A stretch of 64,000 bases of DNA from Cupriavidus sp. (GTDB lineage: Bacteria; Pseudomonadota; Gammaproteobacteria; Burkholderiales; Burkholderiaceae). This document shows positions 1 through 64,000 of the stretch, piece after piece (positions within the stretch are counted from its first letter, which is position 1; each line of letters opens with the position of its first letter). The notes under the pieces were generated by a model. That model searched no databases and was not told the DNA's origin. It saw only the letters and a program-made list of their open reading frames with translations. A program made the position numbers and the translations under genes. The stretch lies in NCBI GenBank assembly GCA_031180665.1, contig JAPSLP010000017.1, forward strand, positions 1 through 64,000, read 5' to 3'.

Positions 1-170
1 GCCAGCGCCGCCACCACCCCGCCTTGCGCGGTCGCCGCCAGCAGCCGCAGCGCGCGATACAGATTGGACTTGCCCGTGCCGTTCTGCCCGCTGACCACAT
101 TGAGCGGCCCCAGCGGCATCACCAGCTCGCGGATGGAGCGGTAGTTGGCGATGGCGAGGGTGGTGATCAT
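1..170 (-). CDS. AAA family ATPase, N-terminal part (runs off the left edge)
   Basis: This gene is absent from the ORF track because it is cut by the window edge. Reading the complement from the ATG at 168-170 gives MITTLAIANYRSIRELVMPL and then a Walker A motif, SGQNGTGKSN, at about residues 27-36. An N-terminal strand, 'NYRSI', and an early P-loop are typical of RecF/OLD/SMC-like ATPases (AAA_21/AAA_23 type). Only about 56 residues are visible, so the subfamily and function cannot be decided. It is on the same strand as the brnTA pair, 46 bp downstream of brnA, and could be a neighbouring defence or repair gene. That last point is inference from position only. Confidence 0.75.
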   Translation of the reverse strand, partial: MITTLAIANYRSIRELVMPLGPLNVVSGQNGTGKSNLYRALRLLAATAQGGVVAAL

Positions 171-216
171 GTAATGCCGAGCGGGTCAGGCGCCATGTCC
201 GGGATGTCGGGCAGGC

Positions 217-519
217 TCAGTTCGGCTCGATAGCGAAGTCGGCATCTGCGTCCTCAAGCGGATGCTCGACCAAAAACACCTTCAAAGCGCCATCGACGCG
301 ACGTTGCCAGCCCTTGCCACTGGACCGGAACACCGCGAGGACCTCGGGCGACAGTCGCAGGGAGACATGCTGTTTGGTTTGCGCCTGCTTTGGCCGGCCT
401 CGCCGTACCAGCCGCTTTCCCTCGTAGACATCGGCTTCGCGGAAGAAGTCGGCATCCAGTTCAGGCGCATCGTCAGCCTCGAGCGAGTGCTGCCTGGTAG
501 TGCGCTTGTTCTCTTGCAT
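217..519 (-). CDS. brnA: BrnA-family antitoxin
   Basis: The 100-residue protein has the family's C-terminal pattern: a strand 'HVSLRLSPEVLAVFRSSGKGWQ' region followed by 'RRVDGALKVFL', the ribbon-helix-helix-like DNA-binding part of BrnA antitoxins. BrnA normally binds and neutralises the BrnT ribonuclease and represses the operon. The ATG at 519 is preceded by AGGAAGG at good spacing. The start lies inside the 3' end of the (frameshifted) brnT frame, so the two genes overlap by 47 bp if the toxin is restored. The antitoxin frame is intact. BrnA identity is fairly certain from the 'GWQ' motif and the neighbour. Confidence 0.8.
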   Translation of the reverse strand: MQENKRTTRQHSLEADDAPELDADFFREADVYEGKRLVRRGRPKQAQTKQHVSLRLSPEVLAVFRSSGKGWQRRVDGALKVFLVEHPLEDADADFAIEPN

Positions 520-756
520 TTGCCTTCCTCATGCTGATGATGCGTCGCGTCCTGCCGCGGGCGTCCACACAATGATGACCACTCGCTGGTCCAGCGTCCC
601 CACGGAAATGAAACGCGCTTCCCCATAGTCCTGTCGGTTATCGACGCGCGTGAAGTGGAGGCCATCGAAGACCTTCCAGCATTCCGCGAAATCGAGTCCT
701 CGTTCGGCGAGCGTCCGTTCCCGCTTCGCGGCGTCGAAAGACAGTGTCAAGGCCAC
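473..756 (-). pseudogene. brnT: BrnT-family toxin with a one-base frameshift
   Basis: The open frame from the GTG at 756 gives FDAAKRERTLAERGLDF, 'RQDYGEARFISVG' and 'VVIIVWTP', the BrnT ribonuclease core. It then runs into an unrelated tail and stops at 529 (75 aa). In the next frame the same DNA reads RRIISMRKANAREQAHY and ends at 473, exactly the conserved BrnT C-terminus with the RIISxRKA motif. One C missing from the run in ACGCCCGCGGC (about 559-570) explains the break. With it restored the protein would be about 94 residues, the usual length. Either the toxin has been inactivated by a homopolymer slip, or this is an assembly error. The upstream GTG start is a guess; no clear -35 is visible. 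Confidence 0.75.
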
Positions 757-970
757 TATAGCGGCGCTTGTGTGAATTTATGTAGCACGAAAATGTGCCG
801 AAGAGATCAGAAGCTGGGAGTTGAACGCGAGGGGAAATGCCATGGCGCGCGCCCATGGCGGATTGAACCGCGAGAGCGGAATCGCCGCTTTGCTGTTGCG
901 CCGCGAACCAAAGAAATTCGGCCACCGGCATTGCACCGATGGCCGAGGATCGATTGGCTTTAATCGCGCT

Positions 971-2491
971 TTAGCCGCGCTTTGCAGTCCGCGCCGGCTT
1001 CGCTGCCGGTGCCGCCGCCTTCGGCGGCTCGGGCAGCTTGTACATCGAGCCCGGTGGCAAGGTCAGCAGCGTGTTGATCTGCACCAGGTCGTCCTCGTTC
1101 AGCGAGCCGGTGGCGGCCTTCAGGCGCAGGCCGTTCATGATGGTGTCGTAGCGCGCGCGGGCGAGGTCCCGGCGGGTCGAAAACAGCTGGGCCTCGGCGT
1201 TCAGCACGTCGATGTTGATGCGCACGCCCACCTCGTAGCCGAGCCGGTTCGACTCGACCGCGGTCTGCGCCGAGCGTTCCGCGGCTTCCAGCGCACGCAC
1301 CTGGGCCAGTCCGTTGGACACGCCGGAGAAGGTCTGCCGCGCATTCTGCGCGGCGGTGCGGCGGGCGAACTCCAGATCGCTGGCGGCGCGGTCGGCCAGC
1401 GCCAGCGTTTCGCGCGCACGTGACTGGATCTGGCCGCCGGCGTAGATCGGTATGGTCAGCTGCACGCCGATCTGCGCGCTGTTGTAGCGGCTGGCGACGT
1501 TGACCTGCTGCTGAATCAGGCCCGACGAATCCTGGTAGCCGTAGGAGGCGACCAGATCGACCGACGGCAGGTGGCCGGCGCGCGCCTTGTTGTATTCGCG
1601 CTGCGCGGTTTCGAGGTTGTAGCGGGCGAGGCTGACCTGCGGGTTGGTCTGTTCGGCTTGCTGCGCCCACAGATTGACGTCCGCCGGCTGGGGGCCGGGG
1701 ATATCGGCGGCGGGGCGCAGGCCCATCAGTTCGTCGACCGGCCTGCCGGTGATCTGCTGCAGCGTCGCGCGGCGGACTTCGAGTTCGTTCTGCGCCGCGA
1801 TCTCGGTGGAGACCGCGAGGTCGTAGCGGGCCTGCGCGTCGTTGGTGTCGGTGATCGTCGCGGTGCCGACCTCGAAATTGCGCTTGGCCTGTTCGAGCTG
1901 CTCGGCGATCGCGCGCTTCTGCGCGCCGGCCAGATACAGGTTGTCCTGCGCGGCCAGTACGTCGAAATACGCCTGCGCGGTGCGCGTGATCAGGTCCAGC
2001 TGTGCCTGGCTGAAGGTGACTTCCCCCGCCAGCGCGGCCAGCTCGCCCTGCTTGTAAGTCTCCCAGCGGTCCCAGCGGAACAGCGGCTGCGTCAGTTGCA
2101 GCGCCCAGTTCTTGTTGTTCAGGAAGCGGTTTGCGTCGATCGGCGCGCTCTGGTCGATCTTGGTGCGCGTGACGCCGGCCACGCCGTTGATCTGCGGCAG
2201 CAGGCCGGCACGACCCTGCGGCAGCCGTTCCTGCGTGGCGGCAAGCTGGGCGCGCGCGCTGGCGAACTGGGCGTCGTTGGACTGCGCTTCGCGATAGACC
2301 TGCAGCAGGTCGGCCGCGCTGGCCGGCAGGGGCAGCAGGGCGGCGAAGCACAGCGCCAGCGCCGCGCCGGGGACGCGGCGCGACGGAGCCTGCGGCAAGC
2401 CATCCCGCGGGCCGCCCGACACACCCTTCGACACACCATTCGACGCAACAGCATGCGCGGCACTCCGCGCGGGACACAGCGCAAACCTCAT
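971..2491 (-). CDS. tolC: TolC family outer membrane channel protein
   Basis: A 506-residue protein with two TolC repeats: helices around 'AQLAATQERLPQGRAGLLPQ' near residue 85 and again around 'YNLETAQREYNKARAGHLPS' near 290, each followed by the beta-strand portion. It forms the trimeric outer-membrane/periplasmic duct for RND pumps or type I secretion. The signal peptide has an unusually long n-region of about 40 residues before the hydrophobic core and a likely cleavage after 'LPASA'. A later non-ATG start is therefore possible, but the ATG at 2491 has a GGAG-type site upstream. The C-terminus is Ala/Pro/Lys-rich. The RND pump and adaptor lie about 1.2 kb upstream on the same strand, so it probably serves them. 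Confidence 0.9.
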   Translation of the reverse strand: MRFALCPARSAAHAVASNGVSKGVSGGPRDGLPQAPSRRVPGAALALCFAALLPLPASAADLLQVYREAQSNDAQFASARAQLAATQERLPQGRAGLLPQINGVAGVTRTKIDQSAPIDANRFLNNKNWALQLTQPLFRWDRWETYKQGELAALAGEVTFSQAQLDLITRTAQAYFDVLAAQDNLYLAGAQKRAIAEQLEQAKRNFEVGTATITDTNDAQARYDLAVSTEIAAQNELEVRRATLQQITGRPVDELMGLRPAADIPGPQPADVNLWAQQAEQTNPQVSLARYNLETAQREYNKARAGHLPSVDLVASYGYQDSSGLIQQQVNVASRYNSAQIGVQLTIPIYAGGQIQSRARETLALADRAASDLEFARRTAAQNARQTFSGVSNGLAQVRALEAAERSAQTAVESNRLGYEVGVRINIDVLNAEAQLFSTRRDLARARYDTIMNGLRLKAATGSLNEDDLVQINTLLTLPPGSMYKLPEPPKAAAPAAKPARTAKRG

Positions 2492-2538
2492 GACGTCTCC
2501 AGCTTGTCGGACGCTGCGCGCCGACGGTTAGCGTCCGC

Positions 2539-2865
2539 TCAGTACTTCGGCATGGCGGGATCGACCTGCTCGGCCCACGCATGCACGCCGCCGCTCAGGT
2601 TGTAGACCTTGCCGAAGCCATGCTGCCGCTCCAGGAAGTTGGCCACCTGCATGCTGCGGCCGCCGTGGTGGCAGACGCAGACGATCTCGGCGTCCGGGTC
2701 CAGCTCGGCCGCGCGCGCGACGATCTGGCCCATCGGGATATGCGTGATGCCGGGCAGCGCGCAGGTCTGGACTTCCCAGTCCTCGCGCACGTCGAGCAGC
2801 ACCGGCTTGGCGCGGTTGGCGTCGCCCAGCCATTGGGACAACTCGGTGGCGGTAATCTGCTGCAT
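2539..2865 (-). CDS. Rhodanese-like domain protein
   Basis: A single rhodanese domain of 108 residues. The active-site loop is CHHGGRS at about residues 67-73, with the catalytic Cys present, and the N-terminal 'LLDVREDWE' strand is typical. Such single-domain proteins move sulfane sulfur to thiol acceptors in the cytosol. No signal peptide is visible. It lies 13 bp after the Pcm-like gene and 47 bp before the tolC homologue, so the three are likely co-transcribed. The arrangement is common in Burkholderiaceae but its physiological reason is not evident from the sequence. Confidence 0.88.
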   Translation of the reverse strand: MQQITATELSQWLGDANRAKPVLLDVREDWEVQTCALPGITHIPMGQIVARAAELDPDAEIVCVCHHGGRSMQVANFLERQHGFGKVYNLSGGVHAWAEQVDPAMPKY

Positions 2866-2878
2866 GGTGGTTTCCGAT

Positions 2879-3532
2879 TCAGAACTGGAAGCGCGACGGC
2901 GCCTTGACGCCGGTCAGCGGGGCGACCGCGGTCTCGAACAGATTGACGGTCTGGTATTCGGTGTCCGACACGCGCGTGATCAGCTGCGCTTCCATCACCG
3001 GCAGCGTGCCGACGAAGGCGGCGATGCGGCCGCCGACCTTGATCTGCGACAGGATCGATTCGGGCACCACCGGCAGCGAGCCGGAGATGCAGATCACGTC
3101 GTACGGGGCGCCGGCGGGCCAGCCTTCGGCGGCGTTGCCCTCGGCGACCTCGACATTGGCGATGCCGGCCTTGGCGAGGTTCTCGCGGGCCAGTGCGGCC
3201 AGCTCGGGGCGGATGTCGACGGTCACCACGTGGCGGGCGCGGTGGGCCAGCAGCGCGGCCATGTAGCCGGAACCTGCGCCGATCTCCAGCACGTTCTCGT
3301 GCTTGCGCACGCCCAGGTCCTGCAGCACACGGGCTTCGACGCGCGGGGCCAGCATGTTCTGGCCGACCGGCAGCGGGATTTCCGTATCGACGAAGGCCAG
3401 CGCCTGGTACGCCGTGGGCACGAACTGCTCGCGCTTGACCACGGCCAGCAGGTCTAGAATTTCCTGATCCAGCACGTCCCAGGGCCGGATCTGCTGTTCG
3501 ATCATGTTGAATCGGGCTTTTTCGAGGTCCAT
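2879..3532 (-). CDS. Protein-L-isoaspartate O-methyltransferase family protein
   Basis: A 217-residue SAM-dependent methyltransferase of the Pcm family. The N-terminus 'ARFNMIEQQIRPWDVLD' and motif I, 'VLEIGAGSGYMAALLAH' near residue 80, are clear. 'GLPVGQNM' equivalents ('PLPVGQNMLAP') match the family's substrate-loop area. Classical Pcm repairs isoaspartyl residues in damaged proteins. Burkholderiales usually carry this shorter paralogue next to tolC, so its real substrate is uncertain. It heads the pcm-rhodanese-tolC run. Its upstream spacer (3533-3694) holds a small hairpin that may end the preceding RND operon. Confidence 0.85.
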   Translation of the reverse strand: MDLEKARFNMIEQQIRPWDVLDQEILDLLAVVKREQFVPTAYQALAFVDTEIPLPVGQNMLAPRVEARVLQDLGVRKHENVLEIGAGSGYMAALLAHRARHVVTVDIRPELAALARENLAKAGIANVEVAEGNAAEGWPAGAPYDVICISGSLPVVPESILSQIKVGGRIAAFVGTLPVMEAQLITRVSDTEYQTVNLFETAVAPLTGVKAPSRFQF

Positions 3533-3627
3533 CTTGCCTTCCTTGCTATGCCAACCGCTATCTGTTTCGTGTTCCGGCCGCGCGGTGCGAGGGGCCGGGG
3601 AATTCCGTCAAACCCGACATTTTAACT

Positions 3628-3646
3628 CCCCGGCGTGACGCCGGGG
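3628..3646 (-). terminator. Possible terminator hairpin after the RND operon
   Basis: CCCCGGCG-TCA-CGCCGGGG forms a perfect 8-bp stem between the end of the RND permease (3695) and the Pcm-like gene (3532). On the minus strand it is followed by AGTTAAAATG rather than a clean T run, so it is a weak intrinsic terminator at best. Confidence 0.4.
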
Positions 3647-3694
3647 CATCCGACTGGAGCGGGGGGCGGGCCATGGCGCCGGTCGGCCGGGCCG

Positions 3695-6600
3695 TCATTC
3701 CGCGCTCGCGGGACGGCCGCGGGCCGGCAGCGCGGGGTCCGCGGCCGGGTCGTTGCCCGCCGGGGCCACCGCCTCGGCGCCGGCCTGCGTCCCCTGCGCC
3801 GCCGCCTTGCCTCGCCAGCGCCGGACCAGCCAGCCCCCAAGATCGTCCAGGTAGGTGTAGATCACCGGCACCACCACCAGCGTCAGGATCGACGAGGTGA
3901 TGATGCCGCCGATCACCGTCTGCCCCATCGGCGCGCGCTGCTCGGCGCCTTCGCCGAGGCTGAAGGCCAGCGGCACCATGCCGAAGATCATCGCGAGCGT
4001 GGTCATCAGGATCGGGCGCAGCCGCACCCGGGCGGCCTCGACCAGTGCGGCCTCGCGCGACAGCGGGGCCTTGCCGTGCTCGCCGCGCCGGGCCTGGTTG
4101 GCGAAGTCGACCAGCAGGATCGCGTTCTTCGTGACCAGGCCCATCAGCATGATGAAGCCGATGATCGAGAACATGTTCAGCGTCGAGCCGAACAGCAGCA
4201 GCGCCGCGAACACGCCGATCAGCGTCAGCGGCAGCGAGGTCATGATGGCGATCGGCTGGAAGAAGCTGGCGAACTGCGAGGCCAGGATCATGTAGATGAA
4301 GATCACCGCCAGCGCGAGCGCCGAGACCGCGTAGCCGAACGATTCGTTCATCGACTTGGTCGAGCCGCCGAAGCGGTACTGGTAGCCGGCCGGCCACGTC
4401 ATGCCGTCGAGCGCCTGCCTGATGTCGCGCGCGACCTCGCCCTGCGAGCGGCCCGCGGTATTGGCGGTCAGCTCGACCTCGCGGTTCAGGTCGCGGCGGC
4501 TGATCTGGTTGGCGCCGGTGGTGGGCACCAGCTCGGCGATCTGGCGCAGCGGCACCATTCGGGGCGAACCGTCGGGGTTGGTCTGCGTGCTGGCGATCAT
4601 CAGCGCGGACAGGTCCGCCATGCCGGTGCGCGCGTCCTTCGGCAGCCGCACGCGCACGTCGTAGTTCTCGTCGTCCGGCGCGCGCCAGCTGCTGATGGCG
4701 TCCCCGGCCAGCAGCGGCCGCAGCGCGTTGCCGATCTGCGTGATGCCGATGCCCAGGTCAGAGGCGAGTTCGCGGCGGATGCGCACTTCGACCGTGGGGC
4801 GATCGTCCTTCATGCTCGAGTCCAGATCGACCAGGCCCGGAATCGCCCGCATCCGGCGCGAGGCTTCCTCCGACAGCCGCTTCAGTTCGCCCAGGTCGTC
4901 GCCCTGCAGCGAGACCTGGATCGCCTTCTGCCCGCCGGCGCCATCGGGCATGCCGACCATCGTCAGCGTGATGCCGGCGATGCGGTTCATCCGTTCGCGG
5001 ATCAGCGGATTGAGCTGCGCGGTAGTCCGCTCGCGCTGCTTGCGCTCGACCAGCCGTACCGACACCAGCGCGTTGTTGCGGCCCGAGGTGTTGCCGGCAT
5101 TGATGGTGGCGTAGGTGTAGGCGACTTCGGGGAATTCGCGCAGCGCGGCCTCGACCTGCCGCACCTTGGCCTCGGTGACCTCGAGCGCCGTGCCGACCGG
5201 CGTGGTGAAGCCGATCTGCGTCTCGCCGAGGTCGGCGTTCGGCACGAACTCGGTGCCGATCAGCGGCACCAGCGCGAAGCTGCCGAAGAAGGTCGCCACG
5301 GCGATCAGCGCGGTCGCCAGCCGGTGCTTGAGCGCCCAGCCCAGCATCGCGCCATAGCCGTGACCGAGCGCGTCCATCCGCGCGGAGAACCAGTCCAGCA
5401 GCCGGCCGATGCTGCGGCCGTACCAGCTGCGCTTGTTGCCGGTGCCGTGCAGGTCCGGATCGTGCCAGACCGACGACAGCATCGGGTCCAGCGTGAACGA
5501 CACGAACATCGAGATCATCACCGCGGCCACCACGGTGATGCCGAACTGATGGAAGAAGCGGCCGATGATGCCGCCCATGAAGCCGACCGGCAGGAACACC
5601 GCGACGATCGAAAAGGTGGTCGCCAGCACCGCCAGGCCGATTTCCTCGGTGCCGTCCAGCGCCGCGGCGCGGTGGTCCTTGCCCATCAGGTTGTGCCGCA
5701 CGATGTTCTCGCGCACCACGATCGCATCATCGATCAGCAGGCCCACGCACAGCGACAGCGCCATCAGCGTGATCACGTTCAGCGTGAAGCCGAAGACGTA
5801 CATCACGCCGAAGGTGCCGATCAGGGCGATCGGCAGCGTCAGGCCGGTGATCACCGTGCTGCGCCACGAGCCGAGGAACAGGAAGACGATCGCCACCGTC
5901 AGGAAGGCGCCTTCGAGCAGCGTCGAGCGGACCTCGTCGACGCTGCGCCGGATGCCCCGCGCGCTGTCGTTGATCACGGTCAGCTGCACGCCGGCCGGTA
6001 CCAGCTTGCGCACCTCATCTGTCATCCGCACCAGGCCGTCGACCGTATCGACAGTGTTCTGCCCCTGCGCCTTGACGATCGACAGGAACAGCGCGCGCTT
6101 GCCGCCGAGCAGGGCCAGGCTCTCCTGCTCCTGCTCGCCGTCGCGCACTTCGGCCACCTGCTCGAGCGTGACCGGCTGATTGCCGCGGCGCGCGACGATG
6201 ATCTGCCGGAACGCGGCCGGATCGACCACGCGGCCCTTGATCTGCACCACGGTCTCGGTCGCCGAGGAACGCAGCTCGCCCGCGGGCAGCTCCTGGTTCT
6301 CGTTGCGGATCGCGGTCATCACCTGATCGACGCCGATGCCCAGCGCCTCCAGCTGGGCCGGCCGGATGCGGATCTCGATCTCGCGCTTGGTGCCGCCGAC
6401 GATGCTGATCGCGCCGACGCCGCGCACCGTCTCCAGCCGCTTGCGCACGATCTGGTCGGCGATGGTGGTCAGCTCGCGCTGGCTGCGCGCGGAGCCGGGG
6501 GCGTTCGATACCGACAGATGGAAGATCGGCGCGTCGGACGGGTCGTAGCGCAGCACGCGCGGTTCCTCGACCTCGTCGCGGAATTGCGGCCGGATCAGCG

Positions 6601-6937
6601 CGATCTTGTCGCGCACGTCCTGCGCGGCCTGGGCCACGTCGACGGTCAGGTCGAACTTGATCACGACCACCGAGGTGCCCTGGTACGAGTGCGAGAAGAT
6701 CTCGTCGATGCCCGAGATCGTATTGACGATCTCCTCGACCTTGCGCGTGACATCGGACTCGACCGACTCGGGCGGCGCGCCCGGGTACTCGGTCTGCACC
6801 ACGACGATCGGGAAGGTGATGTCGGGAAACTGGTCGACCGGCAGCCGCTGGTACGAGAACAGCCCGACCACGATGAAGGCCAGCATCATCATGGTGGCCA
6901 TCACCGGGTTGCGGATCGACAGGCGCGTGAACCACAT
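3695..6937 (-). CDS. RND-family efflux pump, inner-membrane permease
   Basis: At 1080 residues this is a full-length AcrB/MexB-type permease. It starts 'MWFTRLSIRNPVMATMMMLAF' (first transmembrane helix) and has the two-fold repeat of large periplasmic loops. The acidic pair essential for proton relay is present in the fourth-helix region ('GLLIDDAIVVREN', about residue 405). It exports hydrophobic compounds or drugs by proton antiport through a tripartite complex. The adaptor gene lies 18 bp upstream and a TetR regulator precedes that. The sequence suggests the HAE1-like branch, with no heavy-metal signature noted. Substrate cannot be inferred. The C-terminus is extended by an Ala/Pro-rich tail. 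Confidence 0.93.
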   Translation of the reverse strand: MWFTRLSIRNPVMATMMMLAFIVVGLFSYQRLPVDQFPDITFPIVVVQTEYPGAPPESVESDVTRKVEEIVNTISGIDEIFSHSYQGTSVVVIKFDLTVDVAQAAQDVRDKIALIRPQFRDEVEEPRVLRYDPSDAPIFHLSVSNAPGSARSQRELTTIADQIVRKRLETVRGVGAISIVGGTKREIEIRIRPAQLEALGIGVDQVMTAIRNENQELPAGELRSSATETVVQIKGRVVDPAAFRQIIVARRGNQPVTLEQVAEVRDGEQEQESLALLGGKRALFLSIVKAQGQNTVDTVDGLVRMTDEVRKLVPAGVQLTVINDSARGIRRSVDEVRSTLLEGAFLTVAIVFLFLGSWRSTVITGLTLPIALIGTFGVMYVFGFTLNVITLMALSLCVGLLIDDAIVVRENIVRHNLMGKDHRAAALDGTEEIGLAVLATTFSIVAVFLPVGFMGGIIGRFFHQFGITVVAAVMISMFVSFTLDPMLSSVWHDPDLHGTGNKRSWYGRSIGRLLDWFSARMDALGHGYGAMLGWALKHRLATALIAVATFFGSFALVPLIGTEFVPNADLGETQIGFTTPVGTALEVTEAKVRQVEAALREFPEVAYTYATINAGNTSGRNNALVSVRLVERKQRERTTAQLNPLIRERMNRIAGITLTMVGMPDGAGGQKAIQVSLQGDDLGELKRLSEEASRRMRAIPGLVDLDSSMKDDRPTVEVRIRRELASDLGIGITQIGNALRPLLAGDAISSWRAPDDENYDVRVRLPKDARTGMADLSALMIASTQTNPDGSPRMVPLRQIAELVPTTGANQISRRDLNREVELTANTAGRSQGEVARDIRQALDGMTWPAGYQYRFGGSTKSMNESFGYAVSALALAVIFIYMILASQFASFFQPIAIMTSLPLTLIGVFAALLLFGSTLNMFSIIGFIMLMGLVTKNAILLVDFANQARRGEHGKAPLSREAALVEAARVRLRPILMTTLAMIFGMVPLAFSLGEGAEQRAPMGQTVIGGIITSSILTLVVVPVIYTYLDDLGGWLVRRWRGKAAAQGTQAGAEAVAPAGNDPAADPALPARGRPASAE

Positions 6938-6955
6938 ATCGGGCGCTCCGCTCGC

Positions 6956-8077
6956 TCAGGCCTTGATCAGGCGAACCTGGCTGCCGACCCGCAAGGTGCC
7001 GAGATTGCTGCGCACGACCTGCGCGCCGCTCGCCAGGCCCGCGACGATCTCGACCAGCCCGCTGCTGTCGTCGCGAATGCCGAGCTCCACCGGCCGCTCG
7101 GCCAGCATGCCGTTCTCGATCACATAGACGAAGGCGCGCTCGCCCTCGGTGCGCACCGCGGTGACGGGCACCGACACCACGCCGGCACGCTGTCCCAGCA
7201 CCAGTGCGCCCTGCGCGAACATGCCGGCGCGCAGCCGGTGCCCGGGATTGTCGACGCGGACGTAGACCATGATGCTGCGCGTGCCCTGCGTGACGGCGGG
7301 GTTGATCCGCACCAGCTTGCCCTCGAAGCGGCCCGCGCCCTCGACGTCGAGCTGCACCGGCTGGCCGATCGCCACGCGGCCGACATCGGCCATCGGCACC
7401 GGCGCCTCCAGTTCGAGGATGCGCAGGTCGACCACTTCCAGCAGCGCCGTGTCGGGCGAAACTTTCTCGCCGGGCTGCACCGAGCGCACCGCGACCATGC
7501 CGTCCAGCGGCGACTTGACGACGGTGTCGGCCAGCGCCTTCTGCGCGACCGCCAGCCCGCCCTCGGCCGCATCGAGATTGGCCTTGGCCACGTCGAGCTC
7601 GGACTGGAACTTGTCGAAGGCGGTCTTCGAGATGAAGCCGCGCCCGACCAGGTCGCGATTGCGCTCCCAGGTCTGGCGCGCGTTCTCGTACTGGCCGCGC
7701 TGGGCCAGCATCTGCCCGCGTGCCTGCGCGACCTTGGCCTGGTATTCGGTCGGATCGATGCGCACGATCACCTGGCCGGCGCGCACCGGTTCGCCTTCGC
7801 GCACCAGCACGTCGCGCACCTCGCCCGAGACCTTGGCCTTGACGGCGGCCTGGTTCAGCGCGCGCAGGCTGCCCGACAACGGCAGCGTCACGCGCAGGTC
7901 GTGGGCGGCGGCCGCGACCACATCGGCCTGCAGCAACTCCACCACGTTGGCTGCCGGAGCGGCGGCCACCGCGGCGGGCTGCCTGCTGCCGCTGGCCTTG
8001 CGCACCATCGCGCCGGCGCCGGCCAGCACGGCCAGGCCCAGCACCACCAGCAGCAGCTTGTTACGCGAGATCTTCAT
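6956..8077 (-). CDS. RND efflux periplasmic adaptor subunit (membrane fusion protein)
   Basis: The ATG at 8077 was chosen over the long upstream extension in the ORF track because MKISRNKLLLVVLGLAVLAG gives a proper signal/anchor. The mature part shows the lipoyl half-motifs ('AAVKAKVSGEVRDVLVREGE' and 'VVKSPLDGMVAVRSVQPGE') flanking an alpha-hairpin, then the beta-barrel and membrane-proximal domains. It links the RND permease to a TolC-type channel. The ATG lies 17 bp inside the end of the tetR gene, which implies translational coupling. No lipobox Cys is seen, so it is probably anchored by its N-terminal helix. The length of 373 aa is normal. Confidence 0.92.
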   Translation of the reverse strand: MKISRNKLLLVVLGLAVLAGAGAMVRKASGSRQPAAVAAAPAANVVELLQADVVAAAAHDLRVTLPLSGSLRALNQAAVKAKVSGEVRDVLVREGEPVRAGQVIVRIDPTEYQAKVAQARGQMLAQRGQYENARQTWERNRDLVGRGFISKTAFDKFQSELDVAKANLDAAEGGLAVAQKALADTVVKSPLDGMVAVRSVQPGEKVSPDTALLEVVDLRILELEAPVPMADVGRVAIGQPVQLDVEGAGRFEGKLVRINPAVTQGTRSIMVYVRVDNPGHRLRAGMFAQGALVLGQRAGVVSVPVTAVRTEGERAFVYVIENGMLAERPVELGIRDDSSGLVEIVAGLASGAQVVRSNLGTLRVGSQVRLIKA

Positions 8078-8996
8078 CGTCAGGGCGCGAGCCGGGCCGG
8101 CGGCGCTTCGGTTTCGGTTCGGGGGTGGCCGCCGGGGTGGGGCGGCCGTTTGCCCGTGCGGTGGTGCGCACGGCGGTACGTGCGGGCATGCGCGGCGTTC
8201 CATCGGCGGGCGCATCGCCTTGCAGGCGGGCTTGCTGCTGCATCTCGTCCCGGATCTGCTCCCAGACATAGGGGCCGGCCTGCGGCGGCAGCGGCGTGTC
8301 GCGTGCCGCGCCGGCGGTCAGGCCGAACAGCAGCACCTGCAGCAGGTTCTCGAGAAATGCCTCGGGATCGATGTCGGTGTCCGAGCCGATGCGGAACGCG
8401 CGTTGCCACAGCATCAGGAATACCAGCGGGGCGCAGATCAGCGTGGTGGTCGGATTGGCCGGCAGCGAGCGGAACTCGCCGCGCGCGACACCGCGCACCA
8501 GCACGCGCGCGAACAGCTCGTCGCCGGGCACCATCACTTCCTCGTGGTAGAAGCGCGCGATATCGGGGAAGTTGGCCGATTCGGCCATGATCAGCTTGGT
8601 CAGGCCCGCCACCGGCGTCGCGCCGATCAGACCCCACCAGCCGCGCAGCAGCTCGCGCAGCAGTTCCGGGGTCGACCCCTCGTAGCTGTCGACCAGGTCG
8701 GTGCCGCGCACCAGCGCCGGCACGAGGTTCTCGCGCACCACGGTCTTGAACAGTTCCTGCTTGTTGGCGAAGTACAGATAGACCGTGCCTTTGGACACCC
8801 CGGCCGCCGCGGCCACGTCTTCCAGCCGCGTGGCCGCGTAGCCGCGCTCGACAAAGAGTTCGAGCGCGGCCGCCACCAGTTCCTGCGGGCGGGCGGATTT
8901 GCGGCGCGACCAGCGTCGCGCCTCGGGGGCGCCGTCATTGGCGCCGTCGTTGGCCCCAACGTTGGCGTCAAGGCGTGGGACTTGCGGTGGATTCAC
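8061..8996 (-). CDS. TetR/AcrR family transcriptional regulator
   Basis: The helix-turn-helix is clear ('RLEDVAAAAGVSKGTVYLYFANKQELF'), with the usual N-terminal start of the domain about 30 residues in. A large ligand domain and a basic, Pro/Arg-rich C-terminal tail ('PKPKRRRPGSRP') follow. The track's 712-aa frame is a read-through. There is no ATG near the domain, and the GTG at 8996 is the most plausible start, giving 311 aa. That GTG lies in a perfect 14-bp tandem duplication (8983-9010). The gene overlaps the pump adaptor by 17 bp, so regulator and pump form one probably autoregulated operon. Confidence 0.85.
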   Translation of the reverse strand: MNPPQVPRLDANVGANDGANDGAPEARRWSRRKSARPQELVAAALELFVERGYAATRLEDVAAAAGVSKGTVYLYFANKQELFKTVVRENLVPALVRGTDLVDSYEGSTPELLRELLRGWWGLIGATPVAGLTKLIMAESANFPDIARFYHEEVMVPGDELFARVLVRGVARGEFRSLPANPTTTLICAPLVFLMLWQRAFRIGSDTDIDPEAFLENLLQVLLFGLTAGAARDTPLPPQAGPYVWEQIRDEMQQQARLQGDAPADGTPRMPARTAVRTTARANGRPTPAATPEPKPKRRRPGSRPDDEDLA

Positions 8997-9045
8997 TGCG
9001 GTGGATTCACTACAGGCGAGCGCCGCGCCAGGACGGGCGACGAAA

Positions 9046-9069
9046 TAAATAACCGATGGGTCAGTAATG
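9046..9069. promoter_or_regulatory. Candidate TetR operator
   Basis: AATAACC-GATG-GGTCAGTA is an imperfect inverted repeat (TAACC versus GGTCA) in the promoter region of the tetR-RND operon, about 50 bp upstream of the tetR start. The position suits autoregulation. The symmetry is not perfect and no second copy was found. Confidence 0.35.
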
Positions 9070-9258
9070 TAGTGTGCGGTCCGGGAGCGGTCAAGCGCGG
9101 CGCCCGGATGTGGGCGGGAACACAGGCCATCGCCGGGCGGTGGTGCACAATGACGGCTTTGGCGACGGGGCGGGATCGTGGGTGAGCCGGGGTCCCAGCC
9201 CCATCCACCAGCGGCCGGATCCGGCCCGCGTTCGCCCGAGCCGTTCTGAACCATTGCG

Positions 9259-9549
9259 ATGTCCTGCCAGTCTGACGTTTCCTGCCGTGCCGGTTGCGGC
9301 GCTTGCTGTATCGCGCCGTCGATCGCCTCGCCGCTGCCCGGCATGCCGATGGGCAAGCCCGCCGGCGTGCCGTGCGCGCAGCTGCTGCCCGATATGCGCT
9401 GCGCGGTGTTCGGCCGCCCCGAGCGGCCCGCCTTCTGCGGCGGCCTGCGGCCGTCGGCGCAGATGTGCGGCGAGTCGCGCGAGGCGGCGCTGCACTGGCT
9501 GACGCAACTTGAGGTCGCGACCGCGCCGATACCGGCGCGCGGCGCCTGA
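9259..9549 (+). CDS. YkgJ family cysteine cluster protein
   Basis: A 96-residue protein with the family's Cys pattern: CRAGCGACC at about residues 9-17, a further Cys in 'VPCAQL', then 'RCAVFGRP', 'FCGG' and 'MCGES'. The family is thought to bind a metal or an Fe-S/Zn centre through these Cys residues. The function is unknown. It is transcribed away from the tetR operon and is followed after 20 bp by the DUF1439 lipoprotein gene, so the two may be co-expressed. Confidence 0.85.
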
Positions 9550-9569
9550 CCCAACCTGGAGACCTGTGG

Positions 9570-10142
9570 ATGGCCACGATTTCTCGCCGGCGCTGGCTGG
9601 CGGCCTGCGGCACCGCCGCACTCACCGTGTCCGTGACGGCCTGGCTGGCCGGCTGTGGCTGGGTCGGCAATGAATACACCTTTTCGCAGAGCCAGCTGCA
9701 GGCGGCGCTCGAGCGCAAGTTCCCGTTCAGCCAGCGCTACATGCAGCTGTTCGACATCGAGCTGGCCAACCCGCAGCTGCTGCTCGATCCGCAGCGCAAT
9801 CGCGTCAGCATCACGTTCGATGCCACGCTGGACAACCGGCTGTTCTTCCGCGAGGCGATGAAGGGACGGTTCGCGCTGGACAGCGCGCTGCGCTACGACC
9901 CCTCGACCCGTTCGCTGGTGTTGCAGGACCCCGAGGTCAAGCAGTTCGACGTGGCGGGGCTGCCGCAACAGTACTCGCGCCAGTTGAACGCGCTCGGCGG
10001 CATTCTGGCCGAGCAACTGCTGCAGGACTATCCGCTCTATACGTTCAAGCCCGACGAGCTCAAGTTGGGGGGCGCGCGTGTCGAGCCCGGTACAATCACC
10101 GTGCTGCCGGACGGCATCAACGTCAAGATCCATCGTCCATAG
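9570..10142 (+). CDS. DUF1439 (YceB-like) lipoprotein
   Basis: The 190-residue protein begins with RRRWLAACG and a hydrophobic core, and the lipobox WLAGC puts the lipidated Cys near residue 29. The mature part ('YTFSQSQLQAALERKFPF', then 'ISITFDATLDNRLFFR'-like strands) matches YceB/DUF1439, a small predicted lipid-binding fold. The twin-Arg-like start could hint at Tat use, but the double Arg context is weak. Its role in the envelope is not known. The neighbour downstream is uppP. Confidence 0.82.
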   Translation: MATISRRRWLAACGTAALTVSVTAWLAGCGWVGNEYTFSQSQLQAALERKFPFSQRYMQLFDIELANPQLLLDPQRNRVSITFDATLDNRLFFREAMKGRFALDSALRYDPSTRSLVLQDPEVKQFDVAGLPQQYSRQLNALGGILAEQLLQDYPLYTFKPDELKLGGARVEPGTITVLPDGINVKIHRP

Positions 10143-10326
10143 CAGCGCAGAACAATCATTGGCGAGGCCGGCGTTCGCCCGGCCATCGCGGGGCGGCATG
10201 ATCGTGCCGCCCTGGGTCGTCCCCGGTATCGACGCTATTCGCTATTTACGCGTGCTCGTGTGGCTGCGCCAATGCGCCGGCCTGCGGGCCCCTTGTCCCT
10301 GAATCGCTCCAATCCTCCGCACTCGC

Positions 10327-11208
10327 ATGGATATCGCCATCGCCCTCAAAGCCCTGATCCTCGGCATCGTCGAAGGACTGACCGAATTTCTCCCGATCTC
10401 CAGCACGGGGCACCTGATCCTCGCTGGCGAGCTGCTGAACTTCAACGACGAGAAGGGCAAGATCTTCGAGATCGTGATCCAGTTCGGCGCGATCCTGGCC
10501 GTGTGTTGGGAATTCCGCCGGCGCATCGTCGACGTGGTCGGCGGGCTCGCCACCGAGCCGCGCGCGCAGCGTTTCGCGATGAACGTGATCATCGCGACGG
10601 TGCCGGCGATCGTGCTGGCCTTCCTGCTCGGGCCCTGGATCAAGGCCTATCTGTTCAACCCGATCACGGTGGCGACCGCGTTTATCGTCGGCGGGCTGGT
10701 GATCCTGCTGGCCGAATGGCGCGAGAGCCGGCGCGGCCAGGTCTCGCATCCGCAAGGCAATGCGCTGCTCGAAGCGGCCAAGGCCAGTGCGCCGCGCATC
10801 GAATCGGTCGACGACATGAACTGGCGCGACGCGCTGAAGGTCGGCATCGCGCAGTGTTTCGCGCTGGTGCCGGGCACCTCGCGCTCGGGCGCCACCATCA
10901 TCGGCGGCATGCTGTTCGGGCTGTCGCGCCAGGTGGCGACCGAGTTCTCGTTCTTCCTGGCGATCCCGGTGATCTTCGGCGCCAGCGTCTACGAACTGTA
11001 CAAGGCGCGCAACCTGCTGTCGGCCGACGACATCGGCGTGTTCGCAGTCGGGTTCGTGTTCGCCTTCCTGTCGGCCTTCCTGTGCGTGCGCTGGCTGCTG
11101 CGATTCGTCGCGACGCACGACTTCAAGCCGTTCGCGTGGTACCGGATCGTGTTCGGCGTGCTGGTGCTGGCCACCGCGCAATTGGGCATCGTGGCCTGGC
11201 ACGGTTGA
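10327..11208 (+). CDS. uppP: Undecaprenyl-diphosphatase (UppP/BacA)
   Basis: This membrane enzyme recycles the lipid carrier by hydrolysing undecaprenyl diphosphate, supplying peptidoglycan and other glycan pathways. Both signature motifs are intact: '[14 protein letters not shown]' near residue 20, with the essential Glu, Ser and His, and '[15 protein letters not shown]' near residue 185. There are about eight hydrophobic segments. At 293 residues it is slightly longer than E. coli BacA because of a cytoplasmic loop around '[15 protein letters not shown]'. High expression of such proteins gives bacitracin tolerance. It appears to be a single-gene unit. Confidence 0.96.
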
Positions 11209-11234
11209 TAGCCTGGATTTGCCACTGGTTTTCT

Positions 11235-11426
11235 CCCCTCTCCCGCTCGCGGGAGAGGGGCGGGGGAGAGGGCATGCGGCGGTCGTCATGGCGATGCCGG
11301 CTGAAACCACCTCCCTCTCCCCGACCCTTTCCCCCATGAGGGGGAGAGGGAGAACACATCAGGTGTGCCAAGCCCCGTAGTGCTGCATTCTTTCTCCTCT
11401 CTCCCGCGTGCGGGAGAGAGGGAGAA
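11235..11426. repeat. Three related inverted repeats (CTCTCCC...GGGAGAG family)
   Basis: Three hairpins built on the same core lie between the convergent uppP and trmB genes: CCCCTCTCCCGCTCGCGGGAGAGGGG (26 bp, 11235-11260), CTCCCTCTCCCC with its partner GGGGAGAGGGAG (11311-11352), and CTCTCTCCCGC/GCGGGAGAGAG (about 11397-11421). The cores are similar but not identical and the flanks differ, as in REP/BIME-like dispersed palindromes. They may also act as a two-way transcription stop for the convergent genes. Confidence 0.75.
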
Positions 11427-11459
11427 CACCGTTGGCTGCCTGAAGGGTTCAGCCTCCGC

Positions 11460-12227
11460 TCATCCCCGCTTGCGGAATACCACGTCCCACACGCCGTGCC
11501 CGAGCCGTAGTCCGCGGCGTTCGAACTTGGTCACCGGCCGGTAATCCGGCCGCTCGGCAAAGCCGCCGGGTGCGTCGGACGTATTGGCCAGCGTCGGCTC
11601 GCCCGACAGCACCTCCACCATCTGGTGCGCGTATTCCTCCCAGTCGGTCGCACAGTGCAGATAGCCGCCGGGCTTGAGCCGGCTCGCCAGCAGCTTGACC
11701 AGCGGCGGCTGCACCAGCCGGCGCTTGTTGTGGCGCTTCTTGTGCCAGGGATCGGGGAAGAAGATATGCACCCCATCCAGGCTTTCCTCGGTCAGCATGT
11801 GGGCGACCACTTCGACCGCGTCGTGCTGCAGGATGCGGATATTGTCCAGGCCCCGTTCGCCGATCAGCTTGAGCAGCGCGCCCACGCCAGGCTCGTGCAC
11901 TTCGCAGCCCAGGAAGTTGTCCTGTGGCCGCAGCTGCGCGATATGCGCGGTGGTCTCGCCCATGCCGAAGCCGATTTCCAGGATCGACGGCGCCTCGCGC
12001 CCGAAGGCGGCCTGCCAGTCCAGCGGCTGGCCGGTGTAGGGCAGCACGAAGCGGGGGCCGAGCTCGTCGATGGCGCGCTGCTGGCCGGTCGAGGTCCGTC
12101 CCGCCCGGCGCACGAAGGAGCGGATGCGGCGGGGATGGGCGACGTTGGCAGCGGGATCGCCAGCCGTGCTGGCCGGCTCGTCGTCGGGCACGGTGGCCTC
12201 GGTCGGAATGGGATCGTCGGGAAACAT
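11460..12227 (-). CDS. trmB: tRNA (guanosine(46)-N7)-methyltransferase
   Basis: TrmB adds a methyl group to N7 of G46 in the variable loop of many tRNAs. The SAM-binding motif '[17 protein letters not shown]', the '[20 protein letters not shown]' block and 'YAHQMVEVL' are characteristic. The ATG at 12227 ([13 protein letters not shown]) was preferred over the 306-aa frame because the extra N-terminus is unlike the family. It gives 255 residues. The first 50 residues form a variable, acidic extension before the conserved 'RRIRSFVRR'. It is convergent with uppP. Confidence 0.94.
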
Positions 12228-12619
12228 GGCAACAAAAAGGCCGCCGGGTGATTCGCCGTTCGGAGCGACGCGGTGTCGGAGGGGCGGCCAGAGAATGATG
12301 GGTTCCGTGGGCCAGTGGCCGGTGCCTGGTGGAGCCGGGCGGCCAGCGGCAAGCGCGTATTCTAGCGCAGTGCCTCCCATACGCAGCCGCGCCGCGCGTC
12401 GCCACTTGCTGGGACGGTATGGGCGCTTTCAGGCAAGCAACGCCCAATCCATGAGCGGATACGACGCGATTTGACGCGATTCATCCAATATTGATCGGAT
12501 TCGCCCCATTCGGCGCCGGGCTGTGGCCCGCGTCAGCGCCTCGCGTGCGCGCCGCGCGACGTCGGCCTCCACGCGCTCGTCCAGCACGCGTGCGAGTTGA
12601 CGCAGCTGGCTCGCGGTGA

Positions 12620-13033
12620 TGCCGCACCCCCAGGACAGCGCAGGCGCTGACGGGGCATCGCTGCATCAATCGCTGCATCAATCTGTATTTGCCCACTTAC
12701 GGCGGGCTATATGCGTGGGAGTTCAGGAAGGGCAAGCGCGAACCGAATATCCGCGTGGACGGGCAATTCGTGGCCAACGACAGCGACCAGATGGTCACCG
12801 CCGCCCTGGCCGGCATGGGACTGGCCTTCGTGCCCGAAAACATGGTGCTGGCCCATGTGGAGCGGGGCGACCTGGTGCCATTGCTCGAGGACTGGTGCCC
12901 GGTTTTTCCTGGCTACCATCTCTACTACCCGAGTCGCCGGCATTCGTCGCGGGCGATGACTTTGCTGATCGAGACGCTTCGTGATGCTGGCAAGCCGCCT
13001 GCGCACCGTAGCGCAAAACGAACGCGGCCGTGA
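12620..13033 (+). pseudogene. Remnant of a LysR-type regulator (C-terminal half only)
   Basis: The frame reads RTPRTAQALTGHRCIN, then LYLPTYGGLYAWEF and 'VDGQFVANDSDQMVTAALAGMGLAFVPE', the second half of a LysR substrate-binding domain. The DNA-binding half is missing and a TGA precedes the fragment. A 12-bp tandem duplication (cgctgcatcaat, 12659-12682) inserts an extra R-C-I-N. The upstream 140 bp show no LysR homology. The fragment therefore cannot act as a regulator. It lies beside a tRNA gene, a common place for rearrangement. Confidence 0.8.
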
Positions 13034-13094
13034 CCGCTCGCCTGCTTCGGGACGGGGCTTTCGGGACTGGGGGGATGGACGGCAGCGGAGGGTG

Positions 13095-13169
13095 TGGAGC
13101 GGGCGATGGGAATCGAACCCACGTCTTTAGCTTGGGAAGCTAAGGTAATAGCCATTATACGACGCCCGC
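13095..13169 (-). tRNA. tRNA-Gly (anticodon CCC)
   Basis: On the complement the acceptor GCGGGCG pairs with CGCCCGC, the anticodon stem TTAGC/GCTAA closes a 7-nt loop TTCCCAA (anticodon CCC), and the T loop reads GGTTCGATTCC. Discriminator T and an encoded CCA follow (13095-13097). The body is 71 nt plus discriminator and CCA, as in other bacterial glycine tRNAs. An anticodon of TCC was considered, but the loop position gives CCC. Confidence 0.95.
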
Positions 13170-13261
13170 GGACCCGCGATTTTATGCGGTATCCGCAGGG
13201 AAGCGCAAGCCGGGGCGGCCCTTGGCGCCGGCGCGAATCGGCACGGCGGCGCGTGCGCTGC

Positions 13262-14122
13262 CTACCAAGTCGAGATCGCCTTCGGCGTGAATACCGGCAT
13301 GTCGATGCCTGCGGCGGCATCCGTCACGGCCCCGATCTGGACCAGGGGACGCGCCGATTCCACCTGCCCGAAGATCGCCGCGAAGGGGATGTCGGCGGCA
13401 TCCCTGCCGGTACCGATGCGCAGCAGTCCGGTGGGTATCGATACGCCCGAGGGATCGAGCAGGTACCAGCGGTGCGACAGATACGCCTCCACCACCGCAT
13501 GGAAATCCGGCGGACCGATGGCCGGATCGGCGCCATAGTCCAGCGTGCTCGACATCCGTGCCGGGATGCTGATGGCACGGCAGAGCGCGATCATCAGATG
13601 GGCGAAATCGCGGCAGACACCGGTGCGCTCCACGATGGTATTGAGCGCCGACGTGCGTTCGTTGGTCGAGCGGGACAGGAAGCGCACGTGATGGCGGACC
13701 CATTCGCGGATCGCATAGACGCGCGCATAGCCGCGCGGCATGTTGCCGAATTCGCGCATCGCGAATTCCATCAGGCGGTCCGATTCGCAATACCGGCTCG
13801 GCCGCAGGTATTGCCACACCTCGAAAGGCAACTCGGCCACCGGCACCTCGGACAATAGCGTCCCGTCATCCAGGCGATGGTCGATATCCACGATCGCCTC
13901 GTACTCGACGACAAAGGGGCCGCGCGGCACCCGCACCCTGAACATGCGGTTGCCCAGCACCGGATCGGCATAGTGGGCCACCTCGACTGCTGGCGGCAGG
14001 TCCAGCCGCTCCTGCACAACGAATTGGTGTGCGGTGCGGGCCGCTTCGATATTGAACAGGAAGTCCGCCATGGCGTCCTTGACCTCATAGGACAGCGTCA
14101 CGGCGTATCGGAGACGGTTCAT
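13262..14122 (-). CDS. Transglutaminase-like domain protein
   Basis: The C-terminal half is a transglutaminase-like core with a complete Cys-His-Asp triad: 'RTGVCRDFAHLMIAL' (Cys), 'DFHAVVEAYL' (His) and 'WYLLDPSG' (Asp). The N-terminal half is the beta-rich domain usual in this bacterial group. Members act as cysteine proteases or amidases in the cytosol. No signal peptide is seen. ATG 14122 (MNRLRYAVTLSY) was chosen over the upstream ATG because the extra residues are low-complexity and the conserved start is at this Met. It appears to be monocistronic. Confidence 0.86.
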   Translation of the reverse strand: MNRLRYAVTLSYEVKDAMADFLFNIEAARTAHQFVVQERLDLPPAVEVAHYADPVLGNRMFRVRVPRGPFVVEYEAIVDIDHRLDDGTLLSEVPVAELPFEVWQYLRPSRYCESDRLMEFAMREFGNMPRGYARVYAIREWVRHHVRFLSRSTNERTSALNTIVERTGVCRDFAHLMIALCRAISIPARMSSTLDYGADPAIGPPDFHAVVEAYLSHRWYLLDPSGVSIPTGLLRIGTGRDAADIPFAAIFGQVESARPLVQIGAVTDAAAGIDMPVFTPKAISTW

Positions 14123-14298
14123 TTCCGGCCTCGCATCGACGAGCGAACAACAGCAGGTGCTCGTTCCAGTGTAGTGGCCGTGGCGCGCCAACGTCGCGGC
14201 TGGACACGGTCGCCGAGCTCGCGGGCAGGGCCTCGGCGGATCTGGTCATTGGCGTGGACGAATAGGGCGCGGCGGCAGGCGCGCGTCCATAGCAGAAC

Positions 14299-14326
14299 GG
14301 CCCCGAGGCGAGCCGCCTCCGGGGCC
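14299..14326 (-). terminator. GC-rich hairpin downstream of the small ORF
   Basis: GGCCCCG-AGGCG pairs with CGCCT-C-CGGGGCC (12 bp with one bulged base, 3-nt loop) just beyond the stop of the 95-aa ORF on the minus strand. No T run follows, so it may act only as an RNA-stabilising or weak stop structure. Confidence 0.4.
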
Positions 14327-14361
14327 GGTGCCGGTATCCAGACCGGAACGTTGCCGGGTTT

Positions 14362-14649
14362 TCAGGCGTGTCTGGCGGCGAAGCGGCCGAACAGCGCGCA
14401 ACCGCCCGCGTTCACGCGTCGGAACCGCTTGACGGCGGCGTGCGCAGGCGAGCCAAGGCGGGGCCAGCCTTGGTCGATGGCACGATCCCAATCGATCAGC
14501 AACGTGGTCGCCTGTCGCCACCGGGTCGGCAGCAGACGCAGGAATTCGAACGGAGGCACCAGCCGCGTGTGCCATCGGCCCAGATAGCGATGGCGCGGCG
14601 CGGGCATGGCGGGAAGCGCGCGGTAGGTGGTCTTCGGGAGCGGGTTCAT
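14362..14649 (-). CDS. Small hypothetical protein (95 aa)
   Basis: I do not recognise this protein. It is Arg-rich, with a conserved-looking middle ('WHTRLVPPFEFLRLLPTRWRQATTLLIDWDRAIDQGWPRL') and no membrane segment or signal. It is the longest sensible frame in a gap of about 690 bp between the transglutaminase and the epimerase genes. A hairpin lies just after the stop, which supports its being a real transcript. The ribosome site (ACCGGAAAC) is weak. It could still be a chance ORF. Confidence 0.45.
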   Translation of the reverse strand: MNPLPKTTYRALPAMPAPRHRYLGRWHTRLVPPFEFLRLLPTRWRQATTLLIDWDRAIDQGWPRLGSPAHAAVKRFRRVNAGGCALFGRFAARHA

Positions 14650-14813
14650 GATGTTTCCGGTAATCCCCGGGGAGCGACTTCAAGCGTCACTGATGCTGAG
14701 ACGTTGTCGAGAGGGGAAGGCCCGGAAACGAATCGATTGCCGGTCCGGCCGCGGGCGGCGCGGGACGACGTAGCTACCAGCATAGGTGCGCGCGGATCGT
14801 CATGCCAGCGCGC

Positions 14814-15806
14814 TTACAACATCGTGCCGGGCGGCAACGGGGCATCGGGTGCTGACCAGCGCGCCCGGACGATGCAGCACGCGCGCACGGTTTCGCCGGG
14901 CTGCACCCAGCGGGGTTCGCCTTGCCGATGAATCGCATCCGGCAAGCCCAGCCATGGCTCCACGCAGTAATAGTCCGAATCCTCGCGTTCGCTCCATGTG
15001 GTGATCGCGCGCCAGGGCTCGGAACCCTCGAGCGTGCCGAGCTCGAAGGCCAGCGTCCGATAGGCCTGTACATCGGCCCGCCCATCGACCTGCCCGGGAT
15101 CGGAACACGGCACGGCGAGTTCCGCCACGCCTTGCCCGGCATCGAGCCGATGGAACGTGTCCTGCAGCCGCGGATCGTCGAGCCGGTAGCTGGGCTCGCC
15201 CGGCTCGCCCGCGATCAGGCCGCCGTCGGGCCGTTGCCTCACCCGCTGCGCCGGGGGCAGCGTCAGCCGGCATAGCCGGCGCAGCCCATGCGGGACCGAG
15301 AAATAGAAATGGTGTCCGGCATAGAAGGGCAGCGGCGCGCTGCCGAGGTTCCGGACCGCGAAGCTCGCCTCGAGCCCGTCATCCAGCAGTTGGTAGCCGA
15401 CCTCGAAGCGGAACGGAAACGGATAGGCCTCGCGCGTCGCCTCGGAATCGGTCAATGCCATCGTGATCGACCGGTCGGGGTCGCACGCTGCGACCTCGAA
15501 CGGCAGGTCGCGCGCGAAGCCGTGCTGCGGCATCGTGCGCACCACGCCGCCGCCATCGCGCCATTTGCCCGCTTCGCCGTCGACGAAGTGGCGGCCGATA
15601 AAGGGAAACAGCAGCGGATTGCCGCCACGGACCTTCGCAGGCCGCGACCAGTCGGCGTCCTCTGGCCAGTACAGGATGTCGGCGCCGCGATGGATCCAGC
15701 GCACCAGGCGGCCGCCGGCCCAGGGCGCGAGCAGCAGGGCGTTGTGGTCGTCGCCGATGCGGACCAGGTCCTGGTCCTGAAAGCGAAACGTCGGATAACT
15801 CGGCAT
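14814..15806 (-). CDS. Aldose 1-epimerase family protein
   Basis: The protein belongs to the galactose mutarotase-like superfamily, which interconverts alpha and beta anomers of sugars. The N-terminus 'ALLLAPWAGGRLVRWIHRGADILYW' and 'NPLLFPFIGRHF' match the family, and 'YAGHHFYFSVP' supplies the catalytic His region. The distal Glu is probably in 'YYCVEPWLG'. ATG 15806 (MPSYPTFRFQDQD) gives 330 residues. It may be a hexose-6-phosphate epimerase-like (YeaD) member or act on another sugar. The genomic context gives no clue to the substrate. Confidence 0.82.
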   Translation of the reverse strand: MPSYPTFRFQDQDLVRIGDDHNALLLAPWAGGRLVRWIHRGADILYWPEDADWSRPAKVRGGNPLLFPFIGRHFVDGEAGKWRDGGGVVRTMPQHGFARDLPFEVAACDPDRSITMALTDSEATREAYPFPFRFEVGYQLLDDGLEASFAVRNLGSAPLPFYAGHHFYFSVPHGLRRLCRLTLPPAQRVRQRPDGGLIAGEPGEPSYRLDDPRLQDTFHRLDAGQGVAELAVPCSDPGQVDGRADVQAYRTLAFELGTLEGSEPWRAITTWSEREDSDYYCVEPWLGLPDAIHRQGEPRWVQPGETVRACCIVRARWSAPDAPLPPGTML

Positions 15807-15894
15807 GGTCGTGGCGGAAGACGGGCGGGGCAAATGCCGCATGATAACGGCAGGGCGCGTCACGGCAAGGCACGGCGCACCCGCCCCCCCAGCG

Positions 15895-17937
15895 CTATGC
15901 GGTCGCGGTGCTGGTCTCGCTCAGGTAGCGCCGCGCGTAATCGAAGTACCAGTCCAGCGTGTCCGGATTGGCCATCGCGTCGCGATTGGCGATCTTGTCC
16001 GGGTCGTGGCCGAGCAGCAGCTTCTTGATCGGCACCTCCATCTTCTTGCCCGACAGCGTGCGCGGGATACCGGGCACCTGCAGGATGGCGTTAGGCACGT
16101 GCCGCGACGACAGCGCCTCGCGGATGCGCGCGCGGATCGTGTCGACCAGCCTGTCGTCGAGCGCGACGCCTTCGCGCAGCACGACGAACAGCGGCATATA
16201 CGAGTCGCGCCCCAGATATTCGAGGTCGACCACCATGCTGTCGAGGACCTCGGGCAGTTCCTCGACCACGCGATACAGCTCGCTGGTCCCCATGCGGATG
16301 CCGTGCCGGTTGATGGTGGCGTCGGAGCGGCCGTAGATGATGGCGCCGCCGCGCGAGGTGATCTTGATCCAGTCGCCGTGGCGCCAGACGCCGGGGTAGG
16401 AATCGAAATAGCTGTCGCGGTAGCGCTTGCCGTCGGTGTCGCCCCACAGGTAGAGCGGCATCGACGGCATCGGTTCGGTGCAGACCAGTTCGCCGACCTC
16501 GTCGATCCGCGCCTGGCCGGCTTCGTCGAAGGCCTCGACCTTGGCGCCGAGGCAGCGGCACTGCATCTCGCCGGCATAGACCGGCAGCAGCGGGCAGCCG
16601 GCGACGAAGGAGCCCGCGAAGTCGGTGCCGCCGGACATCGGCGCCAGCCAGATATCGTCGCGCACGTTGCGGTAGATCCAGTCGTAGGCCTCGGCGGGCA
16701 GCGGCGAGCCAGTCGAGCCGATGCCGCGCAGGCGGCTCAGGTCTGCCTCACGCGACGGCACCACGCCAGCCTTGATGCCGCCGGTGAAGAACGCCGCGCC
16801 CGCGCCGAAGACGGTGATGCCGGCGTCTTGCGCAAAGCGCCACAGCACGCCGGCGTCGGGCCAGGCCGGATTGCCGTCGTAGATCGCGATGGTGCTGCCC
16901 AGCAGCAGGCCGGCCACCTGCGCATTCCACATGATCCAGCCACTGCTGCTGTACCAGTGGAAGACATCGTCGGGGCCCAGGTCGTTGTGGAACGCCATCA
17001 GCTTGAGCTGCTCGATCACGATGCCGCCGTGGCCGTGCACGATGGGTTTGGGCATGCCGGTGGTGCCGGACGAATAGACGATCCACAGCGGATGGTCGAA
17101 CGGCACGCTGTCGATCTGCAGCGGCACCCGATGCGCCAGCGCATCCTGCCAGCGATGGCGGCGCAGCGCGCTCGCATGGCCCAGCGAAGTGGCGAGCGAG
17201 GTTGCCAACGTCGGGTCCGGCGTTCCCGGCAGCGGCACCACGATCAGGTCCGTCAGGGACGGCAGCGCGTCGACCAGCTGCGCCACCACCGGCGTGCGGT
17301 CGTAGGTCTTGCCGCCGTAGCGGTAGCCGTCGACGGCGATCAGCACCTTCGGTTCGATCTGGCGGAAGCGGTCGGTCACCGCGACCTGCCCCATGTCCGG
17401 CGCGCAGCCGGACCAGACCGCGCCGACGCTGGCGGTGGCGAGGAAGGCGACGATGGTCTGCGGGATATTCGGCAGATAGCCCGCCACGCGGTCGCCGCGG
17501 CCGACGCCCAGTTGCCGCAGCGTATGCGCCAATGCCGCGACCTGCGCTTCGAGTGCGTCCCAGCTCAGCTCGGCCAGCGGCTGCGCTTCCCCGGCATGAC
17601 GGATCGCGGCACGCTGGCGCGCGGCGCCTTCGCCGGCGTGGCGGAAGACCTGCTGCACATAGTTCAGGCTGGCGCCTTCGAACCAGCGCGCGCCCGGCAT
17701 CTCGCGGCGCGCCAGCACCTGCCTGGCCGGCGTGTCGAAGCGGACATCGAAGTAGGCGCGTATCGCGTCCCAGAAGGCCTCGATCTCGGTGACCGACCAG
17801 CGCCACAGGCTGTCGTAATCGTCGAATGCGAGGCCGCGCGTGTCGCGCAGCCACCGCATGAAGGCCGTCAGCCGCGCGCGCTCGCGCACCGTGGGCGACG
17901 GCGTCCAGACCAGCTTGCCTTCTTCCAGCGTTGTCAT
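15895..17937 (-). CDS. aacS: Acetoacetate-CoA ligase
   Basis: A 680-residue ANL-superfamily enzyme that activates acetoacetate to acetoacetyl-CoA with ATP. Landmarks are the N-terminal ACS domain with 'WFEGASLNYVQQVF', the P-loop 'YSSGTTGMPKPIVHGHGG', 'GSTGSPLPAEAYDWIY', and the C-terminal hinge and catalytic Lys block 'RTLSGKKMEVPIKKLL'. The ATG at 17937 has AGGAGAC upstream. It feeds ketone bodies or PHB breakdown products into central metabolism. The downstream gene (in transcription order) is the aldose epimerase 88 bp away, and gabD lies upstream; a shared transcript with gabD is possible. Confidence 0.93.
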   Translation of the reverse strand: MTTLEEGKLVWTPSPTVRERARLTAFMRWLRDTRGLAFDDYDSLWRWSVTEIEAFWDAIRAYFDVRFDTPARQVLARREMPGARWFEGASLNYVQQVFRHAGEGAARQRAAIRHAGEAQPLAELSWDALEAQVAALAHTLRQLGVGRGDRVAGYLPNIPQTIVAFLATASVGAVWSGCAPDMGQVAVTDRFRQIEPKVLIAVDGYRYGGKTYDRTPVVAQLVDALPSLTDLIVVPLPGTPDPTLATSLATSLGHASALRRHRWQDALAHRVPLQIDSVPFDHPLWIVYSSGTTGMPKPIVHGHGGIVIEQLKLMAFHNDLGPDDVFHWYSSSGWIMWNAQVAGLLLGSTIAIYDGNPAWPDAGVLWRFAQDAGITVFGAGAAFFTGGIKAGVVPSREADLSRLRGIGSTGSPLPAEAYDWIYRNVRDDIWLAPMSGGTDFAGSFVAGCPLLPVYAGEMQCRCLGAKVEAFDEAGQARIDEVGELVCTEPMPSMPLYLWGDTDGKRYRDSYFDSYPGVWRHGDWIKITSRGGAIIYGRSDATINRHGIRMGTSELYRVVEELPEVLDSMVVDLEYLGRDSYMPLFVVLREGVALDDRLVDTIRARIREALSSRHVPNAILQVPGIPRTLSGKKMEVPIKKLLLGHDPDKIANRDAMANPDTLDWYFDYARRYLSETSTATA

Positions 17938-18045
17938 GTCTCCTCCTTTGCCTTGTTTTTTGATGCCGCGTGCCGATGGCGACGCGGGCCCGGGATGGCT
18001 CAAGGGATGGGGATGGGGCGGGCGCCGCGGGCGCCCGCGAGGCGG

Positions 18046-19527
18046 TCAGATGCCGCCGAGGCAAAGGTACTTCAGTTCCAGGTACTCGTCGATGCCGTAG
18101 GTCGAGCCCTCGCGGCCCAGGCCCGACTGCTTGACGCCGCCGAACGGCGCCACCTCGTTCGAGATCAGGCCGGTGTTGATGCCGACCATGCCGTATTCCA
18201 GCTGCTCGGCGACGCGCCAGACGCGGCCGATATCGCGGCTGTAGAAATACGAGGCGAGGCCGAACTCGCTGGCGTTGGCCAGCGCCACGGCTTCCTGCTC
18301 GTCGCGGAACTTGAACACCGCGGCCACGGGGCCGAAGGTCTCCTCGCGCGAGATCAGCATCTCGGGGGTGGCATCGGCCAGCACGGTCGGCGCGATGAAG
18401 CGGCCTGAGCCCAGGCCCTCGACCAGCTTGCCGCCGGTCAGCAGACGGGCGCCGCGCGAAGTCGCGTCGTCGATATGCTGGCGCACCTTCTGCACCGCCT
18501 GGTCGTCGATCAGCGGACCCTGGGCCACGCCGGCGTCGAAGCCGTTGCCCACGCGCAGGCCCTCGGCCTGGCGCGCGAGCTTGGCGACGAACTCGTCGTA
18601 GATCGACTCGTGCGCATAGAAGCGGTTGGTGCAGACGCAGGTCTGGCCGGCATTGCGGTACTTGGACGCGATCGCGCCTTCGACCGCGGCATCGATATCG
18701 GCGTCGTCGAACACGATGAAGGGCGCATGCCCGCCCAGCTCCAGCGCGATCTTCTTGACCGTCGGCGCGCATTGCTCCATCAGGATGCGGCCCACCGGGG
18801 TCGAGCCGGTGAAGGACAGATGGCGGACCACCGGCGACGCGCACAACGTCTTGCCGATCGCGATCGACTGATCGGCATCGCCGGTGACGATATTGATCAC
18901 ACCGGCCGGGATGCCGGCGCGGTGCGCCAGTTCGGCCATCGCCAGCGCGCACAGCGGCGTCTGCTCGGCCGGCTTGACCACGATGGTGCAGCCGGCGGCC
19001 AGCGCGGGCGCGCACTTGCGCGTGATCATCGCGATCGGGAAATTCCACGGCGTGATCGACGCGCAGACGCCGATCGGCTGCTTGAGCACCACCATCCGCT
19101 TGTCGGCCCAGGTCGAGGCCGGCACGTCGCCGCTGACGCGCTTGGCCTCCTCGGCGAACCACTCGATGAACGAGGCGCCGTAGACCACCTCGCCCTTCGA
19201 TTCGGCCAGCGGCTTGCCCTGTTCGGCCGTCATCAGCGCGGCCAGATCGTCGGTGTGGGCGATCAGCAGATCGAACCAGCGGCGCATCAGGTTGGCGCGC
19301 TCCTTGGCCGTCTTCGCGCGCCAGGCCGGCCAGGCCGCCTCGGCGGCGGCGATCGCCCGCTCGGTTTCGACGGCGCCCAGGTTGGCCACCTGCAGCAGTT
19401 CCTGGTTGTTCGCCGGGTCGATCACCGGGAAGGTGGTGCCGTTGTCGGCCCCGACCCATTCGCCGTTGACATAGGACTGGCTGCGGACCAGGGCACGGTC
19501 CTGGATTCGGTCTAGCGCATTGGCCAT
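18046..19527 (-). CDS. gabD: NAD(P)-dependent succinate-semialdehyde dehydrogenase
   Basis: An aldehyde dehydrogenase of 493 residues with the catalytic Cys in 'NAGQTCVCTNRFYAHE' (near residue 300) and the activating Glu in 'ALELGGHAPFIVF' (near residue 265). The 'SFTGSTPVGRILMEQ' cofactor motif and the C-terminal 'FGGVKQSGLGREGSTYGIDEYLE' are those of GabD. It oxidises succinate semialdehyde to succinate in 4-aminobutyrate breakdown. The pair of Cys residues (TCVC) allows the redox switch known in GabD. No gabT is next to it. Confidence 0.9.
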   Translation of the reverse strand: MANALDRIQDRALVRSQSYVNGEWVGADNGTTFPVIDPANNQELLQVANLGAVETERAIAAAEAAWPAWRAKTAKERANLMRRWFDLLIAHTDDLAALMTAEQGKPLAESKGEVVYGASFIEWFAEEAKRVSGDVPASTWADKRMVVLKQPIGVCASITPWNFPIAMITRKCAPALAAGCTIVVKPAEQTPLCALAMAELAHRAGIPAGVINIVTGDADQSIAIGKTLCASPVVRHLSFTGSTPVGRILMEQCAPTVKKIALELGGHAPFIVFDDADIDAAVEGAIASKYRNAGQTCVCTNRFYAHESIYDEFVAKLARQAEGLRVGNGFDAGVAQGPLIDDQAVQKVRQHIDDATSRGARLLTGGKLVEGLGSGRFIAPTVLADATPEMLISREETFGPVAAVFKFRDEQEAVALANASEFGLASYFYSRDIGRVWRVAEQLEYGMVGINTGLISNEVAPFGGVKQSGLGREGSTYGIDEYLELKYLCLGGI

Positions 19528-19635
19528 CGTGGTCTCCTGTAATCGGTTCTGGTTGCAGATGATAGCGGGGGATGGCGGCGGCCGCGGGCGGGCGCGTCGG
19601 GAGCCGGGCGCTGCGGGTCCTGGGCCGCCCAGCTC

Positions 19636-21171
19636 TCAGCCGCCGGTCGGCCGCTCGAACAGCGTCTCCCACATGCTGTCGACGCGGGTCCTGGTCGCCG
19701 CGTCCATCTGGATGGGACGTCCCCATTCGCGGGTGGTTTCGCCGGGCCACTTGTCGGTGGCGTCGATGCCCATTTTCGAGCCCAGCCCCGATACCGGCGA
19801 GGCGAAGTCGAGGTAGTCGATCGGCGTATTGTCGACCAGCACCGTATCGCGCGTCGGGTCGACGCGCGTGGTGATCGCCCAGATCACCTCCTTCCAGTCC
19901 CGCACGTCGACATCGTCGTCCACCACCACGATGAACTTCGTATACATGAACTGCCGCAGGAAGCTCCAGACGCCGAACATCACCCGCTTGGCGTGGCCGG
20001 CGTACTGCTTCTTCATGCGCACCACCGCCATCCGGTAGCTGCACCCTTCGGGCGGCAGATAGAAGTCGGTGATCTCGGGAAACTGCTTTTGCAGCAGCGG
20101 CACGAACACCTCGTTCAGCGCGACGCCGAGCACCGCCGGCTCGTCGGGCGGCTTGCCGGTGTAGGTGGAGTGATAGATCGGATCGCGCCGCATCGTGATG
20201 CGGTCGATGGTGAAGACCGGGAACCAGTCCTGTTCGTTGTAGTAGCCGGTGTGATCGCCGAACGGGCCTTCCAGCGCGTGCTGGTAGCCGGACGGATGCG
20301 TCGGGTCCGGCTGGATATGGCCTTCGAGCACGATCTCGGCCGAGGCCGGCACGCTCAGTTCGGACAGCGTCGGCGTCAGGCAGCCGGCCAGCGCGGTGCG
20401 GCTGCCGCGCAGCAGGCCGGCGAACTGGTATTCGGACAGCGTATCGGGCACCGGCGTCACGGCACCCAGCATCGTGGCCGGATCGGCACCGAGCGCGACC
20501 GCGATCGGGAACGGCTTGCCCGGGTTGGCCAGCGCGTGCTCGCGGAAGTCCAGGGCGCCGCCGCGGTGTGCCAGCCAACGCATGATGACCTGGTTGCGGC
20601 CGATCACCTGCTGGCGGTAGATGCCCAGATTCTGCCGCTTCTTGTGCGGGCCCTTGGTCACCACCAGGCCCCAGGTGATCAGCGGCGCGGCGTCGCCGGG
20701 CCAGCACTTCTGGATCGGCAGGCGCGCCAGATCGACGTCGTTGCCTTCCCAGACGATCTCCTGGCAGGCCGGGCTTGACACCTTCTTCGGCGCCATGTCC
20801 CACACCGACTTGACCAGCGTGAACAGCTTGCCGGCCTCGCGCAGGCCGCGCGGCGGCTCGGGTTCCTTCAGCGCCGACAGCACGCGCCCGATGTCGCGCA
20901 GATCGGCCAGCGATTCCGCGCCCATGCCCAATGCGACCCTGCGTGGTGTGCCGAACAGATTGGCCAGCACCGGCATGTCGAAAATCGCCTCACCTGCTGC
21001 CGCGGCGCCGCGCGTCGGCCTCTCGAACAGCACGGCGGGACCTTCGGCACGCAGCAGGCGATCGCAGATTTCGGTCATTTCGAGGTCCGGCGACACGGGC
21101 GCCGCGATGCGCCGCAACTCGCCCTGTTGTTCGAGTTGACCGATGAAATCGCGCAAGTCTTTGTATTGCAT
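19636..21171 (-). CDS. ubiD: 4-hydroxy-3-polyprenylbenzoate decarboxylase (UbiD)
   Basis: UbiD removes the carboxyl group from polyprenyl-hydroxybenzoate in ubiquinone synthesis, using prenylated FMN made by UbiX. The start '[22 protein letters not shown]' and the '[29 protein letters not shown]' and '[24 protein letters not shown]' blocks are diagnostic; the last carries the Glu/Asp acid network. ATG 21171 was chosen over the track's 21285 because the family begins here; the protein is then 511 aa. It is transcribed divergently from the leader RNA/transglycosylase unit. No ubiX is in the window. Confidence 0.95.
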
Positions 21172-21446
21172 CAGGAATTTGTGGTTGGGCGAGGGGCGTG
21201 ACGATGGCGCCACGCTCGTCGAACGGCTGAATGAGGTGCAGTGCGGTCCATATTCGACCGCGCCGCGAGAAAATTTTTGCGCCACAGCGTACCCGCAAAT
21301 TGTAAGTTTTTTTGAATGGCAAGCGGACGCGCGGGGCGGGACATCCTAGGCCAGCACTACGATTGCGGCCACCTGAGTGATTCGTTCACCCCACAATAGC
21401 GGGGTTTCGTTATAACCACAGGGAATGTTTTTCCGTTCTTTAATTC

Positions 21447-21475
21447 TTGACTCGATATAAAACGATTTTTACAAT
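21447..21475 (+). promoter_or_regulatory. Strong sigma70-type promoter for the structured leader RNA
   Basis: TTGACT (21447-21452) and TACAAT (21470-21475) are separated by exactly 17 bp within an AT-rich stretch, which stands out from the GC-rich surroundings. Transcription would begin near 21481-21483, about 48 nt before the first base of the closing stem of the RNA. Confidence 0.75.
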
Positions 21476-21481
21476 CGCGTC

Positions 21482-21741
21482 TGCTCAAAGGTGTGCTGCG
21501 TTGCAACAACGAACTTTTCGATCCTGTCAAGGGGTGTAACGCAGATCACCACGTTGGATCAACCCGAGTGGACCGCTACAACGGCGGTCCCTCCGATCAC
21601 CGCTGGCAATGACCGGCGCGTCTTGAGTCTTCGCAGCAGGGCAGGCTACCCCAAGAGCCTCCTCTGCTAATCGCTGGGCGCTTGGGGAGCGCCCACCAAC
21701 AACAGATGCCGATCGCCCCTGCAAGGCGGTGCGACATCCTT
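21482..21741 (+). ncRNA. Unrecognised structured RNA leader with a predicted kissing loop
   Basis: Folded by hand, AGGGGTGT-aa-CGCA (21530-21543) pairs with TGCGACATCCTT (21730-21741) and encloses six hairpins. P2 is 21544-21560, P3 is GGACCGC/GCGGTCC (21570-21590), P4 is CGCTGG/CCGGCG (21601-21618), and P5 is 13 pairs long with one mismatch (21635-21668). P6 is TGGGCGC/GCGCCCA (21675-21695) and P7 is 21712-21729. The P5 loop contains CCCCAA (21649-21654) and the P6 loop TTGGGG (21682-21687), a perfect 6-bp loop-loop match. A further small hairpin, CGTTG-CAA-CAACG, lies at 21499-21511. No terminator separates it from the lytic transglycosylase ATG 82 nt downstream, so it looks like a 5' leader or riboswitch-like element. 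I do not recognise it as a TPP, FMN, cobalamin, c-di-GMP, SAH, 6S, tmRNA or RNase P RNA. Confidence 0.65.
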
Positions 21742-21822
21742 ACTTGACTACGTTGCCAGTGGACGGCCATGCGTGGGCGCAAGCCCTGCAGGCCCGGGAG
21801 CCGGCGGCGCATGGAGGTAAGC

Positions 21823-22935
21823 ATGAGTGGTTGGAAAACCCTTCATCTTCCCGGTGTCGGGCGGGCGTTGCAGGTCCGCTTCAGGCAACCGGTTCCCGGT
21901 GTGCGGCGTGCCCTGCAGGTTCGTCTCGCGCATCCGGTCGCGGGCCGCGCACTGCGCAGCGGTCGCGCAACGTTGAAATACGCGCTGAACAGCGCGGGTC
22001 TGATCGCGGTGGTGGCCGGTATTTCGCTGTCGATCAGCCAGGAATGGCGCACCGCGCTGGCCGGCATGCTGGCCGGCAACGAGGCGCCTGCCATTCTGCT
22101 GGAGGCGGCGACCGCGTCGGCGCCGGTCCATGCCAGCACGGCCGACGTGGCGGCTGCCAAGCTGCTGCCTGCCGTCAAGGTGCCGCCGGGCGGCGCCGCG
22201 GTGCCGCCCGTCGCGGCCGTGGGCCTGCCGAGCGTCTCGGGCGTCGGCGAGTGGGCCAATGCCAGCCAGTCGAAGGTGCCGTCGGTCGCCCATCTGGCGG
22301 CCCGTATTCCGGCCCAGCGCGTGGCCCTGGACGCGCGTTACAGCAGCACGCTGGCCAACGCACGCGAACAGGCCGCGGTGGCCGAGTACATCGCGCGCAA
22401 GTACCGCGTGGCCGCGCAGGCGACCGCGCAACTGGTCAAGGCCGCCTATCTGACCGGCCGCGAGGTCGGTATCGATCCGCTGCTGATCCTGGGCGTGATC
22501 GCGATCGAGTCCAGCTTCAATCCGTACGCGGAGAGCGGCGTGGGCGCGCAGGGCCTGATGCAGGTGATGACCAAGGTCCACCAGGACAAGTACGAGCACG
22601 TCGGCGGTGTCGCGGCCGCGCTCAATCCTTACGCCAACATCAAGATCGGTGCGCTGGTGCTGAAGGACTGCATCGCCCGCGCCGGTTCGATCGAAGGCGG
22701 CCTGAAGTACTACGTCGGCGCCACCACGGCGACCGATGGCGGCTACGGCGCCAAGGTGCTGGCCGAGCGCGCGAAGCTGCGCCAGGTGCTGGGCATCCGC
22801 GGCAACGCGCCGGCGGCCAAGCCGGACGTGATTGAGTCGCTGCCGGGTCCGTCGTCGACCAAGACGCAGGCCGAGCATACGCCCGAGCCGGAAAACTTCG
22901 AGCTCGAGGCGGCGCAGACGCCCCGCAAGGCCTGA
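21823..22935 (+). CDS. Lytic transglycosylase, SLT domain
   Basis: The C-terminal domain is an SLT fold with the catalytic Glu in 'GVIAIESSFNPYAESGVGAQGLMQVM' (about residue 230), preceded by 'AYLTGREVGIDPLL' and followed by 'NPYANIKIGALVL'. It cleaves peptidoglycan glycan strands, releasing anhydromuropeptides. Residues 55-80 form a single membrane segment ('ALNSAGLIAVVAGISLSIS'), so the enzyme is probably anchored in the inner membrane facing the periplasm. ATG 21823 (MSGWKTLHLPG) follows GGAGGTAAGC. The ATG at 21811 in the same frame overlaps that ribosome site and is less likely. The N-terminus carries Val/Arg/Gln-rich repeats ('GRALQVRFRQPVPGVRRALQVRL'). Expression is probably set by the RNA leader. 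Confidence 0.88.
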   Translation: MSGWKTLHLPGVGRALQVRFRQPVPGVRRALQVRLAHPVAGRALRSGRATLKYALNSAGLIAVVAGISLSISQEWRTALAGMLAGNEAPAILLEAATASAPVHASTADVAAAKLLPAVKVPPGGAAVPPVAAVGLPSVSGVGEWANASQSKVPSVAHLAARIPAQRVALDARYSSTLANAREQAAVAEYIARKYRVAAQATAQLVKAAYLTGREVGIDPLLILGVIAIESSFNPYAESGVGAQGLMQVMTKVHQDKYEHVGGVAAALNPYANIKIGALVLKDCIARAGSIEGGLKYYVGATTATDGGYGAKVLAERAKLRQVLGIRGNAPAAKPDVIESLPGPSSTKTQAEHTPEPENFELEAAQTPRKA

Positions 22936-22984
22936 TTCCGGCGCGGCTCGTCCGCGCGCGGTCGAAAGCACACAGTCGAAAAAA

Positions 22985-23021
22985 AGCGGCGCAGCCTGGT
23001 TGGCTGCGCCGCTTTCGTTTT
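22985..23021 (+). terminator. Rho-independent terminator of the transglycosylase gene
   Basis: AGCGGCGCAGCC-TGGTT-GGCTGCGCCGCT is a perfect 12-bp stem with a 5-nt loop followed by TTCGTTTT, 49 bp after the stop codon. The upstream AAAAA makes it partly usable for the convergent aminotransferase transcript as well. Confidence 0.9.
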
Positions 23022-23065
23022 GGCGGGACGTGGCGATGGCCGCCGCCATTGCGCTATCCCTGCTT

Positions 23066-24250
23066 CTATTTCCCGAACAGCTTGCCGAGCCGCCGCATCG
23101 CTTCCTCGATATGGGCCATCGACGTCGCGTACGAGATGCGGATGTACTCGCGCGCGGTATGCGGGCCGAAGTCCAGGCCGGGTACCAGCACCACGCCGGC
23201 ATCGTGCAGCATCGCCTGCGTCAGCCGGTCGGAGTCGCCCGCGGCCGGGTGCTGCACGTCGCGGCAATCGGCGTAGACATAGAAGGCACCATCGGGCTTG
23301 ACCGGCACGCGCAGGCCGAGCGCTTCGAGCGCGGGCACGATGGCATCGCGCCGGCGCTGGAATTCGGCCTTGCGCTCGTCGTAGATCGCCAGCGCCTCGG
23401 GCGTGAAGCAGGCCAGGGCCGCATGCTGCGCCACCGCGGACGCGCAGATGAACAGGTTCTGCGCGACCTTCTCGAAGTCGGCGACCAGCGCGTCCGGCAC
23501 CACCAGCCAGCCCAGCCGCCAGCCCGTCATGTTGAAGTACTTGGAGAAGCTGTTGACGGTGACCACATTGTCGTCGAGCGACAGCGCCGACACCGGCCGA
23601 CCGTCGTACGACAGCCCCTGATAGATTTCGTCGACGATGGCGAAGCCCCGGCGCTGGCGTACCTCGGCGAGGATGTCATCCAGCTCGTCGGGCAGGATCG
23701 AGGTGCCGGTCGGGTTCGACGGCGAGGCCAGCAGCACGCCGCGGGTGGCTTCGGTCCAGTGCTCGCGCACCTGGTCGGCGGTCAGCTGGAAGCGTGCCTG
23801 CGGGCCGCTGGGGATCATGCGGGCGACGCCGTCGAAGGCGGCGACGAAATGCCGGTTGCAGGGATAGCTCGGGTCCGGCATCAGCACCTCGGCGCCGATC
23901 TCGACCAGCACGGCGCAGGCGAGCAGCAGCGCGCCGGAGGCCCCGGCGGTGACGATCACCCGGCGGGCCGGGATATCGAGCCCGTAGGCGGTCTTGTAGT
24001 AGCCAGCGATCGCCTCGCGCAGCGCGTGAATGCCGAGCGCGCCGGTGTATTGCGTCACGCCGCGACGCATTGCCGCTTCCGCCGCCCGCACCACCGGCTC
24101 GGCCGCGGTGAAGTCGGGTTCGCCGATGCCCATATGGATGATGTGCCGGCCGGCACGTTCGAGCTCGGCGGCCTGCTTGGCCAGTTCCATCACGTGGAAG
24201 GCGCGGATATTGGCAAGGCGGGAGGCGGTGGCGAGGCGCTGTGGGTCCAT
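23066..24250 (-). CDS. Pyridoxal-phosphate aminotransferase, class I/II
   Basis: A fold-type I aminotransferase of 394 residues. The PLP lysine is in 'VNSFSKYFNMTGWRLGWLVVP' (about residue 235), 'SNPTGTSI' supplies the Asn contact, and the C-terminal Arg in 'EYIRISYATSM' binds the substrate carboxylate. It resembles the bacterial AspC/AlaA-like group, whose substrates vary (alanine, aspartate, aromatic acids). ATG 24250 (MDPQRLATASR) is favoured over an ATG 17 codons upstream because the family starts here. It lies 143 bp after nusB and could be read from the riboflavin-nusB transcript. Confidence 0.88.
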   Translation of the reverse strand: MDPQRLATASRLANIRAFHVMELAKQAAELERAGRHIIHMGIGEPDFTAAEPVVRAAEAAMRRGVTQYTGALGIHALREAIAGYYKTAYGLDIPARRVIVTAGASGALLLACAVLVEIGAEVLMPDPSYPCNRHFVAAFDGVARMIPSGPQARFQLTADQVREHWTEATRGVLLASPSNPTGTSILPDELDDILAEVRQRRGFAIVDEIYQGLSYDGRPVSALSLDDNVVTVNSFSKYFNMTGWRLGWLVVPDALVADFEKVAQNLFICASAVAQHAALACFTPEALAIYDERKAEFQRRRDAIVPALEALGLRVPVKPDGAFYVYADCRDVQHPAAGDSDRLTQAMLHDAGVVLVPGLDFGPHTAREYIRISYATSMAHIEEAMRRLGKLFGK

Positions 24251-24393
24251 GGCGGGTAACTTGGAATCGATGGGAAAAAGGGTTGCGCGGCCCTGGAGCA
24301 CGACGGTGGCGCACTACCGCGATCATCGCCGGAAATGAAAACACCCGCCTGGGCGGGTGTCGGTCCGGCGCATGCCGCAGGGGCGCGCGCCGG

Positions 24394-24888
24394 TCAGCGT
24401 CGGGCGGCGACCTCGGTGGCGCGCACCTGCGCGGCAACCTTGTCGAGCACGCCGTTGACGTACTTGTAGCCTTCGACGCCGCCGAAGGTCTTGGTCAGCT
24501 CGACGGCCTCGTTGATGACGACCTTGTACGGGATGTCGATGCAGTGCACCAGCTCGTAGCTGCCGATCAGCAGCGCGGCACGCTCGACCGGCGACAGCTC
24601 TTCGACGGTGCGGTCCAGGAACGGCGAGAAGGCGGCCGTCAGCCGTTCTTCCTCGCGCACGGCGCCGCCCAGCAGCGCGTCGAAATGCTCGCGGTCGGCC
24701 TTGTTGAAGCCCTGGGCGTCGTGCAGGTGGGCCTGGATCGCACCGATGTCGTTGCGGTTCAGCAGCCACTGGTACAGGCCCTGCAGCGCCAGTTCGCGCG
24801 AACGGCGGCGCGCGCTCTTGGGCGGCGCCTTGGCGTCGGAGCGGCCGGACTTGGCGGCAGGCTTGCCGCCCTGTGCTGCATCACTCAT
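24394..24888 (-). CDS. nusB: Transcription antitermination factor NusB
   Basis: NusB binds boxA RNA together with ribosomal protein S10 and supports antitermination on rRNA operons. The all-helical protein begins after a Lys/Ala-rich, probably disordered stretch ('[19 protein letters not shown]'). The core '[15 protein letters not shown]' and '[17 protein letters not shown]' and '[15 protein letters not shown]' are typical. ATG 24888 overlaps the ribH stop by 8 bp (ATGAGTGA), so translation is coupled. The length is 164 aa. The order ribH-nusB is widespread in bacteria. Confidence 0.96.
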
Positions 24889-25381
24889 CGTCGTCCTCGT
24901 CCTCGTCGTCCTGGCCACGCAGCGAATCGAGCGCCGCCACCAGGTTCGCCATCTCCACCGCGGCACGGGCACAGTCGCGGCCCTTCTCGCGGGTGCGGGC
25001 ATGGGCCTGGGCGTCGGTATCGACGGTCAGGATGCCGTTGGCGATCGGCAGGTTGAAGTCCAGGCCGACACGGGTGATGCCCGCGCCCGACTCGTTCGAG
25101 ACCAGCTCGAAGTGGTAGGTTTCGCCGCGCACCACGGCGCCCAGCGCGATCAGCGCATCGAATTGGCCGCTCTCGGCCATCTTCTGCAGTGCCAGCGGGA
25201 TTTCCAGTGCGCCGGGCACCGTCACCACCAGCGTGTCTTCGCCTTCGATGCCCAGCTTCTCCAGCTCGGCTACGCAGGCTTCGCGCAGCGCGTCGCAGAC
25301 CGGCTCGTTGAAACGCGCCTGCACGATGCCGATGCGCAGGCCTTCGCCGTCGAGATTGCTCGGGTAGAAACCGTGATCCAT
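24881..25381 (-). CDS. ribH: 6,7-dimethyl-8-ribityllumazine synthase
   Basis: RibH condenses the pyrimidine intermediate with 3,4-dihydroxybutanone phosphate to form lumazine, the penultimate riboflavin step. Motifs seen: 'GIVQARFN' at the N-terminus, '[11 protein letters not shown]', '[17 protein letters not shown]' with the catalytic His, and 'PIANGILTV'. ATG 25381 ([14 protein letters not shown]) gives 166 residues. The C-terminus ends in an acidic run ([10 protein letters not shown]), an oddity outside the fold. It sits 68 bp downstream of ribBA. Confidence 0.96.
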
Positions 25382-25449
25382 ATCGTTCTCCAGGGTTCGG
25401 TGAGCGGCCGCGCCCGGGATGGGCCGGCCGCCGGTATTGGGGGGGACGC

Positions 25450-26559
25450 TCAGTCGTCGTCGCCGTTCATCGGCTGGTAGCCGGTCACTTCGAGATCGTA
25501 GCCCGTCATGCTGGGCATCTTGCGCGGCGAGGCCAGCACGCGCATCTTGCCCACGCCGACATCGCGCAGGATCTGCGCGCCGATGCCGTAGGTGCGCAGG
25601 TCCGGCTTGCGCGGCGCGCGCGTCTGCGGCTCGTCCAGCGCGCTGAATTGCGCGAACAGCCGCTCGGCGCTGTCGCCGCAGTTCAGCAGCACCATCACGC
25701 CGCTGTCGGCCGCGCCGATCGCCTCCAGCGAGGCCGGCACCGTCCACGAGTGGGTGGTGCGCGAGACTTCGAGCAGGTCCAGCACCGACAGCGGCTCGTG
25801 CACGCGCACCAGGGTCTCGACGTCGCGCTGCGGATCGCCCTTGATCAGCGCCAGATGGGCGTGGCCGCTGGGCGTGTCGCGGTAGGCGATGCTGCGGAAG
25901 GTGCCGTACGGCGTCTGCATGGTGCGCTCGCCGACGCGGTCGACGATGCATTCGGTGCGGCTGCGGTAGTGGATCAGGTCGGCGATGGTGCCGATCTTCA
26001 GGCCGTGCAGCTCGGCGAATTCGATCAGGTCCGGCAGCCGCGCCATGGTGCCGTCGTCCTTCATGATTTCGCAGATCACGGCAGCCGGGGTCACGCCGGC
26101 CAGCGCCGCCAGGTCGCAGCCCGCCTCGGTATGGCCGGCGCGCATCAGCACGCCGCCGGGCTGGGCGGTCAGCGGGAAGATGTGGCCGGGCTGGACCAGA
26201 TCGCTCGGCCTGGCGTCGCGTGCGACGGCCGCTTGCACGGTACGGGCGCGGTCGGCCGCCGAAATGCCGGTGGTGACGCCTTCGGCCGCCTCGATCGACA
26301 CCGTGAAAGCGGTGCCGTGCGGGGTGCCGTTGCGGCTGACCATCGGGTGCAGTTCCAGCTGACGGCAACGCTCGGGCGTCAGCGTCAGGCAGATCAGGCC
26401 GCGGCCGTACTTGGCCATGAAGTTGATGGCCTCGGGCGTGACGAAATCGGCCGCCAGCACCAGATCCCCCTCGTTCTCGCGGTCTTCCTCGTCGACCAGG
26501 ATAACCATGCGGCCGGCACGGATCTCGGCAATGATGTCTTCGGTTGGGGCGATCGTCAT
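25450..26559 (-). CDS. ribBA: 3,4-dihydroxy-2-butanone-4-phosphate synthase with degenerate GTP cyclohydrolase II domain
   Basis: The N-terminal 200 residues are an intact RibB: '[22 protein letters not shown]' and '[14 protein letters not shown]' hold the metal and substrate residues. It converts ribulose 5-phosphate to the four-carbon riboflavin precursor. The C-terminal 150 residues resemble GTP cyclohydrolase II but lack its zinc Cys cluster: where RVHSECLTGDxxxSxxCDC is expected the sequence reads '[21 protein letters not shown]'. So the second activity is unlikely, and this is a 'RibBX'-type protein. The GTP cyclohydrolase II (RibA) must be elsewhere. ATG 26559 gives 369 aa. Confidence 0.92.
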
Positions 26560-26735
26560 GAGGTAGGCAAAGGAAAGTCTGGCGGGGCGGCCCCGGGCGA
26601 GGCCCGTGAGGCGACTGCGGCGCGCCGGGGCGGCGCGCGGTTTAACCCGGCATTGTACGCGATGCGAGCCGGGGGCAAGGGGCGCCGAGGGCAGGGTCGG
26701 CCGAGGCGCCTGGGGGATGGGCCGGGGAGGGATCC

Positions 26736-26823
26736 GCGATGGAACCGCGATGGAACCGCGATCGAACCGCGATGGGCCCGCGATGGGCCCGCGATGGGCC
26801 CGCGATGGGCCCGCCATGGGCCC
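26736..26823. repeat. 11-bp tandem repeat, 8 copies (gcgatggaacc / gcgatgggccc)
   Basis: Eight units of 11 bp lie in the ribBA-ribE gap: gcgatggaacc twice, gcgatcgaacc, gcgatgggccc four times, then gccatgggccc. The unit drifts from 'gaacc' to 'ggccc', showing expansion of one variant. It is non-coding here and sits in the 5' region of ribBA. Confidence 0.9.
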
Positions 26824-26872
26824 GGGGCCGAATCCGGACCGTGCGGGCTTGCGCGGACCGTCAGGCGGGTTT

Positions 26873-27502
26873 TCAGCCCACCTTGCCTTCGGCGCTCAGC
26901 ATCCGCTCCACATAGCGGGCGATCAGGTCGATCTCCAGATTGACCTTGGCCCCGGGACGCAGGTCCTGCAGCGTGGTGACCTCGATCGTATGGGGAATCA
27001 GGTTGATCGAGAACTCGCAGCCGTCGGCCTGGTCGGTCACCCGGTTGACCGTCAGCGAGACGCCGTTGACCACCACCGAGCCCTTGTAGGCCAGATAGCG
27101 CGCCAGCTCGCGCGGCGCGCGCACGCGCAGCTCGTGCGATTCGCCGACCGGCGCGAAATGGGTGACCTCGCCCAGCCCGTCGACATGGCCCGAGACCAGA
27201 TGGCCGCCGAGCCGGTCGGCCAGGCGCAGCGCCTTTTCGAGATTGACCCGGCCGGGCTGCGCGAGGCCGGTGGTCTTGTCCAGCGACTCGCGCGAGACCT
27301 CGACGTCGAAGCTGCCGGGCTGCAGCGCCACCACCGTCATGCAGGCGCCCTGGATGGCGATGCTGTCGCCGATCTGCACGTCGGACAGGTCCAGGCCGCC
27401 CGCGTCGATCCGCAGGCGGACGCCGGCGTTGTCGGTGTTCTGGTCGCCCAGCGGCGTCACGGAGTCGATGCGGCCGACGGCCGCCACAATGCCAGTAAAC
27501 AT
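26873..27502 (-). CDS. ribE: Riboflavin synthase, alpha subunit
   Basis: RibE dismutates two lumazines to riboflavin. The 209-residue protein consists of two lumazine-binding repeats: the first begins 'MFTGIVAAVGRIDSV' with 'GDSIAIQGACMTVV', the second near residue 100 with 'GHLVSGHVDGLGEV' and 'KGSVVVNGVSLTVNRV'. Both substrate-binding signatures are intact. ATG 27502 was chosen because MFTGIV is the universal start of the family. It lies 95 bp after ribD. Confidence 0.96.
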   Translation of the reverse strand: MFTGIVAAVGRIDSVTPLGDQNTDNAGVRLRIDAGGLDLSDVQIGDSIAIQGACMTVVALQPGSFDVEVSRESLDKTTGLAQPGRVNLEKALRLADRLGGHLVSGHVDGLGEVTHFAPVGESHELRVRAPRELARYLAYKGSVVVNGVSLTVNRVTDQADGCEFSINLIPHTIEVTTLQDLRPGAKVNLEIDLIARYVERMLSAEGKVG

Positions 27503-27597
27503 GGTCTGGTCAGCAGGGAGAGAAATCGAAGGGGAAAGCGAAGGGAAAACCGGAGCGATACGCGGCATGCTAGCAGCCTGAGCGAAGCACGTGCCGT

Positions 27598-28716
27598 TCA
27601 GCTCGCCGGATGGCGGCGCGCGATCAGCCGCAGGTCGTCGCCGATCTGCCGCACGTCGTGCCAGCGGAAGGCCGGCGCGTCCTGCAGGCGCGCGAGCGGC
27701 GGCAGGTTGAACATGCCCTGCGCATCGCCGAGCAGCCGGGGCGCCAGATAGACCAGCAGTTCGTCCGCGCAGCCTTCGCGGATCAGCGAACCGTTGAGCT
27801 TGAAGCCGGCCTCGACATGCAGCTCGTTGATGCCGCGCCGGCCCAGTTCCTCGAGCATGCGGCGCAGCTCGACCTTGCCGTGCGGGTTGGGCAGCACCAC
27901 CACCTCGGCGCCGCGCGCCTCCAGCGCGGTGCGGCGGGCGCGGTCGTCGACCGCACAGAACACCAGCACCGGCCTGGCGAATTCGCCGGTGTCCGGCGTC
28001 AGCATGCGCGCGTCCAGCGGCACCTCCAGCCGCGAGTCGATCAGCACCCGCTGCGGCTGGCGCGGCGTGTCGACGGCCCGCACGGTCAGCTGCGGGTCGT
28101 CGTCGCGCACCGTGCCGATGCCGGTCAGGATCGCGCAGGCACGGGCGCGCCAGGCATGGCCGTCGTCGCGCGCGGCCTGGCCGGTGATCCACTGGCTGGT
28201 ACCGTCGTGCAGCGCGGTGCCGCCATCGAGCGAGGCCGCGACCTTGACGCGCACCCATGGCAGGCCGCGCGTCATGCGCGAGACGAAGCCGATATTCAGG
28301 TCGCGCGCCTCCTTCTCCAGCAGGCCGCAGCGCACGTCGATGCCGGCATCGCGCAGCCGCTGCAGGCCCCGTCCCGATACGGTGGGATTCGGATCTTCCA
28401 TCGCCGCGACCACGCGCTTGACGCCGGCGCGCACCAGCGCATCGGCGCACGGCGGCGTGCGGCCGAAATGGCTGCACGGCTCCAGCGTGACGTAGGCGGT
28501 CGCCCCGGCGGGATCGAAGCCGCGCGCGGCGGCGTTCTTCAGCGCCTGGATCTCCGCATGGTCCTGGCCCGCGGGCTGCGTGTAGCCTTCGCCGATCACC
28601 TTGCCGCCCTTGGTCAGCACACAGCCCACGCGCGGATTCGGCGTGGTGATGAACATGCCCCGCGCGGCGAGCGCGAGGGCCTGCTGCATGGCGGCGTGAT
28701 CGGTTTCGGAGAACAT
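27598..28716 (-). CDS. ribD: Riboflavin biosynthesis protein RibD (deaminase/reductase)
   Basis: A bifunctional 372-residue enzyme. The N-terminal deaminase shows the zinc motif 'DHAEIQALKNA' and 'EPCSHFGRTPPCADAL'. The C-terminal reductase shows 'WVRVKVAASLDGG', 'DDPQLTVR' and 'GRRGINELHVEAGFKLNGSLI'. It performs steps two and three of the pathway after GTP opening. ATG 28716 (MFSETDHAAMQQAL) starts the family's first helix. It is the first rib gene in a ribD-ribE-ribBA-ribH-nusB run, and it follows a pseudopilin gene by 94 bp. Confidence 0.95.
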   Translation of the reverse strand: MFSETDHAAMQQALALAARGMFITTPNPRVGCVLTKGGKVIGEGYTQPAGQDHAEIQALKNAAARGFDPAGATAYVTLEPCSHFGRTPPCADALVRAGVKRVVAAMEDPNPTVSGRGLQRLRDAGIDVRCGLLEKEARDLNIGFVSRMTRGLPWVRVKVAASLDGGTALHDGTSQWITGQAARDDGHAWRARACAILTGIGTVRDDDPQLTVRAVDTPRQPQRVLIDSRLEVPLDARMLTPDTGEFARPVLVFCAVDDRARRTALEARGAEVVVLPNPHGKVELRRMLEELGRRGINELHVEAGFKLNGSLIREGCADELLVYLAPRLLGDAQGMFNLPPLARLQDAPAFRWHDVRQIGDDLRLIARRHPAS

Positions 28717-28810
28717 GAGTGGGCGGTTTCCTGCCGGTTGTCTTGACTGCCGTGGCGGGCTGGCGTGGTCGGGTCGAGCATGGCGGGCCGCGGTCCGGGG
28801 CTGGCGCGGC

Positions 28811-29398
28811 TCAGGGCTCGCTGTCGGTCCGGCTGTCGCAGTCCGCGTCCTGGCCGGGCGTGCAGATGCGCAAGCGGCCCAGCGCGCCGACCCTGACCTG
28901 ACGCTGCGCATGGCCGCAGCGCAGGGTAAAGGTAGCGGCATAGAAGCCGCCACGTTCCGACCGAGAGTATCCCACAGGAGCCAGCCGCAGCGCGCGGCTG
29001 CCGTCCGTGGCGCGCAGCGCGACACGCAGGCAGGCGGCGTTCAGGCCCGCCGCGGACAGCGCCGGGGTGTCCGGGGGCTCGCTGGCCTCGCCGGCCGCGC
29101 TGGCAACGATACGCCACCCGCGCGAGAAGTCGGCCGAGCCTGGCTCCGGCGCCAGCAGAACGGTGATGCGCCTGGCCACAGCGAACTCGCGCGCCGTCTC
29201 GATCGAGGCCGCCAGCAGATCGGCGGCCAGGCGCACCTGCTGCCGCTCCAGCGCATCGCGATAGGACGGGTAGGCGGAGGCCGCGAGCGTTGCGGTGATC
29301 GCCATCGCGGCGAGCCATTCGATCAGAGTGGCGCCCGTCGTGCGTGCGCGGTGCCGCGAATCCTTGCCGCGGCGCCGGCTCAGCACGCTTGCGGCCAT
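28811..29398 (-). CDS. fimT: Type IV pilus pseudopilin, GspH/FimT-like
   Basis: A minor pilin precursor: after a 25-residue leader ending in RTTG the mature chain begins ATLIEWLAAMAITATLAA, a prepilin-peptidase site (Gly at -1, Glu at +5) and hydrophobic helix. The globular part has 'FAVARRITVLLAPE' and paired Cys residues near the end ('LRICTPGQDADCDS') that could form a disulfide. FimT-like proteins take part in pilus assembly and DNA uptake. ATG 29398 overlaps the pilE-like gene by 19 bp. It ends the minor-pilin run, 94 bp before ribD. Confidence 0.85.
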   Translation of the reverse strand: MAASVLSRRRGKDSRHRARTTGATLIEWLAAMAITATLAASAYPSYRDALERQQVRLAADLLAASIETAREFAVARRITVLLAPEPGSADFSRGWRIVASAAGEASEPPDTPALSAAGLNAACLRVALRATDGSRALRLAPVGYSRSERGGFYAATFTLRCGHAQRQVRVGALGRLRICTPGQDADCDSRTDSEP

Positions 29399-29838
29399 GG
29401 CACCGGGCCGGCCGCGTCCGGGGATTCCGTCAGCCATTCCCCGCTGCTGCGCAGGATCAGCGTGCCGCAAGCGGGGTCGGGCCATTGCGGCGCGGCATGC
29501 AGTTCGATGCAATGGTGGAGGTCGGGCTCGCGCTGGCTGGCTGCGGTGCAGGGCATCGCCGCCACCCGGTAGCGCGGAAGCGCCGGCGGTGCGGGCACCC
29601 ACTGTGGCCAGCGTCCGGCCGGACCGTTTCCGCTGTCGTCGGCGAAGCCACCGCGTGCCATCGCGTGACGCTGCAGATCGAGCATCGCCGCGATCAACGC
29701 GGTATGGGCCTGCGCGCGCCAGCTGCGCTGCAGGTGCGGATGCCAGCTGGTGGCCGCGATGCCGCCGACGATGGCGGCGATGGCGATCACGATCAGCAGC
29801 TCGATCAGCGTGAAGGCGGCGGTGCGGCTGGCGATCAT
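29380..29838 (-). CDS. pilE: PilE-like type IV minor pilin
   Basis: The 152-residue precursor starts MIASRTAAFTLIELLIVIAI, so the mature chain begins FTLIELL after a very short positive leader. The residue at -1 is Ala, where Gly is usual; peptidase cutting may be slower or the alignment different. The rest resembles PilE-type minor pilins, with a C-terminal Cys pair ('CIELHAAPQWPDPACG'). ATG 29838 was preferred over the earlier ATG because it directly abuts the leader. The gene overlaps fimT and is separated from pilX by 103 bp. Confidence 0.82.
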   Translation of the reverse strand: MIASRTAAFTLIELLIVIAIAAIVGGIAATSWHPHLQRSWRAQAHTALIAAMLDLQRHAMARGGFADDSGNGPAGRWPQWVPAPPALPRYRVAAMPCTAASQREPDLHHCIELHAAPQWPDPACGTLILRSSGEWLTESPDAAGPVPWPQAC

Positions 29839-29844
29839 GGCGGG

Positions 29845-29935
29845 TGATGGAGGGTCATGGAGATCATGAAGGGTCATGGAGGGTCATGGAGGGTCACGGC
29901 GCCTCATGGCAGGTCGGGGCGCCTCATGACGCGGC
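29845..29935. repeat. Degenerate 9-bp repeats (gggtcatgga) between pilX and pilE
   Basis: The 103-bp gap contains several imperfect copies of gggtcatgga, with variants gagatcatgaa, gggtcacggc and gcctcatgg. It is the position where pilY1 lies in complete minor-pilin operons, so the gap may mark the deletion. Confidence 0.7.
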
Positions 29936-29941
29936 ATGACG

Positions 29942-30697
29942 TCACGATGGATAAGGCGGGACGAGTTCGCGCCAACCGAGCCGCCGGACGCGGCCGCCTC
30001 CCGGCTGGCTTGCCGCTGCGCGCCGTGAAGACGGATCGATCCATTCCGGTTCGATCCATTCGGTCTGCAGCACGACGCGCGCGGCCGGGTCGCGTCCCTG
30101 GCCGAGCGCAGTGATGCGATAGCGCTGCGGTGGCACGCCAGCGGGCGCCGATCCGCCGGTGTTGTTTGGCGGCAGGCGTTCGATCAGATACCGCGGCACG
30201 GTGGTCGCGCCGGCCATCTCCGCCGGGATGACGGGCAGGGTCGCGCCGGTTACGCTTCCGACCGGGACACCGATGGCGTCCGCTGGCAGGGGCTGATCCA
30301 TCCAGGCGCGCCACGGCGGCGGCTGGCCCAGCGCGGGACTGCACAGGCCGCGCTGCGCCTGCGCGCCGCAACGGCCGGGCGCAGGCCACGAGCCGAGGCG
30401 GTCATTGCGGCCGGCCGGCGGCGCGCTGGCGGCAGTTCCCGCCATGGCGGCAGTTCCCCCAATAGGCGCAGTTGCGCTCAGCAAATCGTGCTCGCCATCG
30501 AGCAGCGCGAGCTCCGCGCCACGAAACGCAATCTCGCGCTCGAGCCGCTGACCGATTGCCTGATGTCCGGCCATCAGCAGCACGAACAGCGCACCGGCCA
30601 GAGCGAGGGTCAGCGTCGACAGCACGACCACGGAAATCAGCGTGATGGCGCCGCGTGCGGCTTGGGGCGGCATCCCATCGCCGGTGGTCCTCAGCAT
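29942..30697 (-). CDS. pilX: PilX-like type IV pilus assembly protein
   Basis: A 251-residue protein with an N-terminal helix typical of PilX ('ARGAITLISVVVLSTLTLALAGALFVLLMAGHQAIGQRLEREIAFRGAELAL'). The phrase around 'EREIAFRGAELALLDGE' is a PilX signature. The usual pilin-type Glu at +5 is absent, as is normal for PilX. ATG 30697 overlaps the pilW stop by 7 bp. The C-terminal half is variable. It is thought to act with PilV, PilW and FimT in priming pilus fibres. Confidence 0.8.
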   Translation of the reverse strand: MLRTTGDGMPPQAARGAITLISVVVLSTLTLALAGALFVLLMAGHQAIGQRLEREIAFRGAELALLDGEHDLLSATAPIGGTAAMAGTAASAPPAGRNDRLGSWPAPGRCGAQAQRGLCSPALGQPPPWRAWMDQPLPADAIGVPVGSVTGATLPVIPAEMAGATTVPRYLIERLPPNNTGGSAPAGVPPQRYRITALGQGRDPAARVVLQTEWIEPEWIDPSSRRAAASQPGGGRVRRLGWRELVPPYPS

Positions 30698-31710
30698 GGC
30701 GACCCCGCGCAGAACGGCGCGTTGCGCAGCCACACCGTGGTGGCGAAGACCCGCCGCGAAGCAGTGAGCCGTGAGCGCGGCAGGTAGGCGATATCGTCGC
30801 CTGGCTCGCCGGCCGTGCGCGCCGGCAGCAGGGGCAAGGGCGTCGCAGCCGTGCCCGGCATGCCAGCGCCGGTACGCAGTACCAGGGCGATCTGCACGGC
30901 CAACACCTTGCGCCACGCCTCCATTCCGCCGATCGCAAGCTCGCTGGCGCGCAGGAAGGTGTCGACGCGGCCATCGCCGTCGCGATCGACGCCATAGCGC
31001 AGTTGCAGGGTCTCGACACCGCGGGCGAGTGCTCCCGTGCTCCACGTCGTGCCGCCGCCGCTGTCACTGCCGCGCCCGCTCCCGCCACTGTTGCCATCGC
31101 GGCGACCGGGATAGCGGCACAGCAATTGCGGCTCGCCGTCGGCGCCGTTGGCGACGTACAGCAGGTTGGCGGTCAGGTAGCGGGCCGCCTGCGGCGACGA
31201 GGCCGGTGCCGTTTCCACAGCGGCCACCGCGATGGGGACCGGATAACCGCTGCAGTCGGACAGGTAGCGGTCGGGCACCGCCGGATCGCCGGCGGGATGG
31301 TTGCCGCCGAAGCGGATCAGCAGCGCATCGCTGCCGGCGACGCCGGGTTTGCCGCAGCTCAGTGCGTCGCCGAGCGTCGGCTGGCCGCAGTCGTCGCGGC
31401 CCATCAGCGGCGGGGGCAGGGCGGCGCTCGGTGCCGGATGCCAGCCCGCATGGCGCAGCAGCGCAGCAACCGCTTCGAGCAGGGCGCCGCCGCGCTGCTC
31501 CAGTTCGCGTTGCTCGGCGGCCAGGACATAGGCCGATCGCATGGTCAGGAAGACCGTCATCGCCGCGCTGCTCGCCAGTGCTCCGAGCAGCAGGCCGACC
31601 ATCACCTCGACCAGCGACCATCCTTGCATCGCGGCGGACTGCCATGGCGTACGGACGCGGCTGAGCAGAGCCGATCCGCTCGCCCACGGGGCGACGATTG
31701 CCGGCCTCAT
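30691..31710 (-). CDS. pilW: PilW-like type IV pilus assembly protein
   Basis: The precursor has a prepilin site ('SAAMQG' then 'WSLVEVMVGLLLGALASSAAM') after a leader of about 30 residues, long for a pilin. The mature chain has the PilW features 'LRHAGWHPAP', 'DALLIRFGG' and several Cys residues. The length is 339 aa. ATG 31710 overlaps the pilV stop as ATGA, so the genes are translationally coupled. A Gly/Ser-rich linker ('GNSGGSGRGSDSGGG') interrupts the C-terminal domain. Function is inferred from family and position. Confidence 0.82.
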   Translation of the reverse strand: MRPAIVAPWASGSALLSRVRTPWQSAAMQGWSLVEVMVGLLLGALASSAAMTVFLTMRSAYVLAAEQRELEQRGGALLEAVAALLRHAGWHPAPSAALPPPLMGRDDCGQPTLGDALSCGKPGVAGSDALLIRFGGNHPAGDPAVPDRYLSDCSGYPVPIAVAAVETAPASSPQAARYLTANLLYVANGADGEPQLLCRYPGRRDGNSGGSGRGSDSGGGTTWSTGALARGVETLQLRYGVDRDGDGRVDTFLRASELAIGGMEAWRKVLAVQIALVLRTGAGMPGTAATPLPLLPARTAGEPGDDIAYLPRSRLTASRRVFATTVWLRNAPFCAGSPC

Positions 31711-32120
31711 GGCCGCAACCGCAGCGCGATGGCGCGCAATGCGGTACGGGATTGGGCCGCATCGGCGTCGTTGCGCATGCCGGACGCGGGCGGCAAGGGA
31801 CCGACCACGACCACGCGTTGGCCGGCCGGGCAGCTCGATTGCGCCGCGTTCGCCGGCAGCGAGGCGCACCAGCGTGGCGCTGGCACGCCCGGCATCTGCG
31901 CGAGCGCGGGGAGCCGGACGGGATCGGGAACGGCATCCGGCCCCGCCAGCCCTGCCAGTTCGGCGCCCTCGGCGGCGAGCCGCAGGGCCTGGGCGATCCG
32001 CAAGGGCTCACGCCACCATTGCAGCGTCGTTGGCGCGAGCCCGGCCAGCGGCAGCAGGCCGATGCCGAGCACGGCGAGCGCGACCAGCGCTTCGAGCAGC
32101 AGATACCCTCTGTGGCGCAC
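31707..32120 (-). CDS. pilV: PilV-like type IV minor pilin
   Basis: The mature part begins YLLLEALVALAVLGIGLLPLAG after RHRG, a clear prepilin cleavage site with Gly at -1 and Glu at +5. No ATG is close. The GTG at 32120 (VRHRG) gives a five-residue leader and 137 aa. The track's ATG at 32399 would add about 93 residues of low-complexity Ser/Ala repeat, far too long for a pilin leader, so it was rejected. The gene opens the pilV-W-X-E-fimT run, whose members overlap by 4-19 bp except at the pilX-pilE gap. Confidence 0.78.
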   Translation of the reverse strand: MRHRGYLLLEALVALAVLGIGLLPLAGLAPTTLQWWREPLRIAQALRLAAEGAELAGLAGPDAVPDPVRLPALAQMPGVPAPRWCASLPANAAQSSCPAGQRVVVVGPLPPASGMRNDADAAQSRTALRAIALRLRP

Positions 32121-32217
32121 GCGCCAGCGGTCAGATAAATGGGGAAAAGAAGCGAGGTGGCAATCGACGCGCCAGGGAAGGGCGCCGGCAGTCAAAGCGC
32201 CGGAAGGCGCCGGAGCG

Positions 32218-32379
32218 GTCGATAACGCGGAAGCCGCGGATAACGCCGTAGCGCTCGACAACTCGGAAGCGGCCGACAACGGCGAAGCGGTCGATAACGC
32301 GGACGCCGCCCATAACGCCGTAGCGTTCGAAGACTGGGAAGGCGCCGACAACGCCGAAGCGGTCGGTGAGGCCGAAATC
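32218..32379. repeat. 18-bp degenerate tandem repeat, 9 copies
   Basis: Nine units share the frame gtcgataacgcggaagcc (variants gcggataacgccgtagcg, gccgacaacggcgaagcg, ttcgaagactgggaaggc and others). On the plus strand they would encode a hexapeptide of the type (V/A)DNAEA, and on the minus strand Ser/Ala-rich or Arg/Val-rich hexapeptides. Because the length is a multiple of three, every frame stays open, which explains the long antisense ORFs. There is no start or homologue to support a protein. Confidence 0.85.
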
Positions 32380-32550
32380 GCCGAAGGGATCGCAATCATC
32401 GCTCTGGTCCTGTGCGTGACAAGCGAGGACCAGATTAATCGTCAGCGAGCGGGGATGAGGTTTCGGACCGTGGAGGATTCGACAAGGATTGCAACAGCGG
32501 CAACGGCAACCACCGCGGCAACCGGCGGCGACGGCAACAAGCAGCTGCAA

Positions 32551-32615
32551 GCAGCAACGAGACAGCAACGAGACAGCAACGAGACAGCAACGAGACAGCA
32601 ACGAGACAGCAACAA
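32551..32615. repeat. 11-bp tandem repeat (gacagcaacga), about 5 copies
   Basis: The unit gacagcaacga repeats from 32561 to about 32615, preceded by a partial copy and followed by related gcaacaagcagc and gtcaggcagg pieces. It lies just downstream of the nrdR stop. It is a microsatellite-like array with no coding role visible. Confidence 0.85.
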
Positions 32616-32690
32616 GCAGCGTCAGGCAGGAACAAGCAGCGCCAGGCAGCGACAGGCCGCAAGGCCCTGGCGCCACGGCGAGGCAACGCC

Positions 32691-33155
32691 TCAGCGCTTG
32701 CCGTTGGGCGAGCTGACTTCGGCCAGCACGTCGGAGAACTCGGACACGTCCTCGAAGCTGCGGTACACCGACGCGAAACGGATATAGGCGATCTTGTCGA
32801 GCTTGCGCAGCTCGCGCATCACCAGTTCGCCGACCTGGCTGCTGGGGATTTCCTTCTGTCCCAGCGCCAGCAGCTTTTCCTCGATGCGCGCGATCGCCTC
32901 GTCGATGGCCTCGGCCGACACCGGCCGCTTGCGCAGGGCCAGCCGCATCGAATCCTTGAGCTTGCTGCGCGCGTAATCGACCCGGCTGCCGTTCTTCTTG
33001 ACGATGGCCGGGAAGAACAGCTCGATCCGCTCATAGGTGGTGAAGCGCCGGTCGCAGGCCTCGCAACGGCGGCGCCGGCGCACGGTATCGCCTTCCTCGG
33101 ACATGCGGGTGTCGAGCACCTGGGTATTGGAGTGACCGCAGAAGGGACATTTCAT
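32691..33155 (-). CDS. nrdR: Transcriptional repressor NrdR
   Basis: NrdR represses ribonucleotide reductase genes by sensing ATP and dATP. The N-terminal zinc ribbon has its four Cys residues ('[16 protein letters not shown]' and '[15 protein letters not shown]'), and the ATP-cone follows ('[19 protein letters not shown]' onward). The 154-aa length is normal. It lies 73 bp downstream of glyA on the same strand, the usual arrangement in betaproteobacteria. Confidence 0.97.
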
Positions 33156-33228
33156 CGGACCACCTGGAGGCGGGGGTTGAGCGGCCGCGCGCCGCCCGGC
33201 GGAGCGGACGGCGCGCGGCGACGGCCGA

Positions 33229-34476
33229 TCAGCCGTAGACCGGGAAGCGCTTGGTCAGCGCCGCGACCTGCTCGCGCACGCGCGCGATGTTGTCGGCGTC
33301 GTGCGGGTTGTCCAGCACGTCGGCGATCAGGTTGGCGACCTGGCGCGCTTCCTCTTCCTTGAAGCCGCGCGTGGTCATCGCCGGCGAGCCCAGGCGGATG
33401 CCCGAGGTGACGAACGGCTTTTCCGGATCGTTGGGGATCGCGTTCTTGTTGACCGTGATATGCGCGTCGCCCAGGATCTTCTCGGCTTCCTTGCCGGTGA
33501 TCTGCTTGGCGCGCAGGTCGACCAGCATCACGTGGCTCTCGGTGCGGCCCGAGACGATGCGCAGTCCGCGTGCAATCAGGGTCTCGGCCAGCGCCTGGGC
33601 GTTCTTGACGACCTGCTGCTGATAGGCCTTGAACTCGGGCGACAGCGCTTCCTTGAAGGCGACCGCCTTGCCGGCGATCACGTGCATCAGCGGGCCGCCC
33701 TGGATGCCGGGGAAGATCGCCGAGTTGATGGCCTTCTCATGCTCGGCCTTCATCAGGATCACGCCGCCGCGCGGGCCGCGCAGGCTCTTGTGCGTGGTGG
33801 TGGTGACGAAGTCGGCGTGCGGCACCGGGTTCGGGTAGACGCCCGCGGCGATCAGGCCCGCGTAGTGCGCCATGTCGACCATGAAATAGGCGCCGACCGA
33901 CTTGGCCACCGCGGCGATGCGCTCGAAGTCGATGCGCAGCGAAAAGGCCGACGCGCCGGCGATGATCAGCTTCGGCTTCTTCTCCTGGGCCAGCTTTTCC
34001 AGCGCGCCGTAGTCGATGTCCTCGTCGGCGTTCAGGCCGTAGCTGACCACGTTGAACCACTTGCCGCTCATGTTGAGCGCCATGCCGTGGGTCAGGTGGC
34101 CGCCTTCCGCCAGGCTCATGCCCATGATGGTGTCGCCCGGCTTGAGCACGGCGAAGAACACGCCCTGGTTGGCCTGCGAGCCCGAGTTCGGCTGCACGTT
34201 GGCGGCCTCGGCGCCGAACAGCTGCTTGACGCGGTCGATCGCCAGCTGCTCGACGATGTCGACGTATTCGCAACCGCCGTAGTAGCGCTTGCCGGGATAG
34301 CCCTCGGCGTACTTGTTGGTCAGCTGCGAGCCCTGGGCGGCCATCACGGCCGGCGAGGTGTAGTTCTCGGAGGCGATCAGCTCGATATGGTCTTCCTGGC
34401 GCTGATTTTCCTGCTGGATGGCGGACCAGAGTTCGGGATCGATCTGGTCGATCGTGTAGCGGCTGCGTTCGAACAT
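33229..34476 (-). CDS. glyA: Serine hydroxymethyltransferase
   Basis: GlyA converts serine and tetrahydrofolate to glycine and 5,10-methylene-tetrahydrofolate. The PLP lysine motif is '[16 protein letters not shown]' at about residue 230, '[14 protein letters not shown]' contains the catalytic area, and the N-terminal '[25 protein letters not shown]' is invariant in the family. ATG 34476 ([13 protein letters not shown]) gives the usual 415 residues; the upstream extension in the track is not family sequence. It lies ahead of nrdR and probably shares its transcript. Confidence 0.98.
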
Positions 34477-34977
34477 GGCGAAACTCGTCTGTAGAAGGAT
34501 CGGTGAAAACCGTCGGATGACGGCGGATTGACCGAAGAATACGGGAACGGAACGACGGTAGGGCGCGCGGGGAAGACGCATGCGAACCGCGTCGCCGGTT
34601 TGGGCGCGGGGCCCGGATTGGCGGCGCAGGGCGCACCCTGCTTCCCATTCGCTGGCCCAGGCGAGCGGCAGGCGCGGCGGCTATCGCAAGGGACCGCGGC
34701 CGGGCATTGCGCCCTGGCTTCGGACCGCTTCCGGTGGCTTGGCGCCAGAGATCTTGCGCTTCCTCGTGGTAGTACCCACTGACTTCGCCAGTCGCGCAAG
34801 GTGGAATGGTTGGCCGGAGTTTACGCGAGGCCCCGGCTCGCCGCAAGCCGGCAAGGCCGCCTCGGACCGGGCCTGGCGGGGCAGGCAAGGCGGCTTCGTC
34901 TGTAGGACGGCCTGGCGTTGCGTTGTCGGACGCCGTGTGACACCGGAGCCGCGCCCGCGTCCGTTACAATCGCGGCC
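34477..34977. other. Intergenic region between divergent glyA and ybgC
   Basis: These 501 bp hold no credible gene; all frames are short or codon-biased shadows. The region must carry the promoters of both the glyA and the tol operons. TTACAAT at 34964-34970, 8 bp before the ybgC ATG, resembles a -10 box but lies very close to the start codon. No riboswitch was recognised. Confidence 0.6.
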
Positions 34978-35378
34978 ATGACGAATTTCGTATGGCCCCT
35001 GCGCGTCTACTGGGAAGACACCGACGCCGGCGGGGTGGTGTTCTACGCCAACTACCTCAAGTTTTTCGAACGTGCGCGCACCGAATGGCTGCGCTCGCTG
35101 GGTATCGAGCAGCAGGCCCTCGCCGAGGAATCCGGCGTGGTCTTTGTCGTGCGCAGCACAGCGGTGGAATACAATGCGCCCGCCCGGCTGGACGACCTGC
35201 TGGAGATCCGCACCCGTATTGAACGGGTCGGTCCGGCCTCGGTCCAATTCGCCCAGGAAGCGTGGCGCGGGCCGCTGATGCTGGCCGCGGGCGCGATCCG
35301 GGTGGGATGCGTGGACCGCGACAGCTTCCGCCCGGCCCCGATTCCCGCACCCGTCCTCGCAACCATCAAGACCGCCCG

Positions 35379-35382
<4 letters not shown>
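34978..35382 (+). CDS. ybgC: Tol-Pal system-associated acyl-CoA thioesterase
   Basis: A 134-residue hot-dog-fold thioesterase. 'RVYWEDTDAGGVVFYANYLKFFERARTEWLR' contains the catalytic Asp and the helix of the 4-hydroxybenzoyl-CoA thioesterase type. It hydrolyses acyl-CoA or acyl-ACP, perhaps linked to phospholipid synthesis at the inner membrane. ATG 34978 (MTNFVWPLR) was chosen over the in-frame ATG 20 codons upstream because the domain begins there. The stop overlaps the tolQ start as ATGA, so ybgC opens the tol operon. Confidence 0.94.
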
Positions 35383-36062
<680 letters not shown>

Positions 36063-36088
36063 AGCCCAGGCCATAGGAGAAGCGCAGC

Positions 36089-36526
36089 ATGGCAGCCATT
36101 CAGCGCCGCGGCGGCTCCCGCCGCCGGGCCAGCGCCGACATCAACGTGGTGCCGTATATCGACGTGATGCTGGTTCTGCTCGTCATCTTCATGGTGGCGG
36201 CGCCGATCGTCAGCCCCGCCGTGGTCGACCTGCCCAGCGTGGCCGACGCCACGCCCCAGCAGAAGACGCCGCCGATCATCGTCACCGTGCACGAGGACGG
36301 CACGCTGACCGCGCGCGGCAAGAATCCCGAAGGCGGCTCGTTCGAGCGCAAGCTCGATACCGCGGGGCTGCTGGACTTCGTGCACCAGCGCCAGAACGAG
36401 AACCCGGACCAGCCCGTGGTGATCGCCGCCGCCCGCACGGTCAAGTACGAGGCGGTGCTCGACGTGATGTCCGAACTGAAGGCCGATGGCGTCAAGCGCG
36501 TCGGCCTGATGGTCAAGTCCAAGTAA
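36089..36526 (+). CDS. tolR: TolR, proton-channel component
   Basis: A 145-residue ExbD/TolR protein. After a short basic N-terminus ('AAIQRRGGSRRRASAD') comes 'INVVPYIDVMLVLLVIFMVAAPIV', the single membrane helix with the proton-relay Asp. A periplasmic domain follows, with 'KADGVKRVGLMVKSK' at the C-terminus. It pairs with TolQ 26 bp upstream. The spacing and order match the standard operon. Confidence 0.96.
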   Translation: MAAIQRRGGSRRRASADINVVPYIDVMLVLLVIFMVAAPIVSPAVVDLPSVADATPQQKTPPIIVTVHEDGTLTARGKNPEGGSFERKLDTAGLLDFVHQRQNENPDQPVVIAAARTVKYEAVLDVMSELKADGVKRVGLMVKSK

Positions 36527-36577
36527 CCGCTGGATGACGACCGGATGTCGCCCGGAACCTTGCCGTTAGCCTTTGCC

Positions 36578-37585
36578 ATGAAGAACGCCGACTCCTACCC
36601 GTATCAGCCGGTCAAGGAACGCGGCACGCTGCGCTCCTTCCTGCTGGCGCTCTTCATGCACCTGCTGCTGGGCATCGTGCTGTATTACGGTGTCAACTGG
36701 CAGATCAGCACCCCCGCCGGCGTCGAGGCCGAGCTGTGGGAGGAAGTCCCCGACACCCCGGCCCCGGAGCCGACCCCGCGGCCGCAGCCGCAGCCGACCC
36801 CGGCGCCGCCGGCGCCCGTGGCGAAGCCCAAGCCCGAAGAGGACGCCGACATCGCGCTCGAGCGCCAGAAGCGCCGCGAAGCCGAGGCACGCGAGGCCGC
36901 GCGCAAGCAGGCGGAGCTCAAGGCGCGCCAGGAACGCGAGGAACGCGAGGCGGCCGAGCGCCGCGAGGCGCAGCGCAAGGAAGAACAACGCAAGGAAGCC
37001 CAGCGCAAGGAAGCCCAGCGCAAGGAAGAACAGCGCAAGGAAGAGCAGCGGAAAGAGGCCCAGCGCAAGGAAGACCAGCAGCGCGCCGAGGAGCAGAAGC
37101 GCAGGGAACAGGCCGAGCGCAAGGAAGAGCAGGCGAAGAAGGCCAAGGCGGACGCCGAGGCCAAGGCCAAGGCAAAGGCCGACGCGGATGCGAAGGCCAA
37201 GCGCGAGGCCGCCGCCAACGCCCAGCGCCAGGCCGAGCTGGCGCGCCTGAAGGCGCTGGCCGGCGGCAGCGGCTCGGGCGGCGGCACGTCGGAGAACGCC
37301 GGTTCGGGCGGGCGTGCGTCGCCGGGCTACGCCGACAAGGTGCGCCGCCGGGTCAAGCCGAACATCGTGTTTACCGAGGACGTGCAGGGCAATCCGACCG
37401 CCGTGGTGTCGGTGTCGCTGGCGCCGGACGGCTCGCTGCTGTCGGCCCGTCTGTCCAAGTCCAGCGGCAATTCGGCCTGGGACAACGCCGTGCTGCGCGC
37501 GGTCGAGCGTTCCGACCCGCTGCCGCGCGACGACAACGGCAAGGCGCCGTCCAGCTTCACGATCACGTTCCGGCCCAAGGACTGA
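36578..37585 (+). CDS. tolA: TolA, cell envelope integrity protein
   Basis: TolA spans the periplasm and links the TolQR motor to Pal and TolB. Domain I has one membrane helix ('FLLALFMHLLLGIVLYYGV', about residues 20-40). A Pro-rich linker leads to domain II, a long Lys/Glu/Gln/Arg helix of about residues 85-225. Its middle is a tandem heptad-like repeat of 'RKEAQ' and 'RKEEQ', clear both in DNA and protein. Domain III has 'YADKVRRRVKPNIVF', 'GSLLSARLSKSSGNSAWD' and 'FRPKD'. ATG 36578 (MKNADSYPYQPVKER) gives 335 aa. Confidence 0.94.
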   Translation: MKNADSYPYQPVKERGTLRSFLLALFMHLLLGIVLYYGVNWQISTPAGVEAELWEEVPDTPAPEPTPRPQPQPTPAPPAPVAKPKPEEDADIALERQKRREAEAREAARKQAELKARQEREEREAAERREAQRKEEQRKEAQRKEAQRKEEQRKEEQRKEAQRKEDQQRAEEQKRREQAERKEEQAKKAKADAEAKAKAKADADAKAKREAAANAQRQAELARLKALAGGSGSGGGTSENAGSGGRASPGYADKVRRRVKPNIVFTEDVQGNPTAVVSVSLAPDGSLLSARLSKSSGNSAWDNAVLRAVERSDPLPRDDNGKAPSSFTITFRPKD

Positions 37586-37756
37586 GGACGGGCAAGCGTA
37601 TGATTTGCAACATAGTGCAACCGGGATCGCTGGCCGCCGGTCGGCTGGCTACCATCGGCGGTTGCCTGGCGCGGCCCGGCGGCGCCTCGCTCCGCGCGCC
37701 GTTGCCGACGCGCCCGATGCATCGATTGACGATCTCGATATAGATAGAGGAGCAGC

Positions 37757-39142
37757 ATGCGATCGCTTTTGGCCCTTTTGGCCCATGGGGGCTTCGCCTA
37801 TCGGGCGGCCGACGCCCGCCAACGCACCCCGGCCACCCCCCTCGACAGCCGGCGCACGGCCCGTTCGGCCGTGCTGGCCTGGATCACCATGGCGCTGGCC
37901 ATGATGCTGACGATGGGCACGGCCCACGCCCAGCTGAACGTCGAAATCTCCGGCGTCGGCTCCAGCCAGTTCCCCATCGCCGTCGCCAATTTCCAGAATG
38001 AAGGCGCGGCGCCGACCAATCTGACGGCGATCATCCGCGCCGACCTGCAGCGCAGCGGGCGTTTCCGCAACGTCGACGTGGCCGGCGCGACCGTGCCCGA
38101 GACCGCCAATGTCGACCTGGCCGGCTGGAAGACCCGCGGCGCCGACGCCTTCGTCGCCGGCAGCGTGACGCCGGCCGGCGGCGGCCGCTACGAGGTGCGC
38201 TTTCGCCTGTACGACACGGTCAAGGGCGCGAGCCTCGGCGGCCTGGCCTTTACCGTCGGCCAGGACCAGCTGCGCGTGACGGCGCACAAGATCGCCGACT
38301 ATATCTACGAGAAGCTGCTGGGCGAGCGCGGCGTGTTCGCGACCCGCCTGTCGTACGTCTCGCGCGTCGGCAACCGCTTCCAGCTGCTGATCTCCGACTC
38401 CGACGGCCAGAATTCGCGTGTCGCGCTGACCAGCAACGAGCCGATCATCTCGCCGTCGTGGTCGCCGGACGGCGCCAAGGTGGCCTACGTCTCGTTCGAG
38501 GCGAAGAAGCCGGTGGTCTACGTGCATGACCTGGCCACGGGCCGCCGCACGCTGGTGTCGAACCAGAAGGGCAACAACAGTGCCCCGGCATGGTCGCCCG
38601 ATGGCCGCCATCTGGCGCTGGCGCTGTCCCGCGACGGCAATACGCAGATCTACCAGGTCAATGCCGACGGTTCGGGGCTGCGCCGCCTGAGCCGCAGCAG
38701 CGCGATCGACACCGAGCCGCAGTATTCGCCGGACGGCCGCCATATCTATTTCACCAGCGACCGCGGCGGTGCGCCGCAGATCTACCGCATGCCGGCCGCC
38801 GGCGAGGAGTCGGGTCCGGCGCAGCGCGTGACCTTCAAGGGCAACTACAACGTCAGCCCGCGGGTCTCGCCGGACGGCAAGCAACTGGCGTACATTAGCC
38901 GCGGCGGCGGCTTCAAGCTGCAGCTGATGGACCTGGGCAGCGGCGATGTCACCGCGCTGACCGATACGGCCAACGACGAGGCGCCCAGCTTCGCGGCCAA
39001 CGGCAAGTACATTCTCTACGCCACTCGCGTCGGCGGTCGCGCGGTGCTGGCGGCGGTGTCGACCGATGGACGTACCAAGCAGGTTTTGTCGCTCCAGTCC
39101 GGCGAGGTTCGCGAGCCGTCCTGGGGACCCTTCATGCAATAA
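37757..39142 (+). CDS. tolB: TolB, Tol-Pal beta-propeller protein
   Basis: A periplasmic protein with an N-terminal domain ('[21 protein letters not shown]') and a six-bladed C-terminal propeller ('[17 protein letters not shown]', '[18 protein letters not shown]', '[15 protein letters not shown]', and so on). It binds Pal and the TolA end. The signal peptide is odd: about 58 residues long, with a hydrophilic n-region before the core '[21 protein letters not shown]'. A later start at that core is possible, but the ribosome site GAGGAGCAGC precedes the ATG at 37757. Confidence 0.95.
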
Positions 39143-39163
39143 CAGAAACAGGAGCCTCCTACC

Positions 39164-39679
39164 ATGTCCAACATGATGACCAAGTCTCTCGCCATCGCCG
39201 TTCTGCTGACTCTTGGCGCCTGCTCGTCGGGCGTCAAGCTCGACGACTCCGCCAAGGCCGGTGCCGGCACCGGCGGCGCCGCGGCCGCCGACCCCCGCGC
39301 CGTCGCGCCGGTGGACGTCTCGCGCGATCCGCTGAACGACCCGAACAGCCCGCTGGCCCGCCGCAGCGTCTATTTCGACTTCGACAGCTACAGCGTCAAG
39401 CCGGAATACCAGGGCATGCTCAACGAGCACGCCAAGTACCTGCAGGGCAACCGCGGCCGCCGCATCCTGATCCAGGGCAACACCGACGAGCGCGGTACCA
39501 GCGAGTACAACCTGGCGCTGGGCCAGAAGCGTGCCGAGGCGGTGCGCCGTTCGCTGGCGACCATGGGCGTGCCCGAGAGCCAGATGGAAGCGGTCAGCCT
39601 GGGCAAGGAAAAGCCCAAGGCGCTCGGTCATGACGAAGCGTCGTGGGCAGAGAACCGCCGCGCCGATATCGTTTATTGA
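39164..39679 (+). CDS. pal: Peptidoglycan-associated lipoprotein Pal
   Basis: The lipobox LTLGAC puts the lipidated Cys at residue 20. The C-terminal OmpA-like domain carries 'VYFDFDSYSVKPEYQGMLNEH' and 'GNTDERGTSEYNLALGQKRAEAVRRSL', including the Asp and Arg that contact peptidoglycan diaminopimelate. The linker after the Cys is rich in Ala and Gly. It anchors the outer membrane to the cell wall and interacts with TolB, whose gene ends 21 bp upstream. It is 171 aa, a normal size. Confidence 0.97.
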   Translation: MSNMMTKSLAIAVLLTLGACSSGVKLDDSAKAGAGTGGAAAADPRAVAPVDVSRDPLNDPNSPLARRSVYFDFDSYSVKPEYQGMLNEHAKYLQGNRGRRILIQGNTDERGTSEYNLALGQKRAEAVRRSLATMGVPESQMEAVSLGKEKPKALGHDEASWAENRRADIVY

Positions 39680-39746
39680 TGCGCGTCCGTTGATCCCGTC
39701 CCGGGCCGTTTCGATCCCTTGATCCTGCGCTGAAGAAAATCGATCC

Positions 39747-40505
39747 ATGAAAGCACGCGTCTTTACTCTGTCGTGGCTAGTCGCCGCAGTTTGTGCCGGG
39801 CTGTTGCCGGTCGCCCAGGCGCAGGCCGGTGTCTTCGACGATGACGAGGCGCGTCGCGCCATCATCACGCTGCGAGAGCAGTTCAATGGCTTCCAGGCCA
39901 CTGCCTCGCAGCGGATCGACCAGAACAGCCGCGCCCAGATCGATATCCAGAATCAGCTCGAAGGGATGCGCCAGGAAGTGGCGCGGCTGCGGGGCCAGAA
40001 CGAGGTGCTGCAGAACGAGGTGGCGAATCTGCAGCGCCAGCAGAAGGACTACTACGCGGACCTGGACGCCCGGCTCAAGAAGTTCGAGCCGCAGCAGGTC
40101 ACCGTGGAAGGCCAGCAGGGCCTGGCCCAGCCGGGCGAGAAGACCGAGTACGACGCCGCGCTCAAGCAGTTCCAGACCGGGGACTTCAAGGGCGCCGGCG
40201 CCAACTTCTCGGCCTTCATCAAGAAGTATCCGCAGAGCCCGTACCTGCCGCTGGCGCAGTTCTGGCTGGGCAATTCGCTGTACGCCCAGCGCGACTACCG
40301 CGGCTCGATCACGGTGCTGCAGAACATGGTGCAGGCCAACCCGACGCACCCCAAGGTGCCCGACGCGATGATCGCGATCGCCAACAACCAGCTGGAGTCG
40401 AACCAGAAGGTCGCGGCGCGCAAGACGCTCGAGCAGGTGGTGGCCAAGTACCCCGGTACCGAGGGCGCCCAGGCGGCCAGCAACCGGTTGAAGACGCTGA
40501 AGTAA
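39747..40505 (+). CDS. cpoB: Cell division coordinator CpoB (YbgF)
   Basis: A periplasmic protein with a signal peptide ending near 'VAQAQAG', an N-terminal coiled coil of about residues 45-100 ('[22 protein letters not shown]'), and a C-terminal TPR domain ('[23 protein letters not shown]', '[22 protein letters not shown]', '[18 protein letters not shown]'). It links the Tol machine with PBP1B-driven peptidoglycan synthesis at division. It is the last gene of the tol run, 67 bp after pal. The length of 252 aa is normal. Confidence 0.95.
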
Positions 40506-40508
40506 GTG

Positions 40509-40597
40509 CTGTCGTCCCCGCGGCTGCGAGGATCCAGCGACTTCAAGCCGCATCTGCCAAGCCGGCGGGCCCCCGCTTTCGCGGGGGCGACAGGTGG
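40509..40597. repeat. Dispersed repeat-like element (gtcgtccccgc ... gcgggggcgaca)
   Basis: The stretch after cpoB opens with gtcgtccccgcg and ends with a hairpin, CCCCCGC-TTTC-GCGGGGG (40570-40587), followed by gcgaca. The outer arms match a class of short palindromic intergenic elements that I associate with Burkholderiales genomes. Only one copy is in this window. Confidence 0.5.
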
Positions 40598-40608
40598 CAG
40601 GACGCCCA

Positions 40609-40632
40609 GGCCCGCGCAAGCGGGCCTTTTTT
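40609..40632 (+). terminator. Rho-independent terminator after cpoB
   Basis: GGCCCGC-GCAA-GCGGGCC, a perfect 7-bp stem with a GNRA loop, is followed by TTTTTT. It ends the tol operon about 105 bp after cpoB and 88 bp before queC. Confidence 0.9.
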
Positions 40633-40719
40633 CGTGGTCGCGCTAAAATAACGGGTTACCCGATTTACCGCGAGGGCCGACCGGCCTTCGCCCGCTACTC
40701 CGGCACGCGCCACCCCGAG

Positions 40720-41409
40720 ATGACCCAACGCGCAATCGTCCTGCTTTCCGGCGGTCTGGACTCCGCCACCGTGCTTGCCATGGCCAATGCCCAGGGCTTC
40801 GAGACCTATGCGCTGTCGATGCGCTACGGCCAGCGGCACTCGTCGGAGCTGGAGGCGGCCAAACGGGTCGCCGCGGCGCTGGGTGCGAAGCGCCACGAAA
40901 TCGTCGACCTCGATCTGCGCCGCTTCGGCGGCTCGGCGCTGACCGACGACACGCTGGAGGTGCCGACCGACGGCGCGGCCGGCGGCATCCCGGTCACCTA
41001 CGTGCCGGCGCGCAACACCATCATGCTGTCGCTGGCGCTCGGCTGGGCCGAGGCGATCGGTGGCCGCGACCTGTTCTTCGGCGCCAATGCCGTCGACTAT
41101 TCGGGCTATCCCGATTGCCGTCCGGAGTACGTGCAGGCCTACGAGGCGCTGGCCAACCTCGCCACCAAGGCCGGCGTCGAGGGCGAGCGCATCCGCGTGC
41201 ACGCGCCGATCATCGACATGACCAAGGCCGAGATCATCCAGGCCGGTGTCCGGCTCGGCGTCGACTACGGCATGACCGTGTCCTGCTACCAGGCCGACGA
41301 GCAGGGCCGCGCCTGCGGCGTCTGCGATTCCTGCCGGATCCGCCGCGCGGGCTTCGAGGCCGCCGGCGTGCCCGACCCCACCCGTTACCAGGATGCCGCG
41401 TCGTCCTGA
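40720..41409 (+). CDS. queC: 7-cyano-7-deazaguanine synthase
   Basis: QueC makes preQ0 from carboxy-deazaguanine in queuosine synthesis, using ATP. The N-terminal PP-loop is '[19 protein letters not shown]', and the C-terminal zinc site has Cys residues in '[18 protein letters not shown]'. The central '[21 protein letters not shown]' and '[17 protein letters not shown]' are family signatures. ATG 40720 (MTQRAIVLL) gives 229 residues. The longer track start has no family match. No preQ1 riboswitch was seen in the upstream gap. Confidence 0.97.
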
Positions 41410-41466
41410 CCGCCGCGGTCCGGCTGATCCGCTTACCCCTTATCGTCCCGTTACCGGCAATCCGCC

Positions 41467-42579
41467 ATGCCTGAAATCGACGTCCCCGCGCTGACGCGCA
41501 CCGTGCTGGTCTGCACCTTCGCCCTGACCTTCCTGTTCGGGGCGGTCCTGCAGCGCACGCACTTCTGCACCATGGGCGCCGTCTCCGACATCGTCAACAT
41601 GGGCGACTGGACCCGCATGCGCATGTGGGTGCTGGCGATCGGCATCGCCATGATCGGCACCGGCGTGCTGGCGTGGTCGGGCCAGATCGATCCGGCGCGG
41701 ACCATCTATGCGGCCGACAAGCTGGCGTGGCTGTCGGCGCTGGTCGGCGGGCTGCTGTTCGGCTTCGGCATGGTGCTGGCGTCGGGCTGTGGCAGCAAGA
41801 CGCTGGTGCGGATCGGGGCCGGCAACCTGAAATCGCTGGTGGTGTTCGTGTTTCTGGGCCTGTCGGCCTATATGACGCTGCGCGGCCTGTTTGGCGTGAT
41901 TCGGGTCAATACCGTGGACGCCGTGGCGATGCAGCTGCCGACCTCGCAGGACCTGCCGTCGCTGCTGGCGCAGACCGGCCTGTCGCGCGGCACGCTGCAG
42001 CTCGTGCTGGGACTGCTGCTCGGCGGCGTGCTGTCGCTGTGGGCGCTGACCGGCAAGGGCTTTCGCACCTTCGACAATCTGCTCGGCGGCGTCGCGGTCG
42101 GCCTGATCATCGTGGCGATGTGGTACGTGTCCGGCCATCTCGGCTTCGTGCCGGAAGATCCCAATACGCTGGAAGAGGTGTTCGTCGCCACCAACAGCGG
42201 CCGCATGGAGAGCCTGAGCTTCGTCGCGCCGTATGCCTATACGCTGGACTGGCTGATGATGTTCAGCGACAAGAGCAAGGTGCTGACGGTCGGCATCGTC
42301 AGCGTGATCGGCGTGATCGCCGGGGCCGCGGCCTATGCGCTGGCCTCGCGCACGTTCCGTTGGGAAGGCTTCGGCAACGCCGAGGACGTCGCCAACCATA
42401 TCGTCGGCGGCATCCTGATGGGCGCAGGCGGTGTGACTGCGCTGGGCTGCACGATCGGGCAGGGCCTGTCCGGCGTGTCGACGCTGGCGATCGGTTCCTT
42501 CATCGCGCTGGCCGGCATTCTGCTCGGCGCCGTGCTGGCGTTCCGCTATCAGATGTGGCGGCTGGAGCGGATGGCCTGA
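41467..42579 (+). CDS. YeeE/YedE family sulfur-compound transporter
   Basis: A 370-residue membrane protein with about ten hydrophobic segments in two related halves. Each half has family motifs with Cys: 'RTHFCTMGAVSDI', 'ASGCGSKTLVRIGAGN' and 'ALGCTIGQGLSGVSTLA'. In the thiosulfate importer TsuA (YeeE) such Cys residues line the uptake path. The protein probably imports thiosulfate or a related sulfur species, though the exact substrate is not shown. It follows queC by 57 bp and is the last gene before tRNA-Lys. No TusA-like partner (YeeD) is next to it. Confidence 0.86.
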   Translation: MPEIDVPALTRTVLVCTFALTFLFGAVLQRTHFCTMGAVSDIVNMGDWTRMRMWVLAIGIAMIGTGVLAWSGQIDPARTIYAADKLAWLSALVGGLLFGFGMVLASGCGSKTLVRIGAGNLKSLVVFVFLGLSAYMTLRGLFGVIRVNTVDAVAMQLPTSQDLPSLLAQTGLSRGTLQLVLGLLLGGVLSLWALTGKGFRTFDNLLGGVAVGLIIVAMWYVSGHLGFVPEDPNTLEEVFVATNSGRMESLSFVAPYAYTLDWLMMFSDKSKVLTVGIVSVIGVIAGAAAYALASRTFRWEGFGNAEDVANHIVGGILMGAGGVTALGCTIGQGLSGVSTLAIGSFIALAGILLGAVLAFRYQMWRLERMA

Positions 42580-42659
42580 ATGGCCAGATCAGGCCGCCAA
42601 GGGCATTGCCGTTGACATGAACAGTCAGCAGTGACTATAATCGCTGCTTCGGTTTTTTC

Positions 42660-42735
42660 GGGTCGTTAGCTCAGCCGGTAGAGCAGCGGACTTTTAATCC
42701 GTTGGTCGCAGGTTCGAATCCTGCACGACCCACCA
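42660..42735 (+). tRNA. tRNA-Lys (anticodon TTT)
   Basis: GGGTCGT pairs with ACGACCC, the D arm reads TAGCTCAGCCGGTAGAGC, the anticodon loop is CTTTTAA (TTT), and the T arm is CAGGTTCGAATCCTG. The CCA end is encoded. The total is 76 nt. Confidence 0.98.
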
Positions 42736-42747
42736 AGTATTGAAGAA

Positions 42748-42778
42748 GGGCCTGTGGCGTAAGTCACAGGCCCTTTTT
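42748..42778 (+). terminator. Rho-independent terminator after tRNA-Lys
   Basis: GGGCCTGTG-gcgtaagt-CACAGGCCC (9-bp stem) followed by TTTTT, 12 bp after the tRNA 3' end. Confidence 0.93.
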
Positions 42779-42811
42779 GCATGGTGCCGCAAGCGCGGCC
42801 TGGCCTGGCCT

Positions 42812-43900
42812 TCAGCGGCCCGGCGCCGGCGGTTGAGTAGGCGGGGTCTTCGTCGTCGTGTTCGATTCGGTTTCGCGCATCGACACGAACAGGTCCCAGC
42901 TGGCGATGAACAGCGCGGCGATCAGCGGTCCGATCACGAAGCCGTTGATGCCGAACAGCGCCATCCCGCCCAGCGTCGAGATCAGGATCACCCAGTCGGG
43001 CATCTTGGTGTCCTTGCCGACCAGGATCGGGCGCAGCACGTTGTCGACGGCGCCGATCACCAGCGCGCCGAACGCGATCACCGTGATGCCCTTCCACAGC
43101 ACGCCGGTCAGCAGGAAGTAGATCGCCACCGGTCCCCAGATCAGGCCTGCGCCGACCGCCGGCAGCAGCGACAGCACCGCCATCACCACGCCCCACAACA
43201 CCGCGCCCTGGATGCCCAGCACCGCGAACAGCACGCCGCCGAGCAGGCCCTGCAGCGCGGCGACGGCGAGATTGCCCTTGATGGTCGCGCGGATCACGCC
43301 GGTGAACTTCAGCAGCAGCATCTGCTTGTGTTCCTCGCTCAGCGGCAGTGCCAGGCGGATGCGCCGGGTCAGCCTGGCGCCGTCGCGCAGCAGGAAGAAC
43401 AGCAGGTACAGCATCACGCCGAAGCTGATGACGAACTGGAAGGTGTTCTGGCCGATGCTGAGCGCCTGCGTGGCGAGGTACTGGCTGATCTGGCCCGCCG
43501 CGGTGGCCAGCTTTTCCTGGATCGAGGCGACGTCGTTGAGCTCGAGCCGGGTCAGCGCCGAGTTCAGGCTCGACGGCAGCGCCGCCACGGCCTGTTCGAA
43601 GTAGGCGGTGAAATTGATATGGCCCGAGCGGATCTGATGCACCACCGCGGTGGTTTCATTGAGCAGCGAGGCGGTGACCAGGAACATCGGCAGCACCACC
43701 ACCAGCAGGCACAGCAGCAGCGTGATCAGCGCCGCCAGGTTGGCGTGGCCGCGCATCTTGCGCGTCAGCATGTTGTTCAGCGGGGTGAAGATGATCGCCA
43801 GGATCACGCCCCAGAATACCGCGCCGAAAAACGGCTGAAGCACCCAGAAGAAGGCGATGGTGACGATGGCCAACAGGATGTAGAAGGCCTTCTGGTGCAT
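42812..43900 (-). CDS. AI-2E family transporter
   Basis: A 362-residue polytopic membrane protein of the PerM/TqsA family. Hydrophobic segments occur at the N-terminus ('FYILLAIVTIAFFWVLQPFFGAVFWGVILAIIF'), around residues 65-85 and through the C-terminal half. The family signature is the stretch 'LLPAVGAGLIWGPVAIYFLLTG' and 'PILVGKDTKMPDWVILISTLGGMALFGINGFVIGPLIAALF'. Members export autoinducer-2, ions or other small molecules; the substrate here is unknown. It is convergent with tRNA-Lys and follows the 213-aa protein by about 115 bp. Confidence 0.88.
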   Translation of the reverse strand: MHQKAFYILLAIVTIAFFWVLQPFFGAVFWGVILAIIFTPLNNMLTRKMRGHANLAALITLLLCLLVVVLPMFLVTASLLNETTAVVHQIRSGHINFTAYFEQAVAALPSSLNSALTRLELNDVASIQEKLATAAGQISQYLATQALSIGQNTFQFVISFGVMLYLLFFLLRDGARLTRRIRLALPLSEEHKQMLLLKFTGVIRATIKGNLAVAALQGLLGGVLFAVLGIQGAVLWGVVMAVLSLLPAVGAGLIWGPVAIYFLLTGVLWKGITVIAFGALVIGAVDNVLRPILVGKDTKMPDWVILISTLGGMALFGINGFVIGPLIAALFIASWDLFVSMRETESNTTTKTPPTQPPAPGR

Positions 43901-44015
43901 GGCGGTTCAGTGTCGAGGTGTCGGGGACACGCGATGGATGGGCGACGCGCTGGCGAGCCGGCGGCCCGCGCCGGATGCCAGTGCAACCTGGTGTCCTGCG
44001 GCGGGGCCCGATGGC

Positions 44016-44657
44016 TCAGCGTACCAGCGGATCGTGAAAACCGGTATCGGTGCGCGCGGCCGCGTCGCCGCGCGCAGGGCTCGGCGTGGGGACATTGCCC
44101 TCCGGCGTCTGCGAGCGCGCCTGCTGCCAGGTCCGGTAGGCCCAGTAGCCGGCGCCGGCGACGGCGCCCAGCTTGGACAGCTTCCAGCCCCAGCGCAGCA
44201 CCGGCACGCGACGCGCGAACGGCAGCGCCAGCGACAGGGCCGAGCCCAGTATCGGATAGTCCTTGGCCAGGCCCAGCAGCTTCCACATCGATTGTGGCCG
44301 GGCCACGCGCGGCAGCCAGGCGCCGATGCGGCCGATATTGCGGACGCTGGCGCGCACGTCGGCAAGCGATTGCGCGCAGTCGTAGCGCTCGAGGGCCGCG
44401 CGCGTGATCAGCAATTCCTTGCGGACCGCCAGTGGCAGCCGGACTTCGCGGTCCGTGCGCCGGCGTGCCGGCGGTTCGGATCGCGCGGTCCGCGCGCCGA
44501 CGCCGGTCGGCGGCATCGGCGGCAGTCCGGCTTCGTCGAGCGCCGCGGCCGATGGGGCGGCGTAAGCATCGGCGGAAGTTCCGGCGGACGGGGCCGGCGT
44601 CGGAATCGGTGCAGAGCCCGGGGTCGCTGACGGCGTTGGAGCGGGGGTCGGATTCAT
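44016..44657 (-). CDS. Hypothetical protein of the YqjD-YqjE-associated cluster (213 aa)
   Basis: I do not recognise a named family with certainty. The first 70 residues are Pro/Ala/Thr-rich and probably disordered. The rest is helical and basic ('VRLPLAVRKELLITRAALERYD' to 'WKLLGLAKDYPILGSALSLALPFARRVPVLRW') with one possible membrane segment near 'LSKLGAVAGAGYWAYRTW'. The ATG at 44657 overlaps the end of the YqjE-like gene by 4 bp (ATGA), so the two are translated together. The position suggests an inner-membrane-associated accessory protein. It may be a DUF3318-type protein. Confidence 0.65.
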   Translation of the reverse strand: MNPTPAPTPSATPGSAPIPTPAPSAGTSADAYAAPSAAALDEAGLPPMPPTGVGARTARSEPPARRRTDREVRLPLAVRKELLITRAALERYDCAQSLADVRASVRNIGRIGAWLPRVARPQSMWKLLGLAKDYPILGSALSLALPFARRVPVLRWGWKLSKLGAVAGAGYWAYRTWQQARSQTPEGNVPTPSPARGDAAARTDTGFHDPLVR

Positions 44658-45031
44658 TGGCGCAGGCTCTCCCGGTCCTTGTCGATTTCGGCCAGCGTGG
44701 CTTCGAACATCGGCGGCGAATTGCGGACGATATTGCGTGCGGCGAGCAGGCAGATGCCGCCAAGCAGCAGATAGACCACCACCACCGCGCCGAGCGCCTG
44801 CACCCGGTAGTTGTCCCAGAACAGCAGCACGACCAAGCCGGTCAGTGCGAACAGCGAGAGCCCGAAGAAGATCAGGCCGACCAGCGCCAGCAGCGCCATG
44901 CGCAACAGCCGGGATTTTTCTTCGGAAAGTTCGACGCTGGCCAGTTCCAGTCGGGTCTGCACCATCGCCGCCACCGAGCTGCCCAGCGTGCGCAGCGAGT
45001 CCAGTAACTTGGGTGAGGAGGTGTCGGTCAT
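44654..45031 (-). CDS. Phage holin family / YqjE-like inner-membrane protein
   Basis: A 125-residue protein with two membrane helices ('LLRMALLALVGLIFFGLSLFALTGLVVLLF' and 'VQALGAVVVVYLLLGGICLLAA') and a charged C-terminus. This fits DUF1469 (YqjE) proteins, which in enterobacteria are encoded beside YqjD (DUF883). 'Holin' in the family name does not imply a prophage; no phage gene is near. It precedes the 213-aa gene and follows the DUF883 gene by about 190 bp. Confidence 0.85.
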   Translation of the reverse strand: MTDTSSPKLLDSLRTLGSSVAAMVQTRLELASVELSEEKSRLLRMALLALVGLIFFGLSLFALTGLVVLLFWDNYRVQALGAVVVVYLLLGGICLLAARNIVRNSPPMFEATLAEIDKDRESLRQ

Positions 45032-45221
45032 GCGGTTCCGCTGATTGGAGTGTCGTCATGCGCCGCGTCGCGGCACCCGGCAGGAGGGGGCCTGCGCGGT
45101 CGACGCGCCCGGAGCGCCCGCGAACGGGGTGCTCCGGCAGGGCGTCGGCGCGCAGGCCGGCAAGTCGCGGTCGGGCGCGGGAACCGCTGGTTTGCGGCTT
45201 CCGCGGCCCGACGGGCTGGCC

Positions 45222-45497
45222 TTACTTGCGGTTCAGCAGCAGGCCGATCAGCAGACCGGCGCCGGCGGCGATGCCGACCGCGCGCCAGGGATGGTCGTGT
45301 ACATAGTCGTCGGTGGCGCGGGCCGCAGCCTTGCTCTTGGTGACGACGGCGTCCTGCAGGTCCTGCGCTTTTTCCTTGGCTTGCTTCAGCAGGCCCATGC
45401 CACGCTCGCGCAGTTCGGCGGCCTTCTCGCCGGTGGTCGAGGCGGCTTGCTTGAGCAGCTCCTCGGCATCGGACAGGACGGTTTTGACATCGCTCAT
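45222..45497 (-). CDS. DUF883 (YqjD/ElaB-like) membrane-anchored protein
   Basis: A 91-residue protein with a helical, Lys/Glu-rich body ('LSDAEELLKQAASTTGEKAAELRERG') and a C-terminal membrane segment ('AVGIAAGAGLLIGLLLNRK'). The 'DDYVHDHPWRAVGIAAG' motif is the family signature. E. coli YqjD and ElaB are induced in stationary phase and bind ribosomes at the inner membrane. ATG 45497 (MSDVKTVLSD) follows AGGAGAAACTG; the longer track starts lack a good ribosome site. Confidence 0.9.
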   Translation of the reverse strand: MSDVKTVLSDAEELLKQAASTTGEKAAELRERGMGLLKQAKEKAQDLQDAVVTKSKAAARATDDYVHDHPWRAVGIAAGAGLLIGLLLNRK

Positions 45498-45946
45498 CAG
45501 TTTCTCCTGGTTGCGGGCGGTTGTTTCGGGTAGTTGCATGTTGGCCTTCCTCGCTCTCGTAGGGTGTCTTCGCCTTGCTGCGGTCCAAGCATTCCTAGGA
45601 TATGCGGCGCTCAGCAATGGTTTCAAGACAGCGAGTCCTACAAGTCATGTAGGACATCGGCGCAGCGCGATGCAAACCTGAGCGGTTTTTATCGGCCGGC
45701 ACGCCGTCAGGCGTCGCGCGCCCGTCCGGCGCGTCCCCGGATCGCGAGGTGGCGGCGGGTTTCGGCCTCACGCGAAATGTCTTCGACGATGAATTCGGCA
45801 AATGACTTCGCGTGATGTTGTAGTGACTTTATATTTGTTTGTGTCTCACCGCAATCGGAATAGACTGGTCTGAGTCCGGGCGCTGGCCGCCCGGAGGCAG
45901 GCAGCATTGGACAGACCACTGACGACTGACAGGCAAGGAGGCAACC
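45498..45946. other. Intergenic region between DUF883 gene and peroxiredoxin
   Basis: No credible gene is seen in 449 bp. The right half is less GC-rich (tgatgttgtagtgactttatatttgtttg at 45812-45840) and should contain the peroxiredoxin promoter. A good ribosome site, AAGGAGG, lies 5-11 bp before the ATG at 45947. No OxyR-type site was recognised by eye. Confidence 0.6.
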
Positions 45947-46591
45947 ATGGCAATCAGGCTAGGCGACATTGCGCCGGACTTCGAACAGGATTCCAGCGAA
46001 GGCCGCATCCGCTTTCATGAATGGCTGGGCAACGGCTGGGGCGTGCTGTTCTCCCATCCGGCGGATTTCACCCCGGTCTGCACGACCGAACTCGGACTGA
46101 CGGCCAAGCTCAAGGACGAGTTCGCCAAGCGCAACGTCAAGGCGATCGCGCTGTCGGTCGACCCGGTCGAGTCCCATCAGCGCTGGATCGAGGACATCAA
46201 CGACACGCAGTCCTGCCAGGTCAATTTCCCGATCCTGGCCGATGCCGACCGCAAGGTGTCCGAGCTCTACGACATGATCCATCCGAACGCCAACGAGACG
46301 CTGACGGTGCGCTCGCTGTTCGTGATCGATCCGAACAAGAAGGTGCGGCTGATCATCACCTATCCGGCCAGCACCGGCCGCAACTTCAACGAGATCCTGC
46401 GGGTCATCGATTCGCTGCAACTGACCGACAAGCACAGCGTGGCGACGCCGGGCAATTGGCAGCAGGGCGAGGACGTGGTGATCGTGCCGTCCTTGAAGGA
46501 CGAAGAGGTCATCAAGCAGAAGTTCCCGAAGGGCTACAAGGCGCTGCGCCCGTACCTGCGGATGACGCCGCAGCCGGACAAGCAGCAATAA
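45947..46591 (+). CDS. 1-Cys peroxiredoxin (Prx6 family)
   Basis: The enzyme reduces hydrogen peroxide and organic peroxides. The peroxidatic Cys is Cys45 in 'HPADFTPVCTTELGLT', with Thr42 and Arg near residue 130 expected in the active site. The rest is Prx6-like: 214 residues and a C-terminal 'LRPYLRMTPQPDKQQ' extension. Only one more Cys is present, in 'TQSCQVNFP', so a 1-Cys mechanism with an outside thiol donor is likely. It has its own promoter region and is followed by two hairpins. A general 'AhpC/TSA' label would also be valid. Confidence 0.93.
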   Translation: MAIRLGDIAPDFEQDSSEGRIRFHEWLGNGWGVLFSHPADFTPVCTTELGLTAKLKDEFAKRNVKAIALSVDPVESHQRWIEDINDTQSCQVNFPILADADRKVSELYDMIHPNANETLTVRSLFVIDPNKKVRLIITYPASTGRNFNEILRVIDSLQLTDKHSVATPGNWQQGEDVVIVPSLKDEEVIKQKFPKGYKALRPYLRMTPQPDKQQ

Positions 46592-46643
46592 GCCAGTGCC
46601 GTCACGAGTAACAGCAGCGAGAAACCGCAACGAGAAACAGAAA

Positions 46644-46684
46644 CGCCGCGCCGGCCCGCATGGTGCAAGCGGGCCGGCGCGGCG
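46644..46684 (+). terminator. Perfect 16-bp GC hairpin downstream of the peroxiredoxin
   Basis: CGCCGCGCCGGCCCGC-atggtgcaa-GCGGGCCGGCGCGGCG forms 16 uninterrupted pairs 52 bp after the stop codon. No T run follows, so it may stabilise or pause the transcript while the next hairpin terminates it. Confidence 0.6.
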
Positions 46685-46737
46685 CCAACGGTGTCGTACC
46701 GACGGGTTCGCCCGTCGTCTCCTTGGTAGTGTGCTTT

Positions 46738-46765
46738 GGCCCGGCGACAGCCGGGCCTTTTTATT
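46738..46765 (+). terminator. Rho-independent terminator between peroxiredoxin and gcdH
   Basis: GGCCCGGC-gaca-GCCGGGCC followed by TTTTTATT lies 146 bp after the peroxiredoxin stop. On the opposite strand it is the gap behind gcdH, so it serves mainly the plus-strand transcript. Confidence 0.88.
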
Positions 46766-46807
46766 GGGCCGTGCGCGCCGGCTCGGCCCGCCAGGGTCCG
46801 GGACCGT

Positions 46808-48010
46808 TCAGAAGAAGGCCTGGATGCCGGTCTGCGCGCGGCCGAGGATCAGCGCATGGATGTCGTGGGTGCCCTCGTAAGTATTGACGACTTCGAGGTT
46901 CACCACATGGCGGATCACGCCGAATTCATCCGAGATGCCGTTGCCGCCCAGCATGTCGCGCGCCACGCGCGCGATGTCGAGCGACTTGCCGCACGAATTG
47001 CGCTTCATGATCGAGGTGATCTCGACCGCCGCGGTGCCCTCGTCCTTCATCCGGCCCAGGCGCAGGCAGCCCTGCAGGCCCAGCGTGATTTCGGTCTGCA
47101 TGTCGGCCAGTTTCTTCTGCACCAGCTGCGTGGCGGCCAGCGGGCGGCCGAACTGCTTGCGGTCCAGCGTGTACTGGCGGGCGGTATGCCAGCAGAATTC
47201 GGCGGCGCCCAGCGCGCCCCAGGCGATGCCGTAGCGGGCGGAGTTCAGGCAGGTGAACGGGCCCTTCAGGCCGCTGACGCCGGGCATCAGGTTCTCTTCC
47301 GGCACGAACACCTGATCCATGACGATTTCGCCGGTGATCGAGGTACGCAGGCCGACCTTGCCGTGGATCGCCGGCGCGCTCAGGCCCTTCCAGCCCTTTT
47401 CCAGGATGAAGCCGCGGATGGCCTCCTTGCCGCCGTTCTGCGGATCGTCGGCGAGCTTCGCCCACACCACGAACACGTCGGCGATCGGCGAGTTGGTGAT
47501 CCACATCTTGGCGCCGCTCAGCTCGTAGCCGCCGTCGACCTTCTTCGCGCGCGTGACCATCGAGCCCGGGTCGGAGCCGTGGTTCGGCTCGGTCAGGCCG
47601 AAGCAGCCGATCCATTCGCCGGTGGCCAGCTTGGGCAGGTACTTCTGCTTCTGCGCCTCGCTGCCGAATTCGTAGATCGGCACCATGACGAGCGACGACT
47701 GCACGCTCATCATCGAGCGGTAGCCGGAATCGACCCGCTCGACTTCCCGCGCGATCAAGCCGTAGCTGACATAGTTCAGGCCCGGGCCGCCGTACTGCTC
47801 GGGAATGGTCGGGCCCAGCAGGCCGAGTTCGCCCATCTCGCGAAAGATGGTCGCATCGGTCTTTTCATGCCGGAACGACTCCAGCACGCGCGGCATCAGC
47901 TTGTCCTGGCAATAGGCCGCGGCGGCGTCGCGCACCATGCGCTCGTCTGCAGTCAGTTGCTGGTCCAGCAGCAGCGGGTCGGCCCAGTGGAATTCGGCGT
48001 TGGCGGCCAT
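46808..48010 (-). CDS. gcdH: Glutaryl-CoA dehydrogenase
   Basis: A flavin-dependent acyl-CoA dehydrogenase of 400 residues that oxidises and decarboxylates glutaryl-CoA to crotonyl-CoA in lysine, tryptophan and glutarate breakdown. The catalytic Glu is in '[17 protein letters not shown]', and '[17 protein letters not shown]', '[18 protein letters not shown]' and '[18 protein letters not shown]' are GCDH-type motifs. It starts '[19 protein letters not shown]', as in Burkholderiales GcdH. It is divergent from the IclR-type regulator, with a perfect palindrome between them, which suggests direct control. Confidence 0.92.
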
Positions 48011-48126
48011 CGAGGTCTCCTTCGGTAGAGCGGTGAACGCGGGTCAGCGTGATTGAACGTGGAAATGGAACCTGGTGATCGGGCGCGGCGGACCGGCTGG
48101 TGGGGCGCTTCCGGTATTGTTCTGAA

Positions 48127-48143
48127 GTTCCGCATTGCGGAAC
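48127..48143. promoter_or_regulatory. Perfect palindromic operator, gcdH-iclR intergenic region
   Basis: GTTCCGCA-T-TGCGGAAC is a perfect 8-bp inverted repeat with a one-base centre, lying 117 bp upstream of gcdH and 110 bp upstream of the IclR gene. A further half-site-like GTTCCGATGCG follows at 48147. IclR-family operators often have GTTCCG...CGGAAC symmetry. Confidence 0.75.
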
Positions 48144-48253
48144 CATGTTCCGATGCGTTAGTATAGCGCAAAGCGTCCGGCCGGCAACAGCCCGGTAGGA
48201 CCAAGGTAGGACCGTTTCCTTCCGTTCACCGCGTTTCGACCCAGGAGGCCGCC

Positions 48254-49141
48254 GTGGCCAACTCCGACGTGCTTTCCCCCACCGACGCCGCCGCCAGCGC
48301 CGGCCCCGCGGCTACCCACGCTACCCAGGCTACCCAGGCTACCCAGGCCACCGATCCCAGGCCGGAGCGTGCGGCGCGGGAGAGCGACCCGAACTTCGTC
48401 ACCGCGCTGGCCCGGGGCCTGGAGCTGCTGCGGTGCTTTCGCACCGGCGAGTCGATGCTCGGCAACCAGGACTTCGTGCGGCGCACCGGCCTGCCGAAAG
48501 CGACCGTCAGCCGCCTCGCCGGCACGCTGGTGCAACTGGGTTATCTGCGCTACGACGACAGCCTGGGCAAGTACGCGCTCGACGCCGGGGTGCTGGCGCT
48601 GGGTTTCGCCTATCTGTCGGCCTCCGACGTGGTGGCGCTGGCGCGCCCGCATATGCTGGCGTTCGCGCAGACGCACGGCGTGTCGGTGTCGCTCGGCAAG
48701 CGCGAGCGGCTGGAGGTCATCTATCTGGAATCGATCCGTAACGACGCCGGCTCGATGCTGGGTCTTGGGGTCGGGTCGCGGCTGTCGCTGGTGTCGAGTT
48801 CGATGGGGCGCGCCTATCTTTCGGCGCTGCCCGGGCCGAAGCGCGAGCGGCTCCTGGCCGAATTCGCGCAGGCCTATCCCGAGCAATGGAAGGCGCAGCA
48901 GGCGCCGATGCGGGCGGCAGTGGCCGAGGCCGAGCAGCGCGGCTACGCGGCCTCGTTCCGCGACTGGCACCCGGCCATCCACGCCTGCGCGGTGCCGTTC
49001 CGGCCGATCGGCGAGAAGGACATCCACATGCTCAGCTGCAGCGCGTCGTATGGCAGCGTCGACGAGGCGACCTTCCACGAGACGCTGGCTCCGGCGCTGC
49101 GCGCGCTGGCGGCGCGCTTGTCCGAGGGGGCCGCACGCTGA
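48254..49141 (+). CDS. IclR family transcriptional regulator
   Basis: The N-terminal winged helix reads 'VTALARGLELLRCFRTGE' and 'RTGLPKATVSRLAGTLVQLGYLRYDDSLGKYAL', the IclR fold, and the C-terminal effector domain follows ('LSASDVVALARPHMLAFAQTHGVSVSLGKR' to 'DIHMLSCSASYGSV'). The start is GTG 48254 with CCAGGAGG upstream. Residues 18-35 contain a repeat of Ala-Thr-Gln made by the 9-bp DNA repeat acccaggct. As it is divergent from gcdH with a palindrome between, it probably regulates glutarate degradation. Length 295 aa. Confidence 0.88.
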   Translation: MANSDVLSPTDAAASAGPAATHATQATQATQATDPRPERAARESDPNFVTALARGLELLRCFRTGESMLGNQDFVRRTGLPKATVSRLAGTLVQLGYLRYDDSLGKYALDAGVLALGFAYLSASDVVALARPHMLAFAQTHGVSVSLGKRERLEVIYLESIRNDAGSMLGLGVGSRLSLVSSSMGRAYLSALPGPKRERLLAEFAQAYPEQWKAQQAPMRAAVAEAEQRGYAASFRDWHPAIHACAVPFRPIGEKDIHMLSCSASYGSVDEATFHETLAPALRALAARLSEGAAR

Positions 49142-49233
49142 GCGGGGGCGGGCCGGGAGACCCGGTCGCTGGCGTGGCTGAGGTCTCCCGTGGTCGCTGA
49201 CGTCGCTGAGCCGTCGAGGTCGCTCAGGCCGCC

Positions 49234-49296
49234 GAGGTCGCGGAGGTCGCGTAGGTCGCGGAGGTCGCCGAGGTCGCCGAGGTCGCCGAGGTCGCC
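49234..49296. repeat. 9-bp tandem repeat (gaggtcgcc), 7 copies
   Basis: Seven units of gaggtcgcg/gaggtcgcc (one taggtcgcg) lie in the 190-bp gap between convergent iclR and kynA. Related but less regular units precede it. The array is in frame-neutral, non-coding DNA. Confidence 0.85.
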
Positions 49297-49329
49297 GGGC
49301 TGCCCGAGCTGCTCAGGCCGCGACCACCA

Positions 49330-50274
49330 TCACAGGTCCGTGCGCAGCTTCCACAGTTCCGGGAACAGCACGATGTCGAGCATCTTGCGCAGATAGCTGA
49401 CCCCCTCGGTGCCGCCGGTGCCGCGCTTGAAGCCGATCACGCGTTCGACCGTGGTGACATGGCGGAAGCGCCATTGGCGGAACGCGTCCTCGAGATCGAC
49501 GAATTTCTCGCCGAGCTCGTACAGCTCCCAGTGGGCCTCGGGCTTGCGATAGACCTCCAGCCACGCGGCTTCCACCGAGGCGTTGTAGCCGGCCGGTTCG
49601 GTCCAGTCGCGCTCGAGGCAGGCCGCGTCGATGGCAAAGCCGCGCCGCGCCATCAGCCGGATCGCTTCGTCGTACAGCGACGGCGTGCGCAATGCTTCCT
49701 CGACCAGCGCATGGTGCTGGGGACGATGCGCGTGCGGGCGCAGCATCGCGGCGTTCTTGTTGCCGAGGATGAATTCGATCTCGCGGTACTGGAACGACTG
49801 GAAGCCGGACGACATCCCCAGATAGGGCCGCATCGCCGAATACTCCGGCGGCGTCATCGTCGCCAGCACGTTCCACGCCTGCACCAGCTGGTCCATGATG
49901 CGCGACACCCGCGTCAGCATCTTGAACGCCGGCGGCAGGTCGTCGCGCCGCACCGCCTCGCGCGCGGCGCGCAGCTCATGGAGCATCAGCTTCATCCACA
50001 GCTCGGTGGTCTGATGCTGGACGATGAACAGCATCTCGTTGTGATCGGGCGAGAGCGGGTGCTGGGCGTTCAGGATCTGGTCGAGCGCCAGGTAATCGCC
50101 GTAGCTCATCTGCTGGCGCATGTCGAGCTGGGCGCCGTGCCATTGATCCCCGGACGGGGCGTTCTCCGCCGACGGGCATCCGCCCTCGCGCGACGTTTCG
50201 GCGGGCCGCGCCGCGCCGGCGGACATCGGGCAGCCGCCGTGCCCGGCCTTGATGTTGTTCGATTCCATGGTCAT
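49330..50274 (-). CDS. kynA: Tryptophan 2,3-dioxygenase
   Basis: KynA uses heme and oxygen to open the tryptophan indole ring, giving N-formylkynurenine. '[20 protein letters not shown]' and '[24 protein letters not shown]' form the substrate- and heme-binding entry, and '[28 protein letters not shown]' includes the distal C-terminal part with the proximal heme His. The length is 314 aa. The start codon follows a short variable N-terminus with Cys residues. It is the third gene of kynB-kynU-kynA, 15 bp after kynU. Confidence 0.97.
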
Positions 50275-50289
50275 CGTTTCGCTCGCTGC

Positions 50290-51546
50290 TCAGGTCACCG
50301 CCGTGCGCGTCTGGAAGCGCGCCGCTTCGTAGGCGCCGCTGTCGAGCACGTCGCGTAGCACTTCCACCGCGTCCCAGACGTCCGCAAAACCAGTGTAGAG
50401 CGGCGTGAAGCCGAAGCGGATGATCTGCGGTTCGCGGTAGTCGCCGATCACGCCGCGCTCGATCAGCGCCTGCATCACGGCATAGCCCTGCGGATGGGCG
50501 AAGCTGACCTGGCTGCCGCGGCGCGCGTGCTCGCGCGGCGTGACCAGCGTCAGCGGATGGTGGCCGCAGCGCGCTTCCACCAGCGCGATGAACAGGTCCG
50601 TCAGCTGCAGCGATTTGGCGCGCAGCGCCTGCATGTCGGTGCGGGCGAACACCTCCAGTCCGCATTCGACCATCGCCAGCGAGGTCATCGGCTGCGTGCC
50701 GCACAGGAAGCGCGAGACGCCGCTGCGCGGCCGATAGTCGGGCTCCATCGCGAACGGCGCGGCGTGGCCCCACCAGCCCGACAGCGGCTGCCAGAACGCG
50801 TCGCGCAGCGCCGGCGCGACCCACAGGAAGGCCGGCGAGCCGGGGCCGCCGTTCAGGTACTTGTAGGTGCAGCCCACCGCGTAGTCCGCGCCGGACTCGC
50901 GCAGCGCGACCGGCACCGCGCCCGCCGAATGCGCCAGGTCCCAGACCGTCAGCGCGCCGCGCGCATGCGCCAGCCCGGTTAGCGCGGCCATGTCCAGCAT
51001 CTCGCCGGTCTTGTAGTTGACGTGCGTCAGCATCAGCACGGCGGTATCGTCGCGCACCGCGGCGTCGATCTCGTCGGGGCTGTCGACCAGGCGCAGCGAA
51101 TAGCCCTGCTGCAGCAGATCGGCCAGGCCCTGGGCGATATACAGGTCGGTCGGGAAGTTGCTGCGCTCGGAGACGATCACCTTGCGCGCCGGGCTGCGCA
51201 GGCCCTGCACGCGCAGCGCGGCGGCCAGCACCTTGAACAGATTGACCGAGGTGGTGTCGGTGACGACGACCTCGTCCGGGCCGGCGCCGACCAGCGGGGC
51301 CAGCAGATTGCCCAGGCGCTGCGGCAGCTCGAACCAGCCGGCGGTGTTCCAGCTGCGAATCAGGCCCTCGCCCCATTCCTGCTCGACCACCTGGGCGGCG
51401 CGGGCCGCGGCCGCGCGCGGGCGGGCGCCCAGCGAATTGCCGTCCAGATAGATCACGCCGTCGGGTAGCGCGAAGGCGTCGCGCAGCGGGCGCAAGGGGT
51501 CTTGCCGGTCCAGCGACAGGCATTGCTCGCGGGTAGGTGCGGTCAT
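50290..51546 (-). CDS. kynU: Kynureninase
   Basis: KynU cleaves kynurenine to anthranilate and alanine with PLP. The PLP lysine lies in '[22 protein letters not shown]' (near residue 230), and '[13 protein letters not shown]' and '[21 protein letters not shown]' are family-specific. ATG 51546 ([12 protein letters not shown]) gives 418 residues; the 580-aa track start reads into unrelated sequence. It sits 86 bp after kynB and 15 bp before kynA. Together the three enzymes convert tryptophan to anthranilate. Confidence 0.97.
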
Positions 51547-51632
51547 GGGTTCCTTGATGATGTTTTGGCGTTCGCCGCCGGGGACGATCGCGATCGATGC
51601 GCGGATGCGGGGATGGCCAGGGCGGTGGGCGC

Positions 51633-52295
51633 TCAGGCCAGGCTGCGCAGCACCGCCCGCACCGGGCTGGCGTCCAGCCCGGCAAAGCGCAGCGGCAGTG
51701 CGATCAGTTCGTAGTCGCCCGGCGCGACGGCGTCGAGCACCAGCCCTTCGAGAATTGACATCCGATGCCGGCGCACCATGCGATGCGCATCCATGGTCTT
51801 GGACTGCTGCGGGTCCAGCGATGGCGTGTCGATGCCGATCAGCCGCACCCCGTGTTCGGCCAGCAGGGCGATGGTGTCCGGCGCCACCGCGCAGAAGTCC
51901 GGGTCCCATTCGGTGAGCGGCGCGCTGCGGTAGGTGCGCAGCAGCACGCGCGGCGGCACGCCCCGGAGCGCGTCGGCGACCTGTTCGGGCCGGACCAGCG
52001 GCGCGGCGCCGATGCAATGGATCACGCGGCAAGGGCCCAGATACGGGTCCAGATCCACCTCGCCGATCGGCGCGCCGTCAGCCGCGTAGTGCAGCGGCGC
52101 ATCCGCGTGCGCGCCGGTGTGCGGCGACAGCGTGATGCGGCCGACGTTGACCGGACAGTGCTCGTCCATCTGCCAGGCCGGCTGTTGCTGGAACGGCGTG
52201 TCGCCGGGCCACACCGGCGTCGCCGGCGACAGCGGCGGGCTGATGTCCCACAGCGCGCGGGCCGTGGGCGGGGAGGTCGAAAGGGCGTCGGACAT
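51633..52295 (-). CDS. kynB: Kynurenine formamidase
   Basis: KynB hydrolyses N-formylkynurenine to kynurenine and formate. The bacterial, zinc/manganese-type (cyclase-family) enzyme is recognised by '[16 protein letters not shown]' (metal ligands) and '[22 protein letters not shown]'. The length is 220 aa. It is the first gene of the operon, and the next upstream gene is the divergent Lrp-type regulator with a palindrome in between. An N-terminal Ser/Thr-rich tail precedes the domain. Confidence 0.96.
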
Positions 52296-52496
52296 GTGGA
52301 GGCGAGTCGAAGGGCGGGCGATGAGCCGATAGGGCGATCAGGCAAAAGGGCAACAGGCCGATAAAGCACGCCGACCAAGCAGCCCCGTGAAGCGACAGGC
52401 CGGTAAAGCAACAGGCGGCGGTGGTGCCGATCCCGGCATGATAGTCAAGATTTCGGGAAAGAGGCTTGCTATTTCAACGGCTCCCGCAGCCGTATT

Positions 52497-52511
52497 TCGC
52501 ATAGAATGCGA
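52497..52511. promoter_or_regulatory. Palindromic operator candidate for the kyn regulator
   Basis: TCGCAT-AGA-ATGCGA is a perfect 6-bp inverted repeat with a 3-nt centre between kynB (start 52295) and the Lrp-type gene (start 52544). It lies 33 bp upstream of the regulator ATG, a typical place for autoregulation and control of the divergent kyn operon. Confidence 0.65.
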
Positions 52512-52543
52512 CAAACTCAACCAATCGCGAAAGGATCTGCGAC

Positions 52544-53026
52544 ATGACGCTCGACCCCATCGATCTGCGCATCCTGACCTGCCTGCAGCAGAACGGCCGC
52601 ATCAGCAACCAGGACCTGGCCGAGCGCGTGGCGCTGTCGCCGTCGGCCTGCCTGCGGCGGGTGCGGCTGCTCGAGGAAAGTGGCGTGATCGGCGGCTATC
52701 GCGCCTGGTTCGATGCCGAGCGGCTGGGGCTGGAGCTGGAGGCGATCGTGCAGGTGTCGATGCGGCCGGCGGTCGAGGGCTGGCATGACACCTTCAACGC
52801 GGCGGTGCAATCGTGGCCGGAAGTGCTGTCGGCCTATGTGATCACCGGCGACAGTAACTACATCCTGCGCGTGCAGGCGCGCAATCTGAAGCACTACTCC
52901 GATTTCATCGTGAACCGGCTCTATCGCACGCCGGGCGTGATGGACATCCGCTCGAACATCGTGCTGCAGCGGATCAAGACCGAGGGCTCGCCCCTGGAGC
53001 TGGTGCAGCCGCGCGGGCAGGGCTAG
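52544..53026 (+). CDS. kynR: Lrp/AsnC family regulator (KynR-like)
   Basis: A 160-residue Lrp-type protein: 'LDPIDLRILTCLQQNGRISNQDLAERVALSPSACLRRVRLLEESGVI' is the helix-turn-helix, and the C-terminal RAM domain has 'VQVSMRPAVEGWHDTFNAAV' and 'SAYVITGDSNYILRVQ'. Its place next to and divergent from kynB matches KynR of Pseudomonas and Burkholderia, which activates the kyn genes in response to kynurenine. The gene symbol is inferred from context. Confidence 0.87.
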   Translation: MTLDPIDLRILTCLQQNGRISNQDLAERVALSPSACLRRVRLLEESGVIGGYRAWFDAERLGLELEAIVQVSMRPAVEGWHDTFNAAVQSWPEVLSAYVITGDSNYILRVQARNLKHYSDFIVNRLYRTPGVMDIRSNIVLQRIKTEGSPLELVQPRGQG

Positions 53027-53053
53027 CGCGCCGGGCGCGGCGAAAACGGGTGC

Positions 53054-53491
53054 TTAGCGCCGCGCATGCAGCGCGATCAGCCGGCGCAGCGTTTCCTTCA
53101 ACTGGTCGCCCTGGCTGGCGCCGAATGCGGCCAGCACCTGCGCCTCGTGTTCGGCCGCCTGGACCAGCAGCGGCCGGGCCCGTTCGCGTCCGCGCTCGGT
53201 GATCGACACCAGCGCCTGGCGCCGATCGGGCGCGCCGTCGCGGCGGCGCTCGACCAGGCCGTCGGCGGTCATGCGGTCGAGCAGCTTGGTCAGCGTCGGC
53301 TGCTTGGTCAGCGTGATATCGGCCAGCGTGCCGACGGTGCAGACATCGCGGTCCGCCAGCGTCGCCAGCACGCGCCATTCGGGCACGCTCAGGCCCGCCA
53401 ATTCGACCTTGCGGTGGAATTCCCCCGACACCAGATGGCTGGCGCGCGCCAGCAGATAGGGCAGATATCCGTCGACGAAGGGCATGGTCAC
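53054..53491 (-). CDS. MarR family transcriptional regulator
   Basis: A 145-residue winged-helix protein: 'HLVSGEFHRKVELAGLSVPEWRVLATL' leads into 'LADITLTKQPTLTKLLDRMTADGLVERRRDGAPDRRQALVSITERG', with the wing 'RRRDGAPDRRQ' intact. It lies 33 bp downstream of the flavin reductase on the same strand, so they share a transcript, divergent from the NicX-like operon. In Pseudomonas and picolinate clusters a MarR protein (NicR, PicR) controls the pathway, so this could be its counterpart. The effector is unknown. Confidence 0.88.
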   Translation of the reverse strand: MTMPFVDGYLPYLLARASHLVSGEFHRKVELAGLSVPEWRVLATLADRDVCTVGTLADITLTKQPTLTKLLDRMTADGLVERRRDGAPDRRQALVSITERGRERARPLLVQAAEHEAQVLAAFGASQGDQLKETLRRLIALHARR

Positions 53492-53524
53492 GTAGGGCCG
53501 GGGGCCGGGAAGCGCGCGGCGCGA

Positions 53525-54118
53525 TCAGTCGCGCAGCGGGCAGGTGGTGGAGAACGCGCCGCCCTGGAACACCAGTGGCAGGCCGCCGCTGCTGTGGATG
53601 CCGCAGCGCTCGACCTCGCCGACGAAGATCACGTGGTCGCCCTCGTCGTAGCGGCTGCGGTTGTGGCATTCGAACCAGGCCAGCGCGTTGGCCAGGATCG
53701 GCAGGCCGTTGGCCGACAGCCGGTAATCGACGCCGGCGAAGCGGTCGCCCTTGAGCGTGGCGAAGCGCTGGCACAGGTCCAGCTGGGTCGCGGCCAGCAC
53801 GTTGATGATGTAGTGCGAACCGCCGCGGAACATCGGCAGGCTGTTGGCGCGGCTGGCCATGCTCCACAGCACCAGCGGCGGATCGAGCGAGACCGAATTG
53901 AACGAGCTGGCGGTGATGCCGACGAAGGGCGGATCGGCCGGGGATTCGCGCATCGCACGCGTGGTGATGACCGTCACGCCGGTGGCGAACTGCGACAGCG
54001 CGCGGCGGAAATGCAGGGCGTCGAAGTCCGGCGCGGCGGCTTGGCCGTGCGGGGTCAGGTTCCCGTCAGACGGGTTGGCGTCGGGAAATCCCATAGGTCG
54101 GGCACCGCTGATTTCCAT
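53525..54118 (-). CDS. Flavin reductase family protein (DIM6/NTAB type)
   Basis: A 197-residue protein of the flavin reductase-like fold. 'RRALSQFATGVTVITTRA' near residue 40, 'VGITASSFNSVSLDPPLVLWSM' and 'LAWFECHNRSRYDEGDHVIFVGEVE' are characteristic. It would use NAD(P)H to supply reduced FMN or FAD to a partner monooxygenase. No dedicated group-D monooxygenase is adjacent except the acyl-CoA dehydrogenase-fold protein at 56372, which may be the partner. ATG 54118 overlaps a palindrome; the next Met at 54094 is an alternative start. Confidence 0.85.
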   Translation of the reverse strand: MEISGARPMGFPDANPSDGNLTPHGQAAAPDFDALHFRRALSQFATGVTVITTRAMRESPADPPFVGITASSFNSVSLDPPLVLWSMASRANSLPMFRGGSHYIINVLAATQLDLCQRFATLKGDRFAGVDYRLSANGLPILANALAWFECHNRSRYDEGDHVIFVGEVERCGIHSSGGLPLVFQGGAFSTTCPLRD

Positions 54119-54129
54119 GAAATTTCATA
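54118..54129. promoter_or_regulatory. Perfect 12-bp palindrome at the divergent catabolic promoter
   Basis: ATGAAATTTCAT lies in an AT-rich patch (aaatttcatatattatttgc) between the flavin reductase and the NicX-like gene and overlaps the annotated flavin reductase ATG. It is a candidate operator for the MarR regulator. Confidence 0.5.
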
Positions 54130-54303
54130 TATTATTTGCCGCAGAACGCAGAATCGCAAGCGAAGAACCGAGCGAAGAAGCACGGGCGAAGAAACGCAAG
54201 CGAAGAAACACGGGCGCGGGTTCGCAAACGGCAAGGCGGGGTTTTGCTGCGACACCGCGGAACGCACCGGGGCGCGGGGCTGGCCCGCATCAGGAGGAGT
54301 GTC

Positions 54304-55374
54304 ATGCTCGTCGAGCAGATCGAACACCGCTGGCTGGCGGCCTTTCGCCGGACGCTGGAGCTGTGCGCGCTTTCCGCGGGTGAAGTTGTCGGCATTGTAG
54401 CGGAGTCGCAATCCCGACAAGTCATCGTGGACTTGGCCGAACTCGCCGTGCAAGCCCTCGGCGCGACCCCGATTCGCGTGCGGGTGCCGACTCCCGCGCT
54501 ACAGGCGCCGGCGCCGGTGCGCTCCACCGGGGCCAGCGACGCGCTGCAGCAACTGGAGCCGGTGATCGCCGCGCTGTCGCGCTGCCATCTGGTACTGGAC
54601 TGCACCGTCGAAGGCCTGCTGCACGCCCCGGAACTGCCGCGGATCCTGCGGGGCGCCGACGGCGTCGTGCCGCGGCTGCTGATGATCAGCAACGAACATC
54701 CCGAAATCCTCGAACGCTGCGTACCTGACCCCGCGCTGGAAACCGGCGTGCGCGCGGCGATGCGGCGGCTGCGGGGCGCCGCGCAGATGCGCGTGGCCTC
54801 CGGCGCCGGCACGGATCTGCGCATCGGCCTGGCCGGCGCGCGCGTGGGCGGCGTCTGGGGCTATTGCAACAAGCCGGGGCAGGTCGCGCACTGGCCGGGC
54901 GGACTGTGCCTGGCATTCCCGGCCACGGGGCAGGTCAACGGCACGCTGGTGCTGGCGCCGGGCGACGTCAACCTGACCTTCAAGACCTATCTGCGCGATA
55001 CGGTCGTCTGCCACGTCGAGAACGACTACATCGTCGGCATCGAGGGCAATGGCGTCGACGCCGACATGATGCGCGGCTACTACGCGGCCTGGGCCGACAA
55101 GGAAGGCACGCGCGACGCCTACGCGGTCTCGCATGTCGGCTGGGGCATGAACCCGCAGGCGCGCTGGGACGCGCTGACCTTCTACGACAGGCGCGATTGC
55201 AACGGCACCGAGCTGCGCGCGTTTGCCGGCAATTTCCTCTATTCGACCGGCGCCAACGAAGTGGCCGGCCGCCATACGCTGGGCCATTTCGATCTGCCGC
55301 TGCGCGGCTGCACGGTGACGCTGGACGGCGTGGCCGAGGTCGAGCAGGGCCGGCTGGCGGACATGCCGCGCTGA
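54304..55374 (+). CDS. NicX-like 2,5-dihydroxypyridine 5,6-dioxygenase family protein
   Basis: The protein belongs to the M29-peptidase-related fold that includes NicX, the iron enzyme opening the ring of 2,5-dihydroxypyridine. The C-terminal metal region shows 'VSHVGWGMNPQARWDALTFYD' (His) and 'RHTLGHFDLPLRGC', where the His-x-Asp pair matches the NicX ligand set His-His-Asp. The length of 356 aa is that of NicX. ATG 54304 (MLVEQIEHRWL) follows AGGAGGAG; the track's longer start runs into low-complexity DNA. The substrate is not proven. The next gene is a deformylase-like hydrolase, as in nic and pic operons. Confidence 0.78.
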   Translation: MLVEQIEHRWLAAFRRTLELCALSAGEVVGIVAESQSRQVIVDLAELAVQALGATPIRVRVPTPALQAPAPVRSTGASDALQQLEPVIAALSRCHLVLDCTVEGLLHAPELPRILRGADGVVPRLLMISNEHPEILERCVPDPALETGVRAAMRRLRGAAQMRVASGAGTDLRIGLAGARVGGVWGYCNKPGQVAHWPGGLCLAFPATGQVNGTLVLAPGDVNLTFKTYLRDTVVCHVENDYIVGIEGNGVDADMMRGYYAAWADKEGTRDAYAVSHVGWGMNPQARWDALTFYDRRDCNGTELRAFAGNFLYSTGANEVAGRHTLGHFDLPLRGCTVTLDGVAEVEQGRLADMPR

Positions 55375-55408
55375 CGCGCTGACCCGCTGACCCGCTGACC
55401 CGCTGACG
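55369..55408. repeat. 9-bp tandem repeat (cgctgaccc) between two catabolic genes
   Basis: About four copies of cgctgaccc/cgctgacgc fill the 58-bp gap between the NicX-like and NicD-like genes. They supply the stop codon of the first gene and end just before the AAGGAG ribosome site of the second. Confidence 0.8.
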
Positions 55409-55432
55409 CGCGCCCCCCCGCAAGGAGCTTCG

Positions 55433-56278
55433 ATGTCCCAGTCCGTCTCCCCTCGCGATCCCGACCGCGATTCCCCGATCCGCCACGCCAACGGCGTCGC
55501 CACCCTGGCCCGCGGCGACGGCCCGGTCGCGGTGGTGATGCTGCACGGCATCGGCGGCGGCAAGGCCGCGTGGCCCGCGCAATTCGACGCGCTGACCGGC
55601 GCGGGCTACCGCGCCGTCGCCTGGGACATGCCCGGCTACGGCGACAGCGCGACGATCGATCCGTACGACTTCGCCGGCCTGGCCGCCGCGCTGGCGCCGG
55701 TGCTGCAAGCCGAGCGCGACGCCGGCCGCCGCGTGGTGCTGCTCGGGCACAGCATGGGCGGCATGGTCGCGCAGCAGGCCTATGCGGCGATGCCCGAGGC
55801 GATCGACGGCATGGTGCTGTCGGGCACCTCGCCCGCGTTCGGCAAGGCCGACGGCGACTGGCAGCGCGACTTCGTCGCGGCCCGCACTGCGCCGCTCGAC
55901 GCCGGCCGGACCATGGCCCAGATGGCGGCGGGCCTCGTGCGCGGCATGGTTGCGCCCGAGGCGGCGGCGGACGCGGTGGCCTTCGCCACGCGCGTGATGG
56001 CAGGCGTGCCGCCCGACACCTATCGCGCCGCGCTGCATGCGCTGGTGCGGTTCGACCAGCGCGCGGCGCTGGCCGGCATCGCGGTGCCGGTACTGGCGCT
56101 GGCCGGCGCACACGACGCCAATGCCGCCCCGGCCGTGATGGAACGCATGGCGGCACGCATTCCCGGCGCAGAGTACCGCTGCCTGCCGGGCGTCGGCCAC
56201 CTGGCCTGCATGGAGCAGCCGGCGCGGTTCAATCAGGCCCTGCTCGATTTCCTGGGGCGGCATTTTTCCGCCCGGTGA
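55433..56278 (+). CDS. Alpha/beta hydrolase, NicD-like N-formylmaleamate deformylase candidate
   Basis: A 281-residue alpha/beta hydrolase with the oxyanion turn 'VVMLHGIGGGKAAW', nucleophile elbow 'VLLGHSMGGMVAQQAYA' (Ser near residue 105), acid 'LALAGAHDANAAP' and His in 'LPGVGHLACMEQP'. The Ser-Asp-His triad is complete. NicD, which removes formate from N-formylmaleamate after NicX cleavage, has this fold and lies beside nicX. Position therefore suggests that role; sequence alone fits many hydrolases. Start ATG 55433 has AAGGAG upstream. Confidence 0.78.
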   Translation: MSQSVSPRDPDRDSPIRHANGVATLARGDGPVAVVMLHGIGGGKAAWPAQFDALTGAGYRAVAWDMPGYGDSATIDPYDFAGLAAALAPVLQAERDAGRRVVLLGHSMGGMVAQQAYAAMPEAIDGMVLSGTSPAFGKADGDWQRDFVAARTAPLDAGRTMAQMAAGLVRGMVAPEAAADAVAFATRVMAGVPPDTYRAALHALVRFDQRAALAGIAVPVLALAGAHDANAAPAVMERMAARIPGAEYRCLPGVGHLACMEQPARFNQALLDFLGRHFSAR

Positions 56279-56371
56279 CGTCGGCCCCGACGTCGACCGG
56301 GACGTGGATGCCAACACACCACCGCGCCATCGCGCCCAACGCATAACAAGCTGACCAAGAGAGACACCATC

Positions 56372-57616
56372 ATGCCCCTGGACTTCGTTCCCGCTGTCGG
56401 CGAGGCCGATTTCACCGACGATCAGGTCCGTCTGCTGACGCTGGCCAACCGGCTCGGCCGCGAACGCTTCGCGGCGCGCGCGGCGCAATGGGACCGCGAG
56501 GCGAGCTTTCCATTCGCCAACTACGACGACCTGCGCGAGGCCGGCCTGCTGGCGTTGTGCGTGCCGCGCGCGTTCGGCGGCGAGGGCGCGGACTTCGCCA
56601 CCTACTGCATGATCGGCGCGGAGATCGGCCGTTTCTGCGGCGCCACCGCGCTGACCTACAACATGCATATCTGCTCGACCATGTGGACGGGCATGCTGGC
56701 CGACGGCATCGCGATGACCGACGCGCAGCGCGCCGAACATGCGGTCCGCCGCGAGCTGCATTTCTCGCGCGTGGTCAAGGACGGCGCCGTCTACGCCCAG
56801 CCATTCTCGGAAGGTTCCGCGGCAGCCGCCGGCAAGGCGCCGTTCGGCACCACCGCGCGCAAGGTCGAGGGCGGCTGGCTGCTGAACGGCCGCAAGATCT
56901 TCGCCTCGCTGTCGGGCGCGGCCGACTACTACGGCATCCTCTGCACCGAGGACCGCGGCGACCATCATCCCGACATGCGCGACACGCTGTATATCGCGGT
57001 GCCCGGCAAGGCCGAGGGCCTGACCGTGACCGGCGACTGGGACCCGATGGGCATGCGCGGCACGGTCTCGCGCACGCTGCTGCTCAAGGACGTGTTCGTG
57101 CCCGACGATGAGCAGCTGATGCCGCGCGGCGTCTACTACAAGGCCGCGCAGACCTGGCCGGCGATGTTCTTCACGCTCTCGCCCACGTATCTGGGCGTGG
57201 CGCAGGCCGCCTACGACTTCACCGTGCAATACCTGCGCGGCGAGGTGCCCGGCCAGCCGCCCGTCAAGCGCCGCATGTATCCGACCAAGCAGATCGCGGT
57301 GGCGCAGATGCGCATCCAGCTCGAGTCGATGCGCTCGCTGTTCTGGCGCGTCATCCACGAGGCGCGGCCCAATCCGTCGAAGGACCAGCGCATGCGCCTC
57401 TATGCGGCGCACTACGCGGTGATGGAGGGCGCCAACGATATCGCGCGGCTGGCGATCCGCACCTGCGGCGGCCAGTCGATGCTCAAGGACCTGCCGCTGG
57501 AGCGGCTCTATCGCGATTCGCGCTGCGGCGCGCTGATGCTGCCGTGGACCGCCGAGCTGATCCTCGACCGCATGGGCCGCGAGACGCTGTACGAACCGGG
57601 CGAGCGCGACGAATGA
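56372..57616 (+). CDS. Acyl-CoA dehydrogenase family protein
   Basis: A 414-residue flavoprotein with the acyl-CoA dehydrogenase fold. 'LREAGLLALCVPRAFGGEGADF' is the N-terminal domain, 'YAQPFSEGSAAAAGKAPFGTTARKVEGGWLLNGRKIFASLSGA' the middle barrel, and 'QIAVAQMRIQLESMRSLFW' and 'IRTCGGQSMLKDLPLERLYRD' the C-terminal helices. The usual catalytic Glu of the 'YEG' type is not evident; the equivalent region reads 'YRDSRCGALMLPW'. It could therefore be a monooxygenase-type member supplied by the cluster's flavin reductase, or a dehydrogenase using another base. It overlaps the ligase gene as ATGA. Confidence 0.8.
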   Translation: MPLDFVPAVGEADFTDDQVRLLTLANRLGRERFAARAAQWDREASFPFANYDDLREAGLLALCVPRAFGGEGADFATYCMIGAEIGRFCGATALTYNMHICSTMWTGMLADGIAMTDAQRAEHAVRRELHFSRVVKDGAVYAQPFSEGSAAAAGKAPFGTTARKVEGGWLLNGRKIFASLSGAADYYGILCTEDRGDHHPDMRDTLYIAVPGKAEGLTVTGDWDPMGMRGTVSRTLLLKDVFVPDDEQLMPRGVYYKAAQTWPAMFFTLSPTYLGVAQAAYDFTVQYLRGEVPGQPPVKRRMYPTKQIAVAQMRIQLESMRSLFWRVIHEARPNPSKDQRMRLYAAHYAVMEGANDIARLAIRTCGGQSMLKDLPLERLYRDSRCGALMLPWTAELILDRMGRETLYEPGERDE

Positions 57617-59271
57617 GCGGCGCCTGCGGAGGGCGGCCGCACCTGGATGCGGCCAGCGTCGGCGCGCTGCTGCAACCGCTGCACGCGCTGGCCGACGCGC
57701 AGCCGCAACGGCCGGCGCTGCATTTCCGCGGCCGCACGATCGGCTATGCCAAGCTTTGGAGCCGCATCGAACGCGTCGCCGCGCATCTGCTGGCCGACTG
57801 GGGCATCGCGCGCGGCGACCGCGTCGCCACGCTGTGCCTGAACCACGATCTGCAGCTGGCGCTGCTGTTCGCGTGCGCACGGCTGGGCGCGATCTTCGTG
57901 CCGCTGAACTACCGGCTGGCGGTGCCCGAGCTCGCCGCGATCGCGGCGCACGCCGGCGTGCGCGCGATCTTCCATGATGATGCGCATGCGGATGCCGCCG
58001 CCGCGGTGGCGCGCGCCAGCGAAGGTGAAGTCGTTGGGGAATTTGGCGGGGAAGTTGGCGGGGAAGTTGGCGGGGAAGTTGGCAGGGAAAGCCGCGGCAA
58101 TACCGTACGCCACGCCCACATCGACCGCCTGATCGACAGCCCGGCGCCGCCCGAGCCCATCGACTCGCCCATCGGCCCGATGCCCGGCGACACGCCGCTG
58201 CTGCTGGTCTACACCTCCGGTACCACCGGCCAGCCCAAGGGCGCGCTGCATACGCAGGCCGCGCTGCTGGCCAATGCGCGCGCCAGCTGGTGGGCACACG
58301 ACATGCGCGACAGCGACCATGTCCTGTCGACGCTGCCGATGTTCCATGTGGGCGGGCTCTGCATCCAGACGGTGCCGGCGCTGCTGCTCGGCGCGCAGGT
58401 GACGCTGCACGAGCGCTTCACGGCGGACGACTGGCTGCAGGCCCTGGCCCACGCACGGCCGACGCTGTCGCTGATGGTGCCGGCCACGCTGCGCGCGGTG
58501 CTCGAACATCCCGGCTGGGCCGATGCCGATCTGGGCGTGCTGCGTGGCGTGATGGCGGGTTCGTCCACCATCCCGCGTGCGTATATCGATGCCTTCCATG
58601 CGCGCGGTGTGCCGCTGGGGCAGGTCTACGGCGCCACCGAAACCGGTCCGGTATCGATCGTGCTGCGCCTGCACGAGGCGATGGCGCGGCCCGGTTATGC
58701 CGGCTGGCCGCAGCCCGAGGCGCAGGTGCGGCTGCTCGGCCGCGACGGCAGGGAGGTGGCCGACGGCGAGGTCGGCGAGCTCTGCATCCGCGCCAGCAAT
58801 CTGATGCAGGGCTACTGGCGCGAGCCTTGCCATCCCGGTTTCGTCGATGGCTGGTTCCGCTCGGGCGATCTCGCCCATCGCGACGCGGACGGCTGCATCG
58901 AGGTGGTCGGCCGCAGCAAGGACATGATCATCTCGGGCGGTGAAAACATCTATCCGGCCGAGATCGAGAACGCGCTGGTCGCGCTGCCCGGCGTGGCCGA
59001 ATGCGCGGTGGTGGGTTTGCCCGATCCACGCTGGGGCGAGGTGCCGGTGGCGGTCATCGTGCCGGCGCAGGGCGCCGACCGCGCCGCGCTGGCGACCGGA
59101 CCGCTGCGCGAGGCGCTGGCCGCGCGCATCGCGCGCTTCAAGCTGCCGCGCGAGGTGGTGCTGCTCGATGCGCTGCCCAAGAGCGCGCTCGGCAAGGTAC
59201 TGAAGCCGCAGCTGCGCGCGACGCTGGAGGCGGCACGGGCCAGCAGCGGCGGCAGCGGCGGCAGGATCTGA
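57613..59271 (+). CDS. AMP-dependent acyl-CoA synthetase/ligase
   Basis: A 552-residue ANL enzyme: P-loop 'LLVYTSGTTGQPKGALHTQAAL', 'LGQVYGATETGPVSIVLRLHEA', 'LVDGWFRSGDLAHRDADGCIEVVGRSKDMIISGGENIYPAEIE' and a C-terminal 'LPKSALGKVLK' with the catalytic Lys. It activates a carboxylic acid to its CoA thioester. A Gly-Glu-Val repeat (about residues 140-160) from a 12-bp DNA repeat is inserted in a variable loop. ATG 57613 overlaps the previous gene by 4 bp, so it belongs to the catabolic operon. The acid it activates is unknown. Confidence 0.88.
   Translation: MSGACGGRPHLDAASVGALLQPLHALADAQPQRPALHFRGRTIGYAKLWSRIERVAAHLLADWGIARGDRVATLCLNHDLQLALLFACARLGAIFVPLNYRLAVPELAAIAAHAGVRAIFHDDAHADAAAAVARASEGEVVGEFGGEVGGEVGGEVGRESRGNTVRHAHIDRLIDSPAPPEPIDSPIGPMPGDTPLLLVYTSGTTGQPKGALHTQAALLANARASWWAHDMRDSDHVLSTLPMFHVGGLCIQTVPALLLGAQVTLHERFTADDWLQALAHARPTLSLMVPATLRAVLEHPGWADADLGVLRGVMAGSSTIPRAYIDAFHARGVPLGQVYGATETGPVSIVLRLHEAMARPGYAGWPQPEAQVRLLGRDGREVADGEVGELCIRASNLMQGYWREPCHPGFVDGWFRSGDLAHRDADGCIEVVGRSKDMIISGGENIYPAEIENALVALPGVAECAVVGLPDPRWGEVPVAVIVPAQGADRAALATGPLREALAARIARFKLPREVVLLDALPKSALGKVLKPQLRATLEAARASSGGSGGRI
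58036..58083 (+). repeat. 12-bp in-frame tandem repeat inside the acyl-CoA ligase gene
   Basis: Four units of ggggaagttggc (first copy ggggaatttggc) encode Gly-Glu-Val-Gly repeats in the ligase. Because the unit is 12 bp, copy changes keep the frame. It lies in a loop between conserved blocks. Confidence 0.9.
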
Positions 59272-59330
59272 GCGCGGCGGGTATCATCGTTCGATCGCGC
59301 TTTGCCGCGCATCCCAACGGGTAAGCATCC

Positions 59331-59876
59331 ATGGAAGATCGAACCGAAATCGCCACGCTCGGTGGCGGCTGCTTCTGGTGCCTGGAGGCGGTCTATCAGC
59401 AGGTCGAAGGCGTGACCGCGGTGGAGTCCGGCTATACCGGCGGCCATGTCGACGATCCCAGCTACGAACAGGTCTGCAGCGGCGATACCGGCCATGCCGA
59501 AGTGGTGCGGGTGTCGTTCGATCCGTCGGTGATCTCCTATCGCGAGATCCTGGAGATCTTCTTCGCGATCCACGATCCGACCACGCTCAATCGCCAGGGC
59601 AACGACGTCGGCACGCAGTACCGCTCGGTGATCTACACCCACTCGGACGCGCAGCGCGCCACCGCCGAACAGGTGATGGCCGACATCGCCGCGCGCCAGC
59701 TCTACGACGCGCCGCTGGTCACGCAGCTCGAGCCGGCGCAGCGCTACTGGCGCGCCGAGGCCTATCACCAGAACTACTTCCGCAATCATCCGGAACAGGG
59801 CTATTGCGCCTTCGTGATCTCGCCGAAGGTGGCCAAGTTCCGCCAGCGCTTCGCGCACCGGTTGCGCGCGCAGTAA
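59331..59876 (+). CDS. msrA: Peptide-methionine (S)-S-oxide reductase
   Basis: MsrA repairs S-methionine sulfoxide in proteins and free methionine. The active-site Cys is Cys14 in 'LGGGCFWCLEAVYQQVEGV', and 'ESGYTGGHVDDPSYEQVCSGDTGHAEVVRVSFDP' and 'NDVGTQYRSVIYTHSD' are family signatures. At 181 residues it is a complete one-domain enzyme with no MsrB fusion or signal peptide, so it is cytosolic. It starts 59 bp after the ligase gene but probably has its own promoter. Confidence 0.96.
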   Translation: MEDRTEIATLGGGCFWCLEAVYQQVEGVTAVESGYTGGHVDDPSYEQVCSGDTGHAEVVRVSFDPSVISYREILEIFFAIHDPTTLNRQGNDVGTQYRSVIYTHSDAQRATAEQVMADIAARQLYDAPLVTQLEPAQRYWRAEAYHQNYFRNHPEQGYCAFVISPKVAKFRQRFAHRLRAQ

Positions 59877-59916
59877 GCGCCGGTCGATGTGAGTGCGGGC
59901 GGGCAGCGGCGGGCAG

Positions 59917-60999
59917 TTACACGCCCAGCCGCTGCGCGATCGCCTCGGCCAGCCGCGCCAGCGTCAGCGGCGCGCAGCCCTCGGCGTTGTTGCTGACGAT
60001 CAGATAGGCCGGCTGCCCGGCCTGCAGCGTGCGCACGGCCAGGTCGGCCGCGGCTGCCAGCGTCTGCGGATCGGGCGCCCGCAGCCGGTCGAACGGCTCG
60101 AAGGCCGCCTCGGCCTGATCGTAGCCATAGCCTTGATGCAGCAGCCAGCGCAGCACCAGCGGCCCGGGCTCGCCCTCGTCGCGCAGCGCCTGCGCCGCAG
60201 CCTGGCGGGCCAGCGGCGGCATGCGGTCGCGCGCGGCGCAGCCGAAGCGCACGCCATGCGCGCGCAGCAGCTTGATGAAGCGCGGCGTCAGCAGTTCGGG
60301 GTCGCGCAGCTCCACCGCATAGCAGGCGTTGGGCGTCTGCGCCGGATCGAGCGTGGGCAGCGCCGACAGGAAGGCGTCGAGCCGCGCCAGAAAGCCTGCG
60401 GCATCGGCCGCCATCGCGCGCAGCGGCGACAGCTGGAACAGCAGCGGCCCGCATTTGGCGCCGAGCCCGGCGGTGGCCGGCACGATGAAATCCCGGGCGG
60501 CGATCTCCACGTCGAGAAACGCCGCATTGGCCAGCCGGCCGGCGCCATTGCTGGCGCGCAGCCACGGATCGCAGACGCTGGCGGGCGCCTTGACCAGGAA
60601 GCGGAAATCGTCGGGCACCTGCGCCGCATAGGCCAGATAGTCGGCCAGCGGAATCGGCGCGTAGAAGCCGCGGTCCACGCCGGCCGCGCGCAGCAGCGGA
60701 TGGCCGGCGTAGGCGCTCAGTCCCTTGCGCGACAGCAGGCTGTCGCTGTAGTCGCCGTCGTAGACCAGGCCTTTCCAGCCGGGGTAGGACCAGGTCGAGG
60801 TGCCGAGATACAGGTGGGCGGGAAGCCGGGCGGCCAGCGCCGCCAGTTCCGGGCAGGCGGCCACGGGCTGGACGGTCTTGCCGCGCCGGACAGGCTGGGT
60901 GGCCGCTGCCAGCGCGGCCGCCGCCGCGGGTTTGGCGGCAGAAACGATGCGACCCGATGCCGTCTCGGACACCGGGTCGCCGAACAGATCTTCGGTCAA
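59917..60999 (-). CDS. DUF72 domain-containing protein
   Basis: The DUF72 TIM-barrel is recognised by 'LYLGTSTWSYPGWKGLVYDGDY', 'FYAPIPLADYLAYAAQVPDDFRFLVKAP' and 'YAVELRDPELLTPRFIKLLRAHGVRFGCA'. Biochemical function is unknown. The N-terminal 60 residues are Ala-rich and variable ('PAAAAALAAATQPVRRGK'). It is convergent with msrA and lies 42 bp upstream of the cfa stop, so it may be independent. Length 360 aa. Confidence 0.88.
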   Translation of the reverse strand: MTEDLFGDPVSETASGRIVSAAKPAAAAALAAATQPVRRGKTVQPVAACPELAALAARLPAHLYLGTSTWSYPGWKGLVYDGDYSDSLLSRKGLSAYAGHPLLRAAGVDRGFYAPIPLADYLAYAAQVPDDFRFLVKAPASVCDPWLRASNGAGRLANAAFLDVEIAARDFIVPATAGLGAKCGPLLFQLSPLRAMAADAAGFLARLDAFLSALPTLDPAQTPNACYAVELRDPELLTPRFIKLLRAHGVRFGCAARDRMPPLARQAAAQALRDEGEPGPLVLRWLLHQGYGYDQAEAAFEPFDRLRAPDPQTLAAAADLAVRTLQAGQPAYLIVSNNAEGCAPLTLARLAEAIAQRLGV

Positions 61000-61041
61000 A
61001 GGGCTTCAGTCGAGCCGGATCGAGGCACAGTCAAACCAGCC

Positions 61042-62274
61042 TCAATCGAGCGTCTTGTCGTAGATGTAATGGCGCGACCAGGGCAGCGTGCTCGACGGTT
61101 GGGTGGCCTTGTGGCAGACCACCTGGTAGATCGACATCTTCTCGCTGTCGAAGGCCTGCGCGCAGCCGGCCAGATAGACGCGCCAGATGCGGTATTTCTT
61201 CTCGCCCACCATCGCGCGGATGGTCTCGCCGTGCGTCTCGAAGTTATCGGCCCAATGCCGCAGCGTCTGCGCATAGTGCCGGCGCAGCAGCTCGACGTCG
61301 TAGGCCTCCAGGCCGCCCTTGGCCAGCGTATTGAGCACCATGCTGATATGCGGCAGCTCGCCCTGCGGGAACACGTAGCGGTCCATGAACTGCGCACCGT
61401 CCATCGGCACCTTGCCGCTGTCGGGATCGGGCGAGGTGATGCCGTGGTTCATCGCGATGCCGTCGTCGGCCAGCAGTTCGCGCATGCGGCTGAAGTACGT
61501 GACCAGGTTTTCCTTGCCGACATGCTCGAACATGCCGACGCTGGTGATGCGGTCGAACGTGCCGCCGACATCGCGATAGTCCTGCAGGCGGATCTCGATG
61601 CGGTCCGACAGCCCGGCCTGCTTGACGCGCTCGGTGGCCAGCGCGAACTGGTTCTCCGACAGCGTGATCCCTACACAGCGCGCGCCGAACTTCTGCGCCG
61701 CGCGCAGCACCAGCGCGCCCCAGCCGCAGCCGATGTCGAGCAGCGTCTGCCCGGGCTGCAGGCGGATCTTCGTCAGGATGTGGTCGATTTTCTTCAGCTG
61801 CGCGGTGGCCAGGTCCTCGGTGCCGTGCTCGAAGTACGCACACGAGTAGACCATGTTCGGGTCCAGCCACAGCTTGTAGAAGTCGTTGGAGACGTCGTAG
61901 TGGTATTCGATCGACGCCTTGTCTTCCTGCTTGGTATGGGTGAAGCGTTGCGCGACGCGTGCCAGCGTGCTGCCGGCCAGCTGCGTGGTGGCGCGCGAGA
62001 AGCCGTAGCCGACCGCGATGATGTCGGCGAGCTTGCCCTCCAGATCGATCTTCTGCTGGACGTAGGCCTCGCCCAGGTTGTCCAGCGTCGGCGTCAGCAG
62101 CAGCGGCAGCGCGCCGGCCTCGCGCACGGTCAGCGTGACCGCCGGCTGTTCGAAGTTGCCGAGCGCGTATTCGTGGCCATTCCAGAGCCGCAGCTTGACG
62201 GGCAGGTTGGCCTTGTCGCGCAGATCCGCGACCCAGCGCTCCAGTTGCGTGTCCAGTGCTTGCTTGAAAAACAT
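61042..62274 (-). CDS. cfa: Cyclopropane-fatty-acyl-phospholipid synthase family protein
   Basis: The enzyme transfers a methylene group from SAM to unsaturated acyl chains of membrane lipids. Seen are an N-terminal lipid-binding-like domain, the linker 'SIEYHYDVSNDFYKLWLDPNMVYSCAYF', SAM motif 'LLDIGCGWGALVLRAAQKFGA', and 'HVGKENLVTYFSRM' (bicarbonate and active-site region). ATG 62274 (MFFKQALDTQLERW) was chosen over the 62331 start because the family begins there; length 410 aa. The gene is likely induced on entry to stationary phase in other species, but no such signal was identified here. Confidence 0.93.
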   Translation of the reverse strand: MFFKQALDTQLERWVADLRDKANLPVKLRLWNGHEYALGNFEQPAVTLTVREAGALPLLLTPTLDNLGEAYVQQKIDLEGKLADIIAVGYGFSRATTQLAGSTLARVAQRFTHTKQEDKASIEYHYDVSNDFYKLWLDPNMVYSCAYFEHGTEDLATAQLKKIDHILTKIRLQPGQTLLDIGCGWGALVLRAAQKFGARCVGITLSENQFALATERVKQAGLSDRIEIRLQDYRDVGGTFDRITSVGMFEHVGKENLVTYFSRMRELLADDGIAMNHGITSPDPDSGKVPMDGAQFMDRYVFPQGELPHISMVLNTLAKGGLEAYDVELLRRHYAQTLRHWADNFETHGETIRAMVGEKKYRIWRVYLAGCAQAFDSEKMSIYQVVCHKATQPSSTLPWSRHYIYDKTLD

Positions 62275-62505
62275 GCGGCTTTCCTCCTGATGAATGGCGG
62301 CATATTTCCGAACGTACAGCGCTCGAACCAACAGCTGTGGGCGGCCTCGCTTTCCGATATATCAGATCGTGCCATACCCAACGCCAGAGCCCGCTACCCG
62401 GTGCGTCTGGCGTTTCACTTTATACGCCAAACCGCGCCGGTGTGCAGTGCACGGCCTAGACCCCATATCATGCGCAGGGGCAAAACGGCGCCCCGGTCAT
62501 GACGA

Positions 62506-63144
62506 TCACGGCGACAGGCGTGCGATGCGCCAGCTGCCGTCCGGCTGGCGCAGATAAGCGATGCGATCGTGCAGCCGCGACGGGCGGCCCTGCCAGAATT
62601 CGACGCGCGTCGGCGCCACGCGATAGCCGCCCCAGTGCGGCGGCCGCGGCGGATTCTCGCCGAAGCGCTGGCGGAACTCGGCTTCGCGCTGTTCCAGCAG
62701 CGCGCGGTCGCTCACTTCCTGGCTCTGCGCCGAGGCCCAGGCGCCGATGCGCGAGCCCAGCGGCCGCGAGGCAAAGTACGCATCGCTCTCGGCGTCGGTG
62801 ACTTTCTCGACGACGCCTTCGATGCGCACCTGCCGTTCGAGCTGCACCCAGTGGAACAGCAGCGCGGCGCGCGGATTGACCGCCAGGTCCAGTCCCTTGC
62901 GGCTCTCGTAATTGGTGAAGAAGGTCAAGCCGCGCTCGTCGATGCCCTTGAGCAGCACGATGCGGGCCGAGGGCTGGCCGCTGGCGTCGACCGTGGCCAG
63001 TGTCATCGCATTCGGCTCGGGCAGTTTGGCGGTCAGCGCCTCCTCGAACCAGCGTTCGAATTGCGCGATGGGTTGGGGCGCGACATCGGCTTCGGTCAGG
63101 GAACCGAGCACATAGGTACGACGGAGATCGGCGAGTTGCGTCAT
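62506..63144 (-). CDS. pdxH: Pyridoxamine 5'-phosphate oxidase
   Basis: PdxH makes pyridoxal 5'-phosphate from pyridoxine or pyridoxamine phosphate with FMN and oxygen. The signature '[43 protein letters not shown]' and the C-terminal '[10 protein letters not shown]' are intact. ATG 63144 ([12 protein letters not shown]) is the family start; the 256-aa track start is too long. Length 212 aa. It stands between cfa and a transporter gene without clear operon links. Confidence 0.96.
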
Positions 63145-63321
63145 GGCGGGAAGGGCAGCGGCATGGCCGCGGAGGGGATGGCTGAAGATTGCTGAACGGG
63201 TCTCCGATAGCGTCGGCACACCTGCTTGCACACGCTCGATATGCGGATCCGGATGCCTGGAGTATAGCGAAGGCATCCCGGCCCGCGGGCCGGCTCCGGC
63301 CGGGCGCCAACGGCGGAGGCC

Positions 63322-64000
63322 TCAGGCGGCGGGTGGCGGCAGCTTGCGCGTCTGTCCGCGCGAATAGAAGCCAGCCACGCCCATCGCGCCGGCCATGGAC
63401 AAGAAGATCGGCAGCATGCCCAGCGCGGTGCCCACCACGCCGAAGGTCAGCGGCCATACCACCTGGCTGGTGTTCAGCACGGCCGAGCGCAGGCCCAGTG
63501 CTTCGCCGGCGCGGCCCGACGGCGACGCGCTATGCAGGATGTTCATCACGTTCGGCTGCGCGCTGCCCAGCGCCAGGCCCAGCACGAATGCCAGGCAGCA
63601 CATCAGCCAGAAGGTCGAGACGAAGGGGTAGAGCAGATACGCGATGCCGCCGACCAGCAGCGCGCCGCGGATGATCTTCCATTCGGACAGATGGCGCGTG
63701 ACCAGCGGCATCGCGATGCGGATCGCCAGCGTGGCAATGGCGAAGGCGCCGAGCACCCAGCCGATCGAGGAGGGCGACAGGCCGACGCGCGTGCCCTGGA
63801 TCGGGATCAGGAAGGCATGCAGGTCCCAGGCGGCAGACAGCACTGCGCTGGCGATGAAGACCGCACGCAGCTCGGGCACCTGCAGCAGATCGAGCGCGGA
63901 GCCGCGACTGCCGTCGAGCGCTGCCTGGCGCGCCGCGCCGGCGCCCTGCGCGGGCAGGCGGTCGTGCACCAGCCGCAGGCCGATCTGCCCGATCAGCGCG
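63322..64000 (-). CDS. MFS transporter, C-terminal part (runs off the right edge)
   Basis: The frame is open to the window edge, so this is the last 225 or so residues of a major facilitator protein. About six hydrophobic segments are visible, starting near 'LRAVFIASAVLSAAWDLHAFLIPIQGTRVG' and 'SIGWVLGAFAIATLAIRIAMPLVTRHL', and the loop 'RHLSEWKIIRG' fits the cytoplasmic linker of MFS. 'LGSAQPNVMNILHSASPSGRAGEALGLRSAV' is a recognisable drug/sugar-porter-like pattern. Substrate and start codon are outside the window. Confidence 0.82.
   Translation of the reverse strand, partial: ALIGQIGLRLVHDRLPAQGAGAARQAALDGSRGSALDLLQVPELRAVFIASAVLSAAWDLHAFLIPIQGTRVGLSPSSIGWVLGAFAIATLAIRIAMPLVTRHLSEWKIIRGALLVGGIAYLLYPFVSTFWLMCCLAFVLGLALGSAQPNVMNILHSASPSGRAGEALGLRSAVLNTSQVVWPLTFGVVGTALGMLPIFLSMAGAMGVAGFYSRGQTRKLPPPAA

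Follow-up and report, generated by a model that had tools for sequence, protein, structure and literature searches.

RNAs described at related loci

An RNA derived from the 5' untranslated region of a lytic transglycosylase gene, BTH_s13, has been described in Burkholderia thailandensis, reportedly by Stubben and co-workers. It was published in 2014 as the leader of the SLT gene BTH_I1527, with RACE-mapped lengths of 209-400 nt and RNA extending into SLT; it is co-transcribed with SLT, accumulates as processed species and, under several conditions, is about 10x as abundant as the coding part of SLT (PMC4035088). BTH_s13 is induced by antibiotics and its ratio to the coding part shifts with conditions; post-transcriptional control, perhaps by a riboswitch, was proposed, and trans targets were also predicted (PMC4035088). 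Another RNA, Bp1_Cand738 (Bp1_Cand738_SIPHT), was predicted in 2012 (PMC3521395) and is now Rfam family RF02422 (Bp1_738).

The locus analysed here belongs to a 64,000-nucleotide stretch of Cupriavidus sp. DNA (the window) and resembles that of BTH_s13 in having a long conserved leader with its own promoter, directly upstream of SLT on the same strand and bounded by a divergent neighbour. It appears to be the counterpart of the BTH_I1527 locus. Two differences are evident: BTH_s13 was found by expression and has no published structure, and Burkholderia leaders are not alignable in sequence to the Cupriavidus/Ralstonia-type leader, so that a function like that of BTH_s13 is transferred to it solely through the matching position. 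The leader also recalls translation-controlling riboswitches and other structured leaders, in that a folded 5' region lies close to a ribosome site that may be masked, and departs from them in its lack of a known ligand or aptamer class and in its narrow distribution. It is a real, conserved structured leader and a new sequence variant of the leader type already reported in Burkholderia. The initial annotation had called it unrecognised, which holds for the Cupriavidus/Ralstonia-type sequence, as an Rfam search at the leader matched no family and no known aptamer class, and does not hold for the locus type, reported in 2014 and overlapped by RF02422 in its Burkholderia counterpart.

Genomic context and promoter

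The leader fills the gap between the divergent ubiD and the SLT gene, whose annotated start is backed by alignment (Table 1). As initially proposed, it is headed by a sigma-70-type promoter, and this promoter block is kept across the genus, the sister genus and Burkholderia-type genomes. The ribosome site and the ATG that follows it were likewise located where they had been placed, and a terminator search found no intrinsic terminator between leader and SLT, in agreement with the same annotation.

Table 1. Features of the SLT leader and its surroundings (positions in the window)
Feature	Position	Strand	Remarks
Divergent ubiD, upstream neighbour	19636-21165	-	PF01977, PF20695, PF20696; same neighbour in genus relatives
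Sigma-70-type promoter TTGACT-17-TACAAT	21447-21475	+	Sole promoter-like match in the region vs 0.1 expected
5' leader of SLT mRNA, ~340 nt	21482-21822	+	Start predicted from the -10 box
5'-proximal short hairpin G(U/C)UGC-NNN-GCA(A/G)C	21495-21507	+	Shared by almost every genus leader; the window has a C-A mismatch
Hairpin with invariant UGUCAA apex and variable stem (CCCACU/AGUGGG, CCCUCU/AGAGGG)	21522-21533	+	Stem interrupted in some relatives
Stem-loop P5, loop CCCCAA 21649-21654	21635-21668	+	Both-side changes in 8/12 pairs
Possible P5-P6 kissing (loop-loop) pairing, CCCC with GGGG	21649-21687	+	Loop complementarity
Stem-loop P6, loop UUGGGG 21682-21687	21675-21695	+	100% of cells pair; both-side changes in 3/6 pairs
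Stem-loop P7, outer GAUGC..GCAUC-type helix, inner CGCC/GGCG helix	21705-21738	+	Absent from the initial annotation
CUUACUU, complement of AGGUAAG at 21815-21821 in the Shine-Dalgarno region	21739-21745	+	Directly after P7
Shine-Dalgarno GGAGG	21813-21817	+
SLT-domain lytic transglycosylase gene	21823-22935	+	PF01464 E=1.2e-14; ATG at 21823
Start-codon hairpin AUGAG-U-GGUU[GGAA]AACC-C-UUCAU	21823-21846	+	Within the first eight codons; 100% of cells pair

Distribution of the leader

The leader was recovered from 36/36 searched genomes of the window's genus, and in each extracted locus it lies between ubiD and SLT. A covariance model built from P5-P6-P7 found the leader exactly once in each of 59/59 genus genomes and 16/16 of the sister genus, adjoining SLT wherever checked. 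Beyond these two genera, in about 600 other genomes from sets of 399 for the family and 300 for the order, the model gave a single weak, unconvincing match (E=3e-4), in another genus. The SLT orthologue itself occurs in 179/200 family genomes. Searches for plasmid and phage copies of the leader found none.

In Burkholderia-, Paraburkholderia- and Pandoraea-type genomes the promoter is kept and the leader is of similar length; a profile search in Burkholderia-type genomes aligned the promoter block only, and covariance model R1 found no match in them. The control of an autolytic wall enzyme at the RNA level would concern one locus kept across the family, with a sequence that has turned over between genera. 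A divergent genus (L081, 63% SLT identity) has a longer SLT leader (L081:1232-1660). The P6 loop, a stem resembling P7 and the frozen start block described below all recur in it, but its P5 is different, and no CCCC was found in the P5 region. In three Paraburkholderia-type genomes (L144, L066 and L098) a palindrome, TGAACACTGTTCA, lies upstream of the SLT promoter and is a possible regulator site.

Folding and covariation of the P5-P6-P7 core

The leader is more stable than its shuffled versions (z = -3.3; 0/100 shuffles as good). Covariation was assessed in two alignments, of the genus alone and of genus plus sister genus. In the core formed by P5, P6 and P7, both-side changes occur in 14/29 pairs, and paired cells make up 94.9%, a share that falls to 31-53% once the pairing is slid. 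Counted on the tree, double substitutions that fall on one branch and preserve a pair number 11 vs 0.98 +/- 0.92 expected, and 0/2000 controls drawn from matched columns reach 11. The compensatory base changes sought in P5 and P6 were thus found, and occur also in the additional stem P7, whose outer helix is 99.3% paired and whose inner helix has both-side changes in 3/4 pairs. P6 lies where a 7-bp stem had been drawn; P5 has the position ascribed to it, with 12 of its supposed 13 base pairs formed in the window and a single C-C mismatch. These data give covariation support to the structure of a leader which, in its Burkholderia counterpart, had been described solely as an expressed RNA.

The closing stem P1 (21530-21543 with 21730-21741) that had been drawn around the hairpins is not conserved and fails the covariation test that P5-P7 pass. 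The full set of 12/12 pairs is confined to the window and the two relatives closest to it; taken together, 56.7% of cells pair, which does not exceed shuffled or slid controls. Some 15 bases into the transcript, the element at 21495-21507 and in genus relatives (TGTTGCG-N-CGCAACA) could be a DNA palindrome or operator instead of an RNA hairpin.

The full complementarity of the P5 and P6 loops, already remarked upon in the initial annotation, was borne out and is present in essentially all Cupriavidus/Ralstonia-type sequences, yet the loops are invariant and leave no covariation to test, so that a loop-loop contact stays a suggestion. A more ambitious proposal, regarded as improbable, is a new class of sensor RNA specific to Cupriavidus/Ralstonia-type bacteria, in which kissing P5-P6 loops together with P7 would recognise a cell-envelope signal and open up the start region of SLT.

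Coding strand of the RNA

RF02422 matches a number of Burkholderia and Paraburkholderia genomes (L062-L080, L102, L130, L131, L144, L159). At the homologous SLT locus of these genomes it covers the promoter and the initial ~150-200 nt of the leader, but the model runs along the opposite strand, where it takes in the promoter of SLT as a reverse complement. There is no match to it in the window, and the best score in the genus is 27.3 bits (one relative) vs a gathering cut-off of 45 bits. With matches of up to 229 bits, the family would speak for a small RNA transcribed antisense to the leader. However, in the Cupriavidus/Ralstonia-type core the sense fold has 384 G-U to 41 C-A cells and the antisense fold 101 to 79; wobble pairs point to the sense strand in both the Cupriavidus/Ralstonia-type and the Burkholderia leaders, and sense-strand folding is the better fit for the latter too. 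In addition, RACE in B. thailandensis shows RNA running into SLT (PMC4035088), and a search for a minus-strand promoter in the window found none. An antisense RNA is thus very improbable and, to judge from sequence comparison, the RNA would act from the SLT sense strand. Since RF02422 lies on the opposite strand and spans the SLT promoter, and since sense folding fits better, it is suggested that this family models the same transcription unit in reverse, i.e. on the wrong strand.

Constraint at the start of SLT

The sequence GGAGGUAAG-N-AUG and the first ten codons of SLT are nearly frozen. Codons 3-10 show zero synonymous change in 39 genes, vs 23/192 comparable downstream codons that are invariant, and include rare codons such as CTT for Leu (3/220); the probability of the exact codon choice at the start, given local usage, is ~1e-7. 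Codons 3-8 are likewise frozen in Burkholderia-type SLT genes (L102-L181), with the rare Leu codon TTA among them.

A small RNA released from the leader by processing and acting in trans, with SLT control secondary, would agree with the accumulation of BTH_s13 as a processed, antibiotic-induced species and with its predicted trans targets (PMC4035088). Its probability is low given that no terminator separates leader from SLT, that the leader is single-copy per genome and at SLT where checked, and that the constraint runs on into SLT codons.

The start-codon hairpin pairs in 51/51 sequences although codon 2 varies between Ser, Asn and Asp. It can not be regarded as exceptionally stable, its stability being matched by 17.5% of synonymous codings, and the codon constraint may for this reason serve another purpose. 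Closer to the ribosome site, the six core pairs of CUUACU/GGUAAG form in 50-51/51 distinct sequences; the pairing is invariant and hence lacks covariation support, and in the window a thermodynamic model rates it as improbable. Both elements are candidate ways of closing the ribosome site, as predicted from conserved complementarity.

Other pairings were considered. The initial annotation proposed that opening of P5 could free CCTCC in its 3' arm (21658-21662) to hide GGAGG, a mechanism which, like the P1 closure, fails comparative tests, CCTCC being private to the window's lineage (4/54 sequences). The Shine-Dalgarno could also pair with CCUUCAUC in the coding region, by as many as 8 pairs in most genus members, a possible alternative that is not preferred because the sister genus has a mismatch (GACGGAGG). 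A leader-peptide attenuator was rejected: the candidate reading frame at P7 is not kept, having 13, 6 or 34 codons in different relatives, and no intrinsic terminator precedes SLT.

Mode of action

The single copy, the association with SLT, the covarying sense-strand stems, the conserved promoter and the B. thailandensis counterpart support the original suggestion that the leader regulates a peptidoglycan hydrolase gene in cis. The element is probably an untranslated 5' leader of the SLT mRNA, with its own promoter, that keeps SLT translation and mRNA low by default. Transcribed from this sigma-70-type promoter and acting in cis, the leader would fold into the compact P5-P6-P7 domain, and the start-codon hairpin, possibly along with CUUACU paired to GGUAAG, would keep the ribosome site closed as the default state. 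Most SLT transcripts would then be poorly translated and processed, and some condition or factor may shift the balance so that more autolytic enzyme is made. Which signal tunes lytic transglycosylases thereby becomes directly testable in Cupriavidus.

Alternatively, the structure might fix a constant low translation and mRNA half-life, also through an RNA-binding protein, with no response to a signal. A long, GC-rich, structured leader with a closed start region would suit such a role, and constrained nucleotides around the start can be of use to initiation or to a binding protein. However, the leader/coding ratio varies with conditions in B. thailandensis (PMC4035088), which suggests regulation, and a constant leader is considered unlikely. 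Slightly less likely still is a true riboswitch with P5-P7 as the aptamer for a ligand such as a cell-wall precursor or fragment. This possibility was raised for BTH_s13 by the authors of that study (PMC4035088) and agrees with the compact covarying core and the conserved loops; against it, no Rfam class matches, the P5 loop is not kept in the divergent L081, and the leader is limited to two related genera and one gene, unlike widespread riboswitches.

Elsewhere in the window, a ZMP-ZTP riboswitch match (34704-34805, minus strand; 40.3 vs a cut-off of 39 bits) lies upstream of a glyA-like gene (33229-34581, minus strand), an ordinary association.
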